A DNA stretch of 55,709 bases, from the NCBI GenBank assembly GCA_005885515.1, contig VAWK01000001.1, positions 1-55,709 on the forward strand, read 5' to 3'. Position numbers and translations under genes: made by a program. This document shows, in pieces, positions 1 through 55,709 of the stretch. Position 1 is the stretch's first letter; the number at the start of each line of letters is the position of its first letter. The notes beneath the pieces are model-generated. The model saw only the letters and a list, made by a program, of their open reading frames with translations, was not told the origin of the DNA and did no database searches. The DNA is from Actinomycetota bacterium. Lineage in GTDB: Bacteria > Actinomycetota > Thermoleophilia > Solirubrobacterales > Solirubrobacteraceae.

Positions 1-2
1 TC

Positions 3-101
3 TTCGAGCTGCGCAACGGAAGGGTGATTCGTGTGACGCTTGGCTACGCCGGCACCGACGATGCGCTCGGGGCGGTCGGCGCACGGAGCGAGCGTGACTG
101 A
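3..101 (+). CDS. C-terminal fragment of an NTF2/SnoaL-like protein (partial)
   Basis: The window opens inside this gene; 32 codons remain before a TGA. The visible end contains FELRNGRVIRVTLGY followed by a short D-A-L-G-A-V-G tail. A beta strand with a G-K/R-I/V turn followed by such a tail is typical of the last strand of SnoaL/NTF2-like alpha+beta barrel domains. Those domains serve as small-molecule isomerases, hydrolases or simple ligand pockets. The fragment is too short to assign a substrate, so the family call is an inference from pattern only. Confidence 0.45.
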   Translation, partial: FELRNGRVIRVTLGYAGTDDALGAVGARSERD

Positions 102-106
102 GCAGG

Positions 107-188
107 TGGCGGGGGCAGGATTCGAACCTGCGAAGGCAGAGCCAACGCGTTTACAGCGCGTCCCCTTTGACCGCTCGGGAACCCCGCC
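107..188 (-). tRNA. tRNA-Tyr (anticodon GTA)
   Basis: On the minus strand the acceptor arm GGCGGGG pairs with CCCCGCC, followed by discriminator A. The T-arm loop reads GGTTCGAATCC. The anticodon loop is CTGTAAA, giving anticodon GTA. At 82 nt it has the long variable arm expected of a class II tRNA; bacterial tRNA-Tyr belongs to this class. The CCA end is not encoded (the next bases read CCT). Confidence 0.93.
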
Positions 189-199
189 GGGCCGCATCG

Positions 200-205
200 A
201 GCATA
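200..205 (-). promoter_or_regulatory. -10 element for tRNA-Tyr
   Basis: Reading on the minus strand, CGCTATGCT lies 11 nt before the tRNA 5' end, so the TATGCT box would place the transcript start about 5 nt upstream of the mature tRNA. No clear -35 hexamer is seen. The same CTANNNT type of box recurs before several other genes in the window. Confidence 0.4.
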
Positions 206-209
206 GCGA

Positions 210-485
210 TCAGCGTGACTCCGGCGACGGGAGCGGGCGCCCGGGATCGATCTCAAACTCCGAGTACTTCGGTCCCCCGACCAGGAGCCCAGTGCCACCC
301 GAAACGACGCCGGCTGGGGTGAACCACCGCCTCCCGTCACCCGCTAGGACGAACAGGCGGTCGCAGCGCGATGGGCTAAACCGTCTGACGCTTCCGCTCC
401 AGCACCCCTGCGAGCCAAGCCACTCTATCGCCGAGAACTCGCCGAAGTCGCCCTGTCTGCGGGGGACCATTGCGCCATGTCCCAA
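210..485 (-). pseudogene. Remnant of a group I intron-associated-type PD-(D/E)XK endonuclease, core deleted
   Basis: A short minus-strand frame opens with TTG at 485 or, more plausibly, ATG at 470 (MVPRRQGDFGEFSAIEWLG). It ends with a stretch containing RFSPSRCDRLFVLAGDGRRW and LGGPKYSEFEIDPG-like residues (here VGGPKYSEFEIDPG). From memory these two blocks match the N-terminal helix and the C-terminal third of a small PD-(D/E)XK protein family common in actinobacteria and annotated as group I intron-associated endonuclease. The middle part, which should hold the D...(D/E)xK catalytic residues, is absent: the frame jumps from GSQG straight to CWSG. The reading frame is still open, so it is an in-frame deletion derivative rather than a frameshift. 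It lies just upstream of tRNA-Tyr. The rest of the spacer up to 667 shows only a 6-bp hairpin (534-552) and no other gene. Confidence 0.5.
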
Positions 486-490
486 ACATA
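485..490 (-). promoter_or_regulatory. Possible -10 of the endonuclease remnant
   Basis: Minus-strand AATATGTTTG contains TATGTT 15 nt before the ATG at 470. The site is AT-rich in an otherwise GC-rich spacer. No convincing -35 is visible. Confidence 0.3.
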
Positions 491-667
491 TTTTCGACTC
501 GGGACGGAACGCCTGCTGCGCAAGGCAGGGTCGCTGAGCCGTGGTCGCTCAGCTGGCGGCGCCCGGCGCGTTAACCATCCAGACGGTGATCGCAGAGCAC
601 GTACGACAGTCTGCTAAGCGCGCCGCCAGGATGTCGGCTCGCGGAAACCTTTGAGGCCCGCGCTGGC

Positions 668-1843
668 CTACGACGCCTCGCGCAGCTGCTGGGCGTCGGG
701 CAGCGTCTGCAGCTTCCTCAGCGTCCGGTTCTCGATCTGGCGCACGCGCTCGCGCGTGATGTTAAACTCGCGGCCGACCTCCTCGAGCGTGAGCGGGCGT
801 CCGCCGGCGATGCCGTAGCGCATTTCGATCACTTCGCGCTCGCGCGTCGACAGCGCGGCCAGGACGCGCGTTATGCTCTCGCGCCGCAGCGCCTCCGAGG
901 CGAGCTCCAACGGGGATCTGGCGGAGGCGTCCTCGATGAAGTCGGCCAGCGCGGAGTCCTCCTTCTCGCCGATCGGCTTCTCCAGCGAGACGGGCTGCTG
1001 GGCCACGCGCAGCACATCGCGCACCTCGAGCGGTGAGCACTCGAGCTCTGCCGCGATCTCCGAGTCGCTCGGCTCTCGCCCGAGCTGCTGGATCAGCCGG
1101 CGCTCGGCGCTTATGAGTCGGTTCAGCCGCTCCACCATGTGCACGGGAATCCGAATCGTGCGTGCCTTGTCCGCGATCGAGCGGGTCACCGCCTGGCGGA
1201 TCCACCAGGTGGCGTAGGTCGAGAACTTGTAGCCGCGGCGGTAGTCGAACTTCTCCACCGCGCGGATCAGGCCCAGCGAGCCCTCCTGGATCAGGTCCAG
1301 GAACGTGAGCCCCCGGCCTACGTAGCCCTTCGCGATCGAAACCACGAGGCGCAGGTTGGCCTCCACCATGTGCTGCTTGGCAGCAACGTCGCCGCGCTCG
1401 ATGCGCTTGGCGAGGCACACCTCCTCCTGGGCGGTGAGCAGCGGTACGCGGCCGATCGCACGCAGGTACAGGCGCAGCGAATCCAAGCTCGGCTCGATCG
1501 CGCCGTCGACGTCTACCTGTCTGGCCTCGCTCGCCCGGATCCGCGTCATCCCCGGCTGGTCGGCGCCGCCGCCGGGGTCGGCACCTCGCTCGCCGCCCGC
1601 GATCAGGCCCCGCAGCTCTCTCAGCTCGGCCACCGCTGTGTCCGCGACCCCCGTCAGGCGCTCAAGCCTCTCGCTCAACTGCGACTCCCAAGCATCGGTC
1701 TGTGCCTCTCGGAGCGTGCCTGCGCCCCGAGCGGCCCCCTGGCTGCGATGGCCTCCCTTTTTCTGGGCCGAGCGCGGAGTCATAGCAGAGCCGGCGGTCG
1801 GGAGGCCGGCCTGGTGGGCTCCGCCGCGCACGACGCGCAACAC
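668..1843 (-). CDS. rpoD: RNA polymerase sigma-70 factor, primary (RpoD/SigA) type
   Basis: Sigma-70 protein that directs RNA polymerase to promoters. From the GTG at 1843 it has 391 residues: a charged, disordered N-terminus (1-115), region 1.2 at about 119-150 ([20 protein letters not shown]), region 2 at 155-235 with the melting motif [18 protein letters not shown], region 3 at 236-300, and region 4 with the -35-binding [23 protein letters not shown] at 351-370. Region 1.1 is lacking, so it could be a primary factor of a short lineage-specific type or a close group 2 paralogue. The start is uncertain: ATG at 1783 (residue 21) is an alternative and would leave a larger divergent spacer to folE2. 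Confidence 0.85.
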
Positions 1844-1874
1844 CGGAAGCCTTCAGATCGAGGTTTCCTGCCAG

Positions 1875-1880
1875 TAGGCT
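1875..1880 (+). promoter_or_regulatory. -10 element before folE2
   Basis: CAGTAGGCT carries TAGGCT, ending 10 nt before the GTG start of folE2. This spacing implies a very short or absent 5' leader. No Shine-Dalgarno sequence precedes the start, which fits. Confidence 0.35.
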
Positions 1881-1889
1881 GGCCAGCGC

Positions 1890-2906
1890 GTGCAGGTGAC
1901 AGGATCGACAGAAGCTAGCTCCCGGCGCCGCGGCGCCGCCGAAGACGTGCAGTCGCGCACGCCCAGCGTGCCCGTCGGGCTCTCGCGCGTGGGCGTAACC
2001 GGCGTGGAGAAGGTGGTGCGGATCCGCGACGAGCTGTACTTCGCGCGGCTCGAGTGCTTCGTCGATCTCAGCCACGAGCAAAAGGGCGCGCACATGTCGC
2101 GCTTCGACGAGGTGGTCAACGAGGCCATCGGCGAGGTGGTCCTGACCGAGTCGCCTTTCCGCGCCGAGACGCTGGCGCAGCACATCGCCGAGCTCGTGCG
2201 TGAGCGCCAGGGGGCCACCCGGGCCGAGGTGACCATCGCAGCGCGCTATCCCGAGCACAAGCCAGCACCGAGCTCCGGGGTCCTAACCCAGGAGATCTAC
2301 ACGCTGCTCGGCAGGGCCGTGGCCTTCGAGCACGGCACGCGTCGCATCGTCGGCGTGTCTGCCACCGGGATGACCGCCTGCCCCTGCGCACAGGAGCTCG
2401 TGATCGGGCGCACGCGCGAGCGCCTCGCCGACGACGGATTCTCGCCCGCGCAGATCGAGCGCGTACTCGCGCGCGTGCCGTCGGCCACCCACAACCAGCG
2501 CGGCATCGCCACGCTGCAGATCGGCTGCGTCGAGGATTGCACCGAAGAGATCGACGCCGCCGCGCTGCTCGAGATCGCAGAGGCGAGCATGTCCTCGGAG
2601 ATCTACGAGCTGATGAAGCGCTCCGACGAGGTTGAGGTGGTGGAAAAGGCTCACCGCCAGCCGCGCTTCGTCGAGGACTGCGTGCGCGAAATGGTCGCCG
2701 GAGTGGTGCGGCGCTTCACACAGCTCGACGACGCCAGCTTCGTCTCTGCCCACCAGGAGAACCTCGAGACGATTCACCAGCACAACGCCGTCGCCGAGCG
2801 CCACGGTCTGCTCTCCGAGCTGCGGACGGAGGTCAGCTCTGGCCAGCCGGCAGCCCGTCACACGACGCTCGAGCAGTGGCTGGCGGCCGGGGAGCACTCG
2901 CGCTGA
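1890..2906 (+). CDS. folE2: GTP cyclohydrolase, FolE2/MptA family (type IB)
   Basis: Converts GTP to a dihydroneopterin phosphate, the first step of folate/pterin synthesis, using the type IB fold that does not strictly need zinc. The N-terminal block D-V-Q-S-R-T-P-S-V-P with LSRVGVTGVEKVV is the family signature. Then come HMSR (68-71), the active-site TGMTACPCAQE (159-169; Cys164 and Cys166) and His201 in ATHNQRG. At 338 residues it is longer than bacterial FolE2 and close to archaeal MptA in length and HMSR context, so the exact product (7,8-dihydroneopterin triphosphate or the 2',3'-cyclic phosphate) cannot be decided here. It is divergent from the sigma factor and convergent with pgsA. 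GTG start; a second in-frame GTG lies 6 nt downstream. Confidence 0.85.
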   Translation: MQVTGSTEASSRRRGAAEDVQSRTPSVPVGLSRVGVTGVEKVVRIRDELYFARLECFVDLSHEQKGAHMSRFDEVVNEAIGEVVLTESPFRAETLAQHIAELVRERQGATRAEVTIAARYPEHKPAPSSGVLTQEIYTLLGRAVAFEHGTRRIVGVSATGMTACPCAQELVIGRTRERLADDGFSPAQIERVLARVPSATHNQRGIATLQIGCVEDCTEEIDAAALLEIAEASMSSEIYELMKRSDEVEVVEKAHRQPRFVEDCVREMVAGVVRRFTQLDDASFVSAHQENLETIHQHNAVAERHGLLSELRTEVSSGQPAARHTTLEQWLAAGEHSR

Positions 2907-2927
2907 GCGCGACGCCGCTCGTCGCGC
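2907..2927. terminator. Hairpin between convergent folE2 and pgsA
   Basis: Perfect 8-bp inverted repeat GCGCGACG / CGTCGCGC with a CCGCT loop, starting at the base after the folE2 stop and ending 6 nt before the pgsA stop. No T-tract follows on either strand, so it is a candidate bidirectional terminator or 3'-end stabiliser of the U-less kind seen in high-GC bacteria. Confidence 0.5.
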
Positions 2928-2933
2928 GGTCCG

Positions 2934-3551
2934 TTAGCCGCGGACGGTGCGGGCTCGTGCCTGCATGCGGCGGCGCAGCCCGAAGAAGTAGTCCAATCCC
3001 GACAGCACGGTCACGACCACGGTCGCGTAGAGCAGCGCCGACACCCACGCCGGCTGGCCGTGCACGGCTATGACCGCCAGGACAGCGGCGATCTGCAGGC
3101 ACGTCTTGACCTTGCCGAACGCGCTTGCCGACATCACCACCCCGGCCTGGGTGGCGCCGAGTCGCAGCACGGTGACGGCCAGCTCGCGCGTGATGATGAC
3201 CATCGCCACCCACGCCGCCAACCGGTGCAGCGAGACGAGCGAGATCAGCGCGGCGACGATCAACAGCTTGTCGGCGAGCGGATCCATGAGCTTGCCGAAG
3301 GTGGTGATCGAGTCACGGGTGCGCGCCAGGTAGCCGTCGATGAAATCGGTCAGCGAGGCCAGCGCGAAGACCACCGCTGCGAGCACGTCGCCGGCGGGCG
3401 TGTTGCCGAGCAGCGCGACCACCAGCACCGGGACCAGCATGATGCGCAGCACCGTGAGCAGGTTGGGCAGGTTGGCCGGGAACACGCTCTCCCAGCTTAT
3501 TGCCCGTCGCCGGGCCGCGGTCGCAGCCGTCCGCCGTCCGACCGCTCGCAC
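2934..3551 (-). CDS. pgsA: CDP-diacylglycerol--glycerol-3-phosphate 3-phosphatidyltransferase
   Basis: Membrane enzyme of phospholipid synthesis, transferring a phosphatidyl group from CDP-diacylglycerol to glycerol-3-phosphate. The complete CDP-alcohol phosphotransferase signature is visible: D69-x2-D72-G-x2-A-R77-x8-G86-x3-D90-x3-D94. Hydrophobic segments flank it (about 28-50, 55-70, 97-125, 145-175, 180-195). The length (205 aa) is normal. The GTG start at 3551 lies only 9 bp from the palindromic repeats that precede the divergent regulator gene, so both genes may share that control region. Another CDP-alcohol transferase (cardiolipin synthase type) is possible from sequence alone. Confidence 0.85.
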   Translation of the reverse strand: MRAVGRRTAATAARRRAISWESVFPANLPNLLTVLRIMLVPVLVVALLGNTPAGDVLAAVVFALASLTDFIDGYLARTRDSITTFGKLMDPLADKLLIVAALISLVSLHRLAAWVAMVIITRELAVTVLRLGATQAGVVMSASAFGKVKTCLQIAAVLAVIAVHGQPAWVSALLYATVVVTVLSGLDYFFGLRRRMQARARTVRG

Positions 3552-3559
3552 CTGCTACG

Positions 3560-3580
3560 TGATATCTTGATATCTAGATA
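3560..3580. promoter_or_regulatory. Operator-like repeats between pgsA and the RHH/HTH regulator gene
   Basis: TGATATCT is repeated directly at 3560-3567 and 3568-3575, and the second copy runs into the perfect palindrome TATCTAGATA (3571-3580). The 21-bp AT-rich block stands out sharply from its GC-rich surroundings and sits 26 bp upstream of a gene for a protein with two DNA-binding domains. Ribbon-helix-helix proteins typically bind such short repeated half-sites. Autoregulation, and control of divergent pgsA, is inferred. Confidence 0.5.
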
Positions 3581-3606
3581 GCGGGAGGCAACGCGCAGGA
3601 GCCGCG

Positions 3607-4161
3607 ATGACGCAGATGAAACGCCCAGCCACAGGACAACCGCGTCCCACCGAGGCGCTGTTCGTGCGGATCCCGGTCGAGCACGCCCGCCGCCTGGATC
3701 GTGCCGCATTTGAGCTGCGCAGGCCCAAGCAGGCTCTCGTCTCGGAGCTGGTGGAGCGCTACATCGATCCCGACTCGCCGGCCTCGCTGGCGGCTTTCGC
3801 GGGCTCGCCGGCGCGCCAGCGACGGCTCGTCCGACCGGCGCCAGAGCCGCGGTCGCGGGCACAGGCGCGTCGGCGGCGTGTCACGGTTGAGACGCTCGAG
3901 CCCGACACCATGGTCGTCGGCCACCACTCGTTTCGACCCCTGGAGCCCGAGCGGGCGGGTGCGCCCGCGCGCGAGGTGCTCTCGGGCGAGCAAGCGGCCG
4001 AGCTGCTGCAAGTTGCGCCGGAGGTCGTAAGGCGGCTGGCCGCGCAGGGCGAGCTGCCGGGACGCAGGCTGGCTGGCGAGTGGCGCTTCTCGCGCGCGGC
4101 GCTGTTGGCGTGGCTCGCGCATGCCTCCCCCGAGGGCGCGGGCGGTGCCGATGACGGCTGA
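3607..4161 (+). CDS. Ribbon-helix-helix / excisionase-type HTH DNA-binding protein
   Basis: 184 residues with two putative DNA-binding modules. Residues about 15-55 (EALFVRIPVEHARRLDRAAF, then KQALVSELVERYI) look like a ribbon-helix-helix: a beta strand followed by two amphipathic helices. Residues about 125-175 (LSGEQAAELLQVAPEVVRRL, ending WRFSRAALLAWL) look like a MerR/excisionase-family winged HTH. A basic, proline-rich linker joins them. A good Shine-Dalgarno (AGGAG) precedes the ATG. It sits directly upstream of clpP, 15 bp apart, but clpP seems to have its own start box. The function is unknown; a repressor of its own promoter is the simplest reading given the repeats at 3560-3580. Confidence 0.65.
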   Translation: MTQMKRPATGQPRPTEALFVRIPVEHARRLDRAAFELRRPKQALVSELVERYIDPDSPASLAAFAGSPARQRRLVRPAPEPRSRAQARRRRVTVETLEPDTMVVGHHSFRPLEPERAGAPAREVLSGEQAAELLQVAPEVVRRLAAQGELPGRRLAGEWRFSRAALLAWLAHASPEGAGGADDG

Positions 4162-4164
4162 CGC

Positions 4165-4170
4165 TAGGGT
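4165..4170 (+). promoter_or_regulatory. -10 element immediately before clpP
   Basis: CGCTAGGGT places TAGGGT with its end 7 nt before the clpP ATG; transcription would then begin at or next to the start codon. There is no Shine-Dalgarno in this gap. Confidence 0.35.
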
Positions 4171-4176
4171 GCAGCA

Positions 4177-4758
4177 ATGCCGCTGATCCCGATGGTCATC
4201 GAGCGCACCTCGCGTGGCGAGCGCGAGTTCGACATCTATTCGAGGCTGCTCAACGAGCGCATCATCTTCCTCGGCACGCCGATCGACGACCAGGTGGCCA
4301 ACCTCGTCGTCGCGCAGCTGCTGCACCTCGAGAGCGAGGACCCCGAGAAGGACATCTCGCTGTACATCAACTCGCCGGGGGGAAGCATCTACTCGGGACT
4401 GGCCATATACGACACGATGCGGTTCATCAGGCCCGACATCAGCACGATGTGCGTGGGCGTGGCGATGTCGATGGGCTCGCTGCTGCTGGCGGCCGGCACC
4501 AAGGGCAAGCGCGCGGCGCTGCCCAACTCGCGCATCCTCATCCACCAGCCGACGGCCGGGTTCGAAGGGCAGTCCACCGACATCGAGATTCACGCGCGCG
4601 AGATCCTCAACGTGCGCGATCGAATCGATGAGATCTACGCCGAGCACACCGGCCGTGCGAAGGAGGAGGTGCGCGTGGACATGGAGCGTGACCGCTTCTT
4701 TCCCCCCGAGCAGGCGGTCGAGTACGGACTGATCGATCGCGTTCTGAACAGCCACTGA
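4177..4758 (+). CDS. clpP: ATP-dependent Clp protease proteolytic subunit
   Basis: Serine protease subunit that forms the tetradecameric ClpP barrel and degrades proteins fed by ClpX/ClpC ATPases. The catalytic triad is in place: Ser98 (AMSMGS), His123 (ILIHQPTAG) and Asp172 (ERDRFF), together with the oxyanion segment SPGGS (66-70). Length 193 aa is standard. Residues around the nucleophile are [10 protein letters not shown] rather than the commoner GQAASMGA, so this may be one of several ClpP paralogues usual in actinobacteria. It is followed 14 bp later by an antiporter gene. Confidence 0.95.
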
Positions 4759-4772
4759 GGCCGTCGCAGGCG

Positions 4773-5918
4773 ATGAGCGCGCTGACGCCAGTGGAGCGCA
4801 TCCTGCTCCTGGCCGTCACGGTGGCATCGGCGCTGGCGGGGTTTGCCAACTACGAGCGCTGGGCCGCGGTCCCCCGCTTCGTGCTCGCCACGGCCGCGCT
4901 GGCGGGTCTGGCATGGGTTATCTCGTTTGCCACCGAGCAGCTCGGCGAGCGTTTCGGTCCCGGCGTGACCGGCTTGCTGCAGTCGACGCTCGGGAACCTG
5001 CCCGAGTTCTTCGTGGTGATCTTCGCCTTGCAAAAGGGCGAGCTCCTCGTGGCGCAGACGGCGCTCGTCGGCTCGATCCTCGCCAATGCGCTTTTGGTTC
5101 TCGGACTGGTGATCGTCGTGGGCGCGCGTCGTGCGCAGGACGGCGTCATGCGCTTCTCCAAGCGGCTGCCGCGCGACACCGCCACGCTGCTTCAGGTGAC
5201 CGTGTTCATCATCGTGCTGGCCGGTCTCTCGCTGGGCTCGCACGATCGTGCGAGCCATCACGTCAACGTGATCTCGGCGGTCGGCGCCGTGTCTCTGCTG
5301 GTCGTGTACGGGGCGTGGGTGGTCCCGTACCTGCGCTCGGACCCGTTGCCCGAGCGCGGGCGCGCCGCCGGCGCGGATGGCGCCGTCGCCGGCACCGCCG
5401 TCGCCGACGCGAGCCGGAGACAGCGCGGAGTGGCCCGGCCCGGCGCGGACGAGGGCCCGCGGCTGACGCTTCTGCTCACCTTGTCCCTGCTGGCCGCGTC
5501 GGGCGCGGCGTCGGCGTTCGTGTCGGACTGGTTCGTCGCGGCGCTTGCCCCCGCGATCGCCAAGCTCGGGATCTCGCGGCCGTTCGCCGGACTCGTGATC
5601 GTGGCGATCGCCGGCAACGCGGTGGAGAACACGGCCGGGCTGGTGCTCGCCTGGAAGGGCCGCTCGGACCTTGCGATCTCCGTGGTCAAGAACTCCGTGG
5701 CCCAGATCGCCGCGTTCCTGTTCCCGCTGCTGGTGCTCGTCTCCTTCTTGCTGGCCACGACGCTGACGTTTGCGCTGGCGCCGGTGTACATCGGCGCGCT
5801 TGCGCTCACCGCTCTGGCGGTGTGGCAGGTCACCGGCGACGGCGAGGCGGCCGCGTTCGAGGGCTGGGCCCTGGTTGCGCTGTACGTGATCCTCGCGACG
5901 CTCACGCTCTACGAGTAG
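4773..5918 (+). CDS. cax: Calcium/proton (cation) antiporter, CaxA/ChaA family
   Basis: Integral membrane exchanger predicted to expel Ca2+ in exchange for protons. Two homologous halves each carry the family's alpha repeat: the first is around GNLPEFFVVIFALQKGE, the second GNAVENTAGLVLAWKGRSDL. Both have the acidic cation-binding Glu in a G-N-x-x-E context. About ten to eleven hydrophobic segments are readable, with a charged loop near residues 185-230 between the halves. 381 aa is a usual length. It is probably cotranscribed with clpP. Confidence 0.88.
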   Translation: MSALTPVERILLLAVTVASALAGFANYERWAAVPRFVLATAALAGLAWVISFATEQLGERFGPGVTGLLQSTLGNLPEFFVVIFALQKGELLVAQTALVGSILANALLVLGLVIVVGARRAQDGVMRFSKRLPRDTATLLQVTVFIIVLAGLSLGSHDRASHHVNVISAVGAVSLLVVYGAWVVPYLRSDPLPERGRAAGADGAVAGTAVADASRRQRGVARPGADEGPRLTLLLTLSLLAASGAASAFVSDWFVAALAPAIAKLGISRPFAGLVIVAIAGNAVENTAGLVLAWKGRSDLAISVVKNSVAQIAAFLFPLLVLVSFLLATTLTFALAPVYIGALALTALAVWQVTGDGEAAAFEGWALVALYVILATLTLYE

Positions 5919-5928
5919 CGAGCGCGGG

Positions 5929-5940
5929 CGCGCCGGCGCG
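5929..5940. terminator. GC palindrome between convergent antiporter and deacetylase genes
   Basis: The self-complementary CGCGCCGGCGCG lies in the 29-bp gap between two convergent genes. It could form a short hairpin in either transcript. There is no T-tract, so a terminator role is tentative. Confidence 0.3.
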
Positions 5941-5947
5941 GCCGGGG

Positions 5948-6913
5948 TCAGTCTCCGGTTATCGCCGCGCGGCCCAGCCCGCAGCCGAGCGGGCCGGCGC
6001 GTACCTGGGCAGCGCTGGGGGGGTCGTCGGTCAGCAGCTGCGCCACGCTCACCGGCCGCACGTGGCGGCGGGCCAGCGCGGCGAAGATGCCGAGCAGCGC
6101 GCGCACGGTCTGGCCGTGGTTCTCGTGCATGAGGATGATCGCGCCTCCGCGCAGGCCAGCGATGACGTTGCGTTCTATCTGGGCGTAATTGGCGCCGAGC
6201 GAGTCGGCGCTGTCCACCGTCCACAGGATCTCGAGCAGGCCGTGGGCTCGTGCGATCCCATCGATGGCGTCGCTGCGGCCCCCGTAGGGGGGACGAAACA
6301 AGAACACGGGTCCGCCCGACGACAGCTGCAGCGCGGCCTGCGCGTGCGCGATCTCAGTTTCTGCTTCGGCGGGCGCGAGGCCGGTCAGCAACGGGTGCGT
6401 GAACGTGTGGTCGCCAACGCCCCCGATCGCGCGCTCCTGGCGTGTGGCCTGCGGGAGCAGCGGGATGTTGCGCGCCACGTCGAAGAAGGTCGCGCTGACG
6501 TCGTGCTTGCGCAGCTTGGCGAGCACCAGGCGCGTGTACGGTCCGGGGCCGTCATCGAAGGTCAGGGCCACCTCGTTGCCGCGGCGGGCGGCGCAGTAGA
6601 TCGGCTTGCCCAGCGCGATCAGCGCCCGAACCTGGTTTGACTCCGCAGCCTGTTCGCGCGGCGCGGCGCCCGCCGATTGGCCGGCCGAGCGCGCGCTGCT
6701 GCCCGCCGTCAACGGCGACGCGAGGGCGAGCGGGGGACGCCGGTGACCGTGCCCGCCACCGCCGCTCAGCAGCGCGGCGGCGAGAACCGCCGCGCCGGCC
6801 AGCCCGCAGGCGAGGATGGCGCGGCGACGGCGAACGGCCCTGCGGCGCGCGCCCGCTCGCTGTCCGGCCGGAGCCGTGCGCGCGCCTGGCTCTCTGGCCC
6901 CGCCGGGCTGCAT
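5948..6913 (-). CDS. Polysaccharide deacetylase family protein (NodB domain), membrane-anchored
   Basis: Predicted cell-surface deacetylase of the carbohydrate esterase 4 family, which removes acetyl groups from peptidoglycan or other N-acetylated glycans. The order is a basic N-terminus, one transmembrane or signal helix (about 32-50, AILACGLAGAAVLAAALL), a low-complexity linker, then the NodB domain. Its motifs are TFDDGP (118-123, Asp120/Asp121), DHTFTH (168-173, His169 and His173 for metal), RPPYGG (207-212), WTVDSAD (231-237) and LMHENH (261-266, His263). All catalytic residues are present, so it should be active. The 321-aa length includes a 100-residue pre-domain. Confidence 0.9.
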   Translation of the reverse strand: MQPGGAREPGARTAPAGQRAGARRRAVRRRRAILACGLAGAAVLAAALLSGGGGHGHRRPPLALASPLTAGSSARSAGQSAGAAPREQAAESNQVRALIALGKPIYCAARRGNEVALTFDDGPGPYTRLVLAKLRKHDVSATFFDVARNIPLLPQATRQERAIGGVGDHTFTHPLLTGLAPAEAETEIAHAQAALQLSSGGPVFLFRPPYGGRSDAIDGIARAHGLLEILWTVDSADSLGANYAQIERNVIAGLRGGAIILMHENHGQTVRALLGIFAALARRHVRPVSVAQLLTDDPPSAAQVRAGPLGCGLGRAAITGD

Positions 6914-6919
6914 CGCGTT

Positions 6920-6925
6920 ACCGTA
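6920..6925 (-). promoter_or_regulatory. -10 element before the deacetylase gene
   Basis: On the minus strand CGCTACGGTAACGCG precedes the ATG; the TACGGT box ends 7 nt before the start codon. This again suggests a leaderless transcript. Confidence 0.33.
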
Positions 6926-6959
6926 GCGGTCCCGGGCGGGCCTGCCGCCGCGAGCGCGC

Positions 6960-6965
6960 TAAACT
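6960..6965 (+). promoter_or_regulatory. -10 element of the rpmG-secE-nusG transcript
   Basis: GCGCTAAACTGG contains TAAACT, 69 nt upstream of rpmG. The stretch between box and gene carries a T-run (6991-6995) enclosed by CTGG/CCAG arms. No -35 of note. Confidence 0.35.
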
Positions 6966-7034
6966 GGCTGCACCTCGCGCCTGGGCGGGGTTTTTCTTCG
7001 TCCAGGCTCTCCACCACACGCAGGGAATTTCCAC

Positions 7035-7199
7035 ATGGCCCGCGGAGACGTCCGAATCGCAGTCACCCTCGCATGCGAGGAGTGCAAGCACCGCAACTAC
7101 CAGACCAACAAGAGCAAGCGCAACAACCCGGATCGCATCACGCTGCGCAAGTACTGCCGCTTCTGTCGCAGGCACACCAGCCACCGGGAGACGCGCTAG
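7035..7199 (+). CDS. rpmG: 50S ribosomal protein L33, zinc-binding form
   Basis: Small basic large-subunit protein near the E site. The 54-residue product starts [20 protein letters not shown] and has two CxxC pairs (Cys14/Cys17 and Cys41/Cys44), so it is the zinc-ribbon (C+) paralogue. The reading [19 protein letters not shown] is the L33 signature. It stands at the head of secE-nusG-rplK-rplA, as in most actinobacteria. The ATG follows a weak ribosome site (CAGGGAAT). Confidence 0.95.
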
Positions 7200-7214
7200 C
7201 GCAGGAGCGCGGCT

Positions 7215-7835
7215 GTGGCTCGTGACCGCAAACGCGCCAAGCAGCGCCGTGACCGCCGCGGGCGCGCTGGCGGACGTGGGGCGACGCCCACCGACCGCGC
7301 GCAGGACCGCGCTTCCTCGACGCCGACAGGCCAGCCGGGTGACGGTCGATCGAGCGCTTCGGAGCTTCCCGGCTCACTCGAGCACGCCTCCGCGCAGGCA
7401 GACGAGTTCGACGCCGCCTTGGTGCGAGGCGCGGAGGGGGTCGTGGCCGAGCCGGCGGCTGGCCCCGAGGACGGTTTGGCCGCCGGCGGCGTGCCCGCAC
7501 CAGCCCCCGAGCCAGCCGCGGAGGCCGAGGACGAGGTGGTGGACCAGGCCGGAGATGAGCTCGCGGTCGCCGAGACCATCGACGAGCGCGGCCGGCGCGG
7601 CGACGCTGCCCAGCCTGCCGTCGCCCGCGATCGCGCCGCTGCTCACGGACGCGGCGGCGGCCGGGCTATCGCCTTTCTGCAGGCCAGCTGGGCAGAGCTG
7701 CAGCGCGTGCAATGGCCGGACCGCCGCCAGACCACACAGGCGACGGCGGTCGTGCTCGGCTTTGTCGTCGTGGCCGGCGCCTACCTGGGGCTTGCCGACT
7801 ACGTGGCCAAGGAAATCGTCGAATTTGTCCTCTGA
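7215..7835 (+). CDS. secE: Preprotein translocase subunit SecE with long N-terminal extension
   Basis: Single-span subunit that clamps SecY in the Sec channel. The conserved part is at the C-terminus: an amphipathic helix AIAFLQASWAELQRVQWPDR (about 151-170) followed by one transmembrane helix (173-200). Residues 1-150 are a charged and Ala/Pro/Glu-rich, probably disordered extension, beginning with a very basic stretch (MARDRKRAKQRRDRRGRAGG). Typical actinobacterial SecE is 80-130 aa, so this 206-aa form is unusually long. GTG start, 15 bp after rpmG. Confidence 0.85.
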   Translation: MARDRKRAKQRRDRRGRAGGRGATPTDRAQDRASSTPTGQPGDGRSSASELPGSLEHASAQADEFDAALVRGAEGVVAEPAAGPEDGLAAGGVPAPAPEPAAEAEDEVVDQAGDELAVAETIDERGRRGDAAQPAVARDRAAAHGRGGGRAIAFLQASWAELQRVQWPDRRQTTQATAVVLGFVVVAGAYLGLADYVAKEIVEFVL

Positions 7836-7845
7836 GGTGCGCTGA

Positions 7846-8367
7846 ATGTTTCGCTGGTATGTCGTCAACACCTATTCCGGTCACGAGAACAAGGTCAAGC
7901 ACAACCTGGAGCACCGGATCGTCTCGCTGGGGCAGCAGCGAGCGGTGCGCGCCGTGGTGGTGCCGACCGAAGCCGTCTCCGAGATGAAGGACAACCAGAA
8001 GGTCACGGTGGAGAAGCGCACGATGCCGGGGTACGTGCTTGTGAACATGGAGCTCAACGAGGACTCCTGGGGGGTGGTCAAGGGCACCCCGGGGGTGACC
8101 GGGTTCGTGGGGGCGTCCCAGGAACCGGTGCCGCTCTCCCAACCAGAGGTCGACCGCCTGCTGCACAAGGAGGTCGCCACCGCGACCCGCACGCGCGCGC
8201 AGTTTGCGATCGGAGAGTCGGTAAAGGTGGTCTCGGGGCCGCTTTCTGACTTCTCGGGCGAGATCTCCGAGATCAACGACGACGCCGGCAAGCTCAAGGT
8301 GCTGGTATCTATCTTCGGTCGCGAGACGCCCGTGGAGGTGGGGTTCGACCAGGTGAAGAAGCTCTAG
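7846..8367 (+). CDS. nusG: Transcription termination/antitermination factor NusG
   Basis: Binds the clamp of RNA polymerase and couples it to ribosome or Rho. The N-terminal NGN domain starts [20 protein letters not shown]; the linker is short, and the C-terminal KOW domain begins about residue 120 ([20 protein letters not shown]). 173 aa is a compact form without the acidic N-terminal insertion seen in Streptomyces. A GAGGTG ribosome site precedes the ATG, and the TAG stop overlaps the GTG start of rplK by one base. Confidence 0.95.
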
Positions 8368-8792
8368 TGGCCAAGAAGGTACTGACGACGATCAAGCTGC
8401 AGGCCATCGCCGGCCAGGCGAGCCCCGCTCCCCCGGTGGGACCCGCGCTGGGTCAGCACGGCATCAACATCATGGAGTTCTGCAAGGCGTTCAACGCCCA
8501 GACGCAGAGCGACACGGGCACCGTGATCCCGGTGGTGATCACCGTGTATGAGGATCGCTCGTTCACGTTCATCACCAAGACACCGCCGGCAGCCGTGCTG
8601 ATCCGCCAAGCGCTGCGCATTCCCAAGGGCTCGGGCGAGCCCAACCGCGACAAGGTCGGCACGATCACTCAGGCGCAGCTGCGCGAGATCGCCGAGCGCA
8701 AGCTCGCGGACCTCAATGCGCACGACCTCGAGCAGGCGGCCAAGATCATCGCCGGCACGGCTCGCTCCATGGGAGTGGAGGTGGCACCTTGA
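8367..8792 (+). CDS. rplK: 50S ribosomal protein L11
   Basis: Part of the GTPase-associated centre of the 50S subunit, binding 23S rRNA and contacting EF-G. The 141-residue length is standard, and the family features [20 protein letters not shown] and [19 protein letters not shown] are readable. GTG start fused to the nusG stop (TAGTG); its own TGA overlaps the TTG start of rplA. Both overlaps suggest translational coupling. Confidence 0.97.
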
Positions 8793-9520
8793 GCAGGCAC
8801 GGCAGGCGCCACGCCGAGAGGCTCGCGAGGGTCGACCGCGAGCGCCAGTACTCGCCCGCCGAGGCGGTGGCGCTGGTGCGCAGCCTGAGCGGGGCCAAGT
8901 TCGACGAGTCGATCGAGGTGCATGTCCGCACCGGTCTCAACGTGCGCCACGCCGATGAGCAACTGCGCGGCACGGTCGCGCTTCCCAATGGGCTCGGCAA
9001 GGACGTCAAGATCGCCGTGTTCGCCCAGGGAGAGAAGTCACGCGAGGCCGAACAGGCGGGGGCAGATGTGGTCGGCGGCGAGGATCTCGCCAAACGCATC
9101 GAGGAGGGCTTTGATGACTTCGACGTGGCGATCGCCACCCCCGACATGATGTCCGTCGTCGGCCGGCTCGGCCGCGTGCTCGGGCCGGCCGGGAAGATGC
9201 CCAATCCGAAGGTGGGCACGGTGACGATGGACCTTGCGAAGGCCGTGCAGGAGTCAAAGGCCGGAAAGGTCGAGTACCGCACCGACCGCACGGCGATCGT
9301 GCATCTGGTGATCGGCAAGGCGAGCTTTGAGGAGCGGCAGCTGCTGGAGAACTACGCGACCGTGATCGAAGAGCTCAACCGCGCCAAGCCCTCAGCCGCC
9401 AAAGGTCGCTACCTGCGCTCGATCACCCTGTCCTCGACCATGGGACCAGGCGTGAAGGTCGATCCGAGCCGCATCCGTGACATCATCGAGGAGGCGCCCG
9501 CGGCGAGCGCTGCTGCCTAG
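8789..9520 (+). CDS. rplA: 50S ribosomal protein L1
   Basis: L1 forms the mobile L1 stalk that guides tRNA exit and usually represses its own operon. The 243-residue product contains the [19 protein letters not shown] and [15 protein letters not shown] blocks of the family and the two-domain L1 layout. The TTG start overlaps the rplK stop (TTGA); a better start is not seen because the conserved N-terminus begins directly after it. Confidence 0.96.
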
Positions 9521-9592
9521 CGCCATCCAGGCCTGCCAGAGACCTCCGGCTTCGCGCCCAAACCGCGCGGATAAGACCGGAACAGGAGCCCA
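9521..9592 (+). promoter_or_regulatory. rplJ leader (possible L10-binding region)
   Basis: The 72-nt gap between rplA and rplJ has GC-rich arms (GACCTCCGGCTTCGCG and CCGCGCGG) followed by GATAAGACCGGAACAGGAG. In many bacteria an L10-binding leader lies here. The sequence is shorter than known leaders and I could not match the kink-turn, so this is only a positional guess. Confidence 0.25.
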
Positions 9593-10642
9593 ATGAACCG
9601 AGAGCAGAAGGGCGCCGCGATCGCCGAGATCGCGGCCCAGATCAAGGAGGCCCAGGCGATCCTCGCGGTCGACTACCGGGGCATCTCCGTGCCCCAGGCT
9701 GCCGAGCTGCGCGATGGCCTACGCCAGGTCGACACCACCTTCAGGGTGGTCAAGAACTCGCTGACCGAACGCGCCGCAGACGAGTCCGGCGCACACACGC
9801 TGAAGCCGCTGTTGACCGGCCCCACGGCACTCGCGTTCGTGCGCGGCGACGTCGCCGCCGCCGCCAAGACGATCGCCGACCATGGGCGCGCGACCCAGCT
9901 GCTGCCCTTCAAGGGCGGCTTGATGGATGGCACCTCGATGGACGTCGAGCAGATTCGCTCGCTCTCGCGCCTGCCCTCGCGCGAAGTGCTCTATGGCCAG
10001 CTGGTCGGCGTCGTTGCCTCACCGGTGAGTGGCTTGGTGCGCAGCCTCGGCGCGCTGCTCGGCGGACTCGCGGTCGCGCTCGGCCAGGTGCGCGAGAAGC
10101 TGGCCGAGCGCGAGCAAACCGGGGAGGCAACTCCGGCCGCGGCCCCCGAGGCTGCGGGCGGGACCGATGACGCCGGGGTGCCCGAGACCCCCGCCGCCGG
10201 CGCCGAGGCAGAGGCGGCCGGCGAGGCCGAGTCCGCCGTGGCCGGGGAGCAGCCGCAATCCCACGCCCCCGAGCCCGCCGGCGAGACGCCGCCCGCGGAG
10301 GCCGAGGGCGACGAGCAAGCCCCGGCCGCGGCGGTCGCGGCTGAGGCCGAGCCCGCCACGGCCGAGGAGCAGCCGCAATCGCAGGCCCCCGAGCCCGCCG
10401 CCGAGGCCGAGCCCGCGGAGGCCGAGGGCGACGAGCAAGCCCGGGCCGCGGCGGCCGCGGCGGAGGCAGAGCCCGCGGAGCCCGAGCAGCAGGCGCCGCC
10501 CCCGGAGGCGCCGGCGGTGCAAGCGGTGCAGGAACAGACCGAGCCGGACGGGGGGTCGGCGCAACAAGACGACGACGAGGCGGACGCTTCGGACGCGGCG
10601 CCAACTGCTGGCGCTGAGCAGAAGCCCGCCAAGGAGGACTGA
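9593..10642 (+). CDS. rplJ: 50S ribosomal protein L10 with a 170-residue acidic repeat tail
   Basis: L10 anchors the L7/L12 stalk to the GTPase centre. Residues 1-175 are the ordinary protein, from EQKGAAIAEIAAQIKEAQAI through the C-terminal helix VALGQVREKLAERE that binds L12 dimers. Residues 176-349 are an Ala/Glu/Pro/Gln-rich tail absent from usual L10 (165-190 aa). The tail includes two 40-residue units (211-250, 251-290) encoded by a 120-bp tandem duplication and a partial third. The tail begins right after the L12-binding helix, so it may extend from the stalk base. The ATG is preceded by AGGAG, and rplL follows after 6 bp. Confidence 0.92.
   Translation: MNREQKGAAIAEIAAQIKEAQAILAVDYRGISVPQAAELRDGLRQVDTTFRVVKNSLTERAADESGAHTLKPLLTGPTALAFVRGDVAAAAKTIADHGRATQLLPFKGGLMDGTSMDVEQIRSLSRLPSREVLYGQLVGVVASPVSGLVRSLGALLGGLAVALGQVREKLAEREQTGEATPAAAPEAAGGTDDAGVPETPAAGAEAEAAGEAESAVAGEQPQSHAPEPAGETPPAEAEGDEQAPAAAVAAEAEPATAEEQPQSQAPEPAAEAEPAEAEGDEQARAAAAAAEAEPAEPEQQAPPPEAPAVQAVQEQTEPDGGSAQQDDDEADASDAAPTAGAEQKPAKED
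10223..10462 (+). repeat. 120-bp tandem repeat inside rplJ
   Basis: Two in-frame copies with an exact 120-bp period (10223-10342 and 10343-10462), each encoding E-A-E-x-A-x-A-x-E-Q-P-Q-S and ending G-D-E-Q-A-x-A-A-A. A third copy begins (EAEPAEPEQQ) but diverges. The copies are nearly identical in DNA, so the duplication is recent or homogenised. Confidence 0.85.
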
Positions 10643-10648
10643 CAAGCG

Positions 10649-11038
10649 ATGGCAACAAGCACGCAGGACTGGATCGAGGAGCTGAAGAGCATCTCGGTGC
10701 TCGAGCTCGCCGAGCGCATAAAAGCGCTCGAGGAGGAGTTCGGAGTGTCGGCGCAAGCGGTGGCGGCCCCGGTCGGCGCCCCGGCCGGCGGTGGCGCAGA
10801 GGCGGGCGGCGAGGTGGCCGAAGAGTCCGGCACGCTGGATGTGGTCCTGACGGAGGCGGGGGACAAGAAGATCCAGGTGATCAAGGTCGTCCGCGCGGCC
10901 ACCGGGCTCGGCCTGAAAGAGGCCAAGGCGCTCGTGGACGAGGCCCCCAAGCCGGTCAAGGAGGGGATCGAAAAAGACGAGGCCGAGAAGCTCCGGCAGG
11001 AATTGCAGGAGGCCGGCGCGACCGTCGAGCTGAAGTAG
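10649..11038 (+). CDS. rplL: 50S ribosomal protein L7/L12
   Basis: Multicopy stalk protein that recruits translational GTPases. The N-terminal dimerisation domain (about 1-35), an Ala/Gly-rich hinge (36-58, [17 protein letters not shown]) and the C-terminal domain with [20 protein letters not shown] are all visible in order. 129 aa is normal. It directly follows rplJ with a short spacer, and is the last ribosomal gene before the rpoB control region. Confidence 0.97.
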
Positions 11039-11052
11039 CTGGAGCCGAGCCG

Positions 11053-11083
11053 GGCGCGCCGTGCGGGCACCCCGGGACGCGCC
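11053..11083 (+). terminator. Nested hairpin after rplL
   Basis: GGCGCG (11053-11058) can pair with CGCGCC (11078-11083), enclosing an inner GTGC-GG-GCAC hairpin (11061-11070). It lies 15 nt after the rplL stop. There is no T-tract. In bacteria the rplL-rpoB gap often holds an attenuator or RNase III site; that is the inferred role here. Confidence 0.35.
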
Positions 11084-11122
11084 TGAAGCGTGCACGCGCC
11101 GGCGCGCAAGATTTCTTTATGC

Positions 11123-11146
11123 GCCGCTTACAATGGGGCGGCTTTT
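11123..11146 (+). terminator. Weak stem with T-run upstream of rpoB
   Basis: GCCGC (11123-11127) pairs with GCGGC (11138-11142), followed by TTTT. A five-pair stem with four Ts is weak, but it would reduce read-through from rplL ahead of the rpoB promoter. Confidence 0.3.
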
Positions 11147-11254
11147 CCTGTAAAGTGCGCGCTGCTGGCCAATAGCCGCAGCCGCCCCACACAGCGGTAC
11201 CGCGCCGACATACGCGGAGGCCGGGGGCGGGGTCCGTGAGCGCTGGCAGCCCAC

Positions 11255-11283
11255 TTAAGGGCGCCGATAGTCTGTGCTATGTT
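11255..11283 (+). promoter_or_regulatory. Promoter for rpoBC
   Basis: An extended -10, TGC-TATGTT (11275-11283), with TTAAGG 17 bp upstream as a poor -35. The start would fall near 11290, giving a leader of about 55 nt that ends in the strong ribosome site GAAGGAG. The rest of the 305-bp rplL-rpoB spacer holds the two hairpins listed separately and no gene. Confidence 0.45.
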
Positions 11284-11343
11284 TAGCAGTCGCGCTTCGG
11301 CGCCCTCCTCTGCCCGTCTTACGCCCTCCGAAGGAGTCGTTTT

Positions 11344-15030
<3,687 letters not shown>

Positions 15031-15148
15031 TCCCCCGCTCATGAGCCCCAGGCCGGCGAGGCGCAGCGGCAGCGCACGCCCACCGTCAAACGCCTCCACA
15101 AGCCGAGATCCAGACAGCTTCACCACCGCAATCGAAAGCCAGAGCCAC

Positions 15149-15222
15149 ATGATCGACATCACAAGGGGGCTTCGCCCCCTCACGAGCTCCGGTCTAACCC
15201 CCAGTCAGAAAGTCTCACGTCC

Positions 15223-15226
<4 letters not shown>
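15149..15226 (+). CDS. 25-codon upstream ORF overlapping the rpoC start
   Basis: An ATG opens a short frame whose first residues, MIDIT, repeat the first residues of RpoC (MIDINN). At DNA level ATGATCGACAT occurs at both starts. The short frame ends in a TGA that overlaps the rpoC ATG (ATGA). A 7-bp hairpin lies inside it. The spacer looks like a duplicated rpoC start separated by 74 bp. Neither start has a strong ribosome site. Whether it is translated is unknown; if it is, rpoC would be translationally coupled to it. Confidence 0.35.
15164..15180 (+). other. Hairpin in the rpoB-rpoC spacer
   Basis: AGGGGGC and GCCCCCT form a perfect 7-bp stem around a TTC loop. No T-tract follows, so it is unlikely to terminate. 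It could be an RNase processing site separating rpoB and rpoC messages, or modulate ribosome movement on the short upstream ORF. Confidence 0.5.
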
Positions 15227-19332
<4,106 letters not shown>

Positions 19333-19373
19333 CCCGGCGGCGCGGCGCGCGGCGCCCGCGCAAGGGGGCCCGG

Positions 19374-19413
19374 CCGGAGAGGCCTGAGAGAATCCGGAGA
19401 GGCCTGAGAGAAT
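19374..19413 (+). repeat. Two exact 20-bp tandem copies after rpoC
   Basis: The unit CCGGAGAGGCCTGAGAGAAT occurs twice back to back, with AGGCCT at its centre, in the 131-bp spacer between rpoC and the amidase gene. It is not a good hairpin. A protein-binding site or replication slippage are equally possible. Confidence 0.75.
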
Positions 19414-19463
19414 CCTCACACGCGCGCGCGAGACTTTGCCGCGGCCGGGCTGTCTCGGTAGGG

Positions 19464-21026
19464 GTGAGCGGGCAGCCGCTGACACGCCGGTCGTTTCTCG
19501 CCGCCGGCGCCGGCGCGATGGCGGCGGGCGGCCTTGCGCGGCCTGCCGCTCCGCTGGCCAGCGCCTTGGGGCTCGCGCCGCCACGACTGTCGCAGCGCTG
19601 GCTGGGCGCGGTGCCCGCTGGCGGGCGCACGATCACGCTGCCCCCCGGCGCTGACCTGCTCGGGCTCGAGTGGGCCGCGCCGGCGGAGGCAGGCGTGCAG
19701 CTGCGCGTCGGGCGCCGCGGCGGGCGCTGGAGTGGGTGGGTCACCGCTGGCGCCTGCTGTGCGTGGCTGGAGGGCGCGTCGGCGTCGGCGCCCGCGCGCC
19801 TGATCGCCGGGCCGGTGTGGACCGGCGGCGCGAGCGCGCTGCAACTGCGCGCCACGCATCCGCTCGCCGGCGTGCGCCTGCACATCGTCGACGTGAGCGG
19901 CGGAGTTGGCGCGCACAGGCTGGCGCTCGCGCGGGAGATGCTGGGCTCGGCCAGCGCGCTGCAAGCCGCCGCGCCGACGCTCCACGCGGGCCCCGGACAG
20001 CCGCGGATCCTCGCTCGCGCCGGCTGGGCGCGGGGGGTGGCACGCCCGCGCGTCGCACCCGCCTACGGGGTGGTGCGGATGGCCTTCGTCCACCACACCG
20101 AGACCCCCAACGGCTACCTGGCCGCCGAGGTGCCGGCCATGCTGCGCGCGATCTTCGTCTTTCACCGCGATGTCAGGGGCTGGAACGACATCGGCTACAA
20201 CTTCGTGATCGACGCCTTCGGCCGCATCTTCGAGGCGCGCGCCGGCGGCATCGATGAGCCGGTCGTGGGGGCGCAGGCGGGCGGCTTCAATCTCGAATCC
20301 ACCGGCGTGGCGGTTCTGGGGGCGTTCTCGAGCCGCCGCACCTCGGTAGCCGCCGGGCGCGCCTTGCAGCGGCTGCTCGCCTGGAAGCTCGCGCTGCACG
20401 GCGTCTCCGCGCAGGGACGGGCGCGCGTCCGAGTCAACCCAGCCGGTGCTGTCTACAGCCGCTTTCCCGCCGGCGCGCACGTGTGGCTGCCGCACATCGC
20501 CGGGCACCGCGACGGCGACGCCACCGACTGTCCGGGCGATGCCCTGTACCACCAGCTGCCGGCGATCCGCCGGCGTACGCGACGGCTGGCGCCGTCCCCG
20601 ACGCGGGCCACGTTGGTGCTCGGCGCGGCGGCCCCGCCGGCGCCGGCGCCCGGGGCGCCTGCCCAGCCCTCCGCCGGAGCCGCCTTCAGCCTGAGCGGGC
20701 GCCTGGCGCTGCTGGACGGCACCGCGATCGCCGGCGCGCCGATCAGGCTGCAGCTGCGCAGCGTGGCCAGGCATGGCGAAGCGGTGAACGAGCGCACGCT
20801 CGCCGAAGCCCGCACCGATGCCGCGGGCGGCTGGTCGCTGCCCCTGGGGCCCGCCAGCAGCGCCGGCCGCGAGGTGTGGCTGAGGGCGCTCTACGCAGGC
20901 GCCGTCGGGCAGCCCTCAGGGGCGGGGGCAGCCGTCTCCGACCCGCTGCGGGTGCCCGCCTCGCTCATCGCCTCGCTCGAAGCTGCCGCGCCCAGCGAAG
21001 CAGCGTCTGCGCCTCCCGCGCGGTGA
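19464..21026 (+). CDS. Tat-exported N-acetylmuramoyl-L-alanine amidase / peptidoglycan recognition protein
   Basis: 520 residues from GTG. It opens with a twin-arginine signal (LTRRSFLAAGAGAMAAGG, Arg8-Arg9), so it should be folded in the cytoplasm and exported. Residues 40-175 form a beta-rich pre-domain. The PGRP/type 2 amidase domain spans 181-370 with zinc ligands in FVHHTE (His210/His211), GHRD (His348) and DCPGD (Cys356), plus Tyr245 in DIGYNF, so hydrolysis of the muramoyl-alanine bond is expected. The C-terminal part (390-510) looks like a beta-sandwich of carboxypeptidase-regulatory type. The frame continues upstream without stops into rpoC, but that part is antisense-like shadow; the Tat signal sets the start. 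Its 3' end overlaps the next gene. Confidence 0.85.
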   Translation: MSGQPLTRRSFLAAGAGAMAAGGLARPAAPLASALGLAPPRLSQRWLGAVPAGGRTITLPPGADLLGLEWAAPAEAGVQLRVGRRGGRWSGWVTAGACCAWLEGASASAPARLIAGPVWTGGASALQLRATHPLAGVRLHIVDVSGGVGAHRLALAREMLGSASALQAAAPTLHAGPGQPRILARAGWARGVARPRVAPAYGVVRMAFVHHTETPNGYLAAEVPAMLRAIFVFHRDVRGWNDIGYNFVIDAFGRIFEARAGGIDEPVVGAQAGGFNLESTGVAVLGAFSSRRTSVAAGRALQRLLAWKLALHGVSAQGRARVRVNPAGAVYSRFPAGAHVWLPHIAGHRDGDATDCPGDALYHQLPAIRRRTRRLAPSPTRATLVLGAAAPPAPAPGAPAQPSAGAAFSLSGRLALLDGTAIAGAPIRLQLRSVARHGEAVNERTLAEARTDAAGGWSLPLGPASSAGREVWLRALYAGAVGQPSGAGAAVSDPLRVPASLIASLEAAAPSEAASAPPAR

Positions 21027-21567
21027 GCCCCTGCTCGGGCGCGGTGCACACCAGCAGCGTCGGCGCGCGGCGCGCGCTTGCCCAGCGGTGGCACGCGGGG
21101 TTAAACGCGTCGTCGACCCACGCCAGCGCGCGCTGTCCGACGTAGGCGGTGACCGACTCGAGCTTCCAATGCGCGTGCGTCGTGCGCGCGTTTGGCGAAG
21201 TCCCACGTGAGAAGCGGATGAACGGCAGCGTTTCGGGTAGCCCCAGCAGGTGCGGCAGGTGCTCGTTGGCCTTCTCCTCCCAGCCGCTGGCCCAGACCAG
21301 TTCGAAGCTGCGTGCCAGCCGCAGCAGGTGACTGGCCGCGGTGGCCGAAAGGAAGTGGGGGATGCCGTCGATCGCGTGCAACGAGCCCTCGATCGCGCCG
21401 GCCCCGGACGGGCCCGGCGGCGGCTCCGACGACGAGGCGCCAAACGCGTCCAGGCGGCCGAACGCGTCCAGACGGCCGAACAGAGACACGACGCCGTCGA
21501 TGTCGACCAGCAAAAGCGGCTTGGGCTCGGCGAAATTCGGTGTATTGACGCGGTATTTAGGAGCCAC
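20965..21567 (-). CDS. HAD-fold protein resembling the HAD domain of Swiss Army Knife RNA repair proteins
   Basis: 200-residue stand-alone domain. Motif I is LLVDIDGVV (Asp22, Asp24), motif II is in the LVWASGWEEKAN stretch (90-101), a Lys lies in HWKLESV (133-139) and the acidic motif IV is WVDDAF (150-155). This pattern (WASGW followed by D-D) fits the small HAD families annotated as HAD in Swiss Army Knife RNA repair. The substrate is unknown. Residues 31-43 contain a duplicated RLDAFG, from an 18-bp DNA repeat. The gene is convergent with the amidase gene and their coding 3' ends overlap by 62 bp. Confidence 0.65.
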   Translation of the reverse strand: MAPKYRVNTPNFAEPKPLLLVDIDGVVSLFGRLDAFGRLDAFGASSSEPPPGPSGAGAIEGSLHAIDGIPHFLSATAASHLLRLARSFELVWASGWEEKANEHLPHLLGLPETLPFIRFSRGTSPNARTTHAHWKLESVTAYVGQRALAWVDDAFNPACHRWASARRAPTLLVCTAPEQGLTAREAQTLLRWARQLRARR

Positions 21568-21650
21568 TCATGTTCGCCCGGGAAGCTGCTACGACGGCCG
21601 ATCCGCCGAGGTTGCTCCCGGAGCAGTAAAGCAGCGAGCGACTCCGCCCG

Positions 21651-22556
21651 ATGGTCTCCCGTCCTGACCCTCTCACCATGACACCAGCAATCGGACTCCT
21701 TCTCGCGCTCGCCTGCGCTTTCGTCGCCAACCTGGCCTTCTTCTACAAGCACCGGGGCGCCAACGCCGTGGCGAAGGTGTGCGTGCGCCACCCGCTGCGC
21801 TCGGCGTTCGCGCTGTATTCCTCCCGCTGGTTTTCGATTGGCATGGCCATCGCCACGGCCAGCTGGGGGCTGCACGTGGCCGCCCTGGCGCTGGCGCCCA
21901 TGTCGGTCGTCCAGGTGGCGCTCGCCGGAGGCGTGGTGCTGATCGCGGTGATGGCCGAGCGCATGTTCGGCTTTGAGGTTGGCCCGCGCCAGTGGACCGG
22001 CCTGGTGCTGACCGCGATCGGCCTGGCGCTGCTCGGGCTGACGCTGCCGGCCATGCACGGGGCCCACGCGCAGTTCTCGCAGGCCGCGATGATCTCCTTC
22101 GAGGCCGGCCTCTTCGGGCTGGGTGGGCTGCTGATCATGGGCCCGCGCATTGGCAGCCCGGTCGAGCATCACGGGATCATGCTGGGCGCCGCCTCCGGCA
22201 TCCTGTTTGGCGTCTCCGACACGGCGATCAAGGCGCTCACCGGCATCACCGGCGCCCACGGACTGGTCGGGCTGGCGCTGAGCCCGTGGCTGGCGGTGGC
22301 GCTGTGCGCATCGGTGGTCGCCTTCTACGCGTCTGCCCGCGGCCTTCAGGATGGCGAAGCGGTGCCAGTGATCGCGGTCACCGGAGCGGCCGCCAACATC
22401 GCCGGCATCGCCGGCGGGATCATCGTGTTCGGTGACCCGATGGCCGCGGGCACGCTCGGCGTCACGGTGCAGGCGCTGGCGTTCGTGCTGGTGGTCGTGG
22501 CCTCGGCCCTGATGCCCGCACCGCTGCGGGCCGCCCCCGTGGCCGCGCGCGCCTAA
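21651..22556 (+). CDS. EamA/DMT-type membrane transporter
   Basis: About nine to ten hydrophobic helices cover the protein (e.g. IGLLLALACAFVANLAFFY, IGMAIATASWGLHVAALAL, ALAFVLVVVASALM). The two-fold arrangement and SVVQVALAGGVVLIAV-type helix ends resemble the drug/metabolite transporter superfamily. No substrate can be assigned. The first ATG gives 301 aa; an ATG nine codons later (21678) starts directly at the first helix and is equally plausible. Neither has a good ribosome site. Confidence 0.65.
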   Translation: MVSRPDPLTMTPAIGLLLALACAFVANLAFFYKHRGANAVAKVCVRHPLRSAFALYSSRWFSIGMAIATASWGLHVAALALAPMSVVQVALAGGVVLIAVMAERMFGFEVGPRQWTGLVLTAIGLALLGLTLPAMHGAHAQFSQAAMISFEAGLFGLGGLLIMGPRIGSPVEHHGIMLGAASGILFGVSDTAIKALTGITGAHGLVGLALSPWLAVALCASVVAFYASARGLQDGEAVPVIAVTGAAANIAGIAGGIIVFGDPMAAGTLGVTVQALAFVLVVVASALMPAPLRAAPVAARA

Positions 22557-22642
22557 CGCCCAGGCTGGCGTTCGCGCCGTAGTCGCAGTCCGTTGAGGCC
22601 CGCCGCGCCGCCGCGCCGTGGCCTGCCGGGCCGCGTTGTCGC

Positions 22643-22651
22643 TGCTAGCAT
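22643..22651 (+). promoter_or_regulatory. Extended -10 before rpsL
   Basis: TGC-TAGCAT ends 10 nt before the rpsL ATG. The gap CAGCGCCGC has no Shine-Dalgarno, so the str operon message probably starts at or a few bases before the start codon. Confidence 0.45.
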
Positions 22652-22660
22652 CAGCGCCGC

Positions 22661-23056
22661 ATGCCAACCACCTCTCAGCTCGTCCGCAAGGGGCGGGTCG
22701 CGCCGAAGAAGAAGCTCGCCACCCCCGGCCTGAAGTCGGGCAGCGGACGCAAGAAGAAGGTCGCCGCGCCGCAGCGACGCGGCGTTTGCACGCGTGTCTA
22801 CACGACGACGCCGAAGAAGCCGAACTCCGCCCTGCGCAAGGTCGCGCGCGTGCGCATCTCGGGTTCGATCGAGGTGACCGCCTACATCCCCGGCGAGGGG
22901 CACAACCTGCAGGAGCACTCGGTGGTGCTGGTGCGCGGCGGTCGCGTCAAGGACCTCCCGGGCGTGCGCTACAAGGTCGTGCGCGGCACGCTCGACGCCG
23001 CCGGCGTGAGCGATCGCAAGAAGGCGCGCTCGCAGTACGGCGTGAAGAAGAGATAG
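22661..23056 (+). CDS. rpsL: 30S ribosomal protein S12
   Basis: Decoding-centre protein of the small subunit. Conserved blocks [30 protein letters not shown] and [19 protein letters not shown] are present, with the lysines that, when mutated, give streptomycin resistance (TTPKK and RVKDLPG) unchanged. Between the N-terminal arm and PQRRGVC there is a Lys/Gly-rich insertion of about a dozen residues relative to E. coli. 131 aa. rpsG follows 4 bp later. Confidence 0.97.
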
Positions 23057-23060
23057 CTCG

Positions 23061-23531
23061 ATGCCCCGGCGCGCAGCCGCTCAGGTCCGCCCGCTCGAGG
23101 CGGATCCGATCCATCGCTCCAAGCTCGTGCAGCAGGTCATCAACAAGGTGATGCTCGACGGCAAGAAGTCGGTCGCCGAGCGGATCGTCTACGAAGCGCT
23201 GGCGCTGCTCGCAGAGCGCGGCGAGCAGGACCCCGTGGAGATGCTGGAGAACTCGATCAGGGCCCTCACGCCGACGCTCGAGGTGCGCTCCCGCCGCGTC
23301 GGCGGAGCCACCTATCAGGTGCCCGTGGAGGTGCCGAGCCGGCGCGCGCGCACGCTCGCGGTGCGCTGGCTGGTCGAGTTCGCGCGCCAGCGTCGCGAGA
23401 AGACGATGGCCCAGCGCCTGGCCAACGAGCTCAGCGACGCCGCCTCCCAGCAGGGCGGCGCGTTCAAGCGCAAGGACGACATCTACCGCATGGCCCAGGC
23501 CAACAAGGCCTTCGCGCACTACCGCTGGTAG
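23061..23531 (+). CDS. rpsG: 30S ribosomal protein S7
   Basis: Primary 16S rRNA-binding protein that nucleates the 30S head. The 156-residue length and the motifs [33 protein letters not shown] and RRRAR-like [17 protein letters not shown] are standard. The start is ATG. In other bacteria S7 represses the str operon; no obvious S7 site was seen in the 4-bp rpsL-rpsG gap. Confidence 0.97.
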
Positions 23532-23640
23532 CGCACAGCGCCGCGTCTCGCTCGACGCGGCACGCGTCCATCGGCGCCGGCGTGTGCGGCCGCCGGCCGC
23601 GCCGCGGGGCCGGCACGCCCACGGGGAGCGCGAATCGCTT

Positions 23641-23649
23641 TGCTATAGT
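23641..23649 (+). promoter_or_regulatory. Extended -10 promoter of the fusA leader
   Basis: TGC-TATAGT is the closest match to an extended -10 (TGn-TATAAT) in the window and lies in the 298-bp spacer between rpsG and fusA. Transcription would begin near 23655, right at an ATG, and run 110-130 nt to a strong terminator before reaching fusA. Confidence 0.55.
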
Positions 23650-23766
23650 CGAACATGCGTCGCGAACAGGCGGCTTGGGGTGTGTCTGCTCGCGTGCAAA
23701 CCGAAAAAGATGGAGACCTCGAGCGCGTAACGCAGCAGACCAGGTCCGCACCAGATCAGCAGCGCG

Positions 23767-23790
23767 TGGGCCCGAAGGGCCCATTTTTTT
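23767..23790 (+). terminator. Intrinsic terminator/attenuator in the fusA leader
   Basis: TGGGCCC and GGGCCCA form a perfect 7-bp stem around a GAA loop, followed at once by seven Ts (23784-23790). This is the only classical Rho-independent terminator seen in the window. It lies 39 nt upstream of the fusA start and downstream of the TATAGT promoter, so besides ending rpsL-rpsG transcription it would also stop transcripts that start in the leader. That makes it a likely attenuator controlling fusA (and tuf). Confidence 0.75.
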
Positions 23791-23829
23791 GCCAGGAATC
23801 AGCCCCCCGCCAACGAACACCGTCTCTCG

Positions 23830-25932
<2,103 letters not shown>

Positions 25933-26024
25933 CTCGCCAGTCACGCGTGATTGCAGTTAGATAGATTTCTACGACTTCGTCCTCCCCGGGCGGACGTCCA
26001 AGCCGATACAGGAGCGAACCAAAA

Positions 26025-27209
<1,185 letters not shown>

Positions 27210-27440
27210 TACCCGCCGCCTCGCCTGGCCGGGGCGCGCACAATTGGCAGTCCGATACGACTAACATGCCCCGGCCGCACGGCGCGGTGGCGGTGTGGGG
27301 CGGATTCCCGACGCGAGATCCGCTCCTGTCCGCCCCGGTGGGCAGCGCGAGCGCCGCCGCCCGGCGGAGCGCAGCGCCGACGAACTCCCCGAACCCCCGA
27401 CACCACAGATCAGGCCCACACACCCTCAGCGCAAAGCAAA
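27210..27440 (+). other. tuf-rpsJ spacer: S10-operon leader region
   Basis: 231 bp without a recognisable separate gene. It contains TTGGCA (27244-27249) and CTAACAT (27261-27267), which may form promoter elements, and an ATG at 27266 that opens a 64-codon frame running to 27460. The last codons of that frame, T-L-S-A-K-Q-N, resemble the usual S10 N-terminus A-K-Q-K just before the frame is lost. The S10 frame itself stays open through the spacer but has no ATG, GTG or TTG. Confidence 0.4.
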
Positions 27441-27737
27441 ATCCGCCTGAAGGCGTATGACACCTCCGCGATCGAGTCGGCCGCGAAGGAGATCGTGGAG
27501 ACCGCCACGCGCACCGGCGCCAGGGTCTCCGGACCCGTGCCGCTGCCCACCGAGAAGAACGTCTACTGCGTGATCCGCTCGCCGTTCAAGGATAAGGATT
27601 CGCGCGAGCACTTCGAGATCCGTACCCACAAGCGCCTGATCGACATCCACCAGCCGACGCCCAAGACAGTGGACTCGCTGCAGCGGCTCGACCACCTGCC
27701 GGCCGGCGTGGATATCGAGATCCGCCTGGCAACCTGA
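27441..27737 (+). CDS. rpsJ: 30S ribosomal protein S10 (5' end anomalous)
   Basis: Small-subunit protein of the 30S head, also the NusE transcription factor. The body is clear: [60 protein letters not shown] and [13 protein letters not shown]. Homology begins at the ATC at 27441, but no ATG, GTG or TTG lies upstream in frame; the first in-frame GTG (27495) would delete 18 conserved residues. The expected motif K-I-R-I-R-L-K-A-Y-D is shortened to K-I-R-L-K-A-Y-D. A small deletion (about 8 nt near 27437-27441) that joined two frames explains both oddities; an ATC start is the alternative. The coordinate given is the start of homology, not a proven start codon. Confidence 0.85.
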
Positions 27738-27769
27738 GCGCTCCCGCCGTCACCGATCGCGCCTGTGAA

Positions 27770-28387
27770 ATGTCCGCCATCCTTGCCAAGAAGCTCGGCA
27801 TGACCCAGATGTTCCTCGAGGACGGCAGCGTCGCGCGCGTGACCGTGCTCCAGGCCGGCCCGTGCCCGGTCACCGCGATCCGCACGCCCGAGCGCGACGG
27901 CTACGACGCCGTCCAGCTCGCCTTCGGCGAGGTCGGTCGCAAGGCGCTTTCCAAAGCCCAGCTGGGCCACCTGGCCAAGGTCGACGCGCCGCCGATGCGC
28001 CGGCTGGCGGAGTTCCGCAACGAGGCCGGCGAGCTGCAGCTGGGCGAGACCGTGACGGTCGAGTCCTTTCAGGTCGGCGCCCGCGTGAAGGTCTCCGGCG
28101 TCTCCAAGGGGAAGGGCTTTCAGGGCACGATCAAGCGCCACAACTTCGTCAGCGGGCCCAAGTCGCACGGCTCGCACAACATCCGCGCACCCGGCTCGAT
28201 CGGCGCGTCGGCCACGCCATCGCGCGTGTTTGCCGGCCTGCGCGGAGCGGGCCAGATGGGCAACAGGCGGGTCACCCAGCGGGGGCTCGAGGTCGTCGGC
28301 GTGGACAGCGAGCGCAACGTGCTCATGGTGCGCGGCTCGGTGCCGGGCGCGCGCGGGGCGGTCGTGGAGGTCCGCAGCGATGGCTGA
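27770..28387 (+). CDS. rplC: 50S ribosomal protein L3
   Basis: Early-assembly large-subunit protein whose loop reaches the peptidyl transferase centre. [20 protein letters not shown] at the N-terminus, and the signature [17 protein letters not shown] with [20 protein letters not shown], identify it. 205 aa. ATG start 32 bp after rpsJ; the TGA overlaps an out-of-use ATG of the rplD frame. Confidence 0.97.
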
Positions 28388-28410
28388 TGCGCCGGCGGAG
28401 GTACGCGGCG

Positions 28411-29037
28411 ATGCCTGACGCACCCGTGCTGGGCGCCGATCGGAAGGTCAAGCTCGACGACGCGGCCTTCGGCGAGCGCTTTCGCGGGTCGCTCGTGCAC
28501 CAGAGCGTGCGCGCCGAGCAGGCCGCGCGCCGCAGCGGCACGGCCGCCACGCGCACGCGCGGAGAGGTCTCCGGCGGCGGCGCCAAGCCCTGGCGTCAGA
28601 AGGGAACCGGCCGTGCCCGCGCGGGCTCGAACCGCTCGCCGCTTTGGACGGGCGGCGGCACCGCGTTCGGACCACGGCCGCGCAGCTACACCTTCAAGGT
28701 CAACCGCAAGGAGCAGCGCGCGGCCCTGCGCAGCGCCCTGTCGCTGCACGCGGGGCGCGGCTCGCTTGCGATCGTGGACGCATCCGCCTTCCACGAGCCC
28801 GAGACGCGTCGGGCACGCGAGCTGCTCGAGGACTGGGGCCACGCTGGCCCCACGCTGGTGGCGCTCGGCGACGGCGAGTCCGCGGCGGCGCGCTCGTTCC
28901 GCAACCTCGCGCGCGTGTCCGTGCGGAGCGCCGAGCAGGTGGGCGTGAGCGATCTCGTGGGCGCTGCGTCGGTCGTGTTCTCCGAGCAGTCGCTGAAGCA
29001 GCTCAGCGCGCGGGCGCTGGCGGGGGCCGGCGACTGA
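28411..29037 (+). CDS. rplD: 50S ribosomal protein L4
   Basis: Large-subunit protein lining the exit tunnel; in E. coli it also represses the S10 operon. The extended loop region [20 protein letters not shown] and [20 protein letters not shown] are the family signature. I place the start at ATG 28411 because GGAGG lies ten bases before it; an ATG at 28387 overlapping the rplC stop is in frame and would add eight basic residues. 208 aa from the chosen start. Its TGA shares an A with the rplW ATG. Confidence 0.94.
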
Positions 29038-29336
29038 TGGAACCCTCGCACGTCGTGATCCGACCCGTGGTGTCAGAGAAGAGCTACGTGCTCGCCGCCG
29101 CCAACCGCTACACCTTCAGGGTTCATGCGCAGGCGCACAAGACCCAGATCCGTCAGGCGGTTGAGGCGCTGTTCGACGTACACGTGGTCGACGTGCGCAC
29201 GATGAGCGTCAAGCCCAAGCCCAAGCGCCGCGGCGCGACCACCGGGCGCACGAGCGCCTGGCGCAAGGCGATCGTGCAGGTGCGCCCCGGCGAGACGATT
29301 CCGGTCTTCCAGGGCATGCAGGGGCTGGAGAGCTAG
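29037..29336 (+). CDS. rplW: 50S ribosomal protein L23
   Basis: Tunnel-exit protein that docks trigger factor and SRP. 99 residues: [40 protein letters not shown], then [20 protein letters not shown]. The ATG overlaps the rplD stop (TGATG), which implies coupled translation. Confidence 0.96.
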
Positions 29337-29349
29337 GCGGCGCAGCACG

Positions 29350-30195
29350 ATGGCCATCCGCAAGCCCAAGCCAACGAGTCCCGGCAGGCGCTTCGCCTCC
29401 TATCCCGACTTTGGCGAGCTCACCCGATCGACGCCAGAGCGCAAGCTCGTCGAAGGGCTCAAGCGCAGCGGCGGCCGCAACGTGCACGGACGCAAGACCT
29501 CCCGCCACCGCGGCGGAGGGGCCAAGCGTGCGTACCGCATGATCGACTTCAAGCGGCGCAAGGACGGGGTGCAGGCGAGGGTGGCGGCGATCGAGTACGA
29601 CCCCAACCGCTCTGCCTATATCGCTCTGCTGCACTATCGCGACGGGGAGAAGCGCTACATCCTCGCTCCTCAACGGCTCAGCGTGGGGATGATGGTGTCC
29701 TCGGGCGAGCGGGCCGACATCGCCGTGGGCAACTGCATGGAGCTGGCGCGCATGCCGGTGGGCACGGTGGTACACAACGTGGAGCTGCAGCCCGGCCGCG
29801 GCGGTCAGCTGGCGCGTTCGGCAGGCGCCTCCGTGCAGCTCATGGCCAAGGATGGCGATATGGCCACGCTGCGCCTGCCGTCGGGCGAGATGCGGCTCGT
29901 GCGCGTGAGCTGTCGCGCCACCGTGGGCACGCTCGGCAACGCCGAGCACCAGAACGTAAAGGTGGGCAAGGCCGGGCGCAAGCGGCACATGGGAGCGCGC
30001 CCGCAGACCCGCGGCACGGCGATGAACCCGGTCGACCATCCGCACGGCGGTGGCGAGGGCTCGACCACCGCCGGCCGTCACCCGGTGACGCCGTGGGGCG
30101 TGCCCACGCTGGGTTACCGCACGCGCAAGCAAAACAAGCGCTCAGACGCGCTCATCGTTCGCGGTCGGCGCCGCGGGAAGGGGAGGTCGCGATGA
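29350..30195 (+). CDS. rplB: 50S ribosomal protein L2
   Basis: Core large-subunit protein needed for peptidyl transferase assembly. 281 residues with [37 protein letters not shown] and the highly conserved C-terminal [12 protein letters not shown], where the catalytically important His lies. ATG 13 bp after rplW. The stop overlaps the rpsS start (ATGA). Confidence 0.98.
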
Positions 30196-30464
30196 GTCGC
30201 TCGAGCAAGAAGGGTCCGTGGGTGGAAGCCCGCCTGATGGCCCGGATCGAAGGGCTGAATGCCGAAAACAACAAGAAGATGCTGAGGACCTGGTCGCGCG
30301 CCTCGACGATCTTTCCGGAGATGGTGGGCCACACCATCGCCGTGCACGACGGGCGCAGGCACGTGCCTGTGTTCATCAGCGAGTCGATGGTCGGGCACAA
30401 GCTCGGCGAGTTCGCGCCCACGCGCGTTTTCCGCGGGCATGCCGGCTCGGCGAAAATGCGATGA
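30192..30464 (+). CDS. rpsS: 30S ribosomal protein S19
   Basis: Small-subunit head protein contacting S13. 90 residues: [40 protein letters not shown] and [19 protein letters not shown] are canonical. Starts inside the rplB stop (ATGA) and ends in an ATGA overlap with rplV. Confidence 0.97.
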
Positions 30465-31258
30465 CCCCAGATCGCTCTACCAATCCGAAAGAGGGCAACG
30501 CGGCCGAGGATGCCCAGATCGGGGCGGACGCCGCCGAGGCCAAGCAGGCCGATGCGGGCGCGTCGGCCGGCGGCGCCGCGGGCGAGCCCGAGGCGGCCCC
30601 CAAACGCCGCCGCGGACGCAGAGCGCGCAAAGCGGAGCAGGCCCAACCGGCCGCGGAGCAAGCGGGCCAACCGGACGCGGAGCAAGCGGGCCAACCGGCC
30701 GCGGAGCAGGCGGCGCGCCCGGAGGGCGAGTCGGCGGCCGAGCCTCCCGCGGCTGAGCCAGCCGCGGCCGAGCTGCCGGCCGGGGAGGCGCCGACACCCG
30801 AGCGACCCCGGCGGCCGTCTGCCCAGCGAGCCACCGACAGCGCCGCTTCCCCGGCGCCCGCACAGGCTCGCGCCCGCAAAGCGCCCGCCGCGCGCCGGCG
30901 CCGCCGCGTGGTTCGCGCCCGCGCCCGCTACGTGCGCACCCCGGCGCGCAAGGCTCGCATGGTGTGCCTTCAACTGCCGGGCAAGTCGGTCGCCCAGGCA
31001 CGCGCTATCCTCGCCTTCACCCCTCGCGAGGCGGCGCGCGATTGGAGCAAGCTGCTCGAGTCGGCCGTGGCTAATGCGGAGAACAACCACGAGCTGCTCG
31101 AGGACGATCTCATCATCCGCGAGGCATACGCCGACGAGGGGCCGACAATCAAGCGCTTTCGCCCGCGCGCGATGGGGCGCGCAACGCCGATCCAGAAGCG
31201 CACAAGCCACCTCACAATCACGCTGACGGCCCGCCCAGATCCAACCAGGAAGAGCTAG
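30461..31258 (+). CDS. rplV: 50S ribosomal protein L22 with a 149-residue N-terminal extension
   Basis: L22 lines the nascent-peptide tunnel. The real L22 domain is residues 150-265 ([60 protein letters not shown]). Before it lies an Ala/Glu/Pro/Gln-rich region with a basic patch ([10 protein letters not shown]) and three 8-residue repeats Q-P-x-A-E-Q-A-x. Usual L22 is 110-130 aa. The ATG at 30461 overlaps the rpsS stop, and no closer start with a ribosome site is obvious, so the extension is probably translated. Because the L22 surface domain sits beside the tunnel exit, the tail would project near emerging chains (inference). Confidence 0.92.
30644..30715 (+). repeat. Three 24-bp tandem repeats in rplV
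   Basis: In-frame units at 30644, 30668 and 30692 encode [16 protein letters not shown] and QPAAEQAA. They differ by only a few bases. The repeat lies wholly in the N-terminal extension of L22. Confidence 0.85.
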
Positions 31259-31265
31259 CTGACAA

Positions 31266-32093
31266 ATGGGACAGAAGGTTCATCCAGAGGCGATGCGCGT
31301 GGGTTACATCCACGACTGGAAGTCCAACTGGTTCAACGACAGGAACTTCGCCGACTATCTCGCGGAGGACGTGCGCATCCGCGAGCACATCGTGCGCAAG
31401 CTCGCCCACGCGGGCTTGTCTGACATCACGATCCGCAAGGACTCAGGCGAACTGGAGATCAACATCCACACCGCTCGCCCGGGCATCGTGATCGGCAAGT
31501 CCGGCAGCGAAGTCGACGCGCTGCGGCGCGAGCTGCATCGCATGACCAGCAAGCAGATCAAGGTCAACATCCTCGAGATCAAGCGCCCGGAGCTCAATGC
31601 CTCGCTGGTGGCTCAGTCGATCGCCGAGCAGCTGCAGAACCGGGTCGCGTTCCGTCGCGCGATGAAGCGCGCGCTCACCAGTGCGATGCGCTCGGGCGCC
31701 AAGGGCGTGAAGGTGCAGGTCGCCGGCCGCCTTGGGGGAGCGGAGATGGCGCGCACCGAAAGCTACTCCGATGGTCGTGTGCCGCTGCACACGATGCGCG
31801 CGGACATCGACTACGGCTTCTACGAGGCGCGCACCACGTTCGGGCGCATCGGCGTGAAGTGCTGGGTGAACAAGGGAGAGATCATGCCCGAGGGCTACAC
31901 GGGCTCCGACCTCACCGACATCACCGCGCCGGCGCCGAGCGCCGAGCGCGATGGCCGCGACGGTCGCGCCCGTACACGCGGTGGCGGCGCCCGCCGGGCC
32001 CCGGCGCGCGGCGCCGGCCCGCCGGGTGGCTCGGCGGGTGGCGGCCAAGCCGACGAGGCGAACGGCGCGAGCTCGCCCGGGGGTGGTCGCTGA
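31266..32093 (+). CDS. rpsC: 30S ribosomal protein S3 with low-complexity C-terminus
   Basis: S3 forms the mRNA entry site. [20 protein letters not shown], the KH domain motif [20 protein letters not shown] and the C-terminal domain ([20 protein letters not shown]) are intact up to about residue 218. The last 55 residues are Arg/Gly/Ala/Pro-rich ([17 protein letters not shown]), an RGG-like tail that could bind RNA. 275 aa against about 220-270 in actinobacteria. TGA overlaps the rplP ATG. Confidence 0.96.
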
Positions 32094-32503
32094 TGCTCTC
32101 GCCGAAGCGCGTAAAGCATCGCAAGCAGCATCGCGGTCGCCGCTCGGGCATCTCGCGAGGCCAGGTGAAGGTGCAGTTCGGCGAGTACGGGCTCAAGGCG
32201 CTCGAGGGCGGTTGGCTCAGCAACCGCCAGATCGAGGCCGCCCGTATCGCGATGACGCGCAAGATCAAGCGTGGCGGCAAGGTGTGGATCAACGTGTTCC
32301 CCGACAAGCCGGTGACAAAGAAGCCCGCCGAGACGCGCATGGGCTCCGGCAAGGGCTCTCCCGAAGGCTGGGTGGCGGTCGTCAAGCCTGGCCGGGTCAT
32401 GTTCGAGCTGGCCGGTGTTTCCGAGCCGCTGGCGCGAGACGCGATCCGTCTCGCGGCGCACAAGCTGCCGATCAAATCGAAGTTCGTCCTGCGCGAGGAC
32501 TGA
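32093..32503 (+). CDS. rplP: 50S ribosomal protein L16
   Basis: Large-subunit protein near the A site. 136 residues: [39 protein letters not shown] and [20 protein letters not shown] are diagnostic. The start codon overlaps the rpsC stop (TGATG). Confidence 0.97.
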
Positions 32504-32513
32504 GGGCGCCACG

Positions 32514-32723
32514 GTGCAGGCCAAGCAGCTTCGAGACCTGGACGACGGCGAGCTTCTCAAGCAGGCGGCGGAGCTGCGCAAGGACCTGTTCGGGCTGCGC
32601 TTTGCCAACGCCACCGGCGAACTGGACGACACCGCCCGTCTGGGTCGCGTGAAGCGCGATCTGGCGCGCGTGCTGACGGTCGCCCGCGAGCGCGAGCTCG
32701 CGGCCCCCGGCAAACCCTCCTAG
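32514..32723 (+). CDS. rpmC: 50S ribosomal protein L29
   Basis: Small two-helix protein at the tunnel exit. 69 residues from GTG: MQAKQLRDLDDGELLKQAAE, LRKDLFGLRFANATGELDDT, ARLGRVKRDLARVLTVARER. The order rplP-rpmC-rpsQ supports the call. The GTG is chosen because the conserved leucine-rich helix starts right after it. Confidence 0.94.
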   Translation: MQAKQLRDLDDGELLKQAAELRKDLFGLRFANATGELDDTARLGRVKRDLARVLTVARERELAAPGKPS

Positions 32724-32747
32724 GCGACATCTGGCGCGAGCTCGAAG

Positions 32748-33578
32748 ATGGCCGACAAACCCGACCAGGAAGCCGCCCCCGAGGACACGCAGCCCTCCGC
32801 CGAGGCGCCCGCCGAGGGCGGCGCAGACGGCGAGGCGCCGGCCGACCCGCACGCGTCTGCCGACGTCCAGCCGCCCGCTGAGCCGGATGCCCCGCCACCG
32901 GCCGAGGCCGACGCGAGCGAAACCCCGGACGCGGACACCGAGCCGCCCGAGGCCGAGGCCGAGGCCCCCGAGGCCCAGCCCGAGCCACCCGAAGCTCAGG
33001 CCGAGCCACCCGTAGCTCAGGCCGGGACCCCCGAGCACGGCGAGACTGGCGAGGCTGAGGCGCCTCCACCACCACCTCAGGCGCCGGTCGAGGAGGGCTC
33101 GCCAAAGGAGCGCCGTCGCCTGGTGCGCTCGCGGCATACGGGCGAGCCGCGCTCGCCGCGCTCGCCGGAGCAGCGCCAGGCCGAGCGACTGCGCGAGCGC
33201 CGGGAGAAGGCCGCTCGCCGGCGTACGCGCCGCTTGCAGGAACGTGCCAAGGCAACTCGCGTGTCCGAGGCGGCCCGGGCCGCCGCCGGCCGCGGCGAGC
33301 CGGAGCTGGCTCCCGTGCACGGCGCCGCCGAAGGGAAGCGCAAGATTCGCCAGGGGATCGTCGTCTCCGACAAGGCGCACAAGACAATCGTCGTGCGCAT
33401 CGATGTGGCCCGGCGCCACCGCCGCTACGAGAAGATCGTGCGCAGTTCAAGCACCCTGCACGCCCATGACGAGAACAACGATGCCCGCCAGGGCGACATC
33501 GTCAGGGTGATCGAGAGCCGGCCGCTGTCGCGCACCAAGCGCTGGCGGCTGGTCGAGGTCCTGGAGCGCGCGCAATGA
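32748..33578 (+). CDS. rpsQ: 30S ribosomal protein S17 with a 196-residue N-terminal extension
   Basis: Primary 16S rRNA-binding OB-fold protein. The S17 domain is residues 197-276 ([60 protein letters not shown]). Residues 1-130 are acidic, Pro/Ala/Glu-rich, with units like P-E-A-Q-x-E-P-P; residues 125-195 are basic ([10 protein letters not shown]-like and [20 protein letters not shown]) and may form a long helix. Usual S17 is 80-110 aa. The acidic-then-basic arrangement could be one disordered tail folded back on rRNA. The stop overlaps the rplN ATG. An internal start nearer the core cannot be excluded. Confidence 0.9.
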
Positions 33579-33943
33579 TCCAGAACGAGACGCGGCTGCG
33601 CGTGGCCGACAATACCGGCGCGCGCGAGATCCTGTGCATCCGCATCAAGGGCGGCTCCAGACGCCGCTACGCGGGGGTGGGGGACGTGATCACGGCGACC
33701 GTCAAGCAGGCCAACCCGCAGGGCGCGATCAAGAAGGGCGAGGTCGTCACTGCGGTGGTGGTGCGCACCAAGAAGCCGATCGGCCGTGACGACGGCACGT
33801 ACATCGCCTTCGACGAGAACGCCGCGGTGATCATCGACGACCAGAACAACCCGCGCGGGACCCGCGTGTTCGGTCCGGTCGCGCGTGAACTGCGCGAGCG
33901 CAACTTCATGAAGATAATCTCGCTCGCTCCGGAGGTGCTTTGA
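33575..33943 (+). CDS. rplN: 50S ribosomal protein L14
   Basis: Large-subunit protein at the bridge to 16S rRNA. 122 residues, the universal length: [60 protein letters not shown] and [20 protein letters not shown] overlap with rpsQ. Confidence 0.98.
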
Positions 33944-34299
33944 TGCGGACCACACGCAACGGACAACGTCACAGCCTGAAGATCCGCTCCGGCGACCAGG
34001 TCAAGGTGATCGCGGGCAAGGCTCGCGGCAAGACCGGTCGTGTGCTGCGCGTGGACCCTGCCAAGGGTCGCGTGTACGTGGAGGGCCTGAACATGGTCAA
34101 GCGCCACCTGCGCCCCACCAAAGTGGGGGACACGACCAAAGGCCAGAGCATCGGCGGGGTGATCGAGCGCGAGGGCCCGATCCACGTCTCGAACGTGATG
34201 CTGCTCGATGCCAAAGGCAGGCCCACGCGCGTTCGGGTCGAGCGCGAGGACGGCGGACGCGTCCGCGTCGCCAAGAGCACCGGTGCGAGACTGGACTGA
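33943..34299 (+). CDS. rplX: 50S ribosomal protein L24
   Basis: Assembly-initiator protein with a KOW domain. 118 residues: [40 protein letters not shown] and [19 protein letters not shown]. The ATG is favoured over the TTG one codon earlier because GGAGG lies seven bases upstream of it; it overlaps the rplN TGA. Confidence 0.96.
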
Positions 34300-34310
34300 G
34301 ACCACCCACG

Positions 34311-34937
34311 ATGAACACAGACACGGTCAGCACACCCGCGCCCCCGGCTCGCCTGAAGACCCGCTACCTGGAGGAGATCCGCCCGGATCTGATCTCCCGA
34401 TTCGGATACTCCTCGCCCATGCAGGCGCCGCGGATCGAGAAGATCACCCTCAACATGGGGGTCGGCATGGCCAAGCAGGACTCCAAAGTGCTGAAGGCGG
34501 CGCGCGAACAGCTGGCCACGATCGCGGGCCAGCAGCCAAGCGTGCGTCGGGCGCGCAAGTCGATCGCGGCGTTCAAACTGCGTGCGGGAAATCCGGTGGG
34601 CGTGGCGGCGACGCTTCGCGGCGAGCGCGCCTACGAGTTCCTCGATCGCCTCGTGTCCATTGCGATCCCGCGCATCCGCGACTTTCGCGGACTCAACCCG
34701 CGTTCGTTCGACGGTCGCGGCAACTACTCGATGGGCGTGCGCGAGCAGATCATCTTCCCCGAGGTCGACTACGACGCGATCGACGAGATCCGAGGTCTGG
34801 ACATCACGGTCACCACCTCCGCCGCCACAGACGCCGAGGCCTTCGCGCTGCTGCTGGCGCTGGGGATGCCGTTCGCCACACAGGGCCGGCCGGCCGGGTT
34901 CGAGGCTGCGACGGTGCAGCAGGAGAGTGCGGCCTGA
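34311..34937 (+). CDS. rplE: 50S ribosomal protein L5
   Basis: 5S rRNA-binding protein of the central protuberance. 208 residues with [40 protein letters not shown] and the C-terminal region [13 protein letters not shown]-like (here [14 protein letters not shown]). A variable N-terminal stretch ([20 protein letters not shown]) precedes the conserved part. TGATG overlap with the S14 gene. Confidence 0.97.
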
Positions 34938-35122
34938 TGGCAAAGACCTCGCTGCGCTTCAAGCAGACACGCACGCAGAAGTTCAAGACGCGCGCCTATA
35001 CTCGGTGCAACCGCTGCGGGCGTCCGCGGGCGGTGTATCGCAAGTTCGGGCTGTGCCGCATCTGCCTGCGCGAACTTGCCCACAACGGCCAGATTCCCGG
35101 GATGACGAAGTCATCCTGGTGA
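34937..35122 (+). CDS. rpsZ: 30S ribosomal protein S14, zinc-binding type Z
   Basis: 61-residue short S14 with the zinc knuckle Cys24, Cys27, Cys40, Cys43 ([20 protein letters not shown]). The shorter, zinc-containing form is the one normally kept in this operon by actinobacteria, while the zinc-free rpsN sits elsewhere. Start ATG overlaps the rplE stop. Confidence 0.96.
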
Positions 35123-35201
35123 GGGCTGTAACGAAACCGATGCGCGAACCATCCCGACATCTCGCCTGCGCACGCGCCCACCTCCCAAAGGCGGCCTCGG
35201 C

Positions 35202-35609
35202 ATGTCGATGACCGATCCCATCGCCGACTTCCTCACGCGGCTGCGGAACGCCATTCACGCCGCGCATGAGACGGTCGAGATCCCGGCCTCCAGGCTGACG
35301 GGCGAGTTCGCGGGCATACTGACCGAGCAGGGCGACATCGAGTCCTGGTCGCTCGTTCCCGCCGGCACGGACCACGCGGGCGAGCTGATCCAGATCCGGC
35401 TCAAGTACACCGAGGACCGCCGCTCGGCGATCTCCGGGCTGCGCCGGGTCTCGCGCCCGGGGCGGCGCACATATGTCAACGCCAAGCAGATCCCCCGCGT
35501 GCTGGGGGGCATGGGGACCTCGATCGTGTCGACCTCGCACGGGGTGATGACCGGCCACGACGCTCGGGCGGCGGGTGTCGGCGGCGAGATCCTGGCGCAG
35601 ATCTGGTGA
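35202..35609 (+). CDS. rpsH: 30S ribosomal protein S8
   Basis: 16S rRNA-binding protein and, in E. coli, repressor of the spc operon. 135 residues: [40 protein letters not shown] and [23 protein letters not shown] at 35202; a second ATG two codons later matches the usual MTDPIAD N-terminus. A 79-bp gap separates it from the S14 gene. Confidence 0.97.
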
Positions 35610-35619
35610 CGCCGGCGCC

Positions 35620-36153
35620 GTGTCCAGGATCGGTAGACAGCCCATCTCCGTGCCCACCGGCGTGACCGTGGCGATCGAGCGCGAGCAGGTTCGCGTGAAC
35701 GGCCCCAAAGGGGAACTCGCCGAGCGCATACCCAGGGACATGCAGGTCAAGCAGGACGGCGAGCAGCTGCTCGTCACGCGGCCCACCGACCGCGGCGAGC
35801 ACCGAGCGCTTCACGGGCTCACGCGCTCGTTGGTCGCGAACATGATCCAAGGCGTCACGGCGGGCTATGAGAAGCGGCTCGAGATCCAGGGGGTGGGCTA
35901 TCGCGCACAGCTGAAGGGCAGCAACCTGGAGCTGGCCGTAGGCTATTCGCACACGATTCCCATCACCGCGCCCCAGGGCATCGAGTTCGAGGTGCCTCAG
36001 CCTACGCGGATCGTGGTCAAGGGCATCTCCAAGCAACTCGTGGGCGAGACGGCGGCGCTGATCCGCAAGCAGCGCCCGCCGGAGCCATACAAGGGCAAGG
36101 GGATCCGCTACGAGGGCGAGCACGTGCCCCGCAAGGTGGGCAAGCGCGCATGA
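35620..36153 (+). CDS. rplF: 50S ribosomal protein L6
   Basis: Large-subunit protein beside the factor-binding site. 177 residues from [43 protein letters not shown], and the signature [20 protein letters not shown]. The frame is open 15 codons further upstream, but SRIG-R-x-P-I is the universal N-terminus, so the GTG is the start. Confidence 0.96.
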
Positions 36154-36241
36154 GGCTCCAGGCTCGAGTGGCCGTCCCCTCGCGCGTCGCGTCGCGCAGC
36201 CGCCCCCAAGCTCTTTCTCTGCGCGGCGCGGAGGCTCGCGC

Positions 36242-36595
36242 ATGAGCGTGGCCACCAGCGACGCGCGTCGTCTGCGGCGCCGGCGCCGCGTGCGGGCGAA
36301 GATCTCCGGCACCGCCACCCGTCCGCGGGTGTCAGTGTTTCGCTCGAACCAGGGCCTGTGCGCGCAGCTGGTGGACGACACGTCCGGCCACACGCTCGCG
36401 GCGGTGGCTTGGTTTGAGCCGGAGCTCCGCTCGCTGGCCAAGCCCGAGCGCACCAGGCGTGCCGGCGAGGCGCTGGCGGCGCGCGCCAAGGCGGCGGGCG
36501 TATCCGAAGCCGTATTCGACCGCGGCGGATACCGTTATCACGGTCACGTACGCGCGTTTGCCGAGGCGATCCGGGAGGCCGGCCTGACCGTCTAG
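36242..36595 (+). CDS. rplR: 50S ribosomal protein L18
   Basis: 5S rRNA-binding protein. 117 residues with RRRRRVRAKISGTATRPRVS, VFRSNQGLCAQLVDD and the C-terminal GYRYHGHVRAFAEAIREAGL. A GGAGG site lies ten bases upstream. An 88-bp gap to rplF is longer than elsewhere in this operon. Confidence 0.96.
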   Translation: MSVATSDARRLRRRRRVRAKISGTATRPRVSVFRSNQGLCAQLVDDTSGHTLAAVAWFEPELRSLAKPERTRRAGEALAARAKAAGVSEAVFDRGGYRYHGHVRAFAEAIREAGLTV

Positions 36596-36629
36596 TGTCT
36601 GTCGGACGCCAAGCGCCAGATAACCGCTC

Positions 36630-37376
36630 ATGCCCAGCTCATCAGATCGAACCGTCAATCCCGCCGGCCTGGATCTCCAGGAGCGCGTGGTTGAAATCAA
36701 CCGCGTCGCCAAGGTGGTCAAGGGCGGGCGCCGCTTCTCGTTCACCGCTCTGGTCGTGGTGGGCGACGAGCGCGAAGTCGTGGGTGTGGGCTACGGCAAG
36801 GCCAACGAGGTGCCGCTGGCGATCCAGAAGGGGGTCGAGCGGGCCAAGAAGGACCTGTTCCGCGTTCCACGGCACGGCAGCACGATCACACACCAGACCA
36901 CCGGCGCGTTTGGCGCGGGCCGCGTGTTTCTGAAGCCGGCCTCGCCCGGTACGGGGGTGATCGCGGGCGGAGGCGTGCGAGCGGTGCTCGAGCTGGCGGG
37001 GATCCACGACATCCTCTCGAAGAGCCTCGGCACGCAAAACCCGATCAATCTGGTCAAGGCCACCGTTGATGGGCTGCGCGGTCTGCGCACTCCCGAGGAG
37101 GTTGCCAAGCTGCGCGGCCTGTCGGTCGGCGAGGTGCTCGGCCTGGGCGGGAACTCCGCTGACACGACCGCGGCCGGGCCCGGGGCGGACCCGCGCGCCG
37201 CCGCCGCAGACCACCGCGAGGGCGAGGGCGAGCCAGCGCAGGGCGAGGGCGAGCCAGCGCAGGGCGAGCCGCCGGCAGCCGGCGCGACCGGTTCCGCGGC
37301 CGGGGACGCACAAGCGGCGGTCGCGGAGCCGCAGGCGGTGGCGCCGGGGCCCGCTGGCGGCGAGGAGCCCGCGTGA
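36630..37376 (+). CDS. rpsE: 30S ribosomal protein S5 with repeat-bearing C-terminal tail
   Basis: S5 helps keep decoding accurate and forms part of the mRNA entry. The double-stranded RNA-binding-like N-domain ([20 protein letters not shown]) and C-domain ([20 protein letters not shown]) fill residues 1-165. The rest, to 248, is an Ala/Glu/Pro/Gly tail that includes two 7-residue units EGEPAQG (199-212). Typical S5 is 165-215 aa. GTGA-type overlap with rpmD. Confidence 0.95.
37224..37265 (+). repeat. 21-bp tandem repeat in rpsE
   Basis: Two adjacent in-frame 21-bp copies encode EGEPAQG twice in the S5 tail, apparently identical at DNA level. Confidence 0.85.
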
Positions 37377-37555
37377 GCACGCTCGAGGTGACGCAGCGTC
37401 GCTCAGGCAACGGCGCCAACAAGAAGCAGCTCGACACGCTGCGCTCGCTCGGCCTGCGCCGGATCGGGCATACCGTCCGCATCAAGGACTGCGAGCAGGC
37501 CCGCGGCATGGTGCACGCGGTCAGGCACCTGGTCGAGGTCCAGGAGCGTCGATGA
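37373..37555 (+). CDS. rpmD: 50S ribosomal protein L30
   Basis: Small large-subunit protein, 60 residues: [40 protein letters not shown] and [15 protein letters not shown] start in the overlap with the rpsE stop; its TGA overlaps the rplO ATG. Position between S5 and L15 is invariant in bacteria that keep L30. Confidence 0.96.
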
Positions 37556-38067
37556 GCCCCCCGGCCAACCCCGCCGGCCGCTCGCAGGGGCGCATCGGGC
37601 TGCACAGCCTGGCGCCCGCGGCAGGCAGCCGCCGCGTCCGCAAGCGCGTTGGGCGGGGCGAGGGATCGGGCACCGGCAAGACCGCCGGGCGCGGGCAGAA
37701 GGGCGCCGGGTCGCGCTCGGGCTCCAAGCGCCGGGCGCGCTTGGAGGGCGGCCAGATGCCGATCCACATGCGTATGCGCAAGCTGCGCGGACCGCACATG
37801 AAGAAGTCGATGCCGTTCGAGCCGTTCCGCACCCGCACCCAGCCCGTCAACATCTCGGCCCTGGAGCGCGCGTTCGAGGCGGGCTCCGAGGTCACACTCG
37901 AGCTGATGCGCTCTAGCGGTCTGGCAACGCGCAAGGACGTCCCGATCAAGGTTCTGGCCAAGGGCGAGCTCAACAAGGCCCTGACCGTGCACGCGCACGC
38001 TTTCAGCGCCGGCGCCCGCGAGCGCATCGAGGCGGCCGGGGGTAGCTGCCGGGTGGCGGCCGACTAG
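37552..38067 (+). CDS. rplO: 50S ribosomal protein L15
   Basis: Late-assembly large-subunit protein. 171 residues with LHSLAPAAGSRRVRKRVGRG, EGSGTGKTAGRGQKGAGSRS and FEGGQMP-like LEGGQMPIHMRMRKLRG. The start ATG overlaps the rpmD stop. An upstream continuation of the frame is a shadow of rpsE. Confidence 0.97.
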   Translation: MSPPANPAGRSQGRIGLHSLAPAAGSRRVRKRVGRGEGSGTGKTAGRGQKGAGSRSGSKRRARLEGGQMPIHMRMRKLRGPHMKKSMPFEPFRTRTQPVNISALERAFEAGSEVTLELMRSSGLATRKDVPIKVLAKGELNKALTVHAHAFSAGARERIEAAGGSCRVAAD

Positions 38068-38078
38068 GAGAGCTGGCG

Positions 38079-39350
38079 ATGCTTGCGACGATTCTGAACG
38101 CGTTCCAGGTCGCCGATATCCGCAAGAAGATCGCGTTCACCGCGGCGATGCTGTTGATCTACCGGTTGGGCTCCCATGTGCCCGTGCCGGGCGTGAACCT
38201 CACCGCGGTCAACAACATCCAGAAACAGTTCGGCGGTTCGAACATCCTCGGCTTGCTGAACCTGTTCTCCGGCGGCGGGCTGTCGCGCATCGCGATCTTC
38301 GCGCTCGGCATCATGCCGTACATAACCGCCTCGATCATCCTGCAGCTGTTGCAGGTGACGGTGCCCTCGCTGGAGAAGCTGGCCAAGGAAGGCGAGGTCG
38401 GCCAGGCGCGCATCACCCAGTACACCCGCTACCTCACCGTCGGCCTGTCCTTCGCGCAGTCGATCGGCTACGTGTTCCTGTTCCACACCCTGCAGGCGCG
38501 CGCTGGCGAATCGGTCGTGAGGACATTCGACGCGCCGCACGTCTTCCTGATCGTTGTGTGTCTCACCACTGGCTGCGTGCTGTTGATGTGGATCGGCGAG
38601 TTGATCACCCAGAAAGGCATCGGCAACGGGATCTCGCTGCTGATCTTCGCCTCCATCGTCGCGCGCCTGCCCAGCGGGGTGCAGACGTGGTGGACCACGC
38701 AGGACCAGGTGTTCAAGGTGATGATGCCCTTCCTCGTGCTGGTGGTGGTGGCGGGGATCGTGTTCGTGCAGGAAGGCCAGCGACGCATACCGGTGCAGTA
38801 CGCCAAGCGCGTGATCGGCCGGCGCATGACCGAGGGCGGGCAGACCTACCTGCCCCTGCGCGTGAACATGGCGGGGGTGATCCCGGTGATCTTTGCGGCC
38901 AGCATCATGGCCTTCCCCCCGACCGTCGGGCAGCTGGTGAAAACGCACTGGGGCACCAAGCTGTCCGACTTCTTCTCGCCGAGCGGCTGGCACTACGTGA
39001 TCGGCGAGTCGCTGTTCATCATCATCTTCACCTACTTCTACACAGCCGTCACGTTCAACCCGGTCGATCAGGCGGACAACCTGAAGAAGTACGGGGGGTT
39101 CATCCCCGGGGTGAGACCGGGCCGGCCGACCGCCGAGTTCCTCGACCGAATCCTGGCGCGGCTGACGTTCCCCGGCGCCCTGTTCCTGGCGTTTGTGGCG
39201 GCCCTGCCCACGATCCTGATCGCCCGCACGCACCAGAACATCCCCCTCGGCGGTACCTCGATCCTGATCGTGATCGGCGTGGCGCTGGAAACGATGAAGC
39301 AGCTCGAGGCGCAGCTGATGATGCGAAGTTACGAGGGCTTCTTGAAGTAG
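38079..39350 (+). CDS. secY: Preprotein translocase subunit SecY
   Basis: Channel-forming subunit of the Sec translocon, 423 aa, with ten hydrophobic helices. Conserved segments are KIAFTAAMLLIYRLGSHVPV (helix 1), ALGIMPYITASIILQLLQVT (helix 2), ITQKGIGNGISLLIFASIVA (helix 5) and the C-terminal tail QLMMRSYEGFLK. It closes the spc operon and works with the SecE encoded at 7215. GAG-type ribosome site before the ATG, 11 bp after rplO. Confidence 0.98.
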   Translation: MLATILNAFQVADIRKKIAFTAAMLLIYRLGSHVPVPGVNLTAVNNIQKQFGGSNILGLLNLFSGGGLSRIAIFALGIMPYITASIILQLLQVTVPSLEKLAKEGEVGQARITQYTRYLTVGLSFAQSIGYVFLFHTLQARAGESVVRTFDAPHVFLIVVCLTTGCVLLMWIGELITQKGIGNGISLLIFASIVARLPSGVQTWWTTQDQVFKVMMPFLVLVVVAGIVFVQEGQRRIPVQYAKRVIGRRMTEGGQTYLPLRVNMAGVIPVIFAASIMAFPPTVGQLVKTHWGTKLSDFFSPSGWHYVIGESLFIIIFTYFYTAVTFNPVDQADNLKKYGGFIPGVRPGRPTAEFLDRILARLTFPGALFLAFVAALPTILIARTHQNIPLGGTSILIVIGVALETMKQLEAQLMMRSYEGFLK

Positions 39351-39416
39351 ACCGCTCGCGCCGTGCGCCCGGCGCACGGGCGCTCGCCGCGCTCGCGCAC
39401 GCGCAGGTAGAGCGGA

Positions 39417-39422
39417 TAGGCT
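39417..39422 (+). promoter_or_regulatory. -10 element before adk
   Basis: GCGGATAGGCT contains TAGGCT ending 11 nt before the GTG start of adk, in the 82-bp secY-adk spacer. It may give adk-map a promoter separate from secY. Confidence 0.3.
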
Positions 39423-39432
39423 GCAGCGCCAC

Positions 39433-40110
39433 GTGGCGGAGATGAACCTGATTCTGCTCGGCCCTCCCGGCGCCGGCAAGGGCACGCAGGCCGATCGCCT
39501 GCGCGAGGACTTCGGCGTGCCCCACATCGCCACCGGCAACATGCTCCGGGCCGAGATCGCCGAGGGCACCGAGCTCGGCGAGCAGGCCAAGCGTTACATG
39601 GACGCCGGCGAGCTCGTCCCCGACGAGGTGATCGTCGAGATGATCACGAGACGCATCGAAGACGCGGACGCGGCCGACGGCTTTCTGCTCGACGGCTTTC
39701 CCCGCAACGAGCAGCAGGCAAGCTCCCTCGACGAGGCATTCGAGCGCCTCGAGCGGCGGCTCACCGCGGCGCTGCTGATCATGGTCGCCGACGAGGAGGT
39801 CGTGCGGCGACTGTCCGGCCGCCGCGTGTGCGTGAAGAACCCGAGCCACGTCTACCACGTCGAGCTCGATCCGCCCAAGCACGAGGGCGTGTGCGACCAG
39901 GACGGCTCGCGCCTGGTGCAACGCGAGGACGACCGCGAGGCGACGATCCGCCGGCGCCTGGAGATCTACCACGCCCAGACCGAGCCGCTGCTCGCCCACT
40001 ATGACCGCGCCGGGCTGCTACGCCGGTTCGACGGGCAGAGAAGCCCCGAGGAGGTGCACGCCCACATCAGGGCCACGGTCGCGACGCTGCGCCTGGAGGA
40101 GACGCTGTAG
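39433..40110 (+). CDS. adk: Adenylate kinase
   Basis: Interconverts ATP + AMP and two ADP. P-loop GPPGAGKGT (10-18), NMP-binding region TGNMLRAEI (35-43), LDGFPRN (86-92) and the LID (about 125-165) are present. The LID has only two of the four zinc cysteines: Cys133-x2-Asn136 and Cys154-x2-Asp157, a C-N-C-D set, so the metal site may be weak or lost. GTG start gives 225 aa; the ATG three codons later fits the usual N-terminus (MNLILLGPPG) and is an equally good start. Confidence 0.96.
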   Translation: MAEMNLILLGPPGAGKGTQADRLREDFGVPHIATGNMLRAEIAEGTELGEQAKRYMDAGELVPDEVIVEMITRRIEDADAADGFLLDGFPRNEQQASSLDEAFERLERRLTAALLIMVADEEVVRRLSGRRVCVKNPSHVYHVELDPPKHEGVCDQDGSRLVQREDDREATIRRRLEIYHAQTEPLLAHYDRAGLLRRFDGQRSPEEVHAHIRATVATLRLEETL

Positions 40111-40118
40111 GTGGCAGC

Positions 40119-40124
40119 TAAGCT
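40119..40124 (+). promoter_or_regulatory. -10 element before map
   Basis: GCAGCTAAGCT has TAAGCT ending 7 nt before the GTG start. There is no Shine-Dalgarno in the 20-bp adk-map gap. The sequence AGCTAAGCT is also partly palindromic. Confidence 0.3.
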
Positions 40125-40130
40125 GCCCGG

Positions 40131-40940
40131 GTGATCATCAAGAAGTCACCGCAGGAGATCGAGAAGATGGCGCGGGCGGGCAGCATCCTCGTCGCCACGC
40201 TGGCGCTGCTCGGCGCGAGCATCCGCGAGGGCGTGAGCACGGCCGAGCTGGACGAGGCCGCCGAGCGCTTCATCCGCTCGCGCGGCGCGGCGCCCACGTT
40301 CAAGGGCTACCGCGGCTTTCCCGGCTCGATCTGCGCCTCGCCCAACGCGATGATCGTGCACGGCATACCCGGGCCTTATCGCCTGCGGCGCGGGGACATC
40401 GTGTCGATCGACGTGGGCGTCACGCTCGACGGCTGGGTCGCCGACGCGGCGCGAACGTTCGCCGTCGGCGAGGTCGGCCCGCATGTGCAGAACCTGCTGG
40501 ACGCCACCGAGGAGTCGCTGCACGCGGGCGTCGCGCAGTGTACGGCCGGCAACCGCATGGGCGACGTCTCGAGCGCCATCCAGACCGTCGCCGAGGGGGC
40601 GGGGCTCTCGGTCGTGCGCTCGCTGGTCGGTCATGGGATCGGACGCAGCATGCACGAGGACCCGCAGGTGCCCAACTACGGTAGACCCGGCAGGGGACCG
40701 CTGCTGGAAGAGGGCATGGTGCTCGCCGTCGAGCCGATGATGACCTCCGGGGCGGCGCCGGTGAGCGTGGGCGGCGACGGCTGGGCGATCTTCTCCCAGG
40801 ACGGGTCCCCAGCGGCGCACTTCGAGTTCACCGTTGCGATCACCGCCGACGGACCCAGCATTCTGACGCCCTGGCACGTGGATGAGGAGGCCGCCGCGGC
40901 GGCCGAAACCGCCCCCGAGGGCGCCGCCAGCCCGCGCTGA
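40131..40940 (+). CDS. map: Methionine aminopeptidase, type I
   Basis: Removes the initiator methionine from nascent proteins. The five dinuclear metal ligands are visible: Asp94, Asp105, His168 (GHGIGRSMHE), Glu201 and Glu232 (AHFEFTVAI). 269 aa, with an Ala/Glu-rich C-terminal tail of about 20 residues. GTG start. In most actinobacteria infA follows map directly; here the next gene is rpmJ. Confidence 0.96.
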   Translation: MIIKKSPQEIEKMARAGSILVATLALLGASIREGVSTAELDEAAERFIRSRGAAPTFKGYRGFPGSICASPNAMIVHGIPGPYRLRRGDIVSIDVGVTLDGWVADAARTFAVGEVGPHVQNLLDATEESLHAGVAQCTAGNRMGDVSSAIQTVAEGAGLSVVRSLVGHGIGRSMHEDPQVPNYGRPGRGPLLEEGMVLAVEPMMTSGAAPVSVGGDGWAIFSQDGSPAAHFEFTVAITADGPSILTPWHVDEEAAAAAETAPEGAASPR

Positions 40941-41010
40941 AGGCGCGCCGGCGCCGCGGACCGGGCCGCCCCAGGCCGGCACCGGCGGCCGCGGGAGCAC
41001 GGCTCAGAGT

Positions 41011-41019
41011 TGCTACCAT
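41011..41019 (+). promoter_or_regulatory. Extended -10 promoter of the rpmJ-rpsM-rpsK-rpsD-rpoA-rplQ operon
   Basis: TGC-TACCAT lies 116 nt upstream of rpmJ, so the transcript would carry a leader of about 110 nt. It shares the TGCTA core with the boxes before rpoB, rpsL and fusA. Confidence 0.45.
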
Positions 41020-41025
41020 CATCCG

Positions 41026-41135
41026 TCCTGCGCAAATGCGCGCTGCGAGCGCGCAGAGCGTGTCCACGGCTCGGTAGCGGCGGCCCAGGCGGCAGCCAGA
41101 GCCGAGCCGCGGGAGAGCAGTCGCCGAAGGGGATC
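41026..41135 (+). ncRNA. Structured 5' leader upstream of rpmJ (candidate autoregulatory RNA)
   Basis: Two strong inverted repeats fill this leader. Hairpin 1 is TGCGCGCT-GCG-AGCGCGCA (41037-41055, eight perfect pairs). Hairpin 2 closes with CGGCTCGG (41067-41074) and CCGAGCCG (41102-41109), enclosing a 27-nt GGC/GCC-rich loop that can fold further. The ribosome site AAGGGG follows 16 nt later. In other bacteria S4 binds a leader of the alpha operon; an equivalent role here is a guess from position. No infA coding sequence is found in this interval. Confidence 0.45.
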
Positions 41136-41249
41136 ATGAAGGTAAGACCGTCGGTCAGGCCGATGTGCGAGAAATGCAAGATCATCCGCCGCCACGGCGT
41201 GGTGCTGGTGATCTGCCAGAACAAGCGCCACAAGCAGCGCCAGGGGTGA
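41136..41249 (+). CDS. rpmJ: 50S ribosomal protein L36
   Basis: 37 residues, [20 protein letters not shown] then [17 protein letters not shown]. The zinc ligands Cys11, Cys14, Cys27 and His32 make it the zinc-binding form. ATG preceded by AAGGGG. It heads the rpsM-rpsK-rpsD-rpoA-rplQ cluster. Confidence 0.97.
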
Positions 41250-41257
41250 TCGGCTAG

Positions 41258-41651
41258 ATGGCACGCATCGCCGGCGTCAACCTGCCGCTCAACAAGCGCT
41301 CTGAAGTCGGGCTCACCTACATCTACGGGATCGGGCGCTCCACGTCCAACAAGATCCTCGAGCAGGTCGGAGTCAGCCCGGACACCTACGTGCGCGATCT
41401 GACCGAGGATGAGGTCGCGAGGCTGCGCGCGGCGATCGACGACGGGCGACGACGGGCGCGCGGTCGAGGGCGACCTGCGTCGCGAGCGCTCTCAGGACAT
41501 CAAACGACTGCAGGAGATCGGCTGCTATCGCGGCCTGCGCCACCGCCGCGGCCTGCCGGTGCGCGGGCAGAACACCAAGACCAACGCCCGTACGCGCAAG
41601 GGACCGCGGCGCATGCAGGTGGCCGGCAAGAAGCGGGCGGGCAAGAAGTGA
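41258..41651 (+). CDS. rpsM: 30S ribosomal protein S13, frameshifted by a 10-bp duplication
   Basis: S13 contacts tRNA and S19 in the 30S head. The first part reads normally ([40 protein letters not shown]) up to L-R-A-A-I-D-D-G. There GACGACGGGC occurs twice in tandem, shifting the frame; the original frame then runs out to 41716 as unrelated residues. In the shifted frame the true S13 C-terminus continues: [40 protein letters not shown], and the basic end to TGA 41649-41651. Deleting one 10-bp copy restores a perfect 127-aa S13. As written the gene cannot give S13 without frameshifting. Confidence 0.93.
41438..41457 (+). repeat. 10-bp tandem duplication breaking rpsM
   Basis: GACGACGGGC at 41438-41447 is repeated exactly at 41448-41457. 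The length is not a multiple of three, so it disrupts the reading frame. Confidence 0.95.
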
Positions 41652-41716
41652 GCGCCGAGCGCACGCGCCGCAGGCCGGCGCCCGCAACTATCTCGAGCGG
41701 AGCGCGGGAGCGGTAG

Positions 41717-42112
41717 ATGCCACCCGCTCCCAAACGCGCGCGCGGCCGGCGCAAGCCTAAGAAGAACATTCCCGTCGGGCAGGCGCACATCAAGACCTCG
41801 TTCAACAACACGATCGTGTCGCTCACCGATGTGCAGGGCAACGTGATCGCGTGGGAGTCCGCGGGCGGAGCCGGCTTCAAGGGCTCGCGCAAGTCCACCC
41901 CGTTCGCCGCCCAGGTCACCGCCGACGCGGCAGCCCGCAAGGGGCTCGAGCAGGGGCTGCAGAAAGTGGACGTGTACGTCAAGGGACCCGGCTCGGGCCG
42001 CGAGACCGCGATCCGCTCGCTGCAGGCGGCCGGGCTCGAGGTCACGGGCGTGCGCGACGTGACGCCGCAGGCCCACAACGGCTGCCGCCCGCGCAAGCGG
42101 CGGCGGGTGTAG
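41717..42112 (+). CDS. rpsK: 30S ribosomal protein S11
   Basis: Platform protein of the 30S subunit. 131 residues: [60 protein letters not shown] and the end [18 protein letters not shown] start; upstream rpsM normally ends 65 bp earlier. Confidence 0.97.
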
Positions 42113-42150
42113 GAGCGAACCGCGCCAGGCCGCGGGCCGACCGGACACGC

Positions 42151-42771
42151 ATGGCAAGAGACACGGGCCCACAGTGCAAGCAGTGCCGCCGCGAGGGACA
42201 GAAGCTGTTCCTCAAGGGCGAGCGATGCCTGACCGACAAGTGCGGCGTCGAGCGGCGCTCATACGCGCCTGGCGAGCATGGACGGGGGCGCATGAAACAG
42301 AGCGAGTACCGGCTACAGCTGCGCGAGAAGCAGAAGGCGCGCCGTTACTACGGCGTGCTGGAGAAGCAGTTCCACGGCTACTACCAAAAGGCATCGCGCC
42401 AGGCGGGCATCACCGGCGAGAACCTGCTCGCGCTGCTCGAGTGCCGGCTGGACAACGTGCTCGTGCGCCTCGGCTTCGCTGCCTCGCGTCGCCAGGCCCG
42501 CCAGCTGATCCGCCACGGCCACTGGACGGTGAACGGCCGCCGCGTGAACATCCCCAGCCATCAGGCCAAGCCGGGCGATGTCATCGCCATCAAGGCCGAC
42601 ACGCCGGCGATGCAGGTGGTCAGGGACGCCACCGAGCTCACAGGACAGATCCCCGCGTGGCTACAGGCCGACCACGAGTCGCTCACGGCCAAGGTGCTGC
42701 GCAAGCCGGAGCGCCGAGAGGTCGCCGCCCCGGTGCAGGAGCAGCTCATCGTCGAGCTGTACTCGAAGTAG
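42151..42771 (+). CDS. rpsD: 30S ribosomal protein S4, zinc-binding form
   Basis: Primary 16S rRNA-binding protein that starts 30S body assembly. 206 residues; the N-terminal zinc site is Cys9, Cys12, Cys26, Cys31. The S4 RNA-binding domain is RLDNVLVRLGFAASRRQARQ with IRHGHWTVNGRRVNIPS. The frame stays open for 100 codons upstream over rpsK, but MARDTGPQCKQCRREGQK is the authentic N-terminus. Confidence 0.97.
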   Translation: MARDTGPQCKQCRREGQKLFLKGERCLTDKCGVERRSYAPGEHGRGRMKQSEYRLQLREKQKARRYYGVLEKQFHGYYQKASRQAGITGENLLALLECRLDNVLVRLGFAASRRQARQLIRHGHWTVNGRRVNIPSHQAKPGDVIAIKADTPAMQVVRDATELTGQIPAWLQADHESLTAKVLRKPERREVAAPVQEQLIVELYSK

Positions 42772-42863
42772 TAGAACCCGTTTCCGCGCGCCCTCGATCG
42801 GGCGTCGCTTGAAGCCGGCGTCGCAGGGCGCCGGCACGAGAACAAAACGACGTTAGGACTCTG

Positions 42864-43841
42864 ATGCTCGACTTCCAAATCCCCCGGATCACCAGCGAGT
42901 CCGCGGAGCAGAACCGTGGCAGCTTCACCATCGAGCCGCTCGATCGCGGCTTCGGCTACACGTTCGGCAACTCGCTGCGGCGCGTGTTGCTGTCATCGCT
43001 GTCTGGCGCGGCGGTCACCAGCGTGCGCATCGAGGGCGTGGCGCACGAGTTCTCGACCATCCCGGGTGTCAAGGAGGACGTGACCGACATCGTGCTGAAC
43101 CTCAAGGACATCGTCTGCCGCATGCACTCTGACGCGAGCGAGGTGGAGGCGCCGCTGGTGGTGACCGGGCCGGGCGAGATCACCGCCAAGGACATCGACC
43201 TGCCGGCCGGCGTCGAGATCCTCAACCCCGAGGTGCACATCGCCACGCTGGAGAAAAAAACCAAGCTCGAGCTGTACATGACGATTGGCCGCGGACGCGG
43301 CTATCGCCCCGCGGAGGAGAACAAGTCTTCCGATCAGCCGATCGGCGTGATCCCGATCGATTCCATCTTCTCGCCGGTGCGGCGCGTGGCCTATTCGGTC
43401 GAGCAGGCGCGCGTGGGGCAGAAGACCGACTTCGACAAGCTCAGCCTGGACATCGAGACCGACGGTTCGATCGATCCGCAGGCGGCGCTGCGCGAGGCGG
43501 CCGAGCTGCTGATCTCCCAGCTCGCGATCTTCACCGACGCCGACCGCATCCAGGAGCTGCGCGCCGCCCCGGGCGGGCAGCTCGACGGGCACGGCCTGGC
43601 GGTCGGCGCCGGCGGCGGGCCCGCCACGCTGCAGGGAGAGGAGTGGGGCATCCTGATCGAGGAGCTCGAGCTGGGCGTGCGCTCATACAACTGCCTCAAG
43701 CGGGCCGGGATCCAGACGGTTGGCGATCTCATCTCCAAGTCGGAGGCGGAGCTGAACGCGATCCCAAACTTCGGCAAGAAGTCGATCGACGAGGTGATCG
43801 AAACGCTGCACGCGCGCGGGCTTAGCCTGCGCCAGGACTAG
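42864..43841 (+). CDS. rpoA: DNA-directed RNA polymerase subunit alpha
   Basis: Assembly platform of RNA polymerase, 325 aa. The N-terminal domain (1-235) has EPLDRGFGYTFGNSLRRVLL and GVKEDVTDIVLNLKDIV. The flexible linker is Gly/Ala-rich. The C-terminal domain (about 250-325) is LGVRSYNCLKRAGIQTVGDL with IPNFGKKSIDEVIETLHARG, which binds UP elements and activators. ATG start, 92 bp after rpsD. Confidence 0.98.
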   Translation: MLDFQIPRITSESAEQNRGSFTIEPLDRGFGYTFGNSLRRVLLSSLSGAAVTSVRIEGVAHEFSTIPGVKEDVTDIVLNLKDIVCRMHSDASEVEAPLVVTGPGEITAKDIDLPAGVEILNPEVHIATLEKKTKLELYMTIGRGRGYRPAEENKSSDQPIGVIPIDSIFSPVRRVAYSVEQARVGQKTDFDKLSLDIETDGSIDPQAALREAAELLISQLAIFTDADRIQELRAAPGGQLDGHGLAVGAGGGPATLQGEEWGILIEELELGVRSYNCLKRAGIQTVGDLISKSEAELNAIPNFGKKSIDEVIETLHARGLSLRQD

Positions 43842-43846
43842 CGTCG

Positions 43847-44200
43847 ATGCGACATCAGAAGGCCAGGGGCAAGCTCAGTCGCGACAGCGCTCACCGCAAG
43901 TCGCTGTTGATGAATCTCAGCAAGGAGATCATCGAGCACGAGCGCATCAAGACCACCGCGCCCAAGGCCAAGGCGGTCAAGCCCGAGATCGAGCGCCTGA
44001 TTACGCTCGCCAAGCGCGGTGACCTGCACGCGCGCCGGCAAGCCCTGTCCACGCTCGCCCAGGACAAGTTCGCGGTCCACAAGCTGTTCGAGGAACTCGC
44101 CCCTCGCTACGCCGATCGTGCCGGCGGCTACACCCGCATCCTCAAGCTCGGGCCGCGCCGCAGCGACTCGACCGAGATGGTCTTCATCGAGCTCGTCTGA
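43847..44200 (+). CDS. rplQ: 50S ribosomal protein L17
   Basis: Tunnel-exit-side large-subunit protein. 117 residues: MRHQKARGKLSRDSAHRKSL, NLSKEIIEHERIKTTAPKAK, and the C-terminal ADRAGGYTRILKLGPRRSDS. Placed 5 bp after rpoA and so cotranscribed. Confidence 0.97.
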   Translation: MRHQKARGKLSRDSAHRKSLLMNLSKEIIEHERIKTTAPKAKAVKPEIERLITLAKRGDLHARRQALSTLAQDKFAVHKLFEELAPRYADRAGGYTRILKLGPRRSDSTEMVFIELV

Positions 44201-44229
44201 CGCCGCGGCCTGAAGCGGAGTGCTGGGCG

Positions 44230-45018
44230 ATGGTGAGCAAGCTCACGCTCGAGTACGACGGGAGCGGATTCGCGGGCTGGGTGCGCCAGCCGGGCCTGCG
44301 CACGGTCGAAGCGGAGCTGCAGCGCGCGCTGCACACGATTCTCGGCTCCATGGGCAGCGACGGCCGGCCGCTCACGCTGCGGGTCGCCGGGCGCACCGAC
44401 GCGGGTGTGCACGCCTGGGGGCAGGTGGTCAGCTATGCGCATGAGGCCGTCGACCCGGCCCGCCTGAACGGCCTGCTCGGTGACGACGTGGCTGTTCTCA
44501 GCACCGAGCCGGCCGCGCACGGCTTCGACGCGCGCCGCGACGCCCGCAGCAGGACCTACTGCTATCGCGTGCTCGCGCGCCGAGCGCGCAGCGCGCTGGA
44601 GCGCGGGCGTGCGCTGTGGTGGGCGGGCGAGCTCGACCGGGCTGCCCTGCGCGAGTGCGCGCGTGCGCTCAACGGCAGGCACGACTTCCGGGCCTTCACG
44701 CCCACCGAGACCCAGCACACGCGCTTCGAGCGCGAGATCCTGCGCGCCGAATGGCGCGTGCTGCCAGCCGCGGGCGGCGGTTGGACTGACGAGCGCCCGC
44801 CGGCGGACGATGCCGGCGCCGTGCTCGAGTGCTGGCTCGAGGCCGACGCGTTCATGCGGCACATGAGCCGCACGCTGGTGGGCACGATGCTGGACGTCGC
44901 CTCCGGCGCGGTCAGCATCGAGCACTTCAAGCGCCTGCTCGAGGGCCGGCCGCGCGAGGAGGCTGGCAAAACGGCGCCGCCGCACGGACTGGCGCTGGCC
45001 AGCGTTTCCTATTCGTAA
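44230..45018 (+). CDS. truA: tRNA pseudouridine(38-40) synthase
   Basis: Converts uridines 38-40 of the anticodon stem to pseudouridine. The catalytic Asp57 is in GRTDAGVHAWGQVVS; LTLEYDGSGFAGWVRQPGLR opens the protein, and FMRHMSRTLVGTMLDVASG marks the C-terminal RNA-binding part. 262 aa. An 18-residue insert with W-T-D-E-R-P-P-A-D-D near 180-197 is a lineage feature. Position after rplQ is common in bacteria. Confidence 0.96.
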   Translation: MVSKLTLEYDGSGFAGWVRQPGLRTVEAELQRALHTILGSMGSDGRPLTLRVAGRTDAGVHAWGQVVSYAHEAVDPARLNGLLGDDVAVLSTEPAAHGFDARRDARSRTYCYRVLARRARSALERGRALWWAGELDRAALRECARALNGRHDFRAFTPTETQHTRFEREILRAEWRVLPAAGGGWTDERPPADDAGAVLECWLEADAFMRHMSRTLVGTMLDVASGAVSIEHFKRLLEGRPREEAGKTAPPHGLALASVSYS

Positions 45019-45041
45019 CAGGAGCCCTCCCCGCCCGCGCC

Positions 45042-45047
45042 TATGCT
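45042..45047 (+). promoter_or_regulatory. -10 element before surE
   Basis: CCTATGCTTG contains TATGCT ending 10 nt before the surE ATG; the spacer has no ribosome site next to the start. A leaderless surE-ligA message is likely. Confidence 0.35.
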
Positions 45048-45056
45048 TGCCGGCAG

Positions 45057-45875
45057 ATGCTCAACGTGCTGCTCACCAACGATGACGGGATCGAGGCCGA
45101 GGGCCTGCAGGCCATGCGCGCGGCGCTCGTGGCGCTCACGAATGTCCGCCTGGCGGTGATCGCGCCGGACGGCAATCGCTCGGCGATGGCCCGCTCGATC
45201 ACCACGCGCAGGCCGCTCTGGGTTGCCGAGGTTCCGTTCGGCGACGGAACGGTCGGCTATGCGACCGACGGCACCCCGGTCGACTGCGTGCGGCTCGCGA
45301 GCCTGGGGCTGGTGGAAGGTTTCGCCGCCGATCTTGTGATCTCCGGCATCAACCACGGCGCCAACCTCGGCGATGACATCACCTACTCGGGCACGGTCGC
45401 TGCGGCACTCGAGGGAGTCGTGCTCGGGCTGCCCGCGATCGCAGTCTCCCAGCAGTCGGGCGCGCGGTCGCTCGACTACCGCTTCGACGGCGGCTTCGGC
45501 TTCGACACCGCGTCCCGGTTCGTGGCGCGCTGGGTGGAGCGGATCGAAGATGTCCCCCTTCCCGCGCGAACGCTCGTGAACGTGAACGTGCCCGCGGGCG
45601 AGCCCGACGGGGTCGAGGTGACGAGCTTGGGCAAGCGCATCTATCGCGATGAGCTCAAGCTCGAGCGCGAGGAGGAGCACCGCCGCCACTACTGGATCTA
45701 CGGCTCCGATCCGGGATTTCACGACGAGCCGGGCACCGACCTGGCGGCGGTCGCGGCCGGGCGCATCGCCGTCACGCCGATCCACTTCGACCTCACCCAC
45801 CGCCCCAGCCTCGAGCTGCTGCGCCGCTCCGATCTGCAGGAGCTGTTCGTCCCGCTGGCCCCCGACGCGAGTTGA
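45057..45875 (+). CDS. surE: 5'/3'-nucleotidase SurE
   Basis: Metal-dependent nucleoside monophosphate phosphatase linked to stationary-phase survival. Metal ligands Asp9 and Asp10 (LLTNDDGIEAEG), Ser42 (NRSAMARS) and Asn99 (SGINHGANLG) are all present. 272 aa. The ATG at 45057 is chosen because MLNVLLTNDDG is the family N-terminus; the open frame upstream is a shadow of truA. The TGA overlaps the TTG start of ligA. Confidence 0.95.
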   Translation: MLNVLLTNDDGIEAEGLQAMRAALVALTNVRLAVIAPDGNRSAMARSITTRRPLWVAEVPFGDGTVGYATDGTPVDCVRLASLGLVEGFAADLVISGINHGANLGDDITYSGTVAAALEGVVLGLPAIAVSQQSGARSLDYRFDGGFGFDTASRFVARWVERIEDVPLPARTLVNVNVPAGEPDGVEVTSLGKRIYRDELKLEREEEHRRHYWIYGSDPGFHDEPGTDLAAVAAGRIAVTPIHFDLTHRPSLELLRRSDLQELFVPLAPDAS

Positions 45876-47992
45876 GCGCGTCCGGCAAGTCCACTGCCGC
45901 AGCCAGGCCGGCGGGCGCCGGCGGGCGCGAGGGCACGCAGGCCCAGCCAGCGCCCACCAAGCGCGCGACCGCCCGCGCCGCGAGGCTGCGCTCGGAGCTC
46001 GAGCACCACGCCTACCGCTACTACGTGCTGGACGACCCCGAGATCGGCGATGACGCCTACGACGCGCTGCTGGATGAGCTGCGCGAGCTGGAGGCGCGCT
46101 ATCCGCAGCTGGTCACGCCCGACTCGCCAACGCAGCGCGTGGGCAGCGAGCCGGTGGGGCGTCTGGAGAAGGTCAGACATCCCGAGCCGATGTTGTCGCT
46201 GGGGAACGTCCGCTCCGAGCAGGAGCTGCGCGCCTGGGTGGAGCGCATGCGCAACCATCTGGCGCGCGAGGGAATCTCAGATCCGCACTTCGAGTTCGTG
46301 GTCGAGCCGAAGATCGACGGGCTCGCGATCAGCCTGATCTACCGCGACGGCGAGCTGCAGCGCGGCGCTACCAGGGGCAACGGCGAGATCGGCGAGGAGA
46401 TCACCCACACCCTGCGCACGATCAGGGCGATCCCGCTGCGCGTCGCCGACATCCCGCCGCTGCTGGAGGTGCGAGGCGAGATCTACATGTCGCTCAAGGA
46501 CTTCGCGGCGCTGAACGAGCGTCGCGCCGAGCAGGGCCTGTCGACGTTCATGAACCCGCGCAACTCGGCCGCCGGAACGGTGCGCCAGCTGGACCCCGCG
46601 CTGGCCGCGCAGCGGCCGCTGTCGATCTGGTGCTATCAGGTCGGCGTGGTCGACGGGCTGAGCTTCAAGACCCACTGGGAAGCGCTCAACTGGCTGCGCG
46701 AGCGCGGCTTTCGCGTGAACCGTGAAATCAGGCTGCTGGCAAGCGAGGACGAGGTGATCGAGCAATGCCTGGCCTGGCAGCGGCGCCGCGGCGAGCTCGA
46801 CTACGAGATCGACGGCGCCGTGGTGAAGGTCTCCGACCTCGAGCTGCAGCGGCGGCTGGGCTCGGTGGGTCGCGACCCGCGCTGGGCGGTGGCGTGGAAG
46901 TTCCCTCCCACCACCGCCGTGACCCGGCTCGAACGGATCGCCTGGAACGTGGGCAAGTTCGGTGACCTGCACCCGTTCGCGATGCTCGCGCCGGTGGCCG
47001 TGGGCGGCGTCACGATCAAGCTGGCCACGCTGCACAACGAGGAGGACCTCCTGCGCAAGGACATCCGCCCGGGCGAGGATGTGATCGTGCTGCGCGCCGG
47101 CGATGTGATCCCGCAGGTGCTCTCGCCGGCGCCGCACGTGGCCGAGCGCGAGCATCGCCCGCCGCCACCGCAGCCGCCGGCGAGGTGCCCGTTCTGCGCC
47201 ACCCCCACGATCAAGCCGCCCGACGGCGTGTTCACGCTCTGCCCCAACCGCGATTGCCCGGCGCGGGCCTGGCAGCTGCTCAAGCATTTCGTCTCGCGCG
47301 GCGCGATGGACATCGACGGCCTGGGCGAGAAGCAGGTCGCACTGCTGCAGCAGCGCGGGCTGGTGCGGACCGCGGGCGACTTCTACCGGCTCAGCGAGGA
47401 GCAGCTGGTCGCGCTCGAGGGCTTCGGCACGGTGTCCGCGCGCAAGCTGCTGGAGGCGATCGAGGCTTCAAAGCAGCGGCCGTTCGCGCGCGTGCTGTTC
47501 GCGCTGGGCATCGAGGAGGTCGGTGAGGTGACCGGACGCAACCTCGCGCAGCGCTTTCGCGACGTCGACTCGCTGCTGGGCGCCTCGGCCGAGCAGATCG
47601 CCGAGACACCCGGCATCGGCGAGAAGATGGCCCACTGGATCCGCGGGCAACTGGACGACGCGCGGATGCGCGCGCTGATCGAGGACCTGCGCGGGCTCGG
47701 CCTGAGCTTCCGCGCCGAGGGGCCTTCCCCGGGGGAAGGCCCGCTGGCGGGCAAGACGCTGGTGCTCACCGGCACGCTGCCCGAGTGGTCGCGCGAGCAG
47801 GCCACCGAGCGCATCATGGCTGCCGGCGGGCGGGTCACGGGCTCGGTGTCCAAGAACACCGACTTCCTCATCGCCGGCGAGAGCCCGGGATCGAAGCTGC
47901 AGAAGGCGGAGCGGTTGGGGGTGGCGGTGCTCGACGAGGCCGCGTTGCGTGCGATCCTGGAGCGCAAGGCGCGCAAGCCAGGCATGGAGTGA
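45872..47992 (+). CDS. ligA: NAD-dependent DNA ligase LigA
   Basis: Seals nicks in replication and repair using NAD+. Order: low-complexity start (1-35), Ia NAD-binding domain (HHAYRYYVLDDPEIGDDAYD), adenylation domain with Lys147 in VEPKIDGLA, OB-fold, a four-Cys zinc finger (CPFCATPTIK and LCPNRDCPARAW), helix-hairpin-helix repeats (GFGTVSARKLLEAIEASKQR) and a C-terminal BRCT domain (GKTLVLTGTLPEWSREQATE). 706 aa. TTG start overlapping the surE stop; the extension before residue 35 is not conserved, so a later start is possible. Confidence 0.96.
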   Translation: MSASGKSTAAARPAGAGGREGTQAQPAPTKRATARAARLRSELEHHAYRYYVLDDPEIGDDAYDALLDELRELEARYPQLVTPDSPTQRVGSEPVGRLEKVRHPEPMLSLGNVRSEQELRAWVERMRNHLAREGISDPHFEFVVEPKIDGLAISLIYRDGELQRGATRGNGEIGEEITHTLRTIRAIPLRVADIPPLLEVRGEIYMSLKDFAALNERRAEQGLSTFMNPRNSAAGTVRQLDPALAAQRPLSIWCYQVGVVDGLSFKTHWEALNWLRERGFRVNREIRLLASEDEVIEQCLAWQRRRGELDYEIDGAVVKVSDLELQRRLGSVGRDPRWAVAWKFPPTTAVTRLERIAWNVGKFGDLHPFAMLAPVAVGGVTIKLATLHNEEDLLRKDIRPGEDVIVLRAGDVIPQVLSPAPHVAEREHRPPPPQPPARCPFCATPTIKPPDGVFTLCPNRDCPARAWQLLKHFVSRGAMDIDGLGEKQVALLQQRGLVRTAGDFYRLSEEQLVALEGFGTVSARKLLEAIEASKQRPFARVLFALGIEEVGEVTGRNLAQRFRDVDSLLGASAEQIAETPGIGEKMAHWIRGQLDDARMRALIEDLRGLGLSFRAEGPSPGEGPLAGKTLVLTGTLPEWSREQATERIMAAGGRVTGSVSKNTDFLIAGESPGSKLQKAERLGVAVLDEAALRAILERKARKPGME

Positions 47993-48000
47993 GCGGGCGG

Positions 48001-48021
48001 CCACACGGGCTTGCCGCGTGG
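48001..48021. terminator. Hairpin between convergent ligA and carboxypeptidase genes
   Basis: CCACACGG and CCGCGTGG form an 8-bp stem with one mismatch and a GCTTG loop, exactly filling the end of the 29-bp gap between two convergent genes. No T-tract. Probably serves both directions. Confidence 0.4.
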
Positions 48022-49347
48022 TCAGTAGGCGGCCAGCGCGATCGCCATCCGATCCTGCACGGCGTGGGCCAGTTCGACCGCGATGCCGTCGTCGAAGAAG
48101 GCGAACACGAGCAAGTGCCCTCGCGTCGACTGGCAATAGCCGGCGAGGTTCGAGGCGCCGATCAGCGTCCCGGTCTTGGCCTGGCAGCGCCCAGCGGCGG
48201 CGGTGCCGCGCATGCGGTGGGCCAGCGTGCCGGTGCGCCCCGCCACAGCCAGATCGCCGCGCAGCACCGCTCCCAGGGGGCGTGACGCGAGCGCGATCAG
48301 CAGGCGGGCAAGCTGCAGTGTCGAGGTCCGGTCGGAGCGTGAGAGCCCGGAACCGTCGACCACCTGCGGGCGCAACCCGAAAGACGCGGCCATCGTCGCG
48401 CGGACCACGGCTGCGCCGGCGGCGGTCGTGCCGGCGCCGCCGAAGCGCGCGCCGAGGTCCTTGATCAGCGTCTCGGCGAAGAAGTTGTCCGACGACGGCA
48501 GCATCAGTCCGAGCAGCTGCGCGATCGTGGGGGAGCGGACGCTCGCCAGCGGGCGCGCGGCGGCCGGCGTGACGGCGCTACCGGTCGAACCGTCGATGCG
48601 CACGCCGGTGCCCCTCAGCGCGGCCCACAGCTGGCGCGCGGCGTACGCCGCCGGCGCGTGGACACCGCCGGCCGAACCGCGTTCGCCGCGGTTGAAGGCC
48701 AGCGCGCCGAGGCTGCCTTCCAGGAACGGATCGGCGGCGTAGCCGCTGGAGGGCTCGCCGCGCAGCGCGTCCAGGTAGCTCTCATCGCCCTCGATCGAGC
48801 CCGTGATCTCGCGGATCCCGCCCGCGCGCGCGAGCTGGTCGGCCAGCGCCGAGACGCTTGCCCCGATGCCGCCGTAGTGGCTGCGGATGAAGGCCGAGCT
48901 TCCGAACGTGGGATCGCCCCCGCCGCGCAGGTACAGGCTGCCTTCCCACACCCCTTCCGGCGACAGCGTGCCCGTCCCCAGCACGGAGGTGGCAAGGCGC
49001 GCGCTCGGGCCCAGCCGCTCGAGCGCGGTCGTGGCGGTGTAGAGCTTCTCCAGAGAGGCCGGCGGCCGCGCCACCGAGGCGCGGGCGGAGAACAGCGTCT
49101 GGCGGGCGCTGAGGTCGTACACGTACGCGCTGGAACCAGAGCCAGCGCGCGCGAGCTGGCGGCCGAGGACGCGCTGCAGCGCGGGCAGGCCGCTCGCGGC
49201 CGCCGCCGCGCCGCCCGCGGCTGCGAAGGCGATCGCACCGCTGACCGCTGCCAGCAGCGCCGCCAAGGCCGTGCGTCCTCGCGCGCATACCGGCCGTGAA
49301 CGTGGGCGTACCGCCCTGATGGGCGCGGGAATGCGGTTTCCGTGCAA
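48022..49347 (-). CDS. dacB: D-alanyl-D-alanine carboxypeptidase/endopeptidase, PBP4 (DacB) family
   Basis: Periplasmic/extracellular low-molecular-weight penicillin-binding protein that trims peptidoglycan peptides. An N-terminal signal (TALAALLAAVSGAIAFAAAG, about 26-46) precedes the domain. Active-site motifs are S98-L-E-K101, S286-D-N288 and K391-T-G393, with DGSGLSR at 331-337 as in class C PBPs. 441 aa. TTG start; the basic stretch before the signal helix supports it, although a start nearer the helix is possible. It is divergent from the patatin gene, 23 bp apart. Confidence 0.9.
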   Translation of the reverse strand: MHGNRIPAPIRAVRPRSRPVCARGRTALAALLAAVSGAIAFAAAGGAAAAASGLPALQRVLGRQLARAGSGSSAYVYDLSARQTLFSARASVARPPASLEKLYTATTALERLGPSARLATSVLGTGTLSPEGVWEGSLYLRGGGDPTFGSSAFIRSHYGGIGASVSALADQLARAGGIREITGSIEGDESYLDALRGEPSSGYAADPFLEGSLGALAFNRGERGSAGGVHAPAAYAARQLWAALRGTGVRIDGSTGSAVTPAAARPLASVRSPTIAQLLGLMLPSSDNFFAETLIKDLGARFGGAGTTAAGAAVVRATMAASFGLRPQVVDGSGLSRSDRTSTLQLARLLIALASRPLGAVLRGDLAVAGRTGTLAHRMRGTAAAGRCQAKTGTLIGASNLAGYCQSTRGHLLVFAFFDDGIAVELAHAVQDRMAIALAAY

Positions 49348-49355
49348 GTTGCCCG

Positions 49356-49361
49356 TACAAT
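49356..49361 (+). promoter_or_regulatory. -10 element before the patatin-like gene
   Basis: CCCGTACAATG contains TACAAT, which differs from the TATAAT consensus at one position. It ends 10 nt before the ATG. The region is shared with the divergent dacB start, whose TTG lies 9 bp away. Confidence 0.4.
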
Positions 49362-49370
49362 GAAGCCGCC

Positions 49371-50687
49371 ATGGGGAAGGTTGTCAAGCTGGAACCGACC
49401 GCCTCTGGCCACGCCGCGGCCAAGCGCAGGGCGCGCGCATTGGCCGCTCGGGGGGTGGGCCAGCCGGGATCGGTCGACCGCCGCAGCCGGCCGCGACGGG
49501 ACAAGACGGCGCTCGTGCTGGGGGGCGGCGGCTTCACGGGCGGCGTGTATGAGATCGGAGCGCTGCGCGCGCTGGACCTGCTGGCGATAAACAGCACGAT
49601 CAACCAGTTCGACGTGTACGTGGGCACATCCGCGGGCGCCTTCATCTCGGCGCTGTGTGCCAACGGCGTCACGCCCGAGGAGATGATGCGGGTCGTCACG
49701 CGCCAGGGCGAGGCGGCGTTCAAGGACATCGACATCAACGACCTGCTGCGCCCCAACCTGCTCGAGTTCGCCCGCAAGGGAGCGGTGATGCCGTTTCGCG
49801 CCCTGGGCCTGGGGCGTCAGGTGCTGCGGCAGTGGGGCGCGATATCGCTGATGGATGTGCTGCTCGGGCTAGCCGAGGGGTTGCCCTCGGGGGCGTACAC
49901 CGGGGCCGGGATCGAGGCCTATCTGCACAAGGTGCTGGCGGAGCCCGGCCGCAGCGATGACTTCCGTGAGCTGGCCTGCGAGCTGTACATCACCGCCACC
50001 GACCTGGACACGTGCGAGCGTGTGGTGTTCGGCGTGGAGGGCTCCGATGACGTGCCCATCTCCAAGGCTGTGCGCGCGTCGGGGGCGTTGCCGATGGTGT
50101 ACGCGCCCGTGCGCATCAAGGACCGGGAGCTGATCGACGGCGGCATCGTGTCCACCACCAATCTCGACATCGCCGTCGAGGCGGGCGCGCGGTTTGTCGT
50201 GGTGATCAACCCGATCGTGCCGTTCGTGAACGACTTCGAGACCACCGTTAGAACGCTGCGCGGCACGCGTCGTCGCAGGGTGTCGGACATGGGCTTCCCG
50301 CAGATCGGCTACCAGGCGTTCAAGCTGGTGGCGCACCAGCGCCTGCATGAGCTGGCGAAGGGCTGGGAGCAGCGCTATCCCGGCGTGGACATAGTGCTGA
50401 TCGAGCCCGAGCCAACCGACGAACTGATGTTCCAGACCTCGATGATGAACTTCACCTCGCGCGTGGAGATCGCGCGGCACGGCTTCGAGTCAGTCACCCA
50501 GCATCTGGCGGGCGAATATGAGCGCTACGAGGAGATCACTGCACGGCACGGGATCGAGATCTCGGCCAAGCGCGTGCGCAAGGTGGTGTCGCACTTCGAC
50601 GCCGAGCCAGAACAGGTGAGCGCCTGGCGCAAGATCCTCGAAGGCACCACCGGCGCGTTGCTACGCCAGGCCGGCTCGGCCAGCTGA
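49371..50687 (+). CDS. Patatin-like phospholipase family protein
   Basis: Predicted serine-aspartate dyad lipid acyl hydrolase. The oxyanion-hole glycines GGGGFTGG (51-58), the nucleophile Ser87 in GTSAG (85-89) and the partner Asp256 in IDGG are present, so catalysis is expected. Residues 1-45 are basic and unstructured, and no signal peptide is seen, so the enzyme is probably cytoplasmic or at the inner membrane face. 438 aa; the C-terminal 130 residues are not part of the core and contain a helical stretch (YERYEEITARHGIEISAKRV). It is convergent with the aminotransferase gene, 5 bp apart. Confidence 0.85.
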   Translation: MGKVVKLEPTASGHAAAKRRARALAARGVGQPGSVDRRSRPRRDKTALVLGGGGFTGGVYEIGALRALDLLAINSTINQFDVYVGTSAGAFISALCANGVTPEEMMRVVTRQGEAAFKDIDINDLLRPNLLEFARKGAVMPFRALGLGRQVLRQWGAISLMDVLLGLAEGLPSGAYTGAGIEAYLHKVLAEPGRSDDFRELACELYITATDLDTCERVVFGVEGSDDVPISKAVRASGALPMVYAPVRIKDRELIDGGIVSTTNLDIAVEAGARFVVVINPIVPFVNDFETTVRTLRGTRRRRVSDMGFPQIGYQAFKLVAHQRLHELAKGWEQRYPGVDIVLIEPEPTDELMFQTSMMNFTSRVEIARHGFESVTQHLAGEYERYEEITARHGIEISAKRVRKVVSHFDAEPEQVSAWRKILEGTTGALLRQAGSAS

Positions 50688-50692
50688 GACGC

Positions 50693-51793
50693 CTACAGCG
50701 CCTTGTCCACGGCCGAGAGCAGGCGGCTCGAGGCCGTCGGGTCGCGGATCGCGATGCGCACGTGCTGCGGCTCGCCGAGCGCGGCGCCGGCCGCCACCAG
50801 CACGCCAGCGCGCTCCAGCCGGGCGGCGAGCTCGCCGCCTTCGAGCGACGCGTGGGCCGCCCACAGAAAGTTGGCCTGGCTGTCGGTGACCTCGAAGTCG
50901 CGTTCGCGCAGCGCCTGGGTGAGCCGGGGGCGCTCGGCGCAGATGATCTGTGTGCGCCGCATGATCAGCTCTGAGCAGCCCCGCAACGCCTCGAGCGCGC
51001 CCGCCTGGGAGATCTCGGACACGCCCAGGTCTGGTTCGAGCTCGGCCAGCAGCGCTTCCGAGTCGGGTCCGCCGAGCGCGTATCCGATCCGCAGTCCCGC
51101 CAGCCCCCAGGCCTTGGAGAAGGTGCGAAACACGAACAGGCGAGAATGGCTCTGCAGCAGCGCCAGCGACGAGTCCGTCGGCTGCGCGTCGGCGAACTCC
51201 ACGAGCGACTCATCCAGCAGCACCGCGACGTCGTCGGGCAGCTCCTCGAGCAGGCGCCGGAGCCCGGCGGCCGGCACCAGCTCGCCGGTGGGATCGTTGG
51301 GGCTGGCGAGCACGACCACGCGGACATCCGGCTCGTGCGCCGCCTCGATCATGGCCTCGACCCCGCCCGACACCGGCACGGCCTGCCCGTGCGCCCGGCG
51401 GGCCATGATCGGGTACAGCGGGTAGGACGGCCACGCCGTGAGCAGTCGCTGGCCGGACTCGATCAGCGTGCGCGCCGCGGCCATCAGCAGCTCCGCGGCG
51501 CCGTTGCCGAGGATCACGCGGTCGCGCTCGATCTCGTGCCGCCTGGCCAGCTCATCGCGCAGGTCGGGGCCGCGCAGCTGGGGATAGCGATTCAGCCCCC
51601 GCCGGGCGACAAACGTAATCGCGCTGACGATGCGCGGATGCGGAAGCTCCGGCCACGTGGTCTGCGAGAGATCGAGCGTCTCCACGCGCGTGAGTGCTTT
51701 GCGTCTGCGCTCCGCGGCCTCCTCGCGCAGACGCGCGTTGACCTCCTTCTCAGACAGCCCTTCGAACTGCCGGTAGTAGTCGAGCAGGCTCAT
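50693..51793 (-). CDS. PLP-dependent class I/II aminotransferase, HisC-like
   Basis: Fold-type I aminotransferase resembling histidinol-phosphate aminotransferase. PLP-binding Lys227 is in RTFSKAWGLAGLRIGYAL, the substrate/PLP loop is SPNDPTG (164-170), and NRYPQLRGPDLRDELARRH (69-87) is the N-terminal substrate-entry segment. 366 aa. An unusual 40-residue N-terminal helix (LSEKEVNARLREEAAERRRK) precedes the domain. No other his genes are nearby, so the substrate (histidinol phosphate, aromatic amino acid or threonine phosphate) is open. Confidence 0.8.
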   Translation of the reverse strand: MSLLDYYRQFEGLSEKEVNARLREEAAERRRKALTRVETLDLSQTTWPELPHPRIVSAITFVARRGLNRYPQLRGPDLRDELARRHEIERDRVILGNGAAELLMAAARTLIESGQRLLTAWPSYPLYPIMARRAHGQAVPVSGGVEAMIEAAHEPDVRVVVLASPNDPTGELVPAAGLRRLLEELPDDVAVLLDESLVEFADAQPTDSSLALLQSHSRLFVFRTFSKAWGLAGLRIGYALGGPDSEALLAELEPDLGVSEISQAGALEALRGCSELIMRRTQIICAERPRLTQALRERDFEVTDSQANFLWAAHASLEGGELAARLERAGVLVAAGAALGEPQHVRIAIRDPTASSRLLSAVDKAL

Positions 51794-51802
51794 GGCTTGC
51801 TC

Positions 51803-51808
51803 GTTCTA
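51803..51808 (-). promoter_or_regulatory. Extended -10 before the aminotransferase gene
   Basis: Minus-strand TGC-TAGAAC ends 10 nt before the ATG. It shows the same TGCTA core as the major ribosomal promoters. Confidence 0.3.
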
Positions 51809-51870
51809 GCAGCGACGCAGCGCTACCGACGCGAGCGGGCCCGCGGCCGTCGCGTGCGCGCGCGCGATCC

Positions 51871-52356
51871 TCACGACTTCGCGCGGCCGGGGATGACCTG
51901 TGAGCCAGGACCGTGAATGACCAAGAACCAGAACGCGAACGCGAGCGCGCACACGAACGCGGTCATGCCGAAGATCCGGCCCATCACGCCCGTGCGCTGG
52001 TCGTGTCCGGCCGCGCGGCGCACGAGGATCCAGGCCTGATCGATCTGGCGCAGGATCGCCAGGGTGCCGAACAGCATCGGGAAGAGGGCGGCGAAGGCGA
52101 CGATGATGCCGACGAAGACGCTCCCCGTGAGATAGTCGACCTCGGAACCTACCCACAGGCAGGCGAGCGGGATCGGCCCCCAGCACAGCAGGCTGAGCGC
52201 GATCATCACCGCCAGCAGCACGCCGGCGAGAGAGCCGTCGATACGCTGGCGCAAGTGCGTGCCGCGCTGCGGGATCGCCTTGAAGCGCACCGGCGCCGTG
52301 CCGGGGCGGCGCCCCACGAACAGGCCCCCGGTATCCGTCGGATCGGTGCGCATCAC
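51871..52356 (-). CDS. Conserved membrane protein of unknown function
   Basis: 161 residues with a polar N-terminus (about 1-40) and three to four hydrophobic helices (SLAGVLLAVMIALSLLCWGP, GSVFVGIIVAFAALFPMLFG, and FGMTAFVCALAFAFWFLVIH). An amphipathic loop QIDQAWILVRRAAGHD lies between the second and third. I do not recognise the family. It sits alone between the aminotransferase and acyl-CoA synthetase genes, all on the minus strand, with gaps of 77 and 140 bp. Confidence 0.6.
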   Translation of the reverse strand: MMRTDPTDTGGLFVGRRPGTAPVRFKAIPQRGTHLRQRIDGSLAGVLLAVMIALSLLCWGPIPLACLWVGSEVDYLTGSVFVGIIVAFAALFPMLFGTLAILRQIDQAWILVRRAAGHDQRTGVMGRIFGMTAFVCALAFAFWFLVIHGPGSQVIPGRAKS

Positions 52357-52496
52357 ATCATTCTCGCAGCTGTGGGCGAGCGGCAGCCCGGGCTGGCGTG
52401 CGACGCCGGTGCGCCGCGCGCGGCGACGCTACCCGTCAGCGGCGCACCCGCGAGGAGCATTGATCGCGTGCGCCCAGGAGCCTGCGATCGAGAGCT

Positions 52497-54338
52497 CTAA
52501 GCGGCGTACAGCGAGTCGAAGATGGCGGCGTACTTCTCGTTGACCACGTTGCGCTTGACCTTCAGCGTGGGCGTCAGCTCGCCGGTGGCCTGGGAGAGGT
52601 CGTGGTCGAGGATGGCGAACTTCTTCACCTGCTCGACCTGGGCGTACTTGGCGTTGGCGCGGTCGACCTCCTCGCCTATGAGCGCCCGGATCTGCGGGTC
52701 GCTGGAGAGCGTGGCGATGTCCTCGGCAAGGCCGTGCTCGCGTGCGTAGGCGGGGATCTCTTCCTCGTCGAGCGTGATCAGCACGACCGGATAGGGACGC
52801 TGGTCGCCGTACATAACCGCCTGGGAGATCCAGCGGGATTGCTTGAGATCGTTCTCGATGTTGGCGGGAGTCAGGTTCTTGCCTCCGGCGGTGATGATGA
52901 TGTCCTTCTTGCGCCCCGTGATCGACAGGTATCCGTCCGCGTCGATCGAGCCGAGGTCGCCCGTGTGCAGCCAGCCGTCGACGATCGCGCCGAAGCTGGC
53001 GTCGGCGCGCTTGTGATAGCCCTGGAAGATGTTCGGGCCTTTGATCAGGATCTCGCCGTCATCGGCGATCTTCAGCTCCACGCCGGGAAGCGCGCGCCCG
53101 ACGGTGCCGAAGCGGTGGTGCTCGAGCGTGGAGATCGTGGCGGCGGTTGCCGTCTCGGTCATTCCGTAGCCCTCGAACACGGGGATCCCGCACGCGTAGA
53201 AGAACTCGAGGATCTCGCGCGCGATCGGCGCGGCGCCGCTGGTCGCGTGACGCACGCGCCCGCCGAAGATCGCGCGCACGTTTTTGAACAGCCGCTCGTC
53301 GGCCTCGTCGAACTGCTTCTGCAGCTGCTCGGGCACCTTCTCGCCGCGCGCGAGCATGTCGCGCAGCTTCACGCCGAGCTCGATCGCGGCCTGGGCCCGC
53401 TGCTGCTCCTCCGGCGACTGCGCCTCGATCGCGCCGTGCGCGAGCGTGTAGATCTTCTCGAACACGCGCGGGACCGACGGCAGGTAGGTGGGCTGGACCT
53501 CCATCAGCTCGGCCACGATCTGCTTGGTGTCGCCGCCGAAGTAGGCCAGCGTGCTGCCCAGGTCGAAGGCTGCGAGCTGGATCAACAGCGCGAAGGAGTG
53601 GGCCAGCGGGAGATACAGGTAGGTCACCTCGTCGCCCTGGATCTCGCCGATCTCGCTGACCATGTCGACGATCGCGCGGTAGTTGCCGTGGCTGAGCACG
53701 CAGCCCTTGGGCGGACCGGTCGTGCCGGAGGTGTAGATGAACGTGAACGGATCGTCCGGCCGCACGGCCGCGCGACGCGCTTCCAGCTCATCGGCGGAGC
53801 GCCCACGCCCTCGCGCGCGCACCTGCTCGAGCGGGATCGGCTGCAGCTTCGCGGTCGCTGGGGCGGCGCCGTCGCCGTCGGCCCCGTCCGCCGGGGGATC
53901 CATCACGATCACGGTGCGTAGCTTGGGGACCCGGTCTGCGATCGCGGCGATCTTCGCGAGCTGATGGCTGTCCTCGCAGATGAGCGCGCAGGCGTCGGAG
54001 TCGGAGATCACCCAGAGGCACTCCTCGGGAGAATTGGTCTGGTAGATCGGCACGACGACCGCGCCCGTGGCGGTCGCGCCCATGTCGGCGTAGGACCACT
54101 CGGGTCGCGTGTTGGCGAGGATGCACACGCGCTCGCCCGTCTGGATACCGAGGTCGATCAGCCCCAGCCCTACCTCCTGGACGATCTCGGCGAGCTGGGA
54201 GTAGTTGACATCGTGCCAGGCGCCGTCGCGCTTGTAGCGCACCGCCGTGTGATCGGGGTGCGCGGCGGCCGCACGCGGGATCAGGTCGGCGATCGTGCGC
54301 GACCCGGTGGTGGACGCCTTGGTGGCAGTGGCCTCCAT
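52497..54338 (-). CDS. fadD: Long-chain fatty acid--CoA ligase (AMP-dependent synthetase)
   Basis: Activates fatty acids to acyl-CoA through an acyl-adenylate. The AMP-binding motif is IYTSGTTGPPKG (201-212). Further motifs are GYGMTETA in the adenine region, the hinge GWLHTGDLGSIDADGYLSIT and the KDIIITAGGKN lysine loop of the C-terminal domain. 613 aa, with the longer linker (VRDMLARGEKVPEQLQKQF-like stretch, here KLRDMLARGEKVPEQLQ) seen in long-chain AMP-binding enzymes of actinobacteria. A strong GAGGAGGAGAG ribosome site precedes the ATG, and a possible -10 TAGCTT lies further upstream. Confidence 0.92.
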   Translation of the reverse strand: MEATATKASTTGSRTIADLIPRAAAAHPDHTAVRYKRDGAWHDVNYSQLAEIVQEVGLGLIDLGIQTGERVCILANTRPEWSYADMGATATGAVVVPIYQTNSPEECLWVISDSDACALICEDSHQLAKIAAIADRVPKLRTVIVMDPPADGADGDGAAPATAKLQPIPLEQVRARGRGRSADELEARRAAVRPDDPFTFIYTSGTTGPPKGCVLSHGNYRAIVDMVSEIGEIQGDEVTYLYLPLAHSFALLIQLAAFDLGSTLAYFGGDTKQIVAELMEVQPTYLPSVPRVFEKIYTLAHGAIEAQSPEEQQRAQAAIELGVKLRDMLARGEKVPEQLQKQFDEADERLFKNVRAIFGGRVRHATSGAAPIAREILEFFYACGIPVFEGYGMTETATAATISTLEHHRFGTVGRALPGVELKIADDGEILIKGPNIFQGYHKRADASFGAIVDGWLHTGDLGSIDADGYLSITGRKKDIIITAGGKNLTPANIENDLKQSRWISQAVMYGDQRPYPVVLITLDEEEIPAYAREHGLAEDIATLSSDPQIRALIGEEVDRANAKYAQVEQVKKFAILDHDLSQATGELTPTLKVKRNVVNEKYAAIFDSLYAA

Positions 54339-54478
54339 GTGCAGCTCTCCTCCTCGTGGATCGGCGAAGCTAAGGTTGATCAGATCTTAGACGCCAGCAC
54401 CCGCCGTGACGGGGTCGCGCGTGCGGCACAGGGCCGACGCCCGGTCTGGCACGACGGCGCCGACGGGCGTCGCACGCC

Positions 54479-55243
54479 TCACACCGGGTTCGGCACGTCG
54501 AGAAACACGTGGCGCACGCCAAAGCGCTGGGCCAGGTGCTCGCCCAGCTGCTTGATGCCGAAGGTCTCGGTGGCGTAGTGGCCGGCGGCGATGAAATGCA
54601 GGTGCGACTCGCGCGCGAGCGCCATTGCGCGCTCGGCGGGCTCACCAGTGAGGAACGCATCTGCGCAGGCGGCTGCGGCCTCGGGCAGGAAGTCGCTGCC
54701 CGCGCCGGACACGATCGCCAGCAGCCGTACGCGCTCGGGACCCGAGTCGAACACGAGCGTGTCGTGCGCTGTGGCCTGCTGCACGCGGTCGAACAGCTCG
54801 GCGGCCGGCAGACCATCATCGGGGAAGCGGGCGAGCACGCCGATTGGCTCGCCGTGGTGGCGTGCAAACCGGCCGAGCTCCTGCGCCCCCAGCGCGCGTG
54901 CGATCAGGGCGTTGTTGCCCAGCTCGGGATGCGCGTCCAGCGGCAGGTGATACGCGGCGAGGGCGATGTCGGCGTCGAACAGCAGTTTGAGACGGCGCTT
55001 CAGCGGGGGGTCGATCGCCTGGAACCCGCTGCCCCAGAAGAGGCCGTGGTGAACCAACAGCAGCTGCACGCGCTCGGCGGCCGCCAGCTCGAACAGCTCC
55101 GCGTGCGCCGATACGCCGCTCGCGACGGCGCTGATCGCGCTCGGCCCGGCGACCTGCAGACCGTTGGGGCCGTAGTCCTGGAAGCGCTCGCAGCCCAGCA
55201 GACGATCGAGCTCCTCGAGGATTTCGGTGATAGGGGCGGGCAT
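54479..55243 (-). CDS. Nif3-like dinuclear metal center protein
   Basis: Member of the YbgI/Nif3 family, in some species reported as a GTP cyclohydrolase I type 2 homologue; its true role is unsettled. Metal-binding residues are in LLVHHGLFWG (paired His), AAYHLPLDAHP and AAGHYATE, giving the two-metal site. 254 aa. The frame extends 93 codons upstream across a tRNA gene on the other strand, which is a spurious extension; MPAPITEILEELDRLLG is the proper N-terminus. Confidence 0.9.
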   Translation of the reverse strand: MPAPITEILEELDRLLGCERFQDYGPNGLQVAGPSAISAVASGVSAHAELFELAAAERVQLLLVHHGLFWGSGFQAIDPPLKRRLKLLFDADIALAAYHLPLDAHPELGNNALIARALGAQELGRFARHHGEPIGVLARFPDDGLPAAELFDRVQQATAHDTLVFDSGPERVRLLAIVSGAGSDFLPEAAAACADAFLTGEPAERAMALARESHLHFIAAGHYATETFGIKQLGEHLAQRFGVRHVFLDVPNPV

Positions 55244-55275
55244 CGCTAGCGCTGGGAGGCCCAGTCGGCGTGTGG

Positions 55276-55281
55276 AATACT
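55276..55281 (+). promoter_or_regulatory. Possible -10 of tRNA-Pro
   Basis: GTGTGGAATACTC holds AATACT 10 nt before the tRNA 5' end. It also lies in the upstream region of the divergent Nif3 gene. Confidence 0.3.
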
Positions 55282-55291
55282 CCCACTGCGT

Positions 55292-55365
55292 CGGGGCGTG
55301 GCGCAGCCTGGTAGCGCGCACCGTTCGGGTCGGTGAGGTCCCCGGTTCGAATCCGGGCGCCCCGA
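55292..55365 (+). tRNA. tRNA-Pro (anticodon CGG)
   Basis: Acceptor CGGGGCG pairs with CGCCCCG followed by discriminator A; the D-arm reads GGCGCAGCCTGGTAGCGC. The anticodon stem is CACCG/CGGTG around TTCGGGT, giving CGG. The T-arm is GGTTCGAATCC. 74 nt without encoded CCA. The C at position 1 is usual for bacterial tRNA-Pro. Confidence 0.95.
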
Positions 55366-55610
55366 TTTTGCAGGGTAAATCACGGCCGGCGCGACCGGTC
55401 TTGCGACCGAGTTGGGCGACGCAGTGGGTCCCTGAAGCGAAATGGGGCCCGGACCCCATGGGAGCCGCTGTTGCCGGCTGAGACGCTGGCAGGGTCAGCC
55501 AACGCGTTAGGAGGATCAGCATTCCGTCAGGCCCGTCAGCCGCGTCACTAGCGACGCCCTCACTTCGCTCGACGCGCAGCTAACCGGCGAAGCGATTGCC
55601 CCCGGCATCC
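55366..55610. other. Spacer without recognised gene
   Basis: 245 bp between tRNA-Pro and the final partial gene. It contains small hairpins (CGGTC-TTGC-GACCG near 55396, GGGGCCC/GGACCCC near 55444) but no coding frame with support and no repeat that I recognise. Confidence 0.4.
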
Positions 55611-55709
55611 CTACTTGAAGGGGACGGTCACCGGACCGGGCAGCCGCCGGTAGACGGCAAAGAAGTCACGGTCATCGGGGACGAGGTAGCGGCTGGGCGG
55701 TTGATTGGG
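55611..55709 (-). CDS. C-terminal fragment of an unidentified protein (partial)
   Basis: Minus-strand frame that enters from the window edge and stops at 55611-55613. The last 32 residues include RYLVPDDRDFFAVYRRL and end in G-P-V-T-V-P-F-K. The aromatic, compositionally ordinary stretch looks like real protein, but the family cannot be named from this piece. Confidence 0.45.
   Translation of the reverse strand, partial: PNQPPSRYLVPDDRDFFAVYRRLPGPVTVPFK

What the first reader, a model, noticed from the sequence alone, without database searches (positions are those of the whole stretch)
23632..23829. fusA leader carries promoter, leaderless mini-ORF and strong terminator: candidate translation-sensing attenuator
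An extended -10 (TGCTATAGT) lies upstream of an intrinsic terminator (7-bp TGGGCCC stem plus seven Ts) only 39 nt before fusA. Transcription would start about at the ATG 23655, whose frame runs through the terminator and past the fusA start in another frame. Ribosomes loading on this leaderless frame would open the hairpin, so fusA/tuf expression could respond to translation capacity. I know of no described attenuator of this design before EF-G in this group.
Basis: partly seen in the sequence, partly recalled or inferred. Interest (0 to 1): 0.72.

Follow-up and report, generated by a model that had tools for sequence, protein, structure and literature searches.

The report
Six-codon-ORF attenuator before EF-G
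In one order of actinobacteria the gene for the translation factor EF-G is preceded by its own promoter, a tiny six-codon reading frame and a transcription stop signal that can pair with each other, so that translating the tiny frame probably turns the gene down, which would tie the supply of elongation factors to how well the cell is translating.

Summary
The leaderless frame at ATG 23655 is not: among 101 loci with a recognised promoter only the window has an ATG there. The conserved element is another mini-ORF, 23710-23730 (METSSA, stop). A covariance model of mini-ORF plus terminator hits 107 of 399 class genomes at E<1e-3, once each, all in the window's order: 103 before fusA, 4 before tuf. 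The frame is six codons long in 97 of 105 loci parsed by script, with all three stop codons in use. In one large clade the mini-ORF RNA pairs with the terminator's arm and loop, with compensatory changes; elsewhere the segment after its stop codon does. Either pairing excludes the terminator. The window's copy keeps 10 of 11 of these pairs, but its equilibrium fold does not switch. The signal and direction are inferred, not measured. I found no description of it in my literature searches.

The parts
23641..23649 (+). extended -10 promoter element TGCTATAGT of a fusA-specific promoter; no -35 recognised
   Evidence: TGCTANNNT-type box found 34-106 nt before the mini-ORF ATG in 101 of 105 loci
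23656..23709 (+). 5' leader (transcript start about 23656, inferred from the -10 box); tends to fold more stably than shuffles
   Evidence: mean z -1.64, 63% of 100 leaders below -1
23710..23730 (+). conserved mini-ORF ATG GAG ACC TCG AGC GCG TAA (METSSA)
   Evidence: six codons in 97 of 105 scripted loci; stops TAG 79, TAA 19, TGA 7
23710..23724 (+). 5' strand of antiterminator P1 (23710-23713, 23717-23721, 23723-23724), inside the mini-ORF
   Evidence: covariation on 41 aligned sequences; window keeps 10 of 11 pairs, C23718-A23776 broken
23770..23784 (+). 3' strand of P1 (23770-23771, 23773-23777, 23781-23784): overlaps terminator arms and loop
23730..23766 (+). linker from mini-ORF stop to terminator; forms hairpin P2 in relatives (weak in the window)
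   Evidence: P2 covariation in relatives; window folds
23743..23749 (+). possible second antiterminator strand (GGUCCGC with GUGGGCC 23766-23772) or partner of mini-ORF GACCU
   Evidence: duplex, fold; covariation of this kind is shown in other clades only
23766..23790 (+). intrinsic terminator: stem 23766-23773/23777-23784, loop GAA, T7 23784-23790
   Evidence: stem covariation in relatives
23830..25932 (+). fusA, elongation factor G (regulated gene)
   Evidence: TIGR00484 EF-G, 1105.8 bits
26025..27209 (+). tuf, elongation factor Tu, next gene downstream
   Evidence: TIGR00485 EF-Tu, 763.7 bits
23061..23531 (+). rpsG, ribosomal protein S7, upstream gene, 298 nt before fusA
   Evidence: TIGR01029; distance

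Best explanation
The fusA leader is a ribosome-controlled transcription attenuator. RNA polymerase starts at the extended -10 promoter, transcribes a short leader and then a mini-ORF of six codons, a short linker and an intrinsic terminator about 40 nt before fusA. If ribosomes initiate on and finish the mini-ORF before the terminator is made, they cover the RNA strand that would otherwise pair with the terminator's 5' arm and loop; the terminator forms and the leader ends. If the mini-ORF is not translated in time, that strand (the mini-ORF itself in one large clade, P1; the segment just after its stop codon in other families, R2) pairs with the terminator region and transcription reads through into fusA-tuf. 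Shown here: the parts, their conservation, and covariation of competing pairings. Inferred: that the mini-ORF is translated, the direction, and the signal (general translation capacity, probably initiation or completion of the mini-ORF rather than one amino acid, as codons 3-5 vary). The purpose would be feedback: elongation factors are made when mini-ORF translation is poor.
For: Element once per genome in 107 of 399 class genomes at E<1e-3, all in families f1-f4 of the window's order, 103 before fusA and 4 before tuf. Chosen by EF-G and not by RNA, 39 of 40 loci with a readable fusA start have mini-ORF plus terminator. Six codons in 97 of 105, stops TAG/TAA/TGA. P1 covariation: 20 double-change cells against 4.3 +/- 1.9, no shuffle of 500 as high, and slides of 1-3 columns give 0-12. 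Terminator in the same alignment 16 against 4.9; P2 53 against 28.5. R2:R3 in f2-f4: 11 against 4.4, 0 of 500, permutation 0 of 2000. Equilibrium termination probability in the P1 clade (43 loci): 0.46 without ribosome, 0.97 with ribosome at the stop; the rise of 0.51 exceeds the highest of 20 linker shuffles (0.25), mini-ORF shuffles (0.17) and terminator swaps (0.38). In g8 genomes whose native-type fusA is gone the element stays before tuf.
Against: The window's own copy shows no equilibrium switch: 0.97/0.96/0.97, nor do 3 other g1 loci (L122 0.70, L124 0.97, L127 0.98 without ribosome). Only 45 of 105 loci change by more than 0.2, in 22 of 33 genera at least one, in 16 of 33 by the median. 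Masking upstream RNA tends to favour a downstream terminator anyway, so only the excess over shuffles counts. In g37+g35 the rise is 0.11 and mini-ORF shuffles give 0.16; in f2-4 terminator swaps give 0.28 against 0.29. Permutation tests fail in several subsets: one sequence per genus 1360 of 5000 for P1 and 92 of 2000 for R2; g1 alone 1079 of 5000 and 455 of 2000. Third codon positions are freer only in codons 2 and 3. An SD-like motif is in 22% of loci against 12% expected, not in the window. Two loci keep promoter and terminator without a mini-ORF (L145, L245), as do 7 f3 loci. A ribosome merely slowed on the mini-ORF would give the wrong sign for EF-G feedback in the P1 clade.
Confidence: 0.6

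Rival explanations
1. Stalling-type attenuator: a ribosome slowed at the start or first codons of the mini-ORF (low EF-G or EF-Tu) leaves the segment after the stop codon free to form the antiterminator; quick passage to the stop codon gives termination.
For: In f2-f4 the antiterminator strand lies after the stop codon and mean termination probability is 0.60 with a ribosome at the start against 0.91 at the stop. The sign fits EF-G feedback.
Against: In the P1 clade the mini-ORF itself is the antiterminator strand and a ribosome at the start already gives 0.90. Codons 3-5 vary, so no stalling codon is evident.
Confidence: 0.2
2. Protein-binding leader (S7, EF-G or another factor) with a mini-ORF of no regulatory weight.
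For: Attenuators before rpsL and, in streptococci, before fusA are discussed in terms of S7 binding (PMC2965389, section 8 read). The 5' leader is folded.
Against: Fixed mini-ORF length with three different stop codons and pairing of the mini-ORF itself with the terminator. No Rfam family matches. S7 site similarity was not tested.
Confidence: 0.1
3. One reading: a leaderless frame from ATG 23655 whose ribosomes open the terminator.
For: The frame exists and is open through the terminator.
Against: ATG at this place in 1 of 101 loci with a recognised promoter; any start codon with a frame open through the terminator in 8 of 101.
Confidence: 0.03
4. Ordinary terminator of the rpsL-rpsG unit with an unrelated fusA promoter.
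For: The terminator follows rpsG in the window.
Against: Promoter, mini-ORF and terminator keep a narrow spacing also where rpsG ends 0.8-1.4 kb upstream (L106, L108, L112, L116-L118) or is not in the stretch held.
Confidence: 0.05

Closest known systems
[quoted passage not shown] section 8 and passages read)
   Same: Premature intrinsic terminator before fusA of the str genes with a predicted alternative antiterminator.
   Different: Other phylum; no mini-ORF is mentioned in the section I read; S7 binding is discussed as the signal. The mini-ORF, the promoter and the pairing of the mini-ORF with the terminator are not described there.
vmlR uORF attenuator of Bacillus subtilis (PMC9226507; abstract and outline seen)
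   Same: uORF, intrinsic terminator and antiterminator; translation state decides read-through.
   Different: There ribosome stalling prevents an anti-antiterminator and induces the gene; here no anti-antiterminator is evident over the whole set, and lack of translation is the predicted ON state.
ilvB and fthC uORF motifs (PMC11109978; passages seen)
   Same: uORF with start and stop conserved and a downstream intrinsic terminator; for fthC the speed of uORF initiation is suggested as the signal.
   Different: Other genes and other genera; ilvB codons encode the sensed amino acids, here the codons are free.
toiL uORF of E. coli topAI (PMC12121999; passages seen)
   Same: uORF that senses translation stress of several kinds.
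   Different: Acts on the ribosome-binding site and Rho-dependent termination, not on an intrinsic terminator.
Amino-acid leader-peptide attenuators such as trp (recalled, no call)
   Same: Geometry of leader ORF, segment after the stop codon, terminator.
   Different: No regulatory codons; an untranslated leader there gives termination (recalled), here the predicted result is read-through.

Membership tests
Ribosome-mediated transcription attenuator (general kind) | Own promoter, short ORF and intrinsic terminator before the gene | tested here: met
Ribosome-mediated transcription attenuator (general kind) | Antiterminator that excludes the terminator and is reachable by a ribosome on the ORF | tested here: met
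   in relatives; in the window 10 of 11 P1 pairs kept but no equilibrium switch
Ribosome-mediated transcription attenuator (general kind) | Short ORF is translated and its translation changes read-through | not testable with these tools
   no ribosome profiling or reporter data
Amino-acid leader-peptide attenuator | Run of codons for the sensed amino acid | tested here: not met
   codons 3-5 vary among loci and no repeated codon is shared
rpsL-leader / S7-controlled leader | Attenuator before rpsL or fusA | tested here: met
rpsL-leader / S7-controlled leader | S7-binding site | not tested
   no binding model was compared
Rfam-described RNA (riboswitch, T-box, ribosomal leader) | Match to a curated covariance model | tested here: not met
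   no match in the leader at gathering score or at E up to 10
   ATG in 1 of 101 loci

The most novel reading that the evidence does not exclude
A homeostat for elongation factors that works as an initiation timer: the start codon of a six-codon ORF is itself part of the antiterminator, so each nascent transcript asks whether a ribosome arrives while polymerase copies the next 60-70 nt. Arrival ends the transcript; no arrival lets EF-G and EF-Tu be made. The peptide is irrelevant and the ORF length is what is selected. Different families of one order have rebuilt the antiterminator from different strands while keeping the logic.
Probability: 0.4. Interest if true: 0.78.

Novelty: new variant of a known kind. 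Interest (0 to 1): 0.62.

Why it matters
How bacteria outside the model phyla set the level of EF-G and EF-Tu is not known to me, and I found no paper on such a leader in my searches. If true, this is a simple cis element that reads ribosome availability directly and adjusts elongation factors at the level of transcription. The g8 genomes, in which the element stands before tuf and the native-type fusA is gone, make it testable whether the signal is EF-G itself or translation in general. The exact six-codon length and free sequence would also be a clean case of a regulatory ORF selected for its position and not its peptide.

Tried and rejected
Tried without result or against the reading. (1) Short DNA pattern for the mini-ORF over 399 class genomes: far too unspecific, 360 of 399 genomes match and the reversed control matches as often. 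(2) TTTGCTATAGT in the own genome with up to one mismatch: 1 match, reversed control 2, so the promoter motif alone is not informative. (3) First duplex test of linker against terminator: native -13.19, cross-species pairings -12.96 +/- 0.21, not significant; linker shuffles -11.86 +/- 0.26, since GGGCCC arms pair with nearly anything. (4) Best-helix permutation: f2-4 0 of 2000 and g37 1 of 2000 support R2; f2 alone 149, f3 alone 544, g1 455, f1 without g1 175, one per genus 92 of 2000 do not, or only weakly. (5) P1 permutation: f1 0 of 5000, f1 without g37/g35 1 of 5000; g1 1079, g37/g35 193, f2-4 3617, one per genus 1360 of 5000. Mini-ORF body shuffles support P1 in g1 (-15.13 against -11.26, lowest -13.70), less in other f1 (-11.37 against -10.35, lowest -11.61), and in g37/g35 and f2-4 the native mini-ORF pairs worse than shuffles. 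(6) The terminator stem in f2-f4 shows no covariation. (7) Equilibrium folding is not kinetic; no co-transcriptional simulation was run. In the four tuf-linked loci only L182 shows a predicted switch (0.11 to 1.0); L186, L187 and L217 start at 0.87-0.99.

Rows dropped or corrected: of 42 loci, L143 and L153 had no readable fusA start; L145 lacks the mini-ORF and was left out of the model. In one search L238 is a doubtful pick (a five-codon reading MDEPT fits the sequence better), so 97 of 105 may be 96. L002 and L222 have the same leader and are both in the 105. P1 alignment: 41 six-codon sequences of ten f1 genera chosen after seeing folds, so the choice favours P1; three of them (g3, g7, part of g14) pair poorly. 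Model hits L244, L246 and L247 were read and rejected as not leader elements. Rejected ideas: plain operon terminator, leaderless frame, Rfam riboswitch, amino-acid attenuator (see rivals and membership).

Full report
What was checked. The frame from ATG 23655 exists (23655-24149). The neighbours are rpsL, rpsG, fusA and tuf. A generic scan finds no more terminators in this 10 kb than in shuffles, so the case rests on conservation. The window lies in G000, a genome of 2.69 Mb in 79 contigs. A record titled Solirubrobacterales bacterium (L002) has exactly the leader of G386, a member of the window's family, which places the group in or near Solirubrobacterales, class Thermoleophilia.

Conservation. 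EF-G was found in 53 of 61 genomes, G000 included; I fetched the leaders of 40 of them and read them with the window and L002. Of these 42, 40 show a fusA start, and 39 of the 40 have the same set of parts: promoter, a short ATG frame, linker, terminator. The exception, L145, keeps promoter and terminator only. A covariance model of the 39 finds the window leader at E=6.4e-15 and nothing else better than E=2.5 in the own genome. Over 399 genomes of the class it finds 142 with E<=0.1; 107 have one hit each at E<1e-3 and these all lie in families f1-f4 of the window's order. After fetching the 74 not yet held, 103 of the 107 stand before fusA (two of them on contigs that end within the first codons) and 4 before tuf. 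In 78 named loci of other groups (L003-L080) no match is better than E=0.24.

The mini-ORF. In 105 loci parsed by script the frame has 6 codons in 97, 7 in 5, and 5, 8 and 9 in one each; start ATG 101, GTG 3, TTG 1; stop TAG 79, TAA 19, TGA 7 (L238 is doubtful). Of 11 further loci read by eye, 10 have six codons and L214 five. In L123 the usual stop is lost and a TGA has arisen one codon earlier, in L125 the stop is lost and the frame ends after nine codons. Codon 2 is Glu or Asp in 87 of the 97; codons 3-5 vary. Third codon positions are freer than first and second in codons 2 and 3 but not in 4-6, so the pattern is a mix of coding and pairing constraints. SD-like tetramers lie in the 15 nt before position -4 in 22% of loci (12% in shuffles, sd 3.1, highest 22%), peaking at -15 to -12; fusA itself has them in 14% of 108. 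The window has none. In 33 genera sampled, 30 have a six-codon example.

Promoter. A TGCTANNNT-type box is found 34-106 nt before the mini-ORF ATG in 101 of 105 loci; the other four did not match my pattern. ATG within 12 nt of the box occurs in the window alone; with GTG and TTG, 8 of 101 have a start there and a frame open through the terminator.

Competing pairings. In relatives of ten f1 genera (41 sequences, alignment A2) the mini-ORF can pair with the terminator: AUGG with the base of the 3' arm and codons 3-4 with the end of the 5' arm, loop and start of the 3' arm (P1). P1 is kept in 83.9% of cells and has 20 cells changed on both sides against 4.3 +/- 1.9 in shuffles, 0 of 500 as high; slid versions give 0-12. 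Clear cases are ACCUCG/CGAGG in most, CGAUUU/AGAUUG in genus g14, CCUCUG/CAGGGG in L130. P1 uses the same columns as the terminator stem, which itself covaries (16 against 4.9). A hairpin P2 after the stop codon is enclosed by P1 and also covaries (53 against 28.5). In f2-f4 (30 sequences, A3) the segment after the stop codon (for example UUCCGGGC) pairs with the terminator arm and loop (GCCCGGAA): 11 double changes against 4.4, 0 of 500, permutation 0 of 2000. Genus g37 shows a similar pairing (1 of 2000). These counts do not correct fully for relatedness, and one-per-genus permutation tests are not significant or marginal (92 of 2000; 1360 of 5000).

Predicted switch. Equilibrium termination probability over 105 loci is 0.62 without ribosome, 0.80 with one at the start codon and 0.94 with one at the stop; with shuffled linkers 0.78, 0.82, 0.83. 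In the P1 clade it rises from 0.46 to 0.97, more than in any of 20 shuffles of linker or mini-ORF or swaps of terminators. In f2-4 it rises by 0.29 (linker shuffles at most 0.16; terminator swaps 0.28), in g37+g35 by 0.11 (linker shuffles at most 0.05; mini-ORF shuffles 0.16). 45 loci rise by more than 0.2 and one falls; a rise is the expected direction for any masking upstream, so only the excess is evidence. The window stays at 0.97 in all states: its loop is GAA where most of genus g1 has GAG, which breaks one of 11 P1 pairs, and its mini-ORF can pair with the linker instead. 15 of 19 g1 loci are below 0.5 without ribosome. So the mechanism is best supported in the relatives and carried over to the window by homology.

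Distribution and loss. In 12 loci of five other families of the class (f5-f8, f11) fusA follows rpsG at short distance and the model finds nothing better than E=0.8; f9, f10 and f12 were not read. Inside the order, g34 (3 loci read) and g38 (2) have the promoter box without the mini-ORF and terminator, g36 (2) has neither, seven f3 loci of g22, g42 and g43 have promoter and terminator without a mini-ORF that I could recognise, and g41 has the full set. L145 and L245 lack the mini-ORF.

The tuf case. In four g8 genomes (G030, G302, G348, G372) the element stands before tuf. The best EF-G of these and of G387 is only 64-67% identical to the window's and lies elsewhere, whereas G243 of the same genus has a 77% EF-G directly after its element, with tuf behind it. 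The simplest reading is that the native fusA was lost and replaced while the element stayed with tuf. It suggests that the element serves the fusA-tuf unit and does not need fusA next to it.

Literature. Ten searches of the open library were made. [quoted passage not shown] No paper listed in these searches describes a mini-ORF attenuator before fusA, and none combines Thermoleophilia with leader peptide. Subscription papers are mostly not in the library.

Verdict. A real, conserved, order-specific transcription attenuator with a six-codon ORF, a new variant of a known kind. Its translation dependence and sign are inferred.

Noticed in passing
L182, L186, L187, L217 (genus g8): The element stands before tuf and not fusA; the EF-G of these genomes is a divergent copy elsewhere (64-67% identity), as if the native fusA had been replaced.
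   Followed up: partly
L253, L255, L261, L262, L271, L272, L274 (family f3): Short fusA leaders with the promoter box and a terminator but no recognised mini-ORF; several share GTCGCTC(A/G)GGCA after the promoter. Perhaps another kind of attenuator.
   Followed up: no
L250, L251, L252 (g34) and L254, L260 (g38): fusA promoter box kept, long leader, terminator and mini-ORF missing.
   Followed up: no
L145 and L245: Promoter and terminator kept, mini-ORF and linker apparently deleted.
   Followed up: no
5' leader, window 23656-23709 and relatives: The stretch between promoter and mini-ORF folds more stably than shuffles (mean z -1.64), often a hairpin with UCA in the loop; role unknown.
   Followed up: partly
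L106, L108, L112, L116, L117, L118: rpsG ends 0.8-1.4 kb before fusA, with other open frames between, so the str gene order is loosened in this order.
   Followed up: partly
L265, L268 (family f6): A strong hairpin with a short T stretch follows rpsG just before fusA, without mini-ORF; may be another fusA attenuator or a plain terminator.
   Followed up: no
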